Source: Acidithiobacillus sp.
Lineage (GTDB): Bacteria; Pseudomonadota; Gammaproteobacteria; Acidithiobacillales; Acidithiobacillaceae
NCBI RefSeq assembly: GCF_023256195.1
Contig: NZ_JAGDWX010000037.1
Coordinates: 1 to 46,906 of the forward strand
Reading direction: 5' to 3'
Length of the DNA stretch: 46,906 nucleotides
Below the pieces are notes generated by a model. The model was given only the letters and a program-made list of their open reading frames with translations. It had not been told where the DNA came from and did no database searches. The translations under genes and the position numbers were made by a program. Of the stretch, positions 1 through 46,906 are shown piece by piece; positions within the stretch are counted from its first letter, which is position 1; each line of letters starts with the position of its first letter.

Positions 1-25
1 GATATTTCGATACTGGGAGGTACCT

Positions 26-955
26 GTGCGCTCATCGGTTCTGATTGCCTGTCTCATGCCCCTTGCCCTTACTCTCGGCGCTGCCCAAGCCGGCGCGGAA
101 GATCTCTACGTCGCCTACGCTGGCTCCATGGGTGCCGTGATGGATCTGCATCTAGGGCCGGAGTTCGCCAAGGCGCACCAGGTCCAATACCGCGGCGAGG
201 GTCAGGGAGCCTATGGCCTCGCCCGCCTCATCGCCGACCACAAGATTCGTCCGGACGTCTTCGTATCCATCACCCCTGGACCCATAGAGATCCTGCAGCA
301 GGCGGGTCTCGTGCGTGCGGCCTATCCCGTCGCCAGCACCCAGATGTGCATCGCCTACAGTCCCGACAGTCCCTACGCCAAGGAATTTGCCGCCGCAGCC
401 CAGGGTCGGAAACCCTGGTACGAGGTCCTGCAGATGCCTGGCGTGAGCTTTGGACGCACCGATCCGCGCACGGACCCGCAGGGACAGAACATCATCTTCA
501 CGATGCTCTTGGCGGAACGGTATTACCACATCCCGGATCTTGCGAAAAAGATCCTGGGTTCACAGACGAATCCGCAGCAGATCTTTACGGAGCCCTCGCT
601 GCTGGCGCGGCTCAAAAGTGGGCAGCTCGCCGCAAGCTCGGGCTATCTCAGTGCCGTCAGCTCCCAGAAACTGCCCTGCATAAAACTGCCGCCGGAAATC
701 AATCTGAGCGACCCACGCTATGCCAAAGACTGGTACGACAAGGTGCAGTTCACCATCACCGTGGATGGCAAGGAAAAAGTCGTGCATCCTCAGCCTCTGG
801 TATTCTATGCCGCGGTTCTGACCGATGCGCCCCACCCCAAGCTCGGCCAGGAATTTGTCGACTATCTGCGCAGTGCCGCGGGGCAAAAACAGTTCCGCGA
901 CAACGGCTACAGCGCGCCCCACGGCCCAACCCTGGGCACGGCCGGCGCCGGCTGA
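26..955 (+). CDS. ModA/WtpA-like periplasmic substrate-binding protein
   Basis: Extracellular solute-binding protein of the molybdate/tungstate (ModA/WtpA) type, expected to capture an oxyanion in the periplasm for an ABC importer. The 309-aa product begins with a signal peptide (residues about 1-24, ending in AQAGA). The mature N-terminus has the family's AYAGSM strand, followed by an EGQGAYGLARLI segment and a PDVFVSITPGPI segment that match the ligand-cleft loops of this family. The GTG start at 26 is preceded by TGGGAGG at a good distance. The gene is convergent with kdpA2, with only 25 bases between stop codons and no obvious terminator. Partner permease and ATPase genes are not in view and could lie left of the window. 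The substrate cannot be read from sequence; sulfate or another small anion remains possible. Confidence 0.8.
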   Translation: MRSSVLIACLMPLALTLGAAQAGAEDLYVAYAGSMGAVMDLHLGPEFAKAHQVQYRGEGQGAYGLARLIADHKIRPDVFVSITPGPIEILQQAGLVRAAYPVASTQMCIAYSPDSPYAKEFAAAAQGRKPWYEVLQMPGVSFGRTDPRTDPQGQNIIFTMLLAERYYHIPDLAKKILGSQTNPQQIFTEPSLLARLKSGQLAASSGYLSAVSSQKLPCIKLPPEINLSDPRYAKDWYDKVQFTITVDGKEKVVHPQPLVFYAAVLTDAPHPKLGQEFVDYLRSAAGQKQFRDNGYSAPHGPTLGTAGAG

Positions 956-980
956 CGCAAGGGCAGTTCGCATCCCCGCT

Positions 981-2720
981 CTAGAGGCGCCATTGCGCTG
1001 CGATTGGGCCCAAGGCAAGAGCGGGGAAAAAGGTCACGGCCGCGAGCAGCAGGATGACGAGGGCCACAAAGACGATCATCAAAGGAGAGTCTTCGCGCAA
1101 GGTTGCGGCTCCCACCGCCGTACCCTGCTTGCACACCAGGCTCCCGGCCAGGGCCAGGAGCGGCAAGATACCAAAATATCGCCCAAAGAGCATGGCCAGA
1201 GCCGACAGCAAATTGTAAAAGCTGGTATTGACATTCAGGCCACCCATATCGCTGCCATTGTTGTTCACAGCACTGCTGAATTCATAGAGGATCTCACTGA
1301 AGCCTTGTGGTCCGGGATTAAAAACGCTTTCCCGGCCTGCCGGCAGGGCCACGGCCAGGGCGGTGGTCAGCAGCACCAACAGGGGCATCAGCAGAATGGC
1401 GAAGGACACCATTTTGACGTCGTAAGCTTCAATTTTCTTACCCAGAAACACCGGCGTCCGTCCAGTCATGAGGCCAGCCAGAAAAACAGCGAAGATCATC
1501 ACGGCCAGAAAACTCTCCAGACCTACGCCGATTCCGCCGTAGAGCAACTCCCCTAGCTGCATGTAGAGCATGTTGATCCCACTACTCATCGGGGCGGCGG
1601 AATCGTAAGCACAGCCGGACATCCCGGCACCTGTAGTAGCGGCTAGACTGCCAAATAGCCCACAGGCACCAGCGCCAAAACGCAGATCTACCCCCTCGAG
1701 ATCACCCCCTCCAGCATAGAGGGGAAGCGCCTCTTGAGCGACGCTGGCGGGTAAACGCGGATTCCCTTGCAGCTCGAAATATTGGCTGGACAAGGATAAA
1801 GGCAGCCACAACAGCACCGTTGTGGCGAGAATGGCCCAAGCGAGCCTTCGACGCCCCAGCATACGTCCAAAGAGAAAGATATAGGCCGTGGGAAAAAGGA
1901 TGAAGGACAGCATCTGCCCAAGATTCGATAAAGGGCTCGGATTGGCGAAAGGATGTGCCGCACCGCCATTGAAAAAGGCGCCACCGTTACCACCCAGGAT
2001 AGTGATAGCTTCTTGCGAAGCAGCAGGGCCCATGGCCAGAACCTGCTGATGCACTCCACGGCCGTCATACACGAAGGGCTGTATGAGATCGGCGTGGACA
2101 TAGGCCGCCAGATTCTGAATGGCCCCCTGCTGTACATAAAAGAGCGCAAATATGGCAGCGACGGGCAGAAAAAGGTAGAGCACCGTGCGGGTGACATCGA
2201 CCCAGAAATTTCCGAGACCCTTGCCCTTCCTGCGCATAAACGCACGGGTGAGGGCGAGCAGAGTCGCCGCGCCGCTCGCCCCCGCCAGAAAGTTTTGTTG
2301 GGCCAGACCCAAGGCCTGGGAAAGATAACTCAAGGTACTTTCGCCGCCATAGTCCTGCAGATTGGTGGTCGTCACAAAACTCGCGGCCGTGTTGAATGCC
2401 ATCACCGAAGACATCCCGGGGAAATGCTCGGGGTTGAAGGGCAGATGTCCCTGCAACGGGAGCAAAAGATAGAGGGTTACGGCACCCAGTACATTGAAGC
2501 CGAGGAAGTTCAGAGCATAACTTTTCCAGTCCATGTCCTCCCGGGCGGCTCCGCCCGCCACACGATAAATCCCTTTTTCCACAGGGCCCAGGAGCCTACG
2601 CGCCCAAAAGGGTCGACCGTCGTAGACCGCTTCCAGATAGGCGGCCAAGGGGTAGGCCAAGGCTATGGAAAGGCCCAGAACCAAAAGAGTTTGCAGGAGG
2701 GAAGCCGTAAAACCGCTCAC
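981..2720 (-). CDS. Orphan second KdpA-like potassium channel subunit (KdpA2)
   Basis: Paralogue of KdpA, the SKT-type channel subunit of the KdpFABC potassium pump; 579 aa with the expected series of membrane segments and four pore loops. It aligns along its length with the canonical KdpA at 9034-10803. Pore loops differ: loop 1 (about 110-122) has SFVTTTN where the canonical copy has SFVSNTN; loop 2 (about 242-250) has GGNGGAFFN instead of GTNGGGFFN; loop 3 (about 360-374) has GAGMSGCAYDS instead of [11 protein letters not shown]; loop 4 (about 484-495) has NNNGSDMGG instead of NNNGSAFGG, placing an Asp (491) beside the filter. No kdpB, kdpC or kdpF lies next to it. The GTG start has GGAG 8-9 bases upstream. 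It is the last gene of a leftward operon with a PUA-less ProB and small proteins. It may exchange into the Kdp complex or act alone; neither is shown. Confidence 0.88.
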   Translation of the reverse strand: MSGFTASLLQTLLVLGLSIALAYPLAAYLEAVYDGRPFWARRLLGPVEKGIYRVAGGAAREDMDWKSYALNFLGFNVLGAVTLYLLLPLQGHLPFNPEHFPGMSSVMAFNTAASFVTTTNLQDYGGESTLSYLSQALGLAQQNFLAGASGAATLLALTRAFMRRKGKGLGNFWVDVTRTVLYLFLPVAAIFALFYVQQGAIQNLAAYVHADLIQPFVYDGRGVHQQVLAMGPAASQEAITILGGNGGAFFNGGAAHPFANPSPLSNLGQMLSFILFPTAYIFLFGRMLGRRRLAWAILATTVLLWLPLSLSSQYFELQGNPRLPASVAQEALPLYAGGGDLEGVDLRFGAGACGLFGSLAATTGAGMSGCAYDSAAPMSSGINMLYMQLGELLYGGIGVGLESFLAVMIFAVFLAGLMTGRTPVFLGKKIEAYDVKMVSFAILLMPLLVLLTTALAVALPAGRESVFNPGPQGFSEILYEFSSAVNNNGSDMGGLNVNTSFYNLLSALAMLFGRYFGILPLLALAGSLVCKQGTAVGAATLREDSPLMIVFVALVILLLAAVTFFPALALGPIAAQWRL

Positions 2721-2766
2721 AAGTCACGCTCCATGGATTCGGACGGCCTCATCGGTATCGGAATAC

Positions 2767-2867
2767 GCCAAGACCGCCACGGAAGGTCTCTCGCGGACAA
2801 GATCGTGCTGACAAACGGAGCGCGAGACGCTCTGTCCAGGGAAAGACCTTCCGTCGCCGCCTTTGGC
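2767..2867 (-). ncRNA. Candidate structured 5' leader of kdpA2
   Basis: The 160-base gap before kdpA2 contains nested inverted repeats. A perfect 11-bp pair (2779-2789 with 2844-2854) encloses an inner stem of GACA (2810-2813) with TGTC (2833-2836) and GAGCG (2818-2822) with CGCTC (2828-2832). An outer pair GCCAA (2767-2771) with TTGGC (2863-2867) closes it. There is no T-run, so a simple terminator is unlikely. It does not match a riboswitch class I recognise. It could be a regulatory RNA, a processing site or a stability element. Confidence 0.4.
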
Positions 2868-2879
2868 TGGATAGATTTA

Positions 2880-3347
2880 TCAAAAACCGACGGCGCGTTG
2901 CTGTACCGTGGACTGTGGGGACTGCTCGGCGGTCGCGGACTCCGTGGACGGGGAGTGCGCGTAGCGTGTCCGAAGGCGCGCCAAATCCCCGGCGCTCAGA
3001 CGCCATTCCTGCCAGAAGGCGGCACCATCGAGGCCGATGCGCCAGAAGCCAAGGGTGGAGCTTTCGCGGCAGTACCAGAAGGCTCGATGTTCGATATCGG
3101 CCAAGAGCTCCCAGCGACGCATTTCCCTTGCCTTACGCGCAGGCTCGGCAAAGGCCTTGCCCCAGGGGAAATCATCGTGCGGCGCCACTTGCGGCAGCAG
3201 TTCACTGAGATCGAGCGTGGTGACGCTTCCCGAATACCTCGCGCGATGCGTACGGTGTGCGGCATCCAGGCCGCGCAGATGCCGGGAATACAGCCAATAC
3301 AATGCCAACAAGAGCAGCGCGAAGCTGAGAATCACGACCGATAACAT
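2880..3347 (-). CDS. Small single-pass membrane protein, unknown function
   Basis: 155-aa protein not recognised as a named family. It starts with one hydrophobic segment (about residues 2-20) ending in YWLYSR, followed by a basic stretch and a soluble domain of about 110 residues containing FPWGKAF and a Trp-rich part (FWYCRESSTLGFWRIG). The last 20 or so residues are Ser/Thr/Gln-rich and probably disordered. The ATG at 3347 has GGGAGG seven bases upstream and is preferred over a GTG at 3410, which overlaps the previous stop as GTGA and would add 21 residues. It sits between the 105-aa membrane protein and kdpA2 in the leftward accessory operon. Confidence 0.7.
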   Translation of the reverse strand: MLSVVILSFALLLLALYWLYSRHLRGLDAAHRTHRARYSGSVTTLDLSELLPQVAPHDDFPWGKAFAEPARKAREMRRWELLADIEHRAFWYCRESSTLGFWRIGLDGAAFWQEWRLSAGDLARLRTRYAHSPSTESATAEQSPQSTVQQRAVGF

Positions 3348-3406
3348 AAGAAAACCCTCCCAATCGCGAGACACGACGGACACAGTGGAATCCCATCCCA
3401 GATCGA

Positions 3407-3724
3407 TCACGGCCGCAGCCTCCGCAGATGGGCGTCGGACCAGTGGCCCTTCCTGGCCTCATGCCGCACTTCGTGAAAGCCGCGCAAAAAGGCGTAGAGG
3501 CAAGGATCCTGCCCCTCACTGCGCAAAGGCCAGCGCCCTTGGGCGATGGTGATGGCCTGGTACAGGGGCGCGGCGGGATGCTCCTCGGCCCAACGACGAC
3601 CGTCGCGATAGGCAGCGCGCCGGCGGCTCCGCTCTCGCGCCGCCCAACTCAGGAATGCCGCTAGTGCCAGCACAAACCATGGCATTGCGGGCAGCAGATG
3701 GGACCACCAATCCTGCGAAATCAT
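3407..3724 (-). CDS. Small membrane protein with RWA..EHP / YAF.RGF module
   Basis: 105-aa protein of unknown function. One membrane segment lies at about residues 11-28, followed by an Arg-rich stretch (ERSRRRAAYR). Residues about 40-88 carry a pattern GxRWAxEHP ... LYAFxRGFxxxR that also occurs in the 69-aa protein at 4709-4918 of the same operon, so the two appear to share a domain. The ATG at 3724 is preceded by GAGG about eight bases upstream. The reading frame is open further upstream, but that part overlaps the end of the glutamate 5-kinase gene and has no ribosome site. No catalytic residues can be named. Confidence 0.7.
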   Translation of the reverse strand: MISQDWWSHLLPAMPWFVLALAAFLSWAARERSRRRAAYRDGRRWAEEHPAAPLYQAITIAQGRWPLRSEGQDPCLYAFLRGFHEVRHEARKGHWSDAHLRRLRP

Positions 3725-3761
3725 GGCAGCATCCTCGTATCGAACCGGTCCGAAGCCGAGC

Positions 3762-4664
3762 CTAGGCCCAGGTATAAACGGGCTGCGGCAGGGTCGGCAG
3801 ACCCAGTCGCTGGGCAAGACTGCGCATCGTCGCCGGCGCCAGCCAGGTACCCAGTCCTTCACCCTGTCGCACCCGCAGCAGCACCCTTGCCTGGCGGCCC
3901 GCAGCGATAAGGGTCGGGATACCGCGACGTCCGACAAGGCCCGCTGCCCGAATCTTGGTTGCCATGCCGCCCGTACCCAGAGCGCCTTTGCTGCCGCCAG
4001 CCATGGCGATGAGCCTCGGATCATCGCAGCGGCAGCTGTCCACCAGGCGTGCCATGGGGTCTCGGCGAGGATCGGCGGTATACAATCCGACCTGATCCGT
4101 GAGCAGCAAGAGAAGATCGGCGCGCCAGATCCGAGCTACCTGTGCCGCCAGCAGATCGTTGTTGCCGATACCATTGTTGGCATGGACCGTAGCGTCGTTT
4201 TCATTGAGGATAGGGATCGCGCCAGCCACCAGCAGCGCGTCGATGGAATCCCGCAGACGCCGCTGGGCCGACCGCCCCGATAGGTCCACATTGGTCAGCA
4301 ACAGTTGCCCACAGAGGGTATCGCTGGCCTCGAAGCACTCCTGAAAAACGCGCAGCAGTGTCGCCTGCCCGAGACTCGCGGCGGCACGACGCGCCACGTC
4401 TGCGGCGCTGCCGTTCACATCGCCGCATGCCAGATGGCCGCGCCCGACACTGACGGAACCCGAACTTACCAGTACGACGTCCAAACCCTGTTGGCGTAGA
4501 GTCGCCATCTGAAAAACCAGACTGCGAATGGCGAGACGATCCGGCTGACCGTCTTCCCGGGTGAGCAGACTGCTGCCCACCTTGACCACCCAACGCCGCC
4601 CATACTGCGCGGCACGCCGGTTGGGCGGACTCGACCGCGTCATTTCATTGGCGTATATCGACAT
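3762..4664 (-). CDS. proB: Glutamate 5-kinase lacking the PUA domain
   Basis: Amino-acid kinase family glutamate 5-kinase, which makes gamma-glutamyl phosphate, the first step of proline synthesis. Visible motifs are VVKVGSSLLT (26-35), VLVSSGSVSVGR (64-75), NEND (154-157), LLLLTDQVGLYTADPR (185-200) and GALGTGGMATK. At 300 aa it stops after the kinase fold and lacks the C-terminal PUA domain that gives the common bacterial enzyme about 365-370 aa. The usual GDND motif reads GNND (167-170), so one conserved Asp is Asn. The ATG at 4664 has AGGAG seven bases upstream. No proA is nearby. Placement in a Kdp-linked operon suggests a stress-specific paralogue making proline as an osmolyte; loss of PUA might change proline feedback. 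That is inference. Confidence 0.85.
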   Translation of the reverse strand: MSIYANEMTRSSPPNRRAAQYGRRWVVKVGSSLLTREDGQPDRLAIRSLVFQMATLRQQGLDVVLVSSGSVSVGRGHLACGDVNGSAADVARRAAASLGQATLLRVFQECFEASDTLCGQLLLTNVDLSGRSAQRRLRDSIDALLVAGAIPILNENDATVHANNGIGNNDLLAAQVARIWRADLLLLLTDQVGLYTADPRRDPMARLVDSCRCDDPRLIAMAGGSKGALGTGGMATKIRAAGLVGRRGIPTLIAAGRQARVLLRVRQGEGLGTWLAPATMRSLAQRLGLPTLPQPVYTWA

Positions 4665-4708
4665 GGCAGACTCCTGTGCTGACCATTGGTCTTGGCGCGA
4701 GGTATTCC

Positions 4709-4918
4709 TCAGGCCGGCTCGCTTTCGGCCGGTTGTTCACCAGCGCGGGCCATGGCGAACCCGCGTTCGAAGGCGTAAAGCAAGACTCCTGCACTGGTTT
4801 CGGGATACAGGGCATAACAGGCCGCTTCCACCGCATCGGCATCGGCCTGCGGATGCTCCAAGGCCCAACGGTATCCCTGCCATTCGGCCTTCATTATCTG
4901 CAGTTTCAGAGATTCCAT
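4709..4918 (-). CDS. 69-aa soluble protein with RWA..EHP / YAF.RGF module
   Basis: Short protein of unknown function, probably cytoplasmic, and first gene of the leftward accessory operon (44 bases before the glutamate 5-kinase). Residues about 12-58 contain GYRWALEHP and LLYAFERGFAMAR, matching the spacing and key residues of the module in the 105-aa membrane protein two genes downstream. The C-terminal tail (EQPAESEPA) is acidic. The ATG at 4918 has GGGAGA seven bases upstream; an in-frame extension to 4993 has no ribosome site and runs into the promoter region. A KdpE-like site lies 85 bases upstream. Confidence 0.68.
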   Translation of the reverse strand: MESLKLQIMKAEWQGYRWALEHPQADADAVEAACYALYPETSAGVLLYAFERGFAMARAGEQPAESEPA

Positions 4919-5003
4919 GACTCGTCTCCCATGACTGACAAGCACATTTTTATGAGCGCACGTTCTTTGTTTTAGAAGTTTAGTCCCGACCATTTTCCCG
5001 GGC

Positions 5004-5020
5004 TATAAAAAACGCATAAA
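5004..5020 (-). promoter_or_regulatory. KdpE-like binding site before the accessory operon
   Basis: Read on the minus strand, TTTATG, five bases, TTTATA: two half-sites at 11-base spacing. They are identical to the two half-sites before the main kdp operon. The known E. coli KdpE site is of the form TTTATA-N5-TTTACA. The site ends 85 bases upstream of the 69-aa gene. Binding is inferred. Confidence 0.55.
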
Positions 5021-5039
5021 TTCGGACGGGCCAGCAGAA

Positions 5040-6203
5040 CTAGAAAAGCAAACCCGTTTCCAGAAGTCCCCGGGTCTGGCTGCGATCCTTGCCCCTCGGC
5101 CCGGCAAAGCCCTGACCCGAAGGGGAGAAGGCGCAGACATAAGAGAACTCCGCCCGGGCAAAGAAAGCTCCCTGCCGAAAGCTCGGAGTCAGGGTCAGGG
5201 ACCAGGCGTGGGAGTCGCCCGGCAGGTTGGTGATGCCCTGAGCATAGGGACTGGCGGCGCCACTACCCGACACCTCCAGATACTCCACCCGCCCGCCCAG
5301 AGACCAGTGCGAGGTCCAATGGTAGCTTCCCAAAACCCCGACACCCAGATTGTGGAAGGACTGAGTCAGACCGATACCGGGTTGACGCGGGGTGTGCATA
5401 TATTGCACGTACGTTGTCAGCGCCCAAGGCTCGGCATCGTAGCTGTAACTGAGCCCATAGATTGCGCTGTCGTCGGCACCATCGCTGATATTGCCACCTG
5501 TGGCACTGCTGGTATTCCCGCCCGCGCGACCCAGATTACCGCCACCGTAAAAACCAATGCTATTGTGGGCATCCAGAGCGTAGCTGAGAGCACCCGAAAG
5601 GTTATTGAAACGATCGCTGTAGTAACCATCCGTCCAAGCCAGAGACGCCGTCAGCGCGCCCCAATGGCCATTGAGCTGTACGCCCCGGCTGATGTTGGGT
5701 GCCACATTCCAGAGCAGGCCCCGTTCGATATCGATATTTTCGTAGGTGAAGCCACTTTCGACACCAATGAGGGAGGGCAGCTTGCCCACCTGTAAGGAGA
5801 AATGCGCATTGGGAACGATGCTCAGATAGGCAATGGGCAGCGCGCCGAACTGCTGCAGGGTGTTGCTGGTGGAGCTGAAGCCGCTGGCGAGGGTGGGATA
5901 GTTGTAGGCACCCCCTTCCAAATAGAATTGCACGAGGCCCTGATCCTTCTGCACGATGACCAGTGCATTGCTGAGATCAAGGCCTTCGTGCTTGGCGCCC
6001 AGAGTGCCGCCCGCACCCTGGGGATGGTTCTGGGCAAAGGCAAAGGCGCTGACGACACCCTGCACCCCCAGCCTCCCCAAAGGCCCGGCATCGATCTCAT
6101 AGGGCTTGGGCAGGGTATAGGCGCAAGCCATGGCCGGCAGGCCGAGGAGGCCGACGGCCACAACCCAGTTGCGGCATTTCAGGATACGAGCGTAACGAGA
6201 CAT
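5040..6203 (-). CDS. Outer-membrane beta-barrel porin (OmpL-like/BBP2-type)
   Basis: 387-aa secreted protein with an N-terminal signal peptide (about 1-29, cleavage near MACAY). The remainder is built of alternating beta-strand patterns rich in Gly, Tyr and Ser, and the chain ends in ETGLLF, with the terminal Phe typical of barrel proteins assembled by BamA. Segments such as FSLQVGKLPSLIG and YENIDIERGLLWN resemble the beta-barrel porin-2/OmpL family. The ATG at 6203 has AGAGGAAG seven bases upstream and puts the signal peptide at the true N-terminus; the frame stays open to 6275 without support. It lies directly after the kdpC terminator, with four phased KdpE-like half-sites in its promoter, suggesting induction with Kdp. 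The permeant solute is unknown. Confidence 0.78.
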   Translation of the reverse strand: MSRYARILKCRNWVVAVGLLGLPAMACAYTLPKPYEIDAGPLGRLGVQGVVSAFAFAQNHPQGAGGTLGAKHEGLDLSNALVIVQKDQGLVQFYLEGGAYNYPTLASGFSSTSNTLQQFGALPIAYLSIVPNAHFSLQVGKLPSLIGVESGFTYENIDIERGLLWNVAPNISRGVQLNGHWGALTASLAWTDGYYSDRFNNLSGALSYALDAHNSIGFYGGGNLGRAGGNTSSATGGNISDGADDSAIYGLSYSYDAEPWALTTYVQYMHTPRQPGIGLTQSFHNLGVGVLGSYHWTSHWSLGGRVEYLEVSGSGAASPYAQGITNLPGDSHAWSLTLTPSFRQGAFFARAEFSYVCAFSPSGQGFAGPRGKDRSQTRGLLETGLLF

Positions 6204-6250
6204 GGAACTTCCTCTGGAGAATTGCCTGTGCGCCACACTAATCAAAATCC

Positions 6251-6289
6251 TGTAAAAAGGCTCTAAAAAACCCATAAAATTTCTGTAAA
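6251..6289 (-). promoter_or_regulatory. Four phased KdpE-like half-sites before the porin gene
   Basis: On the minus strand the order is TTTACA, TTTATG, TTTAGA, TTTACA, each separated by five bases. The half-sites start at exact 11-base steps (plus-strand left ends 6284, 6273, 6262, 6251). This fits a regulator bound along one face of the helix and resembles the TTTATA-N5-TTTACA KdpE site. The array lies 47 bases upstream of the porin start codon. Confidence 0.6.
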
Positions 6290-6307
6290 ATTCAGGATCG
6301 TGATCAT

Positions 6308-6332
6308 AAAAAAAGGCGCCGTATGGCGCCTT
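6308..6332 (-). terminator. Rho-independent terminator after kdpC
   Basis: An 8-bp stem (6313-6320 with 6325-6332, core GGCGCC/GGCGCC) with a GTAT loop is followed on the minus strand by a run of seven T. It begins 18 bases after the kdpC stop codon, so it should end the kdpFABC transcript before the porin promoter. The A-run on the other side could also allow weak rightward termination. Confidence 0.85.
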
Positions 6333-6349
6333 GAAAAAAGTGAAGCGTT

Positions 6350-6946
6350 TTACTTAGCCTTTCCTTGTTGCTGATATAGCCGATGTAGGGCCAGGTTCAA
6401 TTCCAACACATTCACCCGGGGCTCGCCGATGAAACCCAGAACGGCGGGGCGGGTGTAGCGCTGGATGAGTGCCGCCACCTGCGCCTCCGGCAAATGCCCC
6501 GCCTGGGCCACCCGCGCCAGCTGGTAGCGAGCAGCGGCAATGCTGATGTCAGGGTCAAGTCCGCTCATGGACGAGGTGACGAGATCTACCGGCACTGGAC
6601 GATCGCCATCGGCCGGATCCGCCGCCCGCAGGCGCGCGACCCGCTCCTGGACGTGTCGGACGAGCTCTGGATTGGTCGGCCCGAGATTGGAGGCGCCGGA
6701 GTTTTCGGCGTCGTAGGGCACCGGGTCCGTCGCCGATGGACGTCCCCAGAAATACTGGGGCTGGTCAAAGTACTGACCGATGAGCCGGGAGCCCACCACC
6801 TTGCCGTTTTCGCGGATGAGGGAGCCGTTGGCCTGGTGCGGAAACAGTACTTGGGCCAGGCCCGTGACCAGGAGCGGATAAACGATGCCCGTAGCGACCA
6901 CCAGCAGGGCAAAGACGATGAGTGCTGCGCGTAAGGAACGGATCAT
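6350..6946 (-). CDS. kdpC: Potassium-transporting ATPase subunit C
   Basis: KdpC stabilises the KdpFABC complex and contacts the P-type ATPase subunit at the periplasmic face. The 198-aa product has one N-terminal membrane segment (about 8-30) and a periplasmic domain. Family motifs are visible: IGQYFDQPQYFWGRPSAT, a YDAENSGASNLGPTNP stretch and PVDLVTSSMSGLDPDIS. The ATG at 6946 lies ten bases after the kdpB stop, so the genes are cotranscribed. Length is normal. An intrinsic terminator follows immediately. Confidence 0.97.
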   Translation of the reverse strand: MIRSLRAALIVFALLVVATGIVYPLLVTGLAQVLFPHQANGSLIRENGKVVGSRLIGQYFDQPQYFWGRPSATDPVPYDAENSGASNLGPTNPELVRHVQERVARLRAADPADGDRPVPVDLVTSSMSGLDPDISIAAARYQLARVAQAGHLPEAQVAALIQRYTRPAVLGFIGEPRVNVLELNLALHRLYQQQGKAK

Positions 6947-6956
6947 GGTGCGGTCC

Positions 6957-9023
6957 TCAGATAAGGCTCAGGACGATATCGATGAGCTTGATGCCGATGA
7001 ACGGAGCGATCAGCCCCCCCAGGCCGTATATCAGGAGGTTGCGACGCAAAAGCGCCTGCGCAGACACCGCCCGATAGGCAACCCCCTTCAGCGCCAAGGG
7101 AATCAGGAAAGGAATGACCACGGCATTGAAGATCACGGCAGACAGAATCGCGCTCTGGGGCGAACTCAGGTCCATGATGTTCAGGGCAGCCAGCTGCGGA
7201 TAGGTCCCCACGAAGGCCGCCGGAATGATGGCGAAATACTTGGCCACATCGTTGGCGATACTGAAGGTCGTCAAGGACCCGCGGGTCATGAGCAACTGCT
7301 TGCCGATGCGGACAATCTCCAGGAGCTTGGTGGGGTCCGAATCCAGATCCACCATATTCGCCGCCTCGCGCGCTGCCTGGGTGCCACTGGCCATGCACAC
7401 GGCCACGTCCGCCTGGGCCAGGGCCGGCGCATCGTTGGTGCCGTCGCCGGTCATGGCCACCATGTGCCCTTCCTGATGATATTCGCGGATACGCGCCAGT
7501 TTGGTCTCGGGCTTGGCCTCGGCCATGTAATCGTCGACCCCGGCCTCGGCCGCAATGGCCCCTGCCGTCAGTGGGTTGTCGCCCGTAACCATGACAGTAC
7601 GGATGCCCATCTTCCGCAGCTCGGCAAAGCGCTCCTTGATGCCGGGCTTGACGATGTCCTTGAGCTCCACCACACCGAGGCCACGGCCGTCCAGGGCCAC
7701 CACCAGGGGTGTGGCACCGGATTGCGCCACCTTCTGGACGATCTGATCGATCTCCGCCGGCCATTGACCACCCTTTTCCTTCACCCAGGCTTTGACGGCA
7801 TCGGGGGCGCCCTTACGCAATTCCTTCCCACCGGCATCAACACCACTCATCCGCGTTTCGGCGGTAAACGGAATCCATTTGGCGTCGTCGCCCAAGGTCT
7901 CCTTCGCTTCCGGATATTTCTGCTCCGCCAGCAGGACGATGCTCTTGCCCTCGGGGGTATCGTCCGTCAATGAGGACAGGCGCGCGGCACTGGCCAGCTC
8001 CTGATCCGTCACCCCGGGCGCGGTGTAGAAGGCCGAGGCCTGGCGATTGCCAAAGGTGATGGTACCGGTCTTGTCCAGAAAAAGGACGTCGGCATCGCCC
8101 GCCGCCTCGATGGCGCGACCCGACTTCGCCACCACATTGGCTTGCAGCAGGCGCATGATACCGGCAATACCGATGGCGGGCAGCAAAGCGCCGATGGTGG
8201 TGGGAATAAGGCAGACCAAAAGGGCCACCAGCACCGTGGTGCTGATCACGGTTCCGCTGTGGTTGGCGTAGTGCACGCTGTAGTAAGAGAAAGGATAGAG
8301 CGTGACCGTCACCACCAGGAAAACGATGGTGAGCAGAACCAGCAGCACGGCCAGGGCAATCTCGTTGGGAGTCTTGCGGCGGGCCGCCCCCTCCACCATA
8401 CGGATCATGCGGTCCAGGAAGGTCTCGCCGGCACTACTGGTAATCTTCACCACCAGCCAGTCCGAGAGCACTCGGGTGCCGCCGGTGACGGCGCTGCGGT
8501 CGCCACCGCCCTCGCGGATGACCGGTGCCGACTCGCCGGTGATGGCGCTCTCGTCCACCGAGGCCACGCCCTCCACCGCCTCGCCATCGGAAGGGATGGC
8601 ATCACCCGCCTCCACCAGGACGTAATCGCCGGGCTGCAGGCTCGCTCCGGGGACCTCTTCCCAAGCGGCGCCGTGGCGTGGCTCACGGAGCTTCTTGGCG
8701 GTCACCTCGTGACGAGCCTGTCGCAGACTCGCCGCCTGTGCCTTGCCCTGCCCCTCGGCCAGGGCCTCGGAGAAATTGGCAAAGAGCACCGTGAGCCAGA
8801 GCCAGAAATCCACGGCCCAGACGAAGCCCGCCTCCGCCCACCGGCCGTGCAGCAGGTCGGCAATACCGATGACCGTAACCAGGATGGCGCCGATGAACAC
8901 CACGAACATCACCGGATTGCGCCATTGTACCCGCGGGTCGAGCTTGCGGAAGCTCTCGCGTACGGCGGTCCGGCCCAGCTGCCGCCAGGAAAAACTCGCA
9001 CTATGAATGTGATGGGTCGTCAT
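6957..9023 (-). CDS. kdpB: Potassium-transporting P-type ATPase subunit B
   Basis: Catalytic P-type ATPase subunit that drives potassium uptake through KdpA. Visible motifs are the actuator-domain ITGESAPV, the phosphorylation motif [23 protein letters not shown] and the hinge motif [17 protein letters not shown]. The 688-aa length matches the family. The ATG at 9023 is chosen because it lies just past the kdpA stop, with GAGAGA upstream; a TTG at 9044 would add seven residues and overlap kdpA. It is the third structural gene of a coupled leftward operon. Confidence 0.97.
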
Positions 9024-9033
9024 GATCTGTCTC

Positions 9034-10803
9034 TCAATGACCAATCGAAGAGGTGTTGTGTACCGCCGTCGGCAGGCTCAACTGCTCCGCTATGGGCCCA
9101 AGGCCCAGCGCCGGGATGAAGTTCAAGGCCCCCACCAGCAGCACCACGACGGTAGTGAAGACCACGAAGAGGGGTGTGGCCGGGTTGAGGGTGCCCGGGC
9201 TTGCCGGGATGCGCCTCTTCGCCGCCAGGGAACCGGCGATAGCCAGCAGCGGGAGATAGGCGAGATAGCGATTGAGCAGAACACACAGGCCCGTGAGCAG
9301 GTTATAGAAGGTGGTGTTGGCATTGAGCCCACCGAAGGCGCTGCCGTTATTGTTGCTGGGACTGGTGACGGCATAGAGAATCTCCGAGAACCCATGGGCC
9401 CCGGGATTCAGCACGGCATCGCGGCCGCCCGGCAGACTCACCGCCACCGCCGTGCCGATGAGCACCAGCATCGGCATGACCAATATGGCCAGCGAGGCCA
9501 TCTTGATCTCGTAGGACTCGATCTTCTTGCCCAGAAACTCCGGGGTGCGACCGATCATGAGGCCCGCCAGGAATACCGCGATGAGGACGAAGGCCAGCAT
9601 GGAAGCAATACCGGTCCCCACGCCACCGGGAGTGACCTCACCCAACTGCATCAGGAGCAGATTCACCATACCCGACAAGGGCATGAAGGAGTCGTAGGCG
9701 GAATTGGCGGCTCCCGTCGAGGTTCCCGTGGCCACAGCGCCGAAGAGGGCACTGCCAGCAGTACCGATGCGATCCTCGACCCCCTCCATATTGCCACCAC
9801 CGGCTAGCAGACTCGTATTCTTCTGGTCGACGCCGATGGTCGTGAGCACAGGGTTGCCGGCCAGATCCTGCTGCTGACTCAGTATGGCGAGAGGGGTGAA
9901 GAGCAGTAGCATGACCGCCAGAATACCCACCCCGAGACGCATGTTCTTGACGCGATGACCGAAGTAGAAAACCAAGGCAAAGGGGATGAGAAAAATGGCC
10001 ACCATCTGGAAGAAATTGGTGAGGCCCGTGGGATTCTCAAAGGGATGTCCGGAATTGGCATTGAAAAAGCCGCCGCCGTTGGTACCCAGCAGCTTGATGG
10101 CTTCCTGCGACGCCACCGGCCCCATGGCGATGACTTGCTGCGTCACCATCTGGCCTTTGTGCAGAAAGGGCTGAATCAGGTCGACGTGGACGTACGCGGC
10201 AAAGTTCTGGATGGCACCTTGCTCGACGAAAAACAGAGCGAGGATAACCGACAAGGGAAGGAGCACGTAGAGCGTCGTGCGCACGAGATCCACCCACAGA
10301 TTACCGATGCCCGATTTCTCGGCACGGGTAAAACCACGGATCATGGCCAGGGCCAAGACAATACCGGAAGCGGCAGAGAGAAAGTTCTGTACCGCCATAC
10401 CCAGCATCTGGCTCACGTAACTCATGGTACTTTCGCCACCATAATCCTGCCAATTGGTGTTGGAGACGAAACTCGCCGCGGTATTGAAACTTATCTGCAC
10501 CCCGGGACTGCCGAAGTGCATGGGGTTGAGGGGCAGGTAATTCTGGAAATACAAAAGCAGATAGAGAAAGACAGCGCCTACCAGATTGAAGAGAATCCAG
10601 AGCAGGGCATATTGCCGCCAGCTCATATCGGCTTTGGCATCGACACCGGCCGCGGCATATATGGCGTGCTCCACTGGACCCAGCAGCCTTTTGGCAAGGC
10701 AGCTTTGGTCACTGAAGATACGCTGCATATAGGCACCCAAAGGCCACGCCAGGACGATGGTCACCACCAACATGGTAAAGGTGAGCAGCAGGGCGTCGTT
10801 CAT
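9034..10803 (-). CDS. kdpA: Potassium-transporting ATPase subunit A (canonical)
   Basis: Channel-like subunit that binds and translocates potassium. The 589-aa protein carries canonical pore loops: [35 protein letters not shown], a [13 protein letters not shown] loop and [15 protein letters not shown]. Cytoplasmic motifs [12 protein letters not shown] and [13 protein letters not shown] are present. Its ATG overlaps the kdpF stop (ATGA), indicating coupled translation. Comparison with the orphan copy at 981-2720 shows this one keeps the usual filter residues, so it is the working Kdp subunit. Confidence 0.97.
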
Positions 10804-10892
10804 AGGAAACGCTCCGGATTGAACAGGAAGAAGAAAAGATAGACGAGCAAGGCGGCGGCAAGCCCCAGTCCGATCCAGGTGAAGATATCCAT
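10800..10892 (-). CDS. kdpF: Potassium-transporting ATPase subunit F
   Basis: 30-aa single-span membrane peptide that stabilises the Kdp complex. The sequence has a hydrophobic span (IGLGLAAALLVYLFFFL) and ends with the family tail NPERFL. The ATG at 10892 has AAGGAG six bases upstream. Its stop overlaps the kdpA start, and its start overlaps the stop of the preceding 29-aa ORF. Confidence 0.92.
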   Translation of the reverse strand: MDIFTWIGLGLAAALLVYLFFFLFNPERFL

Positions 10893-10981
10893 CACCAACT
10901 CCTTACACGCTCGAGGAAATAGACGAGGCCTGTGCCCAGACCAAAGGGTATCAGCAGTATCACCAGATAGAGCAAAAACAT
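10892..10981 (-). CDS. 29-aa membrane peptide preceding kdpF
   Basis: A short ORF between the kdp promoter and kdpF. The peptide begins MFLLYLVILLIPFGLG, contains one hydrophobic span (about 2-21) and ends with a charged tail (LERVRSW). GGAG lies seven bases before its ATG. Its TGA and the kdpF ATG share a base (TGATG), the arrangement expected for translational coupling. It differs from kdpF and does not match a family I can name. It could be an extra Kdp-associated small subunit or a translated leader; an unused ORF cannot be excluded. Confidence 0.6.
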   Translation of the reverse strand: MFLLYLVILLIPFGLGTGLVYFLERVRSW

Positions 10982-11022
10982 GATCGATCTCCTTGCAGAC
11001 TCCGGCACCATAACGGCAGCGG

Positions 11023-11039
11023 TATAAAAATGCCATAAA
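11023..11039 (-). promoter_or_regulatory. KdpE-like binding site before the kdp operon
   Basis: On the minus strand TTTATG, five bases, TTTATA, an 11-base direct repeat (plus-strand ATAAAAA at 11024-11030 and 11035-11041). It lies 41 bases before the 29-aa ORF and about 60 bases past kdpD's upstream side in the divergent 163-base gap. It matches the layout of the known KdpE site. Confidence 0.6.
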
Positions 11040-11144
11040 AAGTCGGGCTCCGGCTGGCGGCAGTACCGCTGCCTATTGGCCCGCCGCGGCCCTTACCCTA
11101 TGATGCCGAAGAGCGAGGGCGCCACGGCTGGCCACAAGGAACCC

Positions 11145-13886
11145 ATGAGCGACGACAGTACAGAGGATAGACCGGACCCCGATGCCCTGCTGGCGGCGGT
11201 GCAGAAAGAAGAGGCCGCCAAACAGCGGGGACGACTGAAGATCTTTTTCGGTGCAGCGCCCGGGGTAGGCAAGACCTACGCCATGCTTCGCTACGGCCTG
11301 GACGAGATGAACAAGGGTCGGGACGTGCTCATCGGCGTGGTGGAAACGCACCAGCGCAGCGACACCCAGGCCCTGGCCGACGCCCTGCCACAGCTCCCCC
11401 TGCGGGAGGTACAGCACCGCAACGTCACGCTCAAGGAATTCGATCTGGACGCCGCCCTGGCGCGCCGTCCCGGTCTGCTGCTGCTGGACGAACTGGCCCA
11501 CAGCAACGCGCCGGGCTCCCGTCACCAAAAGCGCTGGCAAGACCTGGAAGAGCTTCTGGACGCCGGCATCCACGTCGCCACCACCGTCAATGTCCAGCAT
11601 CTCGAGAGCGTCAACGAAGTGGTGCGCGCCATCACCGGCGTGCAGGTGCGCGAAACCGTGCCCGATCGCATCATTGCCGAGGCGGAAGAGCTCACCCTGG
11701 TGGACATCAGCGATACCGACCTCCTTCAGCGCCTGAAGGAGGGCAAGGTCTACCTGGGGGAGCGCGGTGAGCGGGCCATGGCCAACTTCTTCCGCAAGGG
11801 TAACCTCATCGCCCTGCGGCAGCTGGCCATGCGCATCGCCGCCGATCGCGTGGATCTGGAACTGCGCCAGTTCAATGCCGAGAACCCGGAAGACTCCAAA
11901 TCCGGCGGCGGCGTGCGGGAGCGGCTGATGGTGGCCATCGGCATGTATCCCGAGGACGAACATCTGGTGCGGGCGGGCTATCACCTGGCGACGGCCTTGC
12001 GCTGTCCCTGGATCGTGGTACACGTGGATACCCCCCGGGGATTGCTGCAGAAGCCCGAGGAGCAGGCGTGGCTGTGGAGCCACCTGCATCTGGCCGAACG
12101 TTTGGGTGCCGAGACCGTGCGCCTGACGGGCGTGGACGTGGCCGCGGAGATCCTGGCCTATGCCGAACTGCGGGACGTGACCCAGATCCTCGTCGGTCAG
12201 GCCCAAGGCCTGCGTCGCTACATCTGGTGGTGGCCCGGCTCGCTGCTGGGCAAGCTGCTCAACCGGCAGCGGCGCATGGATGTGGTCGTGCACCCCCTGC
12301 CCCTGAAGAAGGCCGTGAGCGAGGAGAGCCTGGAGCGAAGTCGTCAGTACCTGGGCATGACCATCAGCCCGGAGCAACGGCGCCAGCGCAACCGCGCCCT
12401 GGCCATGGGTGCGGGCCTCGGCATCGGTCTGTCGCTGCTCGCACTGGCCCTGAATCCGCTCCTGGGTCTGCCCAGCGTCTTCCTCCTGTACCTGGTGGGT
12501 ACCGTGGGCACGGCTCTACACTACGGGCGCTGGCCCTCCATCATCGCCCTGTCCAGCGCCCTGGTGACCTTCTACGCCTTCGGTCTCAGCCGCGGTCTGC
12601 CGGCCACCCTCGGCTCCCTGGTGACCTTTGGCATCATCCTGGCCCTGGCCGTACTCATCAGCCAATTGGTAGCTCGCTCCCGCGAACAGGAAAACATGGC
12701 GCGCATGCGCGAGCGGCGGGCGCGCAATCTCTACACGCTGGTGCAGGCCCTCAGCCGTCTGCGCAGCGCCCCGGAGATTCTGACCACGGCGGCGGAGCAG
12801 ATCCACAGTACCCTCGGCCTCAGCACCGCCTTCTGGTTGCCGGCAGGGGCCGACGACGGCTTGCCCCTGCGGCTGCTGCCAGAGGACACCGATCTGGGGG
12901 AGCAGCGCGATGGTCTGCAGTCCGCAGCCGTCTGGGTCTTTCAGCACGGTCGCCCGGCGGGCATGGGCACCGATACCCTCTCGGGTCTGCCGGCCCTGAT
13001 GCTGCCCATCTCCGCCGGCGAACGAGTGCTGGGGGTGATGATGGTCAGCGACGTGGAGATCCGACGCACACCGGCGGACTGGCTGCGCTACATGGAGACC
13101 ATCACCCGTCTGGTAGCCGTCGCCCTGGAGTCGGCCCGCACCTTTCAGCGGCGCAGCGAGGCCGACCTGCACCTGCAGCTGGAACGCATGCAGAGCGCCC
13201 TCTTGAGCGCCGTCTCCCACGATCTGCGCACACCGCTCACCACCATTCTGGGCTCTCTCGCCACCCTCGAGCGCCTGCACGGCACCCTGCCAGAGGCAGA
13301 ACAGCAGCAGCTGATTCGCGATATCCGCACCGAGACGGAACGCATGAGCCAGACCATGGAGCGCATCCTGCGGGTAGCCGCTCTGCTGTCGGGCGGTGCC
13401 GAACTGCACAAGGAGTGGGTACCGCTCACGGAGATTTTGGGCAGCGCCCGGCGAGAGCGCGAGAGTCTCTGCGCCGATCGCCCCTTCAACGTCCAGATCC
13501 CCGCCGATCTGCCCTTGCTGCACGGAGACCCCACCCTGCTCACCCAGGTGCTGGGCAATCTCATCGAAAACGCCTGCCGCTACACCCCGCCGGGTAGCGC
13601 CGTGGATATCCAGGCCTGGGCCAATCCGCAGGAGATCTTCGTCTGCGTCATCGACCACGGCTATGGCATCCCGCCCGGGCGCGAACGCGAGATCTTCGAG
13701 CGCTTCAGTCGCGTCAAACCGCCGGTTGGCACGGGAGGCAGTGGCCTGGGTCTGGCCATCGCCCAGAGTGTTCTGCAGATGCACGGCGGGCGCATCTGGG
13801 CCAGCAACCAGGTCATGAACCGGGGCGCCAAATTCTGTTTTTCCCTGCCGCGGGAAGCGCCGCCCTCTCTGCCCAAGGAGGAGTAG
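11145..13886 (+). CDS. kdpD: Potassium/turgor sensor histidine kinase KdpD
   Basis: Membrane sensor kinase that controls KdpE in response to potassium limitation and osmotic stress. Domain order: N-terminal KdpD domain with a Walker-type GAAPGVGKTYAML, a universal-stress-like domain, four closely spaced membrane spans (about 420-520), a GAF-like region, the HisKA box AVSHDLRTPLTTI and an HATPase with GYGIPPGREREIFERF and GGSGLGLAIAQ. The ATG at 11145 has AAGGA upstream and gives 913 aa, close to the usual 890-900; a TTG at 11076 would add 23 poorly supported residues. It is transcribed divergently from kdpFABC and is followed directly by kdpE. Confidence 0.96.
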   Translation: MSDDSTEDRPDPDALLAAVQKEEAAKQRGRLKIFFGAAPGVGKTYAMLRYGLDEMNKGRDVLIGVVETHQRSDTQALADALPQLPLREVQHRNVTLKEFDLDAALARRPGLLLLDELAHSNAPGSRHQKRWQDLEELLDAGIHVATTVNVQHLESVNEVVRAITGVQVRETVPDRIIAEAEELTLVDISDTDLLQRLKEGKVYLGERGERAMANFFRKGNLIALRQLAMRIAADRVDLELRQFNAENPEDSKSGGGVRERLMVAIGMYPEDEHLVRAGYHLATALRCPWIVVHVDTPRGLLQKPEEQAWLWSHLHLAERLGAETVRLTGVDVAAEILAYAELRDVTQILVGQAQGLRRYIWWWPGSLLGKLLNRQRRMDVVVHPLPLKKAVSEESLERSRQYLGMTISPEQRRQRNRALAMGAGLGIGLSLLALALNPLLGLPSVFLLYLVGTVGTALHYGRWPSIIALSSALVTFYAFGLSRGLPATLGSLVTFGIILALAVLISQLVARSREQENMARMRERRARNLYTLVQALSRLRSAPEILTTAAEQIHSTLGLSTAFWLPAGADDGLPLRLLPEDTDLGEQRDGLQSAAVWVFQHGRPAGMGTDTLSGLPALMLPISAGERVLGVMMVSDVEIRRTPADWLRYMETITRLVAVALESARTFQRRSEADLHLQLERMQSALLSAVSHDLRTPLTTILGSLATLERLHGTLPEAEQQQLIRDIRTETERMSQTMERILRVAALLSGGAELHKEWVPLTEILGSARRERESLCADRPFNVQIPADLPLLHGDPTLLTQVLGNLIENACRYTPPGSAVDIQAWANPQEIFVCVIDHGYGIPPGREREIFERFSRVKPPVGTGGSGLGLAIAQSVLQMHGGRIWASNQVMNRGAKFCFSLPREAPPSLPKEE

Positions 13887-14617
<731 letters not shown>

Positions 14618-14618
<1 letters not shown>

Positions 14619-16444
14619 TGCCCGTCGACACCCCGAGCATCCACGCCATCGCGGTCATGATCATCGCACTGCTGGCGCTGGTGTCCTACAGCCGTCAGAG
14701 CATCCCGGTGGCGACCACGAGCCTGGGCATCCTGGTGATCATTCCCCTGTTCTTCGCCTTGCTGCCCATGCACAACGGCCACGGCACCCTGGATCCCACC
14801 ATCTTTTTCCAAGGCTTCGGCAACGAGGCCCTGGTCGCCATCGTCTCCTTGATGGTGGCCGGTGCTGCCATCGTCCACACCGGCGCTCTGGAACCCTTGG
14901 GCCGCTTCCTCAGCAAAGTCTGGAACTGGGCGCCGCCCCTGGCTCTGCTGCTGGTGCTTCTGGTCACGGCGGTCCTGAGCGCCTTCGTCAACGACACCCC
15001 GCTGGTCGTGCTCCTGATTCCGCTGCTCACCAGCATTGCTCTGCGCACCAACCGGCCGGTGTCGCGCATGCTCATGCCGCTGGGCTTTTCCGCCCTGATC
15101 GGCGGTATGGCCACCACCATCGGCACCTCCACCAACCTCGTGGTGGTGTCGGTGGCGCAGTCCCTGGGGCTGCCGCCCATGGGGATGTTTCACTTCACCT
15201 TGCCCGCGGCCATCGCCGGTGGTGTGGCCATGCTGTATCTCTGGCTCATCGCACCGCTGCTCCTGCCCAACCGCCCGACCCCCTCCGGTGACCGCTCGCC
15301 GCGCATTTTCAATGCCAAGCTCAAGCTGAAGGAGGACAGCAAGTTTGTCGGCAAGACCCTGGCGGAGCTGCGTAAGGATGTGGGCGACATCAAGGTCAGT
15401 CGGGTACAGCGCGGCGAGCAGATCCTCGTACCATTTCCGGACCTCAAGCTCGCCGCGGGCGACGAGCTGCAGGTGCGCGATTACGCCGATAAGCTGAAGG
15501 ATCTCGAGGCTGGCCTGGGGGCGGAACTGACCCTGGGCGACAAAAAGCATGAGTCCGCGGAAAAGGACAAGAACAAGGACGAAGACAGCGATCAGCAAGT
15601 GGTGGAAGTCGTGATACTGCCCGCCTCACCGCTGGTGGGGCGGACGCTCAAGGGCAGCCGCTTCGCGGCCCGCTTCGACCTCGTTCCCCTCGGCATCTAC
15701 CGTCGTGGTACCAGTCTGCAGACCGACGATCTGGAAGCGGAGCGGCTGCGCAACGGCGACGTCATCCTGGTGCAGGGCTCGCGTGAGCGAATCGCCGAAA
15801 TCCGTGCCCGCGGCGATCTCACCTTCCTCGATGCCAGTGTCGATCTGCCACGCAGCAAGAAAGCGCCTTTGGCTCTGCTCATCATGCTTGCCATCGTCCT
15901 GCCGGCGGCACTCAACCTCCTGCCCATTGCCGTGACCGCTCCAGTGGGGGTTCTACTCATGATCGTCACCGGCTGCATCGAGTGGCGCCAGGTGGGCGGT
16001 GCCATCAGCGCCTCCGTCATCCTCCTCATCGCCGCCGGTATCGCTTTGAGCACGGCGCTGGTCAAGACGGGCGCCGCCCATTTTCTGGCCCAGGCCTTCC
16101 TCAGCCTGACCCACGGGTTGCCACCGACCATCCTGGTGGGACTCATCCTCTTTTTCGTGGCTTTCCTCGGCAACGTCGCCTCGCACACCACCGGCGCCCT
16201 CATCGGCGCCCCCATCTCGGTCCAGATTGCTCACGGCTTGGGGCTCTCTCCGGAACCCTTCCTGCTGGCTGTGCTCTTCGGTGCCAATCTAGGCTACGCC
16301 ACGCCCATGGCCTACCAGACCAACGTCCTGACCATGAATGCGGCGGGCTACACCTTCATGGACTTCTTCCGGGTCGGGCTGCCCTTGTTGATCCTCATGG
16401 GTGTGCTCATCAGCTGGATGTTGCCGCAGTTCTTTCCCTTCTGA
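14618..16444 (+). CDS. SLC13-family permease with two TrkA_C domains
   Basis: Divalent anion/sodium symporter family (SLC13/DASS, SAC1-like) membrane transporter, 608 aa. Layout: about five to six N-terminal spans with family motifs FVNDTPLVVLLIPLL and GGMATTIGTSTNLVVVSVAQ, a central cytoplasmic part with two RCK_C/TrkA_C-like domains (about 230-300 and 325-400) separated by a highly charged Lys/Glu/Asp linker, and a second membrane half with GNVASHTTGALIGAP and GANLGYATPMAYQTN. Proteins of this layout often move sulfate or dicarboxylates. Its ATG overlaps the kdpE stop (TGATG), so translation is tied to kdpDE. That context hints at ion-balance control, but the substrate is not shown. Confidence 0.88.
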
Positions 16445-16516
16445 GGGTGCGGTGCCCACCGCAGCGGGACACTCGACCACCCACCGGACAGGTGCAAGCG
16501 TCGCCGGGGTCAGTCG

Positions 16517-17236
16517 GTGACCGTCCTTTCCGTCGACCTCGCCTATAGACGTTACCGCGATTGCGGAACGGTGCTCCTGCGGCGGCAGGCGGGCGCCATC
16601 GCCGTCGATTTCCCGTCCTTGGAGCTTTCCGGCACGCCGGCGCCCGAGCCCTTGGCGGCGCGACTCGCCCACATCGCGGCCGAGGCTCAGGTCCACTGTA
16701 TCCTCCTGGACGGCCCCCAGGCCTGGAAGGATGAGGACAACGGGCTCGTGCACGCGCGCCGCTGCGAGCGGGCCCTCAATACCCCGGCCAAGACCGGCCC
16801 GCCGGGACAGGTGAAGCCGGCCAACTATGGACCCTTCGTCGAATTTTCCATCGCCGTCTTCGATGCCCTGGAGCGCCTGGGCTGGCCACGTCTGGAGGAC
16901 CCGCTGCGACCACGGCGGCGGAGCGTAGAGTCCTTCCCCACCGCCGCCTGGCGCGGGCTTGGCCTGCTCAGCCTGCCGGCGAAGAGCAGAACCCATCCCG
17001 CCGATCTTCAAGAGGCGCTCAGGCGCTTGTGCGCGGTCTTCCACCTGGAACTCGCCCGCGAACCCAATCACGACGAGCTCCAAGCCATCGTGGCCGGACT
17101 CGGCGGGCTTGCCCTGGAAGCTCAGAATGGTGGGGGTTTTCGCGCCGAGGGCGTACCGCCCTTCCGGAAGGCGGGCAGCCCGCGCGAAGGTTTCATCCTG
17201 CTACCTCAAAGCCGGTTTGGACTTTTCCCAGACTGA
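16517..17236 (+). CDS. DUF429-family protein
   Basis: 239-aa protein resembling DUF429, a family with a predicted RNase H-like fold and unknown role. The N-terminal SVDLAYRR, the ILLDGPQAWK segment and VESFPTAAWRGLG correspond to the family's conserved acidic strand, DGPxG-like loop and Glu-containing strand. It is probably cytoplasmic. The GTG at 16517 is the first start; the ribosome site is weak. It lies alone between the permease and the pyruvate dehydrogenase operon. The C-terminal part (NGGGFRAEGVPPFRKAG) looks flexible. Confidence 0.65.
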   Translation: MTVLSVDLAYRRYRDCGTVLLRRQAGAIAVDFPSLELSGTPAPEPLAARLAHIAAEAQVHCILLDGPQAWKDEDNGLVHARRCERALNTPAKTGPPGQVKPANYGPFVEFSIAVFDALERLGWPRLEDPLRPRRRSVESFPTAAWRGLGLLSLPAKSRTHPADLQEALRRLCAVFHLELAREPNHDELQAIVAGLGGLALEAQNGGGFRAEGVPPFRKAGSPREGFILLPQSRFGLFPD

Positions 17237-17325
17237 GCGGGGTCCTCCTGCCCTTGACGCTCGCGCCGGGGCTAAGCCATCATTGACCGGATTTACCTTC
17301 AACCAGAATCGTATTCAGGAGGATC

Positions 17326-18312
17326 ATGGACGCGACCGACCAGAAGCGCCTGTTGCGGGAGATGCTCTTCGCCCGCCGCTTTGAGGAGCGCTGTGCAGAG
17401 GCTTATCAGGAGCGGCAGATCGGCGGTTTTCTGCATCTCTATCCCGGTCAGGAAGCCTGCGCCATCGGCGTGCTGGAAAAGGCACGTCCGGGCCACGACT
17501 ATGTGGTCACCGGCTATCGGGACCACATCCACGCCATCAAGTCGGGGGTCGACCCCAAGGCGGTCATGGCCGAGCTTTTCGGCAAGGAAACGGGCTGCTC
17601 CAAGGGTCGCGGCGGTTCCATGCACATCTTCGATCCGGACCGGCATTTCATGGGCGGTTATGCGCTGGTGGGCGGGCCTTTTCCGCTGGCTGCCGGTTTT
17701 GGCAAGGCCATCCAGATGCGCGGCGGCGACGAGATCAGCATCTGCTTTCTGGGGGACGGGGCCAATAACCAGGGCACCTTCCACGAGACCATGAACATGG
17801 CCAGTCTCTGGGATCTGCCGGTGCTCTTCGTCTGTGAGAACAACCTCTACGGCATCGGCACGGCCATCGAGCGCGCCACCGTCGAGATCAACCAGTACAA
17901 GCGGGTGGCGCCCTACCGCATCGAGGCGGCGCAGTGCGACGGTCAGGACATCGATGTGGTCATGCAGCACGCCGAGACGGCGGTGAACTACGTGCGCGAA
18001 AAGCGCCGTCCCTACTTCCTGGAGCTCATGACCTACCGCCTGCGCGGTCACTCCATGTCCGACTCTGGCGCCTACCGCAGCAAGGACGAGGTGGAACAGT
18101 GGGCACGGCGCGATCCCATCGGCATCTACAAGGCCCGCCTCGTCGCCGCCGGGGTGCTGAGTGAAGCCGATTTCGCCGCCATGGACCAGGCCGTTCAGGA
18201 CGAGATCGAGCAGGAGATCATTCCCTTTGCCGAGCAGAGCCCCGAGCCGGCGGTAGAGGATCTGGAGCGCTACGTCTACGTCGAAGGAGGCTGCACGGCA
18301 TGGCAGAACTGA
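17326..18312 (+). CDS. pdhA: Pyruvate dehydrogenase E1 component, alpha subunit
   Basis: Thiamine-diphosphate subunit of the pyruvate dehydrogenase complex, which decarboxylates pyruvate and passes the acetyl group to lipoyl-E2. The 328-aa sequence has the active-site GYRDHIHAIKSG region, the substrate loop GRGGSMHIFDPDRHFMGGYA and the TPP motif GDGANNQGTFHETMN ... CENN. The phosphorylation-loop YRLRGHSMSD is typical of the alpha subunit of heterotetrameric E1. The ATG has AGGAGG upstream. It overlaps pdhB by 13 bases. A branched-chain oxoacid E1 is less likely. Confidence 0.93.
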   Translation: MDATDQKRLLREMLFARRFEERCAEAYQERQIGGFLHLYPGQEACAIGVLEKARPGHDYVVTGYRDHIHAIKSGVDPKAVMAELFGKETGCSKGRGGSMHIFDPDRHFMGGYALVGGPFPLAAGFGKAIQMRGGDEISICFLGDGANNQGTFHETMNMASLWDLPVLFVCENNLYGIGTAIERATVEINQYKRVAPYRIEAAQCDGQDIDVVMQHAETAVNYVREKRRPYFLELMTYRLRGHSMSDSGAYRSKDEVEQWARRDPIGIYKARLVAAGVLSEADFAAMDQAVQDEIEQEIIPFAEQSPEPAVEDLERYVYVEGGCTAWQN

Positions 18313-19280
18313 GTTATTGGCAGGCCATCCTGCGCGCCCACGACGAGGAGATGGCGCGCGACCCGCTGGTCTTTGCCATGGGCGAGGATATCGGTGTCGC
18401 CGGCGGCACCTACAAGGCGACCACGGGCCTCTACGCCAAATACGGGGAGAAGCGGGTCATGGATACCCCTATCTCCGAGAACAGCTATACGGGTATCGGT
18501 GTGGGTGCTGCCATGCTCGGCTGCCGCCCCATCGTCGAGATCATGAGCGTCAACTTTGCTTGGCTGGCCATGGACCAGCTGATGAACAACGCCGCCAAGA
18601 TCCACTACATGTCCGGCGGCCGTATCCGCTGCCCCTTGGTGCTGCGCCTGCCCGGCGGTACGGCCCACCAGCTGGGGGCACAGCACTCGGCGCGCATGGA
18701 AAAAGTCTTCATGGGTGTACCCGGCCTGCGCGTCGTCACCCCCTCGTCCCCCCGCGATGCCTACGGCCTGCTGAAGAGTGCGGTCCGCTGTGACGACCCG
18801 GTGGTGATCATCGAACACGAGGCCATGTACAACCTCAAGGGCGAAGTGCCGGACGATGAGCACTTCACTCCCCTGGAGGGCTCAGAGGTGGTGCGCCCGG
18901 GCAAGGATCTGACCCTCTTTGCTTACAACATCAGCGTGCACTGGGCTCTGGCGGCGGCGGAAAGACTCGCCAAGGAGCAGGGAGTGGAGGCAGAGGTCGT
19001 GGATCTGCGCGCACTCAAGCCCCTGGATCGCACGGGTATCGCCGCCAGCGTGCGCAAGACCCATCGTGCCATCGTGGTGGAGGAAGACGAGGCCGCGGTG
19101 GGAGTGGGTGCCGAGGTCATCGCCATCCTCAACGAGGAATGCTTCTTCGAGCTCGATGCGGCACCAGTGCGGGTCCACGCCCGGGACGTGCCTACCCCCT
19201 ACAACCGGCGCCTCGAGAAGGCGTCCATTCCCAACGCCGATGACGTCGTCGCGGCGGCGCGCAAACTCCTGGGTCGCTAG
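18300..19280 (+). CDS. pdhB: Pyruvate dehydrogenase E1 component, beta subunit
   Basis: 326-aa E1-beta partner of pdhA in the heterotetramer. Visible motifs are MGEDIGVAGGTYKAT, DTPISENSYTGIGVGAAMLG, GGTAHQLGAQHS and VVEEDEAAVGVGAEV. It contributes to the TPP-binding site and contacts E2. AAGGAGG lies eight bases before its ATG, inside the pdhA end, so the two chains should be made in equal amounts. The E2-E3 fusion gene follows after a 50-base gap. Confidence 0.93.
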   Translation: MAELSYWQAILRAHDEEMARDPLVFAMGEDIGVAGGTYKATTGLYAKYGEKRVMDTPISENSYTGIGVGAAMLGCRPIVEIMSVNFAWLAMDQLMNNAAKIHYMSGGRIRCPLVLRLPGGTAHQLGAQHSARMEKVFMGVPGLRVVTPSSPRDAYGLLKSAVRCDDPVVIIEHEAMYNLKGEVPDDEHFTPLEGSEVVRPGKDLTLFAYNISVHWALAAAERLAKEQGVEAEVVDLRALKPLDRTGIAASVRKTHRAIVVEEDEAAVGVGAEVIAILNEECFFELDAAPVRVHARDVPTPYNRRLEKASIPNADDVVAAARKLLGR

Positions 19281-19330
19281 GCCAAAAGCTCGGCCGCCCC
19301 ACCCCTTCTGTCCTGAGGAATTCGTAGACC

Positions 19331-22300
19331 ATGGCTGAACCCTACGTCATCAAGATGCCCCAGCTCTCGGACACCATGACCGAGGGCGTACTCGTCTCCT
19401 GGGAAAAGCAACCCGGTGATCGGGTGGAACGGGGCGACGTGGTGGCCACCATCGAAACGGACAAGGCCATCATGGACGTGGAGGTATTCCGCTCGGGTTT
19501 CCTCGCCGGGCCTTTGGCGGCCGTGGACAGCGTCGTACCCGTGGGTGAGGCTATCGCCTATCTGACGGATACCCCGGTGCAGTCCATCGAAACCGCCGAC
19601 ACGGCCGTGACAGGCGCCGCCGAACCGGGGGCTGCTCCAGGAACGGCGACCGCGGTGAGTACGACCGCACCGGCGCCAGCCGCCCCGGCCGCGCCCGCCG
19701 ACAATGCACACCCCATCAAGATGCCCCAGCTTTCGGACACCATGACCGAGGGCGTGCTGGTGTCCTGGGAAAAGCAGCTGGGCGAGCGGGTGGAGCGTGG
19801 CGATGTGGTGGCAACCGTCGAGACGGACAAGGCCATCATGGACGTGGAGGTCTTTCGTTCGGGCTTCCTGTCGGGGCCCATGCTGGCCGTGGACAGCGTC
19901 GTCCCTGTGGGCGAACCCATGGCCTGGCTGGTGGATACCGCCGACAAGGTGCAGCGCGGGACGACGACAGCCGCTCCCCCCACCCCGATCAAGACCGTCG
20001 ATACGCCTCCTGCGGAGACGGCCAAAGCACCGGCAAAGGATGGGCGAGCGGCAGAGGCCGACGCGCGGGCGCCAGCGCCACGTCCTGACGAGAACGTTCT
20101 CCCTGCTCCCCGTCCCCAGGGGGCTAAGGCCAGCCCCTATGCCCGGCTGCTGGCGGGCAGCCGCGGTCTGCGCCTGGATGGTGTGCAGGGCAGCGGGCCC
20201 GATGGGGTCATCGTCGCCGCCGACGTCCCTGGCGGTACCGCCGCGGCTGTCGTCGAATCGGTGCCCGTGGCTGGTGAGGGCCGGCCCATGACGGCCATCG
20301 AGAAGTCCATCAGTCAGGCCATGACCGCCTCCCTGAGCATCCCGGTCTTCCACGTGACCATGCACATTCGTCCCGAGGCCTTGCAGCGTGCGGCCAAGGC
20401 AGCGGGTGTCTCCTTCACCGTGGCCCTGGCCAAAGCGGTGTCCGAGGCGCTGCGGCGCCAGCCTCGAATCAATGCGGCCTATCAGCATCCGGATCGCATC
20501 GTCGAGGGGCGGCCGCACGACATCGGTATCGCCGCCACCACCGAGGATGGCAGTCTGGTGGTACCGGTGCTGCGCGACCTGGCCCACAAGGACGTCCAGA
20601 CGCTGCAGGAGGAGTGGAAGCCGCTGCTGGAAAAGGCGCGCAAGCGGCGCCTGAGTCCGGCGGACTATCAGCACCCCACCTTCACCATCTCCAATATGGG
20701 CATGTACGGCGTCAGTCAGTTCGACGCCATCGTCACCCCCGGGACGGCGGCCATCCTGGCGGTGGCGGCGACGGGACCGGAGGGTATGCCCGTCACCATC
20801 ACCGCCGATCATCGGGTGGTGAACGGCGCCGATGCCGCGGCCTTCCTCAAGGATCTCAAGGAGCTGGTGGAAGCTCCGCAGAGCTGGCTCGCGGCCGGTG
20901 GTCCCGCCATTCCCCCGGGCGACTACGATGTTCAGGTACTCGTCATCGGTGCCGGTCCCGGAGGTGAAGATTGCGCTCGGGAGCTGGCCGAGAACGGTAT
21001 CCGCGTGGCCATGGTCAACCATGCGCCCCTGCCCGGTGGTGAGTGCCTCTGGCGCGGTTGCATTCCTTCCAAGGCCTGGCGCGCGGCGGCGGATCGCATC
21101 CGGAATCGCGAGCACGATGCCGCCATGGGGATCCACTTGGGCGAGGCACGGCTGGACTGGGAACAGCTGGAGAGGCATCGGCGCGGGATCGTCCAGACCC
21201 GTGGGGAGATGGCGCTGAAGACGGATCAGGGCATGAAGATCCAGTTCCTCGAGGGCCACGCCCGCTTCACCGGTCCGCACAGCGTCGAGATCGAGGGCAA
21301 GGACGCGCGCACCCTCAGCTTTGGCGCCTGTGTCATCGCCACTGGGGCGCCTGCCTTCGTGCCGCCCATTCCCGGCGCCCAGGAAGCTCTGGCGGCAGGT
21401 GCCGCCGTTACCTCGGATACCGTCTGGAATCTGTCCGCCCCACCCAAGCGCCTGTGCATCATCGGTGCCGGCGCCATCGGCATGGAAATGGCGCAGATGT
21501 TTCACGACTTCGGTGCCGACGTCACGGTTCTGGAGGCGCTGCCACGCCCCGTGGCCGAGATGGAGGCCGAACTGGCCGAGCAGCTCATGCGTGCCCTGGC
21601 CAAGAACAGTCCGCGACTAAAGGTCCTCACCGGCGTGCAGGTGGAGGAGATCGCGGGGAAGGCGGGCGACCTGCGACTGCGCTATCGCAAGGATCAGGAA
21701 ACCCAGACGGTTGGCGCGGACCTGCTCCTCATCGCCACCGGCAAGCGCCCCGACTGTTCCCGACTCGCCCTGGACCGCGCCGGGGTACGCCTGGGTGAGC
21801 GCGGCGCCATCGCCGTGGACGCGCGCGGCCAGACCTCGGTACCCCACATCTATGCGGTGGGTGACGTGGTGGGCGGCTACATGCTCGCCCACACGGCCGC
21901 CCAGCAAGGACGGGTGGCGGCGGCCAATCTTCTGGGGCACCACGCCGTCTACTCGGCCAGCAAGGACTGCGGGGTCACCTTCACCCGACCTCAGGTGGCC
22001 TTTGTCGGTCTGACAACGGAGCAGGCCAAGGCCGCCGGCCTGGATGTGGTGGAGGTCAAGGTCCCCATGAGCATCGATGCCAAGGCGATGATGACCGGGG
22101 AAACGGACGGCCTCATCAAGATGGTGGCGGAGCGCCGGAGCCACCGCATCGTCGGCGTCCACTTTCTGACGGATCACGCCGATACCCTGGTAGGTGAGGC
22201 GGTGATGATGATCAGCGCTGAGCTCACGCTGGAGCAGGTGGCCACCGCCATCCATCCGCACCCCACCCAGACGGAGCTCTTTGGCGAAATGGCGCGGCGG

Positions 22301-22342
22301 CTGCTTTCCCGCCTGCGCCGCTCGGCGCGGGCCAAAACCTGA
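19331..22342 (+). CDS. Fused dihydrolipoamide acetyltransferase (E2) - dihydrolipoamide dehydrogenase (E3)
   Basis: One 1003-aa chain carries both remaining activities of the complex. Order: lipoyl domain 1 (7-78, lipoyl Lys45 in ETDKAIMD), Ala/Pro linker, lipoyl domain 2 (129-200, Lys167), linker, E3-binding-type segment (about 267-300, ASPYARLLAG), E2 catalytic domain (about 318-520), then a complete E3 (about 532-1003). E3 has the FAD motif VIGAGPGGEDCA, redox Cys pair GGECLWRGCIPSK, NAD motif IIGAGAIGMEMA, YAVGDVVGG and dimer-interface HPHPTQTELF. The E2 active-site motif reads DHRVVNG, with Asn498 where Asp is common. The frame is continuous without an internal stop; it is not a sequencing join of two genes judging by the smooth linker (AGGPAIPPGDYDV). 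No separate lpd follows. Confidence 0.93.
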   Translation: MAEPYVIKMPQLSDTMTEGVLVSWEKQPGDRVERGDVVATIETDKAIMDVEVFRSGFLAGPLAAVDSVVPVGEAIAYLTDTPVQSIETADTAVTGAAEPGAAPGTATAVSTTAPAPAAPAAPADNAHPIKMPQLSDTMTEGVLVSWEKQLGERVERGDVVATVETDKAIMDVEVFRSGFLSGPMLAVDSVVPVGEPMAWLVDTADKVQRGTTTAAPPTPIKTVDTPPAETAKAPAKDGRAAEADARAPAPRPDENVLPAPRPQGAKASPYARLLAGSRGLRLDGVQGSGPDGVIVAADVPGGTAAAVVESVPVAGEGRPMTAIEKSISQAMTASLSIPVFHVTMHIRPEALQRAAKAAGVSFTVALAKAVSEALRRQPRINAAYQHPDRIVEGRPHDIGIAATTEDGSLVVPVLRDLAHKDVQTLQEEWKPLLEKARKRRLSPADYQHPTFTISNMGMYGVSQFDAIVTPGTAAILAVAATGPEGMPVTITADHRVVNGADAAAFLKDLKELVEAPQSWLAAGGPAIPPGDYDVQVLVIGAGPGGEDCARELAENGIRVAMVNHAPLPGGECLWRGCIPSKAWRAAADRIRNREHDAAMGIHLGEARLDWEQLERHRRGIVQTRGEMALKTDQGMKIQFLEGHARFTGPHSVEIEGKDARTLSFGACVIATGAPAFVPPIPGAQEALAAGAAVTSDTVWNLSAPPKRLCIIGAGAIGMEMAQMFHDFGADVTVLEALPRPVAEMEAELAEQLMRALAKNSPRLKVLTGVQVEEIAGKAGDLRLRYRKDQETQTVGADLLLIATGKRPDCSRLALDRAGVRLGERGAIAVDARGQTSVPHIYAVGDVVGGYMLAHTAAQQGRVAAANLLGHHAVYSASKDCGVTFTRPQVAFVGLTTEQAKAAGLDVVEVKVPMSIDAKAMMTGETDGLIKMVAERRSHRIVGVHFLTDHADTLVGEAVMMISAELTLEQVATAIHPHPTQTELFGEMARRLLSRLRRSARAKT
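19349..19930 (+). repeat. In-frame tandem duplication of the lipoyl domain
   Basis: Two copies of a 72-residue lipoyl domain (19349-19564 and 19715-19930) lie 366 bases apart. They are near identical at the protein level (both start IKMPQLSDTMTEGVLVSWEK) and strongly similar in DNA, separated by an Ala/Pro/Thr linker. This suggests recent duplication or gene conversion within the E2 gene. Confidence 0.85.
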
Positions 22343-22356
22343 GCGGTACAGGGCCC

Positions 22357-22848
22357 GTGAACGAGGGCAAGCGCACGGCACCTACGCACCCATCCCAGAT
22401 CCTGCCGGGCAGTTTCGTGGAGGGTCTGCGGGGGACCATCCTGCGCTTTTACGCGAAGATCCTCGACGTCATCGTCGCGGTGCTCATCTTCCTGATGCTA
22501 CTCACCCTGATTTTTGCCGTGGCCAGCCTGTTCTGGGATATCTACGGATCTTTGGTGGACTTTCGTCAGGAAGAGGTGATCCGCAGTCTGGTGTCGGATG
22601 TGCTCTCGGTCTTCGTGCTCATCGAGCTCTTCCGTACCTTCACCGACTACCTGGAGTTTCACCGCATCCGTCTGCGAGTGCTGTCGGAGGTCGCCATCGT
22701 CTTTGTCCTGCGCGAGCTTTTCATCGGCCTCTACGCGCACCGCCTGGGCCCGCTGGATCTGCTGGCCACCGCCGCGCTGTTGGCGGTGCTCGTCGGGGCG
22801 CGCATCGCCGCCGTGCGCTTCACCCCCAGGCACGGTGATCTGGACTGA
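22357..22848 (+). CDS. PsiE-like inner-membrane protein
   Basis: 163-aa membrane protein resembling the phosphate-starvation-inducible PsiE family. It has about four hydrophobic segments (near 35-60, 80-98, 108-130 and 132-150). Family-like features are an early LDVIVAVLIFLMLLTL span, the VFVLIELFRTFTDYLEFHRIRL segment and EVAIVFVLRELFIGL. Function in this family is not defined. The GTG at 22357, 14 bases after the E2-E3 stop, is the only good start. It may be cotranscribed with the dehydrogenase genes. Confidence 0.75.
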   Translation: MNEGKRTAPTHPSQILPGSFVEGLRGTILRFYAKILDVIVAVLIFLMLLTLIFAVASLFWDIYGSLVDFRQEEVIRSLVSDVLSVFVLIELFRTFTDYLEFHRIRLRVLSEVAIVFVLRELFIGLYAHRLGPLDLLATAALLAVLVGARIAAVRFTPRHGDLD

Positions 22849-22895
22849 CAGGAGCCATGAAGAGAGCCAGGGAGAAAACCGGATAGTGTCATGTT

Positions 22896-22914
22896 GAAAA
22901 TGATTACCATTATG
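22896..22914 (+). promoter_or_regulatory. Fur box before feoA
   Basis: GAAAATGATTACCATTATG matches the 19-base Fur consensus at about 15 of 19 positions, including the AATGAT and CATTAT cores. A TATGATATA stretch that could serve as a -10 region overlaps its right end. It lies about 40 bases before the feoA start, so the operon should be repressed by Fur-iron. Confidence 0.8.
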
Positions 22915-22953
22915 ATATAGTCCGCTCACGAATCCTTTGGGAGTGTGAGCGTC

Positions 22954-23238
22954 ATGACCCAAATCTCTCCTTCTCTGGTAACTCTCGGCCGTGCCACCCA
23001 GGGTAGCCCGGTGGAGATCTGCGCCATCCAGACTTCGCCGCAAGAGCGGCGACGTCTGCTCGGTCTCGGTCTGCGTCTCGGCAGTGTTGCCCACATCTGC
23101 CAAGGACCCAACGCCCAGGGCGTCGTCCTGCAGATCGGCAGCGTGCGCATTGCCCTGGGTCGGCCCTGGTTGGAAGTCATTGCGGTACGGCAGCGGCCGT
23201 GCCCAGCGGCGCCAACACTGGCGGAAAAGCGTGTCTGA
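22954..23238 (+). CDS. feoA: Ferrous iron transport protein A
   Basis: 94-aa SH3-like cytoplasmic protein that assists FeoB. It shows the family layout: a first strand (LVTLGRATQGSPVEI), the conserved RRRLLGLGLRLGSVAHI segment and a closing strand VVLQIGSVRIALGRPWLEVI. The ATG at 22954, with GGGAG ten bases upstream, is preferred over a GTG at 22945 that leaves almost no spacing. First gene of feoABC, four bases before feoB, under a Fur box. Confidence 0.92.
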   Translation: MTQISPSLVTLGRATQGSPVEICAIQTSPQERRRLLGLGLRLGSVAHICQGPNAQGVVLQIGSVRIALGRPWLEVIAVRQRPCPAAPTLAEKRV

Positions 23239-23242
23239 GCCT

Positions 23243-25573
23243 ATGCAAGCGGCGACAGCAATGCCGATCAGCGCTGGTGGACCCAGACGGGTCATCGCCC
23301 TGGTGGGCAACCCCAACAGCGGCAAGACCACTCTCTTCAATGCCTTGACGGGTGCGCACCAGCAGGTGGGCAACTGGCCCGGGGTGACGGTGGAGCGACG
23401 GGAGGGGCGACTGCGCCTCGATTCCGGACGCGAGCTGATGCTCGTGGATCTGCCGGGTGTCTACAGCCTCCTGGGCGGCGGCGGCCTGGATCAGGACATC
23501 GCCCGGCAATATGTGCAGAGCGGTGCGGCCGACGGGATCGTCCAGGTAGTGGACGTCGGGAATCTGCAGCGCCACCTGTTGCTCACCCATGAGCTGCTGG
23601 AGCTCGGCGGCCCCTTGCTGCTGGTTCTCAACATGATGGACGAGGCCCGCGCACGGGGCCAGCTGCCCGATCTGGACGCACTGCGCCAGCGTCTGGGCGG
23701 CATCGTCGTGCTACCCATCGTCGCCCGCCGCGGCGAGGGTCTGGCGGAGCTGCGCCACGCCCTGGAAGAGGACTTTCCGCGCGCGGACGCGCATCTCCCT
23801 CCCCTCTATCCGCCGGCTATCCAAGACATTCTGTCGGTACTGCGCGCCGGTACCGGGGACCTCGGGCCATTGGATCGCCTGCGCACGCTGGAGGGTCTGG
23901 CAGCCGTGCCACCAGAGCACGAGCAAGGCTTTCGCGAGGCGCGGGAAGCCATAGTGGACAAGACCGGTGAGGATGCCGCCGACGCGCTGGCGGCCGCCCG
24001 CTTTGCCTGGGCCGAGGAGACGGCCAGCGCCGCGCTGCCAGCGGTTTCGGACGCTTTACCCCGGGATACCTGGACACAGCGCCTGGATCGTTGGATCCTG
24101 CATCCGGCCGCGGGTCTGCCCATCTTCCTGCTGGTGCTCTACGCCCTGCTGGTGAGCAGTTTCAATGCCGGCGCCATCTTCCAGGACTTTTTCGAGGATA
24201 GCAGCAAGGCGCTCTTCGTCCACGGCCTGGGCCACGTGCTGCTCGCCGCGGGACTGCCGGACTGGAGTGTGCAGGCGCTGGCAGGGGGCCTCGGAGGCGG
24301 CGTGAGCATCGTCCTCAGTTTCGTCCCGCCCATCGCCTTCACCTTTCTCTTTCTGGCGGCCCTGGAGGATTCCGGTTACCTCGCGCGGGCGGCCTTCACC
24401 ATGGATCGTTTTTTTCGCCGGCTGGGTCTGCCAGGCACGGCCATGGTGCCCATGGTCATCGGCTTTGGCTGTAACGTACCGGCGATCATGGCGACGCGCA
24501 CCGTCGAAGACCCGCGGGCGCGGGTAATCACCGCCTTGATGCAGCCCTTCATGTCCTGCTCGGCACGCCTGGCGGTGTACCTGGCCTTTGCCGCGGTTTT
24601 TTTTCGGGGCTACGGTGGTCAGGTAGTCTTTGCTCTGTATCTCACCGGCATCCTGGCCGCCCTCGTCACGGCCTGGCTGCTGCGGCGGGGACCACTGCGG
24701 GGAGCGGACCGACCGCTGGCGCTGGAACTGCCGCCCTATCGCTGGCCGGGACTGCGCAGTGTCGTCCTGCACGCCTGGCAACGTCTGCGGGTCTTCGTGC
24801 TGCGGGTGGGCAAGGTCATCGCCGTACTGGGGGCCGTGCTCCTGCTTCTGCCGGGCATCGGTTGGGTCGACGGTGGGCTGCGCGGCACCGATATCGATCA
24901 CTCCCTGTTGGCGCAGGGCAGTCGGGCTCTGACCGTCGTCTTCGCCCCCATGGGTATCGGCGAAGAACAGTGGCCGGCCGTAGCGGGGCTCGTTGCCGGC
25001 GCCATGGTCAAGGAGGTGGTCATCGGGGTCATGAACGGCATCTATCAGCGGCAGGAGAGTGCGGACCTGATGGCAGCCTACCGGGAACCCGCGATCGGCG
25101 CCGAGTTGCGCGCTGCTGTCCTGACCATCCCGGCGCACGGGCGAGAATTTCTGAAGAATCTGACGGATCCCCTGGGCTTTGCCAACATCGGCGACACTGC
25201 TGCCAGCGCTGCGGCCGCCGGCGCCGACCACGCCACGCTCCGCGGGCTGGCAGCGGGCTTTACGGATCTGTCGGCCTTTGCCTACCTGCTCTTTGTCCTG
25301 CTCTATCTGCCCTGCGCCAGTACTTTTGCCGCCCTGCGGCGGGAGCTCGGCAGCCGCTGGGCCTGGTTCTCCATGGTCTACAGCCTGGCGCTGGCCTGGC
25401 TTCTGGCAGGAAGCGTCTATCAGCTGGGGACCTTTGACCGCCACCCATCCCAGTCGCTGCTCTGGCTGGTCATGGTCCTGACGGTGGTGCTGGTCTTCTG
25501 GTGGTGGTGGCGACGTCCCGGGCACATCGCCATGGCCGAGACCCACATCCTCGGGCGGGGACCCGGATCGTGA
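23243..25573 (+). CDS. feoB: Ferrous iron transport protein B
   Basis: Inner-membrane ferrous iron importer with an N-terminal G domain. GTPase motifs are [16 protein letters not shown] (G1), VDLPGVYSL (G3) and LNMMDEA (G4). The membrane part carries two Gate-type cores with the conserved [13 protein letters not shown] and a later [13 protein letters not shown]. The 776-aa length is normal. The ATG at 23243 gives a standard N-terminus just before the G domain; a GTG at 23231 is an alternative with similar support. The end overlaps the FeoC-like gene (GTGA). Confidence 0.95.
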
Positions 25574-25854
25574 ACAGCCCTCTTTTCCGAGTGCGCGATG
25601 CCTTGCGCACCGGACCGCAAAGTCTTGCGGAGCTGGCGCGGGCCACGGGCCTCGACAGCGACAGCACGGCCCTGGCCTTGGCGCACTGGCGTCAGCGCGG
25701 GAAGATACGCAGGATCTTTGCCCTTGGGACTGCCGCCCACGGCGGATCCACCTGCGCCAGCGCCTGTGCCGCCTGCCGCGGCTGCGCTGCCGGGGCGGCG
25801 GCACCATCCCGGGACGAGTCGCGCTACCTCTGGCTGGACCAAGACCAAACTTGA
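25570..25854 (+). CDS. feoC: FeoC-like winged-helix protein with Cys cluster
   Basis: 94-aa protein with an N-terminal winged-helix fold ([40 protein letters not shown] in outline) and a cluster of four Cys in [11 protein letters not shown]. FeoC proteins carry such Cys and can bind an iron-sulfur cluster or modulate FeoB. The GTG overlaps the feoB stop, so it is translated with FeoB. The identity is based on position, size and the Cys cluster. Confidence 0.82.
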
Positions 25855-25928
25855 CGACGGCGGCCATGGACGAGCAAACTAGTCGGGTATCAGCATATCA
25901 GAGCGCTAACGCGCGGGAGAACCCTTTC

Positions 25929-26300
25929 ATGAGCACTGCAACCGAAAGCATGACCAATCTCAGCGAGCTGCCGCCCGTCATGACCCTGACCACCAACGCG
26001 GCGGAGAAGATCAAATCCCTCATCGAAGAAGAGGGCTCTACGGATCTCAAGCTGCGGGTCTTCGTCACCGGCGGCGGCTGCTCCGGTTTTCAGTATGGTT
26101 TCACCTTCGATGAGAACGTCAACGACGGCGATACGGAAGTGGAGCAGCACGGCGTTACCCTGCTGGTGGACCCCATGAGCTATCAATATCTCGTAGGCGC
26201 CGAAATCGACTACAGCGAAGGCCTGGAAGGGGCGCAGTTCGTCATCAAGAATCCGAACGCTACCACCACCTGCGGCTGCGGCTCCTCGTTCTCGGCCTGA
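25929..26300 (+). CDS. erpA: Iron-sulfur cluster insertion protein, ErpA/A-type carrier
   Basis: A-type carrier that delivers Fe-S clusters to apoproteins. The 123-aa protein has the three cluster-ligand Cys in [11 protein letters not shown] and CGCGSSF at the C-terminus, and the family's [18 protein letters not shown] segment. The ATG at 25929 with GGGAGA eight bases upstream gives the usual length; an earlier ATG at 25866 lacks a ribosome site. It follows the feo genes after 74 bases and fits iron metabolism. Related IscA-type carriers are hard to separate by sequence, but ErpA fits best. Confidence 0.92.
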
Positions 26301-26316
26301 GTCCTATCGCTTTACC

Positions 26317-26338
26317 GGGGAGACGCTCTCGTCTCCCC
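26317..26338 (+). terminator. Hairpin after erpA, possible terminator
   Basis: A perfect 8-bp stem (GGGGAGAC with GTCTCCCC) and a 6-base loop lie 16 bases after the erpA stop and before gltA. No T-run follows, so it may work as a weak terminator or as a 3' end stabiliser. Confidence 0.5.
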
Positions 26339-26392
26339 ATCCTCGCCCGTTCTGGGTTATGATCCGGCCTTTGGCTGCGTTGAGGAGTCGTT

Positions 26393-27565
26393 ATGGCCGA
26401 AACATCCGTCGCCCCGGGTCTCGAGGGCATTCCCGCCACCCGTTCCAGCATCTCTGAAATCGACGGGCAGGCCGGCCGCCTCTCCTATCGCGGCTACCCC
26501 ATCGACGAACTGGTCGAGCACAGCAGCTTCGAGGAGGTTGCCCTGCTGCTGCTGGACGGTGATCTGCCCAGCGCCGAGGTACTGGAGCGTTTCGATCGGG
26601 GCCTGCGCAGCCACCGCCAGGTCAAGTATAACGTCCGCGAAATCATGAAGTTCATGCCCATCACCGGGCATCCCATGGACATGCTCCATTGTGCCGTGGC
26701 CAGTCTCGGCATGTTCTACCCCCAGCAGGAGCTATCCGACAGCGAACGGGAAAACGTCTCGCACCTGGATGCCATGGCCATGCGCATCATCGCCCGCATC
26801 CCGACCATCGTCGCCATGTGGGAGCAGATGCGCTATGGCAACGATCCACTGCCGCCGCGGGCGGATCTGGGCCACGCCGCCAATTTTCTCTACATGTTGA
26901 CGGGAAACGAGCCGGACCCGCTGCACGCCCGCATCCTCGATGCCTGCCTCATTCTCCACGCCGAGCACACCATCAACGCCAGCACCTTCTCGGTCCTGGT
27001 GACGGCATCGACCCTGACCAACCCCTACCACGTGATCGCCGGAGCCATCGGCACTCTGGCCGGTCCCCTGCACGGGGGCGCCAACCAGAAGGTCATCGAA
27101 ATGCTGGAAAGCATCGGCCGGGTGGAACGGGTGGGAAGCTTTCTGGACGAGCGCCTGGCCCGCAAGGAAAAAATCTGGGGCTTCGGTCATCGGGTCTACA
27201 AGACCCGGGATCCGCGCGCCGTCCTGCTCAAGGAAATGATGCAACGCCTGGCCGAGGCCGGCAATCTCCGGCACAGCCAGCTCTTCGACGTGGCCCTGGA
27301 GCTGGAACGTCAGGCCAGCGAGCGGCTCGGACCCAAGGGTATCCACGCCAATGTGGATTTCTACTCCGGTATCCTCTACCACGAGATGGGGATCCGCAGC
27401 GATCTGTTCACCCCCATCTTCGCCATGGCTCGTTCTGCGGGCTGGCTGGCACACTGGCGTGAGCAGCTGGCGGACAATCGGATCTTCCGTCCGACCCAGG
27501 TCTACACTGGCGCCGGGCCCCGCCATTATCCGCGCCCAGCCTCGGCGAAGAGCCAAAGCGCATGA
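26393..27565 (+). CDS. gltA: Citrate synthase
   Basis: Condenses acetyl-CoA and oxaloacetate to citrate. The 390-aa length is that of the shorter bacterial/methylcitrate-synthase-like type. Catalytic-region motifs are PLHGGANQKVIEML, WGFGHRVYKTRDPRA and ANVDFYSGILYHEMGI with the active Asp. GAGGAG lies shortly before the ATG. A TTATGAT at about 26356 may be a -10 region. The stop overlaps the gshA start (ATGA). Methylcitrate synthase is possible by family, but no prp genes are present. Confidence 0.93.
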   Translation: MAETSVAPGLEGIPATRSSISEIDGQAGRLSYRGYPIDELVEHSSFEEVALLLLDGDLPSAEVLERFDRGLRSHRQVKYNVREIMKFMPITGHPMDMLHCAVASLGMFYPQQELSDSERENVSHLDAMAMRIIARIPTIVAMWEQMRYGNDPLPPRADLGHAANFLYMLTGNEPDPLHARILDACLILHAEHTINASTFSVLVTASTLTNPYHVIAGAIGTLAGPLHGGANQKVIEMLESIGRVERVGSFLDERLARKEKIWGFGHRVYKTRDPRAVLLKEMMQRLAEAGNLRHSQLFDVALELERQASERLGPKGIHANVDFYSGILYHEMGIRSDLFTPIFAMARSAGWLAHWREQLADNRIFRPTQVYTGAGPRHYPRPASAKSQSA

Positions 27566-28857
27566 TCGGCGTCCTGGGCACGGCGCCGCGCCTGGCCACG
27601 GATCGGGTCGAGGCGCTCCTCTCTCTAGAACAGCACCTGATCACGGAACAGTGTGCCATCGAACGCTGGTTTCGCTGTCAATGGCAGAAGACACCTCCGC
27701 CTTTCTATGCCTCCGTGGACCTCCGTAATGCCGGTTTCAAGCTCGCGCCCATCGACACCAACCTCTTCCCGGCGGGCTTCAACAATCTCAATCCCGAGTA
27801 TGCCGCCCTTTATGTGAGCGCGGTGCAGCACTATCTCAGTCAATACCACCCGGGGCTGGAACGGGTGTTGCTGCTGCCGGAGAACCATACCCGCAACGGC
27901 TTCTATCTGGAGAACGTGGCGCGTCTGGCGGAACTTCTGGAGCAGGCGGGCCTGAACGTGCGGGTGGGCTCTCTCAAAGGGGAGTTCCAGGAACTGGAGC
28001 TGCCCTCGGGCGGACGCCTGCGGCTGGAAGCCCTGGAGCGGGAGGGAGATCGTCTGCAGGCAGGGGATTTTCGACCAGAACTGATCCTGCTCAACAACGA
28101 CTTGTCGGCCGGAACCCCGCCCCTGCTGGAAGGCCTGGCCCAGCCCATTCTGCCGCCTTTGGCGGCCGGCTGGCGGACACGGCGCAAGAGCCAGCACTTT
28201 GCCCACTATCGCCGTCTGGCGCAGGAGTTGAGCGAGGTCATCGACATCGACCCTTGGCTCATCGACCCCATTTTCCGCCGCTGTCAGGGCATCGATTTCC
28301 TGCGCGCAGAAGGTCGCGACTGCCTGGTGGCCAACGTCAACGCGGTGCTGGACGCCATCCGCGAGCGCTATGCCCACTACGGCATCTCGGCGCGTCCCTT
28401 CGTCATCGTCAAGGCCGATGCCGGAACCTACGGCATGGGCGTGATGACGGCGTACTCCGGAGAGGAATTCCTGGAACTCAACCGCAAGGCCCGCACCCGC
28501 ATGGCCAAGAGCAAGGAAGGTCTGCCGGTGAGCGATGTCTTCATCCAGGAGGGCGTCTATACCTACGAGCGCACCGCCGAGGATGCCGTGGCGGAACCGG
28601 TGGTCTATCTGGTGGGGCAGCAGGTGCTGGGCGGCTTCTATCGCGTCCACCGCGAACGTGGCGAGGACGAGAACCTGAATGCGCCGGGGGCGCACTTCGA
28701 GCCCATGGCCTTCGCCGAGACCGGAATCAATCCCTGTCGCAATTCGCCCCCGGACGCTCCCGTCAACCGCTACTACGCCTACGGCGTCATCGCGCGTCTG
28801 GCGGTCATGGCGGCAGCGCGGGAGGCGCAGGATTGGAGCGCCCAAAACCATGCTTGA
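27562..28857 (+). CDS. gshA: Glutamate-cysteine ligase, ferrooxidans type
   Basis: First enzyme of glutathione synthesis, joining glutamate and cysteine. The 431-aa protein belongs to the proteobacterial type first named from Thiobacillus ferrooxidans, distinct from E. coli GshA. Visible segments are SVDLRNAGFKLAPIDTNLFP near the N-terminus, LLPENHTRN, an ATP-grasp-like PFVIVKADAGTYGMGVM, and GFYRVH. It overlaps gltA by 4 bases and gshB by 8, indicating one coupled unit with gltA upstream. Confidence 0.9.
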   Translation: MIGVLGTAPRLATDRVEALLSLEQHLITEQCAIERWFRCQWQKTPPPFYASVDLRNAGFKLAPIDTNLFPAGFNNLNPEYAALYVSAVQHYLSQYHPGLERVLLLPENHTRNGFYLENVARLAELLEQAGLNVRVGSLKGEFQELELPSGGRLRLEALEREGDRLQAGDFRPELILLNNDLSAGTPPLLEGLAQPILPPLAAGWRTRRKSQHFAHYRRLAQELSEVIDIDPWLIDPIFRRCQGIDFLRAEGRDCLVANVNAVLDAIRERYAHYGISARPFVIVKADAGTYGMGVMTAYSGEEFLELNRKARTRMAKSKEGLPVSDVFIQEGVYTYERTAEDAVAEPVVYLVGQQVLGGFYRVHRERGEDENLNAPGAHFEPMAFAETGINPCRNSPPDAPVNRYYAYGVIARLAVMAAAREAQDWSAQNHA

Positions 28858-29782
28858 GGCCGCTGTGCTCATGGATCCCATCGCGGGCATACAGCCGGCC
28901 AAGGATAGCACCTTTGCCATGCTGCTGGCGGGGCAGCGGCGAGGGCACCGCCTTTGGGTGTTCACCCTCGCCGAGCTCTGGGCCCGGGACGGGCGCGCCT
29001 GGGGACGGCTGTGGCCGGTGGAGGTCTGGGACCGCAGTACCGACTATTACCGCCTGGGGCCGGCGGTGGAACGCCCGCTGGCGGAGCTGGATCTGGTGCT
29101 CATGCGCAAGGATCCACCAGTGGATCTGGACTTTCTGCTGGCCTGCCATCTGCTGGACCACGCTGGTACCTGGGTAGTGAACGATCCGCGCAGTCTGCGC
29201 GAAGCCAATGAGAAACTCTTCGCCCTGAACTTTCCGGAGTTCCTGCCGGAGCACCTCATCAGCCGCGATATCCCGGCCTTGCGCGCCTTTTTGGGCGAGC
29301 ACCGGGAGATCGTCGTCAAACCCCTCAACGCGCGCGGTGGTGAGGGGGTTTTCTATCTGCGTCAGGGCGATCCGAATATCGGCAGTATCCTGGAAACGGT
29401 CACCCAGTGGGGACGGCATCCGGTCATGGCGCAGCGCTACCTGCCGGCCATTCGCCAGGGCGACAAGCGAATCTTGCTGGTGGACGGGGAACCCATCCCC
29501 ACGGCCATGCTGCGGGTGCCGGCCGCCGACGACTTCCGCGGCAACCTGGTGGCCGGGGCGCGGGCAGTGGCGGCCGATCTGGACGCGCGCGAGCGCGAGA
29601 TCTGCGCCCGCGTCGGCCCCACGTTGCGCGCGCGGGGGCTACTCTTCGTAGGGCTCGACGTGATCGGCGGTTACCTCACCGAGATCAACGTCACAAGCCC
29701 CACGGGGGCGCGGGAAATCCAGCGTTTTTCCGGTATCGATGCGGCGGATCTGCTATGGCAGCGGCTGGAGCGAGGAGCCTGA
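28850..29782 (+). CDS. gshB: Glutathione synthetase
   Basis: ATP-grasp enzyme adding glycine to gamma-glutamylcysteine. The 310-aa protein, close to the usual 315, shows MDPIAGIQPAKDSTFAML, LMRKDPPVDLDF, IVVKPLNARGGEGVFYL and FVGLDVIGGYLTEINVTSP. The ATG at 28850 overlaps the gshA end; GGAG is nine bases upstream. It completes the glutathione pathway with gshA. Confidence 0.95.
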   Translation: MLEAAVLMDPIAGIQPAKDSTFAMLLAGQRRGHRLWVFTLAELWARDGRAWGRLWPVEVWDRSTDYYRLGPAVERPLAELDLVLMRKDPPVDLDFLLACHLLDHAGTWVVNDPRSLREANEKLFALNFPEFLPEHLISRDIPALRAFLGEHREIVVKPLNARGGEGVFYLRQGDPNIGSILETVTQWGRHPVMAQRYLPAIRQGDKRILLVDGEPIPTAMLRVPAADDFRGNLVAGARAVAADLDAREREICARVGPTLRARGLLFVGLDVIGGYLTEINVTSPTGAREIQRFSGIDAADLLWQRLERGA

Positions 29783-29808
29783 CACGGCCTCGGCACACTG
29801 GGTGTACC

Positions 29809-29836
29809 TGTCAAAAACCGATAAAGCAGGTATCAT
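29809..29836 (+). promoter_or_regulatory. Possible promoter for algH
   Basis: TGTCAA, 16 bases, TATCAT. If active, transcription would begin about seven bases downstream, at or next to the algH ATG, giving a nearly leaderless message. This is a weak sequence-only call. Confidence 0.3.
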
Positions 29837-29842
29837 GAAGGC

Positions 29843-30400
29843 ATGAGCTTTTCGTCCCTCAAGAACCACCTCCTCATCGCCATGCCGAATCTGCACGACG
29901 GCATGTTCGATCGCAGCGTCATCGTCATCTGCGAGCACGGCGCGGAAGGTGCCATGGGACTGGTCATCAATCGTCTACTGGATATCCCCCTGGCCAAGGC
30001 CCTTGAGGCCGTAGGCATTACCCCGCCCGAGGATGCCATCCAGAAACCCGTCTACTGGGGCGGCCCGGTACAACCGCAGCACGGTTTCATCCTCCACGAT
30101 GGCGCCGGTGACTGGCAGGTGAGCATGCCCGTGGGCGATGGGCTCTTCTTGACGAGTTCGCCGGACATTCTCGCGGCCATCGCCGAGCACCGCGGTCCGG
30201 AACACTTTCTCCTGGCCCTGGGCTACGCCGGCTGGGGCGAGGGGCAGCTGGAGCAGGAGCTGAGCGAGAATTCCTGGCTGCATGGGCCCATCGACCTCAG
30301 TGTCCTCTTCGACCTCCCCCCTGCAGAGCGCTGGCAGGCGGCAGCCCGAGGACTCGGGGTGGACATGCGCTTGCTCAGCGGCGCCGCGGGACATGCTTGA
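29843..30400 (+). CDS. algH: YqgE/AlgH family protein
   Basis: 185-aa DUF179 protein of undefined biochemical role. The N-terminal SLKNHLLIAMPNLHDGMFDRSVI and ICEHGAEGAMGLVIN segments are the family signature, followed by YWGGPVQPQHGFILH and LALGYAGWGEGQLEQEL. It is commonly found beside ruvX, as here, where the reading frames overlap by 8 bases. The start has little Shine-Dalgarno support. Confidence 0.93.
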   Translation: MSFSSLKNHLLIAMPNLHDGMFDRSVIVICEHGAEGAMGLVINRLLDIPLAKALEAVGITPPEDAIQKPVYWGGPVQPQHGFILHDGAGDWQVSMPVGDGLFLTSSPDILAAIAEHRGPEHFLLALGYAGWGEGQLEQELSENSWLHGPIDLSVLFDLPPAERWQAAARGLGVDMRLLSGAAGHA

Positions 30401-30839
30401 AGACCACGCAGCCTCCGCCTCCGGTCCCTGGCTCGGTGTCGACTACGGCAGCCGGCGCATCGGCCTCGCCATTCTCGCCCATCTGAGCATCGCACCCCGT
30501 CCTCTGTGCACCCTGGCCAATGGTGCCGGCGGGCCCGATTGGCGGACCTTGGAGAAGATCCTGGCGGAGTGGGCGCCCGTAGCCTGTGTGGTTGGCCTCA
30601 CCGCCCACGCCGATGGTACGGAAACCACCGTCACCCGCGCGACCCGGCGCTTTGCCGCGGCCTTGCAGGAGCGCTACGGCCTACCCATTCTCTGGCAGGA
30701 CGAGAGCCTTAGCAGCGTCACCGCCGAAGCGCGCCAGCGTGCAATGCACCAAGGCCGCCGGCAAACGCGGGCGGACCTGGATCCGCTCGCTGCCTGCGAG
30801 ATCCTGCGCGGTTTTCAGAGCGAGAGGTGTCATCCATGA
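30393..30839 (+). CDS. ruvX: Holliday junction resolvase-like RuvX/YqgF
   Basis: 148-aa RNase H-fold nuclease involved in pre-16S rRNA processing in E. coli. It shows GVDYGSRRIGLAI with the first acidic residue, VVGLTAHADGTE, LWQDESLSSVTA and DPLAACEIL with the last Asp. It overlaps algH and pyrR, part of a continuous coupled array. Confidence 0.93.
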   Translation: MLEDHAASASGPWLGVDYGSRRIGLAILAHLSIAPRPLCTLANGAGGPDWRTLEKILAEWAPVACVVGLTAHADGTETTVTRATRRFAAALQERYGLPILWQDESLSSVTAEARQRAMHQGRRQTRADLDPLAACEILRGFQSERCHP

Positions 30840-31342
30840 ACTCCCGTTTCGATGTCGATGCCCTCCTGAACACACTGGCAGAACAGCTTCGGCCTCTGGT
30901 GGACCCCGCAGCGACGGCGATGATCGGCATCTTCACCGGGGGCGTCTGGGTGGCGCGCGCCCTGCATCACCGTCTGGGCCTCGTGCTGCCTCTGGGCGAA
31001 CTGGATATCTCCTTTTACCGCGACGATTTCAGCCGTATCGGTCTGCACCCGGAAGTACGTGCCTCGCGGCTGCCCTTCGATGTGGAGGATCGTGATATCC
31101 TTCTGGTGGACGACGTTCTCTATACCGGCCGCACCGTTCGTGCCGCCCTCAATGAAATCTTCGATTATGGGCGGCCGCGGCGCATCCGCTTGGTGGTGCT
31201 GGTGGATCGCTGCAGCCGGGAACTCCCTATCGCCGCCGATTTTTCGGCCCTGCAACTGCGCCTGGACAGCCACCACGAGATCAAACTCAACGGCCCGGAG
31301 CCCCTGCGTCTGGAAGTGCAAGCGCGGGAGTCCGGATCGTGA
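30836..31342 (+). CDS. pyrR: Pyrimidine operon regulator/uracil phosphoribosyltransferase PyrR
   Basis: 168-aa phosphoribosyltransferase-fold protein; in Gram-positives PyrR binds pyr mRNA, while in Gram-negatives its role varies. The PRPP motif [18 protein letters not shown] and the [10 protein letters not shown] segment are present. The ATG at 30836 is preceded by GAGAGG eight bases upstream; a GTG at 30827 is less likely. It lies between ruvX and pyrB with overlaps at both ends. Confidence 0.92.
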
Positions 31343-32322
31343 CCGGCCTGCGTTTTGGCGACGGCAATCCGCAGTACGACCGCCAGGGGCGGCTGCGCCA
31401 CCTGCTCAGCATCGAGGGCCTGCGAGAGATCGATCTCCTGCAGATCCTGGATACGGCCGAGTCTTTCCTGGGCATCGCCCAGCGGGCGATCAAGAAGACG
31501 CCGACCCTGCGTGGACGCACCCTGGTAAATCTCTTTTTCGAGAACAGTACCCGCACCCGCAGCACTTTTGAGCTGGCTGCCAAGCGTCTGTCGGCGGACG
31601 TGCTCAACATCGCCGCGAGCCAAAGCAGCGCCACCAAAGGCGAAAGCCTCCTGGATACGGTAGACAATCTCATGGCCATGCAGGTGGACGGTTTTATCGT
31701 GCGCCACCCGGAGGCGGGCGCCGCGCACCTATTGGCCAGGCATCTGGGCGATCGGGCCCTGGTGGTCAATGCCGGCGATGGTCAGCACGCCCACCCCACC
31801 CAGGCCCTCTTGGACGTCTTCACCATCCGACGCCTGGCGGGGCCGGTGGAACAGCAGGTGGTCTGCATTCTCGGTGATCTGCTGCACTCTCGGGTGGCGC
31901 GAGCACTGATCCACGCCTTGTCGATCCTCGGCTGCCCCGAGATCCGGGTACTGGGGCCGCGTACCCTGGTACCGCCGGAATTCGCCAGTCTGGGGGTACA
32001 GGTCCACCACGATCCGCGCGACGCCCTGCCCGGCGCCAGTGTCGTCTATGCCCTGCGCCTGCAGCGGGAGCGCATGGAGAGCCATCGTTTGCCGAGCCTG
32101 GACGAGTTCCATCGGCGTTTCGGCCTGACCCCGGAACGTCTGGCCCTGGCCGCGCCCGGCGCCCTGGTACTTCACCCGGGACCCATCAATCGCGGTGTCG
32201 AGATCGGTAGCGCCGTAGTGGACGGACCGCAATCCGTCATTCTTGCCCAGGTAGAGCACGGGTTGGCAGTGCGCATGGCGGTGTTGAGCCTCCTGGCGGG
32301 AGTGGGTGGCCATGAAGACTGA
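31339..32322 (+). CDS. pyrB: Aspartate carbamoyltransferase catalytic subunit
   Basis: Forms N-carbamoyl-aspartate in pyrimidine synthesis. The 327-aa protein has the carbamoyl-phosphate motif [49 protein letters not shown] and [12 protein letters not shown]. The GTG overlaps the pyrR stop. The next gene is a dihydroorotase-like protein without metal ligands, the arrangement found for dodecameric ATCases in pseudomonads. Confidence 0.96.
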
Positions 32323-33598
32323 ATCCCGCCTCATTCGCGGTGCACGCCTCTTGGACCCTTGCACGGGCCTCGACGCCGTAACCGATCTGGCCATCGACCG
32401 GGGGCGGATCCTGGCCGTCGGCGAGCTCCCCGCCGGCTTCACGCCGACGGAGGTCATCGATGGCCAGGGTTGCTGCCTCTGCCCGGGCTTCATCGAAACC
32501 AGCTTTCAGGGGCACACCCCAGGCTCCGGGCGCGACGGCAGTCTGGCCTCGGAGCTGCGGGCCGCGGCAGCGGGGGGCTTCACCAGTGTGCTCCTGCGTC
32601 CGGACACCTCGCCCGTGGCCGACACCCCCGGAGTGATCCGGGAACAGCAGGCTGAGGCGGCCGCCGCGGGGCTTATTCGGGTCTTGCCCTGTGGGGCCCT
32701 GACGCCAGGCCTGCGCGGGCGGGAGCTGAGCGAGATGGCGGCCCTGCTGGAAGCGGGTGCCGTCGCCTTTGGCCAGGCCCAGCGCAGCATCGAGGATACC
32801 CAGCTTCTGCGCCTCGCCTTGAGCTACGCTGCGGACTTTGACCGTACCGTCCTGCTCCACCCCGAGGATGCTCGTCTGGCGGCGGATGGGGTGATGGACG
32901 AAGGGCCTCTGAGTCTGCGTCTCGGCCTCGGCGGTCGGCCCCGGCTGGCGGAGGACATCGGTCTCTATCGCGATCTCCAGGTCGCTCGCCTGGCCCGTGC
33001 CCGCGTGCACTTTCCTACCCTCAGCAGTGCAGCGGCTGCGGAACAGATCGACGCGGCGCAGGCGGCGGGCCAGGCGGTGACGGCGGGGGTCAGCATCCAC
33101 CACCTCCTGCTCACCAGCCAGGACATCGGCACCTTCAACACCCACGTCAAGATCCTGCCGCCACTGCGCGACGCGCGCCAGCAGGAAGCTTTGCGCCAGG
33201 CTCTGGCGCGCGGCACTCTGTCGGTATTATCGGCACAGCACGAGCCCTGGGGACCGGATCATCGGGGCTCGACCATGACGGCGGCTCCCTTCGGCATTGC
33301 GGCCATCGAATACCTGCTGCCCCTGGCCCTGAATCTGGTACGCGCCGGCCTGCTGTCGATGCTGCAACTGGTGCAGCGTCTCACCACCGGGCCGGCGGCC
33401 GCCCTGGGTCTGCCGCTGCCCAGCCTGGCGCCGGGTTCGGTCGCGGACCTCTGCCTGTTTGACCCGGAGCAGCCCTGGGAGGCGTCGGCCAATGGCTGGA
33501 GTGTGGGCGACAACCACCCCTATCGCCACTGGGAACTGCGCGGTGCGGTGCGCCTGACCCTGCGGGACGGACGCATCGTCCATCGTCGGGAGCCATGA
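32312..33598 (+). CDS. Inactive dihydroorotase homologue (PyrC'/PyrX)
   Basis: 428-aa dihydroorotase-fold protein that appears to be non-catalytic. Where active enzymes have a DxHVHLR metal site, this protein reads [17 protein letters not shown] is HPED; and the TDHAPH motif is SAQHEPWG. The remaining fold markers ([24 protein letters not shown]) are present. Homologous pyrC' genes beside pyrB are needed for ATCase assembly in Pseudomonas. A working dihydroorotase must be elsewhere in the genome. GGGAG lies before the ATG at 32312, inside pyrB's end. Confidence 0.88.
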
Positions 33599-35094
33599 AT
33601 CTGCGCCCCAATTCCATTTCCCGTCTGGTGGTGGTGGGCTTCGGTCTGGCTATCGTCCCCCTGGTGCTGGTCATCGTCAGTGTCACCATCGCCATCGCCC
33701 ATTTCGCCGAGGAGGGCCAGGCAGGCATCCTGCGGGCAGTGGCTCTCAGCGACTCGGCCAACCGTATGAGCAGCGCCGTGCGCTCCATGGAACGCTACGG
33801 GCTGCAATACACGGTGCTGCAGGACTCCGCCTTGCTCGTGCTGTTTCAACAGAGTTATGAGGAATACCAGGATGTCAGCGCCCGTTTTCGCAAGGCGGCA
33901 CCCACCCAGACGGATCTCGCTCGTCTGCATCGACTCAACGCGCATCTGCGCCAGGCGCGGCGCCTGCTGCCAGTCGCCGCCTTGGAGGGCAACCGCAGTG
34001 CCCTGGAAAGCGAATTCAGCCGCGCCAACGGCGAGGTGCAGCGGCTGCAGAGCGACGTCAACGACGGCATCAGCGCCGAGGTGGCCAAGCTCGGCACCCG
34101 GGCTCTGGCCATCAAGCGCCTGACCATCCTCGAGGTGCTGCTGGTGCTGCCCCTGTCCATCGCCGTCGCCCTTTTTTTCATCGTCCTCATCACCCGCCCC
34201 ATCCGCCGTCTGGACCACGCCATCACCGGTCTGGGCGCTGGCGATCTGGATAGCCCCATCCGCGTCAACGGCCCGCGCGACATTGCCAGCCTGGGCGACC
34301 GCCTGGAGTGGCTGCGACAGCGCCTGGGCGAGTTGGAGGCGGCCAAGATCCACTTCCTGCGCCAGCTCTCCCACGAGTTGAAGACCCCCCTCACGGCGAT
34401 CCGCGAAGGTGCCGAGCTCTTGCAGGAGGACCTGGGCCACGAGCTGGATCCCGAACAGCGCGAGATCGTCCACATCGTCCGCGATAACAGCCTGCGCCTG
34501 CAGCGGCTCATCGAGGATCTTCTGCGCTTCAGCATCGCCGAAGGACCGGTGGCGGCTGGGATGCAACAGGACGTTCGCCTGGATCAGCTCCTGGAGGAGC
34601 TCATCCAGAGCTACAAGCCCGTGCTGCGCAGCAAGAATCTGCGCCTGGAACTCGCCCTTGCCCCGCTCCTCGTCGCCGGTCATCGCGACCGCCTGCGCAC
34701 CATCTGCGACAATCTGCTGTCCAATGCGGTGAAGTTCTCGCCCCAAGAGACTACCATACGCCTGCAGCTGGAAGCGCAGGAGGGGAATGCCGTTCTCGAT
34801 GTCATCGATGCCGGCCCGGGGGTGACGCCGGAGGAGCGCGAGAAAATCTTTGATATCCTGTATCGCGGCAGTGCCAGCGGCCAAGGAAAAGTGGAAGGCA
34901 GTGGCCTCGGGCTAGCCATTGCCAAAGAATACGTGACGAGCTATGGGGGAAGTCTTGAAATTGTCGATTCCGATGGTCCCGGTGCGCATTTTCGGTGTCG
35001 CTTACCGATGGCGCCCGAGTCTCGCGCTGATACTGGTACTGACCAGCCTCAGCGGCTGCGCAAGCATGCCGAACGAGAAACCCAAAGCCCCTAG
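33595..35094 (+). CDS. glrK: Sensor histidine kinase, GlrK/QseE-like
   Basis: 499-aa membrane kinase. Two spans (about 12-36 and 180-200) flank a mostly helical periplasmic domain, followed by HAMP, the HisKA box FLRQLSHELKTPLTAIREGAELL and an HATPase with DNLLSNAVKFS and GSGLGLAIAKEYVTSYGG. These match GlrK (QseE), and the next genes are a lipoprotein and a sigma-54 activator as in the glrK-qseG-glrR set. Its ATG overlaps the pyrC' stop. Roughly the last 120 bases overlap the lipoprotein ORF in another frame. Confidence 0.88.
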   Translation: MNLRPNSISRLVVVGFGLAIVPLVLVIVSVTIAIAHFAEEGQAGILRAVALSDSANRMSSAVRSMERYGLQYTVLQDSALLVLFQQSYEEYQDVSARFRKAAPTQTDLARLHRLNAHLRQARRLLPVAALEGNRSALESEFSRANGEVQRLQSDVNDGISAEVAKLGTRALAIKRLTILEVLLVLPLSIAVALFFIVLITRPIRRLDHAITGLGAGDLDSPIRVNGPRDIASLGDRLEWLRQRLGELEAAKIHFLRQLSHELKTPLTAIREGAELLQEDLGHELDPEQREIVHIVRDNSLRLQRLIEDLLRFSIAEGPVAAGMQQDVRLDQLLEELIQSYKPVLRSKNLRLELALAPLLVAGHRDRLRTICDNLLSNAVKFSPQETTIRLQLEAQEGNAVLDVIDAGPGVTPEEREKIFDILYRGSASGQGKVEGSGLGLAIAKEYVTSYGGSLEIVDSDGPGAHFRCRLPMAPESRADTGTDQPQRLRKHAERETQSP

Positions 35095-35407
35095 CGTGGT
35101 CCTCGCCCCCGGAGAGGTCGTGGTGTCTGCAAGCCGTCTCGCCGCTCTCGAGGCCAAGGTCGCGGAGCTGGAGAAGGCAACGCCGGCCACTGCCGACTGT
35201 CGTTCGGCCCAGAGCGAGGCCAGCAGCCTGGCCCGTCAACTGGCCGCCGCACGCGCCGGCGACCCGGGCTATCAGAAGCTGGAAGCCAAGGTAAGCGACC
35301 TGCAGAACCGCCTCAACCAGGCGCTGCAGCGCGAGGGCGAGCTGCGCAAGAAACTCAATGAGCTGGTCCAGATTGAAAAGAACGCCCGCGTACCCCAGGG
35401 AAACTGA
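34973..35407 (+). CDS. QseG-like lipoprotein
   Basis: Small lipoprotein with a hydrophobic stretch (SLALILVLTSL) and lipobox LSGC, then a coiled-coil-like region rich in Ala, Leu, Glu and Lys. Position between kinase and regulator and the predicted coiled coil match QseG. The ATG at 34973 gives a signal peptide of about 29 residues; an ATG at 34943 would add ten residues. Neither has a strong ribosome site, so coupling to glrK translation is likely. The signal-peptide coding overlaps the kinase C-terminus. Confidence 0.75.
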   Translation: MVPVRIFGVAYRWRPSLALILVLTSLSGCASMPNEKPKAPSVVLAPGEVVVSASRLAALEAKVAELEKATPATADCRSAQSEASSLARQLAAARAGDPGYQKLEAKVSDLQNRLNQALQREGELRKKLNELVQIEKNARVPQGN

Positions 35408-35413
35408 AAACGC

Positions 35414-36769
35414 ATGGACAAAGGAAAGATCCTGTTGGTAGATGACGACGCAGACCTCTTGCGTCTGCTGTCCCTGCGCATGAAAAGCGCGGGCTATGCC
35501 ATCCTCACGGCCGCCAATGGCAGTGAGGCCCTATCGGTGCTGGCCATGGAGCATCCGGGCCTGGTCATCACCGACCTGAAGATGGACGAGATGGACGGCA
35601 TGGCTCTACTGGACGCCATCCGCCGCGAGTACCCGACGCTGCCGGTAATCATCCTCACCGCCCATGGCTCCATACCCGACGCCCTGGTCGCCGCCGACCA
35701 GGGGGTTTTCGCCTTTCTGACCAAACCGTTCGACGGCAAGGATCTGATGGCGCAGGTGGATCGCGCCTTCAATCTCACGGCGGCCAGCACCGGCAGCCGC
35801 AAGACTTCGGACCTGGGTTTCGAGCGCATCCTCACCCGCAGCCCACGCATGCAGGCGGTGCTGGATCAGGCTCGCCTGGTAGCGGCGTCCGACGCCAGCG
35901 TCTTCATCCACGGCGCCAGCGGCACGGGCAAGGAGCTGCTGGCCCAGGCCATTCACCAAGCCAGTCCGCGCCGGAGCAAGGCCTTCGTCGCCGTCAACTG
36001 CGGCGCCTTTCCCGAACAGTTGCTGGAATCCGAGCTCTTCGGCCACAAAAAGGGCGCCTTTACCGGTGCGGCCAGCAATCACGTGGGCCTGTTCCAGGCC
36101 GCCGATGGCGGCACCCTCTTTCTGGACGAGATCGGCGACATGCCCCTGGCCCTGCAGGTGAAGCTCTTGCGCGCCCTGCAGGAGCGGGTGATCCGTCCGG
36201 TGGGGGCGACGGAGAGCATCCCGGTGGACGTGCGGGTGATCTCCGCAAGCCACCGCGACCTGGAAAAGGAAATGGCGGAACGGCGCTTTCGCGACGACCT
36301 CTACTATCGCCTCTGCGTGGTCACTCTGGAGCTACCGTCTCTGGCGGAACGACCCGAGGACATTCCACTGCTCGCCGAGTTTTTTCTCCGCGACACGGCC
36401 AGCAAGAACCGCAAGGATGTCCGCGGCATCGCCCCGGAGGCCATGGAACTGCTGGTGGCGGCTCCCTGGCCCGGCAACGTCCGTCAGCTCGCCAATGTCA
36501 TCGAGCAGGCGGTCGTCCTGTCCACCACTCCGCGCATCGGCGCCCCCCTCATTCGCCACGCTCTGCGCGACCGCGAGGGTGAGGTGCTGCCTCTGGCCGA
36601 TGCCAAGGGCCGTTTCGAGATGAACTACCTCATCCAGATCATGCGCATGACCCGTGGCAATGTGAGCCAGGCAGCGCAGCTGGCGCAGCGCAACCGCACC
36701 GAATTCTATCGCCTGCTGCGGCGCTACCACCTGGATCCCGCGGCCTTCAAGGAAGAAGAGTCCGACTGA
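35414..36769 (+). CDS. glrR: Sigma-54-dependent response regulator GlrR/QseF-like
   Basis: 451-aa activator. The receiver domain (about 5-115) has VDDDADLLRLL, phospho-Asp in VITDLKMDEMDGMAL and a TKPFDGKDL Lys. The AAA+ domain has Walker A GASGTGKELLAQAI, the sigma-54 contact loop GAFTGA and LFLDEIGDMP. A Fis-like helix-turn-helix ends the chain (GNVSQAAQLAQRNRTEFYRLL). Adjacent to glrK and the lipoprotein, 6 bases after the latter. No nearby sigma-54 promoter was recognised. Confidence 0.95.
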   Translation: MDKGKILLVDDDADLLRLLSLRMKSAGYAILTAANGSEALSVLAMEHPGLVITDLKMDEMDGMALLDAIRREYPTLPVIILTAHGSIPDALVAADQGVFAFLTKPFDGKDLMAQVDRAFNLTAASTGSRKTSDLGFERILTRSPRMQAVLDQARLVAASDASVFIHGASGTGKELLAQAIHQASPRRSKAFVAVNCGAFPEQLLESELFGHKKGAFTGAASNHVGLFQAADGGTLFLDEIGDMPLALQVKLLRALQERVIRPVGATESIPVDVRVISASHRDLEKEMAERRFRDDLYYRLCVVTLELPSLAERPEDIPLLAEFFLRDTASKNRKDVRGIAPEAMELLVAAPWPGNVRQLANVIEQAVVLSTTPRIGAPLIRHALRDREGEVLPLADAKGRFEMNYLIQIMRMTRGNVSQAAQLAQRNRTEFYRLLRRYHLDPAAFKEEESD

Positions 36770-36821
36770 TCCTTGGCAGGGACAGCGGAGCGCGCTATGG
36801 TAGGGTTCGGAGGTATGCCCT

Positions 36822-37172
36822 ATGCCCGCATCCAACCTGTTGGATATCCTCGGTGTCATCATCGCCATCTGCGTCCTGCTCTTTCTCGCTGTGGCCTTCA
36901 CCTATCTCGTAGCCCCACAGTTTCTCGATCGCAGCTTGCGCGGCCTCGGCCTGCATCGGGGCATCGGCGCACTTACCGCCGCCAATGTCTTCAGTGCCCT
37001 AGGCAAGCTCGGCGGCTTCATGGTGCTGCTCGGGGTCATCACCCTGGCCATGGTCTGGTTCAATGCCTGGCCGCGCGGCTGGCTGATCCCGGCCATTCAG
37101 GAGCTGGTGATGGCGGTGATACTCCTGGGCGTTGGCTACTTCGGCAGTCGCGGACCTTCGGGCAAAGCCTGA
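36822..37172 (+). CDS. Small multi-span membrane protein, unknown function
   Basis: 116-aa protein with three hydrophobic segments (about 7-31, 53-79 and 86-104) and no motif I recognise. GGAGG lies eight bases before the ATG at 36822. It lies between glrR and the MNIO operon and could belong to either. The small, hydrophobic design suggests an inner-membrane location. Confidence 0.7.
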   Translation: MPASNLLDILGVIIAICVLLFLAVAFTYLVAPQFLDRSLRGLGLHRGIGALTAANVFSALGKLGGFMVLLGVITLAMVWFNAWPRGWLIPAIQELVMAVILLGVGYFGSRGPSGKA

Positions 37173-37182
37173 GGGACAAGGG

Positions 37183-37199
37183 CCCGGCGTCGCGCCGGG
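37183..37199 (+). terminator. GC hairpin between membrane gene and RiPP precursor
   Basis: CCCGGCG, a TCG loop and CGCCGGG form a 7-bp stem in the 51-base gap. No T-run follows. It may be a partial terminator or an mRNA element before the precursor gene. Confidence 0.4.
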
Positions 37200-37223
37200 T
37201 CGTGGGATGTTAGGAGGATAGTC

Positions 37224-37535
37224 GTGTCCGATCAAAAAGTTTCGCTTCCCTTAGCCTCGCTCTTTGCCCTGGGCCTCGGGGCTCTACCGGCGGCAACTCT
37301 CGTGGCCATGCCGACTACGGCGTCGGCCTCCACTACGATGCAGAGCAGCAAGAACGGGATGGAGGGCGGCTGCTCCCGCTCCATGTCCAAAACCATGAGC
37401 GAGGGTGGCTGCTCCCGCACCATGGCGCCGGAGGGGCATTGTGTGAGTGCGGCAGCCATCAAGGCGCACGGCGGCAACTGCGGTAAAAGCTATATGGAGA
37501 AGCATCCTCAGATGGCCATGCCTCAGGACCACTGA
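37224..37535 (+). CDS. Exported Cys/Met-rich RiPP precursor (BufA/HvfA-like)
   Basis: 103-aa secreted precursor with a Sec-type signal peptide (about 1-35, ending AMPTTASAS). The mature part has four Cys in repeated contexts: EGGCSRSM, EGGCSRTM, EGHCVS and GGNCGKS, plus a Met/His tail (SYMEKHPQMAMPQDH). Cys-containing exported precursors next to DUF692 and DUF2063 genes are the hallmark of metal-buffering peptides (bufferins and EGKCG-type metallophores) whose Cys are modified by the MNIO enzyme. AGGAGG lies before the GTG start. The exact precursor subfamily is not one I can assign, and the metal is inferred to be copper-like. Confidence 0.78.
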   Translation: MSDQKVSLPLASLFALGLGALPAATLVAMPTTASASTTMQSSKNGMEGGCSRSMSKTMSEGGCSRTMAPEGHCVSAAAIKAHGGNCGKSYMEKHPQMAMPQDH

Positions 37536-37541
37536 AGGGCG

Positions 37542-38375
37542 ATGGCAGCGCTGCCAACGTCCGGCACTCCCCTGGGTCTTGGCCTGCGCCGCAGTTTTCT
37601 GGCGGAGCTCGCGGCACGCGACCCCCTGCCGCTGGATTTTCTGGAGACTTCTCCTGAGAACTGGTTGCGTTTTGGTGGTCGTCCCGCCCACACGCTGCGG
37701 GAATTGAGCGAGCGGGTGCCGCTCTTCGCTCACGGACTGTCCCTATCCATCGGCGGACCGGATCCCTTGGATCGCGTCTTGCTGGACGCCATCGCCCGCT
37801 TTCTCGAAGAACACCGCTGTCCATACTACAGTGAACACTTGGCCTTCTGCCGCGACGATTCCTATCTCCACGATCTGCTCCCCATCCCCTTCAACGACGA
37901 AACCTTGTGCCACTGCCGAGACCGTATCGCGCAGGTGCAAGACATTCTGGAGCGCCGACTGCTGCTGGAAAACACGGCCTACTATGGGGATTTTGCCAGC
38001 AGCACCATGAGCGAGACAGAATTCTTCTGCGAGCTCGTGCGCGAAAGCGACTGTCTCATCCTTCTGGATATCAACAACCTCTACGTCAACAGCCGCAATC
38101 ACGGTTATGACGCCCAGGCCTTCCTGCAGGCGCTGCCGCCGCAGCGGGTGGTCTATCTGCACCTGGCCGGGCATGCGCCGCACCCCAGTGGTCAACTCAT
38201 CGATACCCACGATCGCGGTGTTTCGGCACCGGTACGCGAACTCCTGCGCCAGGCCCTGACGCTGCTGGGTCCGCGCCCCATCCTCTTGGAGTGGGACCAC
38301 GCGATTCCTGGCCTCGACCAGCTGCTGGATGAGCTCGGCCAACTCGCGGCTACGACACGTCCCAACGCCGCATGA
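37542..38375 (+). CDS. MNIO-family (DUF692) RiPP-modifying oxygenase, BufB-like
   Basis: 277-aa multinuclear non-heme iron oxygenase that modifies Cys of the precursor. Candidate metal-ligand segments of the TIM-barrel are YYSEHLAF, LLENTAYYG, ILLDINNLYVN, HLAGHAPHP, IDTHDRGV and LEWDHAIPG. Length and order fit MbnB/BufB enzymes. It starts six bases after the precursor stop and overlaps the next gene as ATGA. Confidence 0.88.
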   Translation: MAALPTSGTPLGLGLRRSFLAELAARDPLPLDFLETSPENWLRFGGRPAHTLRELSERVPLFAHGLSLSIGGPDPLDRVLLDAIARFLEEHRCPYYSEHLAFCRDDSYLHDLLPIPFNDETLCHCRDRIAQVQDILERRLLLENTAYYGDFASSTMSETEFFCELVRESDCLILLDINNLYVNSRNHGYDAQAFLQALPPQRVVYLHLAGHAPHPSGQLIDTHDRGVSAPVRELLRQALTLLGPRPILLEWDHAIPGLDQLLDELGQLAATTRPNAA

Positions 38376-39106
38376 CCCTTGACTCCAGGCTGCGTGGTCT
38401 GGCCACGGGTCTACGTCGGGGGGACGCCGACATGGCCATGGCCGCCGGGATGGCGGCCGACACCTTCGCCCTCTACCGCGCGCTTCTGCTGAGCAACCTC
38501 GAAGCGGGTCTGGCCGCCTGCTATCCCCAATGCAAAAAGCTCCTGGGGTCCGACTGGCCGGTGCTCGTAGAGGATTTCCTGGCTCACGGCGACATCCCCA
38601 GCCCCGCTTTTCACGAGTGTCCAGAAGCCTTCCTGCGCTACATCATCGACCGCGGGAGCAAAGGGCCACCGTGGCTGGCAGCCCTCGCCCATTGGGAGTG
38701 GGAAGAGCTGGCCCTGTCCTTGGCCCCCTGGAGTCCCACGCCGCGCGGCAGAGCCTTCGCGTCCTGGCAGGATCGGCCTTTGCTCCCACCCGTGCACTGC
38801 CTGCGCAGCTATCCCTTCGCCGTGCACCGCGTCGAAGGCCGGGAAGGACCGCCGGAGCCCGAGACCGTCTATCTCTTCCGCTATCGCGACGGTGCGGGTC
38901 GCATCTGCCATCGGCAACTCGGCCCGGCTGAGGCACGCTTGATCAGCGCCATCGACGAAGGATCGGAGACGGTGGCGGCCGCCATGGCCTTGGCCTTTCC
39001 CGACAGCCCTCTGGATGGGGATCAGCACCGCCGCATCGCCAGCCTTTTCCATTCCTGGATGGAGGAAGGGGCCCTGCTCGGCTGTCGCGGGGAGGAGTGT
39101 CGGTGA
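38372..39106 (+). CDS. RiPP partner protein DUF2063, BufC-like
   Basis: 244-aa partner that brings precursor and MNIO enzyme together in related systems. The N-terminal DUF2063-type helical domain (YRALLLSNLEAGLAACYPQCKKLLG, in outline) is followed by a WLAALAHWEWEELAL segment and a C-terminal part rich in acidic residues. It shares ATGA with the MNIO gene and GTGA with recC. The pairing defines the operon type. Confidence 0.85.
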   Translation: MTLDSRLRGLATGLRRGDADMAMAAGMAADTFALYRALLLSNLEAGLAACYPQCKKLLGSDWPVLVEDFLAHGDIPSPAFHECPEAFLRYIIDRGSKGPPWLAALAHWEWEELALSLAPWSPTPRGRAFASWQDRPLLPPVHCLRSYPFAVHRVEGREGPPEPETVYLFRYRDGAGRICHRQLGPAEARLISAIDEGSETVAAAMALAFPDSPLDGDQHRRIASLFHSWMEEGALLGCRGEECR

Positions 39107-42100
39107 GCACGCCCCCCCGGCCCGGGGTGGTGGTGCTGCACGGCGATCGCCTGGAGGACCTGCTCAGCGCCGTACGCCAATGGCTCGCTGCCAATCCACT
39201 GCCGCCCTTGGTGGAGGACACCTTTCTGGTGCAGAGCAACGCCGTGGGCGAGTGGCTGCAGTGGCAGCTGGCCGAGGGCGACGGAATCTGTGCCGGAATT
39301 CGGGTCGCCCTGCCCGCCCGCTTTCTCTGGGAGAGTTACCGGCGCGTGCTGGGACCACAAGGCTTGCTCGACGACACAGCCTGGAGCAAAGCGGCGCTGC
39401 GCTGGCGCCTGCTGCGGCTCTTGCGGAAACTCGAGCAAGAAACCGCGGCATCCGGCGGACCGCCGATGCGTTTTGCAACACTCGCCGAATCCTCGACCTT
39501 GGAACGGCGCTGGCGCCTAGCGGGTCTGCTGGCCGATCTACTGGACCAGTATCAGGTCTATCGTGCCGACTGGCTGCAAGACTGGGCCGCAGGACGCTGG
39601 ACCCTGCGCGACGGGCGCGGTGCGTTGCAGGATCTACCGGTAGACCAACAGTGGCAGGCCCAGCTATGGCAGTGGCTCTGCCAGGAGATGGCCGGTGAGG
39701 GCAGGCCCTTTGCCGGCCGCGGGGAGATCCACCAGGCCTTTCTGCGGCGCCTGCACGAGGCCGACCCAGCCTCCCTGGACCTGCCGCCACGGCTGATCTT
39801 CTTCGGTGCCGTGAGCCTACCGGCCCAGACACTGGAGGCTCTGGCGGCTCTGGGCCGGCATCTGCAGGTGCTCATGGCCATCCCCAATCCCAGTCCCTAC
39901 CACTGGAGCGAGGTCACCGGTGCCGATGAGGATCTGCGCCGGCAGCGACACGGCCAGCCTGGGGCGGTAACCGCGGCGGGATTCGGTCCAGCTCTGCTGG
40001 CGGCCTGGGGACGTCAGGGGCGGGATTTCATGCGCCTTCTGGATCGTTTCGACGAGAGCACCGAGCTTGGTCCGCTCTGGGGCTTGCAGCGGGTGGATTT
40101 CTTCAGCGAGGATACGGGCAGGACCCTGTTGCGGCAACTGCAGACCCGCATCCGCGACCTCACGGACCGTCGCGATCCTCCTCAGGCCCTGGCTGAGAGC
40201 GACGATTCCCTGGTTTTTCACAGCAGCTATGGCCCGCTGCGCGAACTTCAGGTCCTGCAGGACGAACTGCTGCTGCGCCTTCGTGCCGACACCGGTCTGC
40301 GCCCACGAGACATCGTCGTCATGGTGCCCGACATCGCTACCTATGCGCCGCTCATTCCAGCCGTTTTCGGTGCCTATGGGCGGGAGGATCCCCGGCATAT
40401 TCCCTTCCACGTCGTCGATCTTTCGCCGCAGGAACGCTCGCCGCTGGTCCGGACCCTGGCCTGGCTGCTGGAGCTGCCGCAGCGCCGCGCCCTGCAAAGC
40501 GAGATCCGCGACCTGCTGGACTGCGCCGCCCTGCGGCGGCGCTTTGACCTGAGCTCGGAGGATCTGCCGCAGATCCACACCTGGCTGGAGCAGGGCGGTT
40601 GGCGCTGGGGTCTGTCGGCGGCGCATCGCGCCGATCTCGGTTTTGCCGCCTGCGGTGACACCACGAGCGGCGCCTTCGCCCTGCACAGCCTGCTGCTGGG
40701 TTACACCAACGGCAGTGACAGTCACTTTGACGATCTCGAGGCCTGTGGCGAGGTAGGCAGCCTCGACGCCGTCCTTCTGGGTCGGCTCTACGAGCTTTGG
40801 AGGCGACTGGAATCCTGGCGGAACCTTCTCAGCCAGGCGACGACCCCAGCCGCCTGGGTGGAGCGGGCCCGGCAACTCCTGGCCGACTTTTTTGTGGCCG
40901 CCGACGCCGAGGACCGCGAAGCACTGGAACAGCTGGAGGGGGCTCTGGAGGACTGGCTGCTGCAGACGGAGAGGGCCGCCTGGGACGCGGACCTACCGCT
41001 GGAGATCTTCCGCGAGGCATGGCTCGAGGGCCTCGAAGCCGCCGGAGATGGCGCTTTCTTTCTGGGCGGCGGGGTGACCTTCTGCACTTTGATGCCCATG
41101 CGCTCCATTCCCTTCCGCATGGTCTGCCTGCTGGGCATGAACGACGAAGACTATCCCCGTCCCAATCCTCGCCGGGATTTCGACCTCATGGCTCTGCCCG
41201 GCATGGCGCGCGCGGGCGATCGCTCGCGCCGGGACGACGACCGCTATCTCATGCTGGAGGCGCTGCTTTCTGCCCGCGACTGCCTCTACCTCAGTTGGGT
41301 CGGGCGCGACCCTCGCCATCAGGAACGACGCACACCCTCCGCCCTCATCCTGCAACTTCAGCGCGAGATCGTCGCCACCTGGGGCGACGCGGCCCTGCGC
41401 GCACGCCTGCACGAGGATCCCTTGCAGCCCTTCAGTCCTCGCTATGGGGAGCCCGCAGGTCCGCTGACCTTCGCCCGCGAGTGGTTCCCCCTGACCCTTA
41501 CGCCGTCTCACGACCTCGCTGCACCCGCGCCTCCCGTCCCGCCGCTGGAGTTGGGCCTGCTCGATCTGAAAAATACCTTGGCCGATGCCCTGGCCAGTTT
41601 CTACTCCCTGCGCCTGGGCGTGGAGATGCCCTGGCGCGATGCGGTGGCGGCCGATACCGAAGCCTTCGGACTGGACGGACTCGGTCAGTGGCAGCTTCTG
41701 CAGCAGCTCTGGGAGCGGGCGGCCAGCCCCGAGGAACTGCAGGACCTTCTGGCGGCCGAGCGGCGTCGGGGGCGCCTGCCCCTGGCTGCCGCGGGACGGC
41801 AGCAGGAGCGACGGGTACTGAGCCTCATGGAAGAGCTGCTGCGCAGCTGGCAGGCGGTGGCCGCAGAAATGGGGCCCGAAGCGACGGTGCTGCATGCCGA
41901 GCTCCTCGGCGAAGGTTATCGTCTGCGGGCGGAGCTACCCCGGGAACGCCCCTGGAACTCCAGAGCTCTCGGCTTTCATCTGCGTCGTCACACCAGCAAA
42001 CTGCGCTACCGGGGCAAGGCCCGGGCCGATCGCCTGCTAGCGTGGTGGCTGGAGCTTACCATGCTGCAGGCGCATCGGTCCGAGGGGGCGGTGCTCGGCC

Positions 42101-42534
42101 TCTTTCTGGGTCAGGACGGCTGGCTCTGTGCACCACCGCCCGAAACGCCCGGCGATACCCTGGCCCAACTCCAGACCTGGCTGGGGGAAGCTCTGAGGGA
42201 GCCGCAGCCCCTCAGTCTGGACTGGGCCATGGCCTTGCTGGAGGACGCAAAGCGCGGCGGCGACGCCGCCAGCCAGGCCTATCTCCTGGGCGATGGACAA
42301 GAACCGGGCGGGGCTTGGCAACAGCACTGGCTGCTGCGCCGGCATTTTACCGATCCCGAGGCGGTGCTGGCCTGGCGCAACGGTGCCGGACTCTCCGCAC
42401 TGGATCTCGCGCGCAGGATCTACGCGCCTTACTGCCAGTGGCTCGCGCGGGTTCAGCCACTGCCGGATGGCCTGGAGTTGCCCGGCCCGCAGCTGCTGCA
42501 ACGGGCACTGGACCTTGTGGAGGGTGGGGCGTGA
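39103..42534 (+). CDS. recC: Exodeoxyribonuclease V gamma subunit RecC
   Basis: 1143-aa subunit of the RecBCD helicase-nuclease that repairs double-strand breaks and recognises Chi-type sites. Family features are the FLVQSNAVGEWLQWQLAE N-terminal segment, a degenerate helicase core and FLGGGVTFCTLMPMRSIPF with GMNDEDYPR. The GTG at 39103 overlaps the bufC-like stop and has GGAGGAG at about six bases; a GTG at 39097 lies inside that ribosome site. It is placed directly behind the RiPP operon. Confidence 0.94.
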   Translation: MSTPPRPGVVVLHGDRLEDLLSAVRQWLAANPLPPLVEDTFLVQSNAVGEWLQWQLAEGDGICAGIRVALPARFLWESYRRVLGPQGLLDDTAWSKAALRWRLLRLLRKLEQETAASGGPPMRFATLAESSTLERRWRLAGLLADLLDQYQVYRADWLQDWAAGRWTLRDGRGALQDLPVDQQWQAQLWQWLCQEMAGEGRPFAGRGEIHQAFLRRLHEADPASLDLPPRLIFFGAVSLPAQTLEALAALGRHLQVLMAIPNPSPYHWSEVTGADEDLRRQRHGQPGAVTAAGFGPALLAAWGRQGRDFMRLLDRFDESTELGPLWGLQRVDFFSEDTGRTLLRQLQTRIRDLTDRRDPPQALAESDDSLVFHSSYGPLRELQVLQDELLLRLRADTGLRPRDIVVMVPDIATYAPLIPAVFGAYGREDPRHIPFHVVDLSPQERSPLVRTLAWLLELPQRRALQSEIRDLLDCAALRRRFDLSSEDLPQIHTWLEQGGWRWGLSAAHRADLGFAACGDTTSGAFALHSLLLGYTNGSDSHFDDLEACGEVGSLDAVLLGRLYELWRRLESWRNLLSQATTPAAWVERARQLLADFFVAADAEDREALEQLEGALEDWLLQTERAAWDADLPLEIFREAWLEGLEAAGDGAFFLGGGVTFCTLMPMRSIPFRMVCLLGMNDEDYPRPNPRRDFDLMALPGMARAGDRSRRDDDRYLMLEALLSARDCLYLSWVGRDPRHQERRTPSALILQLQREIVATWGDAALRARLHEDPLQPFSPRYGEPAGPLTFAREWFPLTLTPSHDLAAPAPPVPPLELGLLDLKNTLADALASFYSLRLGVEMPWRDAVAADTEAFGLDGLGQWQLLQQLWERAASPEELQDLLAAERRRGRLPLAAAGRQQERRVLSLMEELLRSWQAVAAEMGPEATVLHAELLGEGYRLRAELPRERPWNSRALGFHLRRHTSKLRYRGKARADRLLAWWLELTMLQAHRSEGAVLGLFLGQDGWLCAPPPETPGDTLAQLQTWLGEALREPQPLSLDWAMALLEDAKRGGDAASQAYLLGDGQEPGGAWQQHWLLRRHFTDPEAVLAWRNGAGLSALDLARRIYAPYCQWLARVQPLPDGLELPGPQLLQRALDLVEGGA

Positions 42535-45500
42535 GCCAGCTCCTCGACCCGCTCCACCTGCCCCTGCAGGGCAGCGCCCTCATCGAGGCCAGTGCCGGCA
42601 CCGGCAAGACCTATACCATCGCCACCCTCTATCTGCGTCTGCTCCTTGGCCACGGTGAGCCCGCAACGCCAGCGCGCCAGCCCGAGGAAATTCTCGTAAT
42701 GACCTTTACCCGTGCGGCCACGGAGGAATTGCGCGAACGCATTGCCTTGCGTCTGCACGAGGCCATCGCCGCCCTGCGCGAGGGAGCGACGGACGCCCCC
42801 GCGGATCCCGTGCTGCAGCGGCTGCTGCGGGACTATCCCGATCCAGCGGCGCGGGCCCAGGCCCGTACACGCCTGGAGAACGCCTTCAACACCGTGGACG
42901 AGGCCAGCATCCACACCATCGACGGCTGGTGCCATCGGGTCCTGCGGGAACATTCCCTGTCCACGGGGCACGATCCCGAGGCCGAGATCCTGAGCGACAG
43001 CGTGCCCCTGAGAATCCAGGCGGTGCAGGATTTCTGGCGGCGCGCCATCTATCCTCTGCAACGCGCTGCCCGCTGGTGGCTCGCACGAATCCCCGACCCC
43101 GAGACCTTGCGCAGAGAGGTCGCCGAACTGCCCTGGCTGGATCCACCACTGCCGGTGCCCGAGACGCCCTTTGATCGTTGGCTGGAGGAGGCTGGCGCCG
43201 AGTTGTTGGACGCCTGCGACGCACTTAAAGGGCAGTGGTCCGACACGCTCCGCTACTCCTACGGTGCCGAGTTGCAGACGCTTGCCGTCCTCAAAGATTA
43301 CCCACTGGATCGCAGGAGCCTGCCGCCCGCGAAGATTCAGGACGCGCTGCGCAGCCTGGATCGCTGGTGCGCCGAGGAGGACCAGTTCATCCCGGAGGCG
43401 ATGGAGACCCTGGGCAAACTCGGCGCTCTGGAAGACCATTGTAGAGGGAAAAAGCATGCGGTGATCCTGCCGTCCAGCCCAGAGTTCCAGCGCTTTCTCG
43501 CTGCCCTCGTGCAGTGGCAGGAGCGCAGCGATCGCCTGTATCGGGAGGCATTGGAGCGCGCGGCGGCGGATATCGCCGCGCTCTACCGCAAAGCAAAGCA
43601 GGATCTGCGTCAACTGGAATTCAATGATCTCGGCCGAATACTCTGGGCAGCCCTGCGCGGTCCGCAGGGTGCCGCCCTGGCACAGGCGCTGCGCCAACGT
43701 TTTCCCGTCATCCTCATCGACGAGTTTCAGGACAGCTCCGCCCGCCAATACGCCATTTTCGAGCGCATCTACCGACCTCACGAGCCCTGGCCCGACACCC
43801 TGATGCTCCTCATCGGCGACCCCAAGCAATCCATCTATCGCTTTCGCGGGGCCGACCTCGACAGCTATCTGCGAGCACGCGCCCATACCGCCCCGCGGCA
43901 CTACGTCCTCGGCACCAACTATCGCTCCACCGAACTCCTGGTGGAGGCCCTCAACCACCTCTACCAGGGGGCCGACGGACGCTGGCCCAGTGGCGCCTTC
44001 GACTACCGCGACGACGACGATGATCCCCTGCCCTATCTGCCGGTGGCTGCCGCCGGTCGCAATGAGCGCTGGCAGATCGCCGGGCGCGATGGCCCCGTCC
44101 TCACCTTTGCGCAGTACCCGGAGGCGATGACCAAGGACGCGTTCCTGACGCATTTCGCCGACTGGACCGCGGCGACCATCGCCCAGCTGCTCGGCGAGCC
44201 TGACACCGGCTTCGTCAATGCCGACGGCCAGTTGCGTCGGGTCAGCGCCAGCGATATCGCCATTCTCCTGCGCAACCGCAAGGAAGCCGACATCATGCTC
44301 TCGGCCCTGCGTCGCCGGGGTTTGCCGGCGGCCTTCCTCAGCGAAAAAAGCTCGGTCTACCACAGTCCGGAGGCGGAGGAACTGCGTCTGTGGCTACTGG
44401 CTCTGCTGCACCCCGAGGACGACGGTGCCCTGCGCCGTGCCCTCGCCCTGCCCCTGCTGGGTCTCGCTCAGGATCACCTGTGGCGACTCCACGAAGACGA
44501 CGCCCGTTGGGCGCGAGAGGTGGAAAGGCTGCAGGAGACGGCGCGGATCTGGGCACGCTCGGGAATCCTCACCGCGCTGCATCGCCGCCTGCACCAGCAG
44601 GGTACCGCGGCGCGCATACTGGCGCGTCCCGATGGCGAACGCCGCCTCAGCAATCTCCTGCACCTGGGCGAACTCCTGCAGCAGGCAAGCCAGCACCTGG
44701 AGGGTCGGGAGGCGCTTCTAGAGCATCTGGAGCGCGAGCAAAGCAGCACGGATACCCCCGCCGACAGCCACATCCTGCGCCTCGAAAGCGAGGCCCAGTG
44801 CATCCGCATCCGCACCATCCATTCCGCCAAGGGCCTGCAGTATCCCTTGGTCTTTCTCCCCTTCATCGCCGCCACCCAGCAAAAAAGGAACAGTCCGCCC
44901 TGGCAGGTCACTCCCGGCGACGAGCACTCCACGCTGTCCTGGCAGAGCCCGGCGGCGGAGACCCTGGAGCGGGAGCGCTTGCGGGAGGATCTGCGTCTGC
45001 TCTACGTCGCTCTGACTCGGGCCGAATACGCCCTCTGGCTGGGGCTTGCGGCGGGCAAGAAAGCGAATACCCCGCTGTGGTGGGGCAGTGCCATCGCTCG
45101 TCTGCTGGCCCCAGACAGCGACAGCCCGCCAGCCCAGTGCCTGGAACCCTGGCAGCAACATCCTGCCTGCCAGGTGCTCGTCGCCGACCTCATCCCCCAA
45201 GGTCCAGCGCAAGGCCCCCAGCGCGCCGCACCCACGCGCGAAGCGCTCGTCTATACGGGTCGATTCGAGCGCGACTGGACCATTCACAGCTACAGCCGTC
45301 TCAGTCAGCGCCTCGAGACCTCCGCTAGCCCCTGGCCATCCTCCGGCCCACGGGCGGCAGCCCCGGGGTCGGCGCGGGAAGGCTGGCACGATTTTCCCCA
45401 GGGACCCGGAGCCGGGCGATTTCTCCACGAACTGCTGCAGTGGCTCTGGCGCGACGGTCACTGGCCCGAGGACTGGCAGGCGGACCTGCGTCGCCGTTGT

Positions 45501-46079
45501 GGCGAGCGCGGCTACGCGGACTGGGGTCCCGTGCTCGTCTCCTGGTTCGAGACCCTGCGCGACAGCCCCCTCGGGTCCACCGGGACCCGCTTCGGGGATC
45601 TGCGTGGGGCGCGCACGGAGATGCCTTTCTGGTTTCCAAGCCGGAATCTGTCCACCAGCCAGCTCGATGAACTCTGCCGTCAATATCTACTACCAGGGCG
45701 CGAACGTCCGCAGCTCGACGCCCAGAACCTGCGCGGACTCTTTCACGGCTTCATGGATCTGGTCTTCGCGCTGGAGGGCCGCTATTACGTCCTCGATTAC
45801 AAATCCACGCATCTTGGCGGGGAGGATACCGCCTACGACAACACCGCCATCGCCGTAGATATCTTGGCACACCGCTATGAGCTGCAGGCAGCCCTCTACC
45901 TGCTGGCCCTGCATCGCCACCTGCGTCAGCGCCTGGGACGGAGCTATCGCCCGCAGCAGCTGGGCGGTGCCTGGCTCTGGTACCTGCGGGGCAGCGCCGG
46001 TGCCGGCAGCGGACTGCTGCACCTGCCCGCCGATCCCGGTCTGCTGGACGCGCTGGACCGCGCCCTGGGAGGACAGTGA
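42531..46079 (+). CDS. recB: Exodeoxyribonuclease V beta subunit RecB
   Basis: 1182-aa 3'-5' helicase with a C-terminal nuclease. Walker A is ASAGTGKTYTIA near the start, followed by MTFTRAATEELRERIA, LIDEFQDSS, LIGDPKQSIYRFRGAD, TIHSAKGLQYP and the nuclease residues around MDLVFALEGRYYVLDYKST. The GTG at 42531 overlaps the recC stop and has GGAGGG upstream. The frame is also open far upstream inside recC, but that is a high-GC shadow. Confidence 0.96.
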   Translation: MSQLLDPLHLPLQGSALIEASAGTGKTYTIATLYLRLLLGHGEPATPARQPEEILVMTFTRAATEELRERIALRLHEAIAALREGATDAPADPVLQRLLRDYPDPAARAQARTRLENAFNTVDEASIHTIDGWCHRVLREHSLSTGHDPEAEILSDSVPLRIQAVQDFWRRAIYPLQRAARWWLARIPDPETLRREVAELPWLDPPLPVPETPFDRWLEEAGAELLDACDALKGQWSDTLRYSYGAELQTLAVLKDYPLDRRSLPPAKIQDALRSLDRWCAEEDQFIPEAMETLGKLGALEDHCRGKKHAVILPSSPEFQRFLAALVQWQERSDRLYREALERAAADIAALYRKAKQDLRQLEFNDLGRILWAALRGPQGAALAQALRQRFPVILIDEFQDSSARQYAIFERIYRPHEPWPDTLMLLIGDPKQSIYRFRGADLDSYLRARAHTAPRHYVLGTNYRSTELLVEALNHLYQGADGRWPSGAFDYRDDDDDPLPYLPVAAAGRNERWQIAGRDGPVLTFAQYPEAMTKDAFLTHFADWTAATIAQLLGEPDTGFVNADGQLRRVSASDIAILLRNRKEADIMLSALRRRGLPAAFLSEKSSVYHSPEAEELRLWLLALLHPEDDGALRRALALPLLGLAQDHLWRLHEDDARWAREVERLQETARIWARSGILTALHRRLHQQGTAARILARPDGERRLSNLLHLGELLQQASQHLEGREALLEHLEREQSSTDTPADSHILRLESEAQCIRIRTIHSAKGLQYPLVFLPFIAATQQKRNSPPWQVTPGDEHSTLSWQSPAAETLERERLREDLRLLYVALTRAEYALWLGLAAGKKANTPLWWGSAIARLLAPDSDSPPAQCLEPWQQHPACQVLVADLIPQGPAQGPQRAAPTREALVYTGRFERDWTIHSYSRLSQRLETSASPWPSSGPRAAAPGSAREGWHDFPQGPGAGRFLHELLQWLWRDGHWPEDWQADLRRRCGERGYADWGPVLVSWFETLRDSPLGSTGTRFGDLRGARTEMPFWFPSRNLSTSQLDELCRQYLLPGRERPQLDAQNLRGLFHGFMDLVFALEGRYYVLDYKSTHLGGEDTAYDNTAIAVDILAHRYELQAALYLLALHRHLRQRLGRSYRPQQLGGAWLWYLRGSAGAGSGLLHLPADPGLLDALDRALGGQ

Positions 46080-46085
46080 GCCCCC

Positions 46086-46906
46086 ATGTCCGCATTTGCC
46101 CCCAACTCTCGCCGTATCCTGCAGCTCCTGGGCGACTGGCATCAGGCCGGCTGGATCGGTCCGCTGGAGCCGACCCTCGCACACTGGCTGGCCCAACGCG
46201 ATCCGGACATCGCGCCCGAGCTGCTCTTTCTCGCCGCCATTCTGGTACACCTGGAGGGACTCGGCCACACCTGTCTGGATCTATCCGCCTTCCTGGCCCA
46301 GCCCGCTTACTACCTGGACTGGCCGGCCGAAGCCCAAGAGGCCCTGGAGGATATGCTGCGGCAGATGGGACCCACGGCGGACGCCTGGCACACCGCCCTG
46401 GCCCGAGGCAGTCGCGTCCTCGCCCAACACCCCCAGATCGCGCACCCGCAGCCCCGCCATCCCGGCCCCGAAACTCCGCTGGTCTGGGATGGCCAACGCC
46501 TATACCTGCGCCGCCACTATCGCGACGAAATGGAGATCGCCGGGGCGCTGCACGACCGCGCACGCTCCATCGTCGCGCGTTTCCAGCAGGGTGAGGATAT
46601 CCTCGCGCGTCTCTTCGGCCCCGTCAGCGCCAGCACCGCCGAGGACGGTCAGCGCCTCGCCTGCGCCCTGGCCGCGGAGCGCGGCTTCACCCTCATCACC
46701 GGCGGGCCCGGCAGCGGCAAGACCTATACCATCGCCCGTCTGCTGGTGCTACTGGCTCAGACAGCGGAGCTACGGATCGCGCTCGCGGCTCCCACCGGCA
46801 AGGCGGCCCTGCGCATGGACACGGCCCTGCAGCAGAGCGTCGACGATTTCGTCCGGCGCGGTGAACCGGAATTGGCCGACCTCCTGCGCCGTGTGCCCCC
46901 TGCCCA
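46086..46906 (+). CDS. recD: Exodeoxyribonuclease V alpha subunit RecD, N-terminal part
   Basis: 5'-3' helicase subunit of RecBCD; 273 residues are in view and the gene continues beyond the window. An N-terminal helical region that contacts RecC is followed by RLFGP, the Walker A motif GGPGSGKTYTIARL (near residue 206) and the APTGKAALRM motif. The ATG at 46086 is six bases after the recB stop; its ribosome site is weak, suggesting coupling. I read the frame directly and found no stop. Confidence 0.92.
   Translation, partial: MSAFAPNSRRILQLLGDWHQAGWIGPLEPTLAHWLAQRDPDIAPELLFLAAILVHLEGLGHTCLDLSAFLAQPAYYLDWPAEAQEALEDMLRQMGPTADAWHTALARGSRVLAQHPQIAHPQPRHPGPETPLVWDGQRLYLRRHYRDEMEIAGALHDRARSIVARFQQGEDILARLFGPVSASTAEDGQRLACALAAERGFTLITGGPGSGKTYTIARLLVLLAQTAELRIALAAPTGKAALRMDTALQQSVDDFVRRGEPELADLLRRVPPA

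What the first reader, a model, noticed from the sequence alone, without database searches (positions are those of the whole stretch)
5004..11039. Three promoters share phased TTTAYR sites: a probable KdpE regulon beyond kdpFABC
The sites before the 29-aa ORF/kdpFABC (11023-11039) and before the accessory operon (5004-5020) have the same two half-sites, TTTATG-N5-TTTATA. The porin promoter (6251-6289) has four half-sites in exact 11-base phase. The KdpE site is known to be TTTATA-N5-TTTACA-like, and kdpDE is adjacent. Together they tie a porin, two small proteins, a glutamate 5-kinase and an orphan KdpA to potassium limitation.
Basis: partly seen in the sequence, partly recalled or inferred. 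Interest (0 to 1): 0.74.

Follow-up and report, generated by a model that had tools for sequence, protein, structure and literature searches.

The report
Potassium-stress regulon with proline genes
In acid-loving Acidithiobacillus-type bacteria, the switch that turns on the emergency potassium pump appears also to turn on a porin, spare proline-making enzymes and small proteins, through repeated DNA tags conserved across the family; this is strong comparative evidence but has not been tested in the lab.

Summary
The three sites lie exactly where stated and are the three best matches in the 46.9-kb window to a half-site matrix trained only on kdp promoters of other genera. The two-half-site pattern occurs 8 times in the whole genome: 3 here, 4 with Pho-box flanks, 1 before an amino-acid permease–proB operon. 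In the family, 23 of the 25 kdpA genes examined have a phased array in front (the other two are orphan KdpA2 genes), and 13 of 15 accessory (glutamate kinase/porin) loci have one too. A three-half-site search of 29 family genomes gave 72 matches: 54 at kdp/accessory loci, 18 Pho-like, 0 reversed controls. The neighbouring KdpE keeps the DNA-contact residues of E. coli KdpE. So the KdpE-regulon reading is supported, and it extends to a second proB operon outside the window. E. coli KdpE has essentially one target operon. Weak points: site 5004-5020 is not conserved in A. caldus, operon extents are inferred, and there are no expression or binding data. A published A. caldus salt study does not mention kdp in its main text.

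The parts
11023..11039 (-). KdpE-type site TTTATG-N5-TTTATA before the kdp operon
   Evidence: TTTATG-N5-TTTACA at the same place in the A. caldus core kdp promoter; arrays before 23 of 25 kdpA genes examined in the family
6251..6289 (-). four phased half-sites (TTTACA, TTTATG, TTTAGA, TTTACA) before the porin
   Evidence: together with a terminator-like hairpin the half-sites are the conserved blocks in the alignment with the A. caldus porin promoter
5004..5020 (-). KdpE-type site TTTATG-N5-TTTATA before the small-protein/ProB2 operon
   Evidence: not conserved at the same gene in A. caldus, but arrays stand before ProB2 in other genera
10892..10981 (-). 29-aa membrane peptide, first gene of the kdp operon
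   Evidence: a similar peptide in 18 of 19 kdp leaders examined
10800..10892 (-). kdpF (30 aa)
   Evidence: reading; name recalled
9034..10803 (-). kdpA
   Evidence: TIGR00680 681.5 bits over cut-off 387.7
6957..9023 (-). kdpB
   Evidence: ORF; 69-96% identical matches in family kdp loci; not run against Pfam or NCBIfam, name from context
6350..6946 (-). kdpC
   Evidence: PF02669
6313..6332 (-). terminator-like hairpin between kdpC and the porin array
   Evidence: 10 such sites found, 10.5 expected in shuffles, so weak alone; the hairpin is also present in A. caldus
5040..6203 (-). outer-membrane porin of the BBP2 family
   Evidence: PF07642 190 bits
4709..4918 (-). h94, 69-aa small protein of unknown function
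   Evidence: found in 13 of 31 genomes of the order; start chosen from ribosome-binding site and homologues
3762..4664 (-). ProB2, glutamate 5-kinase without the C-terminal (PUA) part
   Evidence: TIGR01027 227 bits over 186, positions 2-260 of 363; kinase motifs kept
3407..3724 (-). h105, likely paralogue of h94 with a hydrophobic N-terminus (by eye)
   Evidence: A. caldus counterpart 36% identical to h94, E 1e-5
2880..3410 (-). h176, unknown protein
   Evidence: no family in Pfam or NCBIfam; homologous pieces in A. caldus
981..2720 (-). KdpA2, orphan KdpA with altered second filter loop (GGNGGA for GTNGGG)
   Evidence: TIGR00680 556 bits; alignment and tree
11145..13886 (+). kdpD sensor kinase
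13887..14618 (+). kdpE response regulator
   Evidence: best PDB match KdpE (4kny); Y191, R193, R200, T215 conserved

Best explanation
The sites are binding arrays for phosphorylated KdpE. When K+ is scarce, or salt or turgor stress acts, KdpD phosphorylates KdpE, which binds two to four head-to-tail TTTAYR half-sites spaced one helical turn (11 bp) apart just upstream of the core promoter. This switches on together (1) the 29-aa peptide-kdpFABC pump, (2) a BBP2 outer-membrane porin, (3) the h94-ProB2-h105-h176-KdpA2 cluster and (4), outside the window, a permease-proB operon. [quoted passage not shown] Shown here: the sites, their conservation, their near-restriction to these genes in whole-genome searches, and a KdpE with the right recognition residues. 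Inferred: actual KdpE binding, activation, operon extents, and the proline and porin physiology.
For: A matrix from other genera puts exactly these three sites on top in the window. In the own genome all 8 pattern matches are accounted for: 3 here, 1 permease-proB, 4 with ATGACA/TGTCAT-type Pho flanks. Arrays before 23 of 25 kdpA genes examined and at 13 of 15 fetched accessory loci. Whole-genome three-half search: 72 (partly overlapping) matches in 29 genomes, 54 at kdp/accessory loci, 18 Pho-like, control 0. Half-sites kept in diverged porin and permease promoters between G000 and A. caldus. In 80 kdp loci from other taxa, 29 of 36 matches lie in the kdpA-upstream stretch (one of them on the opposite strand), control 0. 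Published E. coli KdpE half-sites TTTATA/TTTACA with 5-bp spacer, and residues R193, R200, T215 important for DNA binding, are all kept here. Two loci in one genome both pair proB with an array.
Against: Site 5004-5020 is absent at h94 in A. caldus. Two accessory loci have no array: G015, whose ProB2 is truncated, and G020 L121. Under the three-half pattern 5 of the 20 genomes with a kdpA match, the window's own among them, show no kdp-type array. Arrays before permease-proB occur only in the window's genus, 2 of 13 loci that carry both genes. G014 has accessory arrays but no kdpA was found in its incomplete assembly. Only 28 of 80 non-family kdp loci hold a strict or near-strict site. The KdpE falls under the NCBIfam KdpE cut-off. 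The A. caldus NaCl paper does not mention kdp or porin in its main text. No binding or expression data.
Confidence: 0.82

Rival explanations
1. The arrays belong to another OmpR/PhoB-family regulator, for instance PhoB or an orphan KdpE paralogue such as the one beside KdpA2 in A. caldus, and KdpE itself controls only kdp.
For: PhoB is described as reading related direct repeats, and Pho-like arrays match the same TTTATG pattern. A. caldus has an extra KdpE-like regulator beside KdpA2.
Against: Window sites lack the ATGACA/TGTCA core seen in the Pho class; the same array type stands before kdp itself; eight of the nine genomes without a kdpA match have no three-half array of the kdp type. No regulator lies beside KdpA2 in the window; the rest of the genome was not searched for KdpE paralogues.
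Confidence: 0.12
2. The accessory sites are real but weak relics, carried along when the cluster moved with kdp, with little regulatory effect.
For: The cluster lies among IS elements on the A. caldus megaplasmid and again on its chromosome; 5004-5020 is not conserved there; an array stands before a truncated ProB2 in G008 L124.
Against: Porin array half-sites are among the best-conserved blocks of an otherwise diverged promoter; accessory arrays persist in several genera.
Confidence: 0.05
3. Chance AT-rich repeats in promoter regions.
For: Two-half matches are not above the reversed control in many genus g2 genomes; one repeat tract in G010 matches by composition and so does its control.
Against: Rank and score in the window; three-half control 0 in 29 of 29 genomes; the exact sites mapped all point with the downstream gene.
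Confidence: 0.01

Closest known systems
E. coli KdpDE-kdpFABC control (KdpE box)
   Same: Two TTTA(T/C)A half-sites with 5-bp spacer upstream of kdpFABC; KdpE recognition residues kept.
   Different: Up to four half-sites; several promoters rather than essentially one operon (that paper adds adeP, uxaA and uxaC as direct targets). The window array ends 41 bp before the first start codon, so it probably overlaps the -35 region, whereas the E. coli footprint is -72 to -50 (geometry here inferred).
Pho boxes of PhoB
   Same: Direct repeats read by the same protein family; the other main class found by the pattern.
   Different: The Pho class carries ATGACA/TGTCAT cores; in the own genome it stands near two binding-protein-dependent permeases that I read as PstC/PstA and near a phosphoesterase-glycosyltransferase pair. 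Window sites lack that core.
Osmotic proline operons with a second glutamate 5-kinase (ProJ; Halobacillus proHJA)
   Same: A salt-induced operon with a glutamate kinase for stress proline (passages of PMC2412884; B. subtilis proHJ recalled).
   Different: Here the kinase lacks the PUA part, sits in the kdp locus and is predicted to answer to KdpE; no other proline gene was seen beside it.

Membership tests
KdpE binding site | two TTTA(T/C)A half-sites, 5-bp spacer | tested here: met
   with G allowed at position 6 (TTTAYR); definition from PMC3264566 passages
KdpE binding site | found upstream of kdpFABC in relatives | tested here: met
   23 of 25 kdpA genes examined in the family, two of the 23 in relaxed form, the two misses being orphan KdpA2; strict or near-strict form in 28 of 80 loci elsewhere
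KdpE binding site | KdpE binds it and activates transcription | not testable with these tools
   needs footprint and mutant
KdpE orthologue | R193, R200, T215 (and Y191) in the DNA-binding domain | tested here: met
   alignment with 4kny and residues named in PMC3264566
KdpE orthologue | NCBIfam KdpE equivalog cut-off | tested here: not met
   best model is KdpE, but 196 bits, under the 325 cut-off
Pho box | TGTCA core in each repeat | tested here: not met
   window sites lack it; Pho class has it
Glutamate 5-kinase (ProB) | TIGR01027 over cut-off, kinase motifs | tested here: met
   227 over 186 bits; motifs kept by eye
Glutamate 5-kinase (ProB) | C-terminal PUA domain | tested here: not met
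   profile positions 2-260 of 363 only; the 10 ProB2 aligned lack the C-terminal part; domain name recalled
KdpA | TIGR00680 over cut-off | tested here: met
   KdpA2 556 over 387.7 bits
KdpA | canonical filter loops | tested here: inconclusive
   second loop GGNGGA instead of GTNGGG; the other loops shown are largely kept

The most novel reading that the evidence does not exclude
KdpE in this family is a multi-operon regulator of combined K+ and proline adaptation. It has repeatedly taken PUA-less or spare glutamate kinases under its control, and KdpA2 is an alternative channel subunit with a changed filter that swaps into the KdpBC pump of the same locus to alter affinity or selectivity.
Probability: 0.25. 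Interest if true: 0.75.

Novelty: new variant of a known kind. Interest (0 to 1): 0.58.

Why it matters
E. coli KdpE is regarded as serving essentially one operon (PMC7657598 passages). A conserved regulon that joins K+ uptake, outer-membrane entry and proline synthesis would give acidophiles a single switch for ionic and osmotic stress, which matters because salt limits their use in biomining. Proline was the most effective of five solutes tested in A. caldus under NaCl (PMC10599003 section 24). It also gives ready promoters for testing how many phased half-sites KdpE uses.

Tried and rejected
PhoB as the binder: disfavoured because four other matches in the genome and 18 of 72 family matches form a separate class with ATGAA/ATGAC strings; for 11 of those 18 the flanks were read and show TGACA-type cores, the other 7 are classed by the match string alone. 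A family-wide role of arrays at permease-proB: rejected, only the window's genus has them (2 of 13 loci with both genes; best scores elsewhere 16.5 and 16.0 of 20 in L193 and L209). In 12 of the 25 second-proB loci fetched no permease was detected, in some because the contig ends. KimA-like K+ transport by the permease: the PDB matches named are amino-acid or polyamine transporters, so not supported. A clean single origin of ProB2: the tree has very long branches and does not group all ProB2, so left open. A family-wide search for four-half arrays with up to one mismatch: 63 rows; by my eye 44 at kdp, ProB2, porin or permease, 13 Pho-like, 6 one repeat tract in G010; reversed control 6, of which 5 in G010. 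No new target came of it. Promoter scan for sigma-70 hexamers: not above shuffles; the -10-like boxes about 10 bp after the last half-site (kdp, porin) or 13 bp (genus g2) are read by eye. No structure prediction was run. Not examined: the kdp leaders of G006 and G028, whose KdpA matches are partial.
Full report
Setting. The window lies in a 1.98-Mb, 37-contig genome, G000. The only other genome held for its genus, G001, is Acidithiobacillus caldus ATCC 51756: its second contig has the length of megaplasmid NZ_CP005987.1, and 8.8 kb match at 100%. The locus reads, leftward from a divergent kdpDE: 29-aa peptide, kdpF, kdpA, kdpB, kdpC, porin, h94, ProB2, h105, h176, KdpA2 (kdpB and kdpF named from context).

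Observation. The three sites are exactly as described. A half-site matrix trained on 16 kdp-upstream arrays (13 distinct after removing duplicates) from other genera puts them on top of all 17-mers in the window. The porin four-half array scores 39.3 bits, against a highest value of 10.3 in 60 Markov windows. Phase 11 is the best phase: for two half-sites 7 windows at or over 14 bits (some overlap), against 3, 3 and 2 at phases 9, 13 and 14 and 0 at 8, 10 and 12; for four half-sites 3 at or over 18 bits at phase 11 and 1 at phase 10.

Whole genome. TTTAYR-N5-TTTAYR occurs 8 times, reversed control 1. Three are in the window. Four have Pho-type flanks; one lies near two binding-protein-dependent permeases that I read as PstC/PstA, and two near a phosphoesterase/glycosyltransferase pair. 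The eighth, at C18:41482, is part of a perfect four-TTTA array. It precedes an amino-acid permease (PF13520) followed at once by a full-length proB (392 bits). A. caldus has the same array, permease (about 96% identical over the part held) and proB; the four TTTA cores are kept while much of the surrounding promoter differs. Four times TTTA without mismatch occurs only at these two promoters in G000; in A. caldus it occurs at the porin (chromosome and plasmid copies) and the permease. Reversed controls with up to 2 mismatches were 1 in G000 and 2 in A. caldus.

Family. I fetched 20 kdp stretches of other genomes. Exact sites lie between kdpD and kdpF/A, and a second set lies before ProB2 or the porin. 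Of 25 kdpA genes in the window and these stretches, 23 have an array in front, two of them only in relaxed form (L132, L137); the two without are the orphan KdpA2 of the window and of A. caldus. Of 15 fetched accessory loci (ProB2 or porin; the window, 12 of the 20 stretches, and L210 and L211) 13 have an array. The exceptions are G015 L126, whose ProB2 is truncated, and G020 L121. A three-half search of 29 genomes gave 72 partly overlapping matches in 22 genomes and no reversed control match: 54 at kdp/accessory loci, 18 Pho-like, none else. Of nine genomes with no kdpA match, eight have no kdp-type array; G014, 85% complete, has two at accessory loci. Of 20 genomes with a kdpA match, 15 show a kdp-type three-half array; G000, G001, G023, G024 and G028 do not under this strict pattern. 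The two-half pattern alone is not specific in many genus g2 genomes.

Other taxa. In 80 loci brought in by KdpA similarity (1.54 Mb), 36 strict or near-strict sites occur, 29 of them in the 2.8% of bases upstream of kdpA, in 28 of 80 loci; reversed control 0. No ProB2 or h94 match and one porin match were seen in these stretches at E 1e-4, so the accessory set may be particular to this family. h94 was found in 13 of 31 genomes of the order; its matches lie at kdp/accessory loci, the weak extra ones in A. caldus and G003 included as far as I placed them.

Regulator. The window KdpE has KdpE (4kny) as its best PDB match and keeps Y191, R193, R200 and T215 by alignment. R193 is described as conserved only among KdpE orthologues, and half-sites as TTTATA/TTTACA with a 5-bp spacer (passages of PMC3264566). 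It falls under the NCBIfam KdpE cut-off.

Mechanism. Shown: sites, conservation, near-restriction to these genes, regulator residues. Inferred: binding, activation, and that the array occupies the -35 region (kdp array ends 41 bp before the first start codon, porin array 47 bp; coordinates). A terminator-like hairpin between kdpC and the porin array, present also in A. caldus, suggests the porin has its own transcript. ProB2 keeps kinase motifs and lacks the C-terminal part. G000 has three ProB over cut-off, two of them behind arrays. This fits proline as a stress solute: of five solutes added to A. caldus under NaCl, proline helped most, and proB2 overexpression raised final sulfate, though the overexpression strains had no significant overall growth advantage. 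Which gene that paper's proB2 is could not be checked (PMC10599003 section 24). KdpA2 has an altered second filter loop and groups with the A. caldus copy on a long branch. A separate extra KdpA in G008 and G013 has its own array. In E. coli KdpA the change G232D in the selectivity filter lowers affinity and selectivity (PMC12629597 passages); that this glycine lies in the loop altered in KdpA2 is recalled.

Print. Searches: KdpE with binding site, regulon and porin (15 of 33 papers listed), Acidithiobacillus with kdp, osmotic, proline (15 of 15), Acidithiobacillus with potassium, KdpE, regulon (2 of 2), A. caldus with osmotic, proline, proB (10 of 14,492 holding three terms), Acidithiobacillus with glutamate 5-kinase, porin, potassium-transporting ATPase (3 of 3), KdpE with TTTATA, kdpFABC, consensus (12 of 19), KdpE with glutamate 5-kinase (6 of 6), kdpDE with proline, porin, low potassium (12 of 18). 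No listed title or abstract start reports this regulon; unlisted papers were not seen. I saw passages of PMC7657598, PMC6828654, PMC3264566, PMC12629597, PMC9062700, PMC2412884 and PMC10599003, and of the last also the abstract and section 24 whole. Subscription papers are mostly not held.

Verdict. It is a variant of known KdpE control, not a new kind of system.

Noticed in passing
window 10892-10981 (-): A ~30-aa single-membrane-span peptide precedes kdpF in 18 of 19 family kdp leaders examined and overlaps the kdpF start in the window; it looks like an extra small Kdp subunit.
   Followed up: partly
window 981-2720 (-): Orphan KdpA with filter loop GGNGGA; the A. caldus copy has AGDGGA and appears interrupted near its N-terminus.
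   Followed up: partly
G000:C18:41482-44417 (L192): Perfect four-TTTA array before an amino-acid permease-proB operon, conserved in A. caldus.
   Followed up: yes
L118 16065-16772; NZ_CP005987.1 98123-98869: A. caldus carries a second KdpE-like regulator beside KdpA2, with IS elements nearby on the megaplasmid; the kdp-accessory cluster is also on its chromosome.
   Followed up: partly
window 3407-3724 and 4709-4918 (-): h105 and h94 share the G-RWA-EHP and YAF-RG motifs and look like paralogues, h105 with a hydrophobic N-terminus.
   Followed up: partly
L125 12476-16340: Tandem kdpA genes in G008, each with its own array, apparently a separate KdpA duplication.
   Followed up: partly
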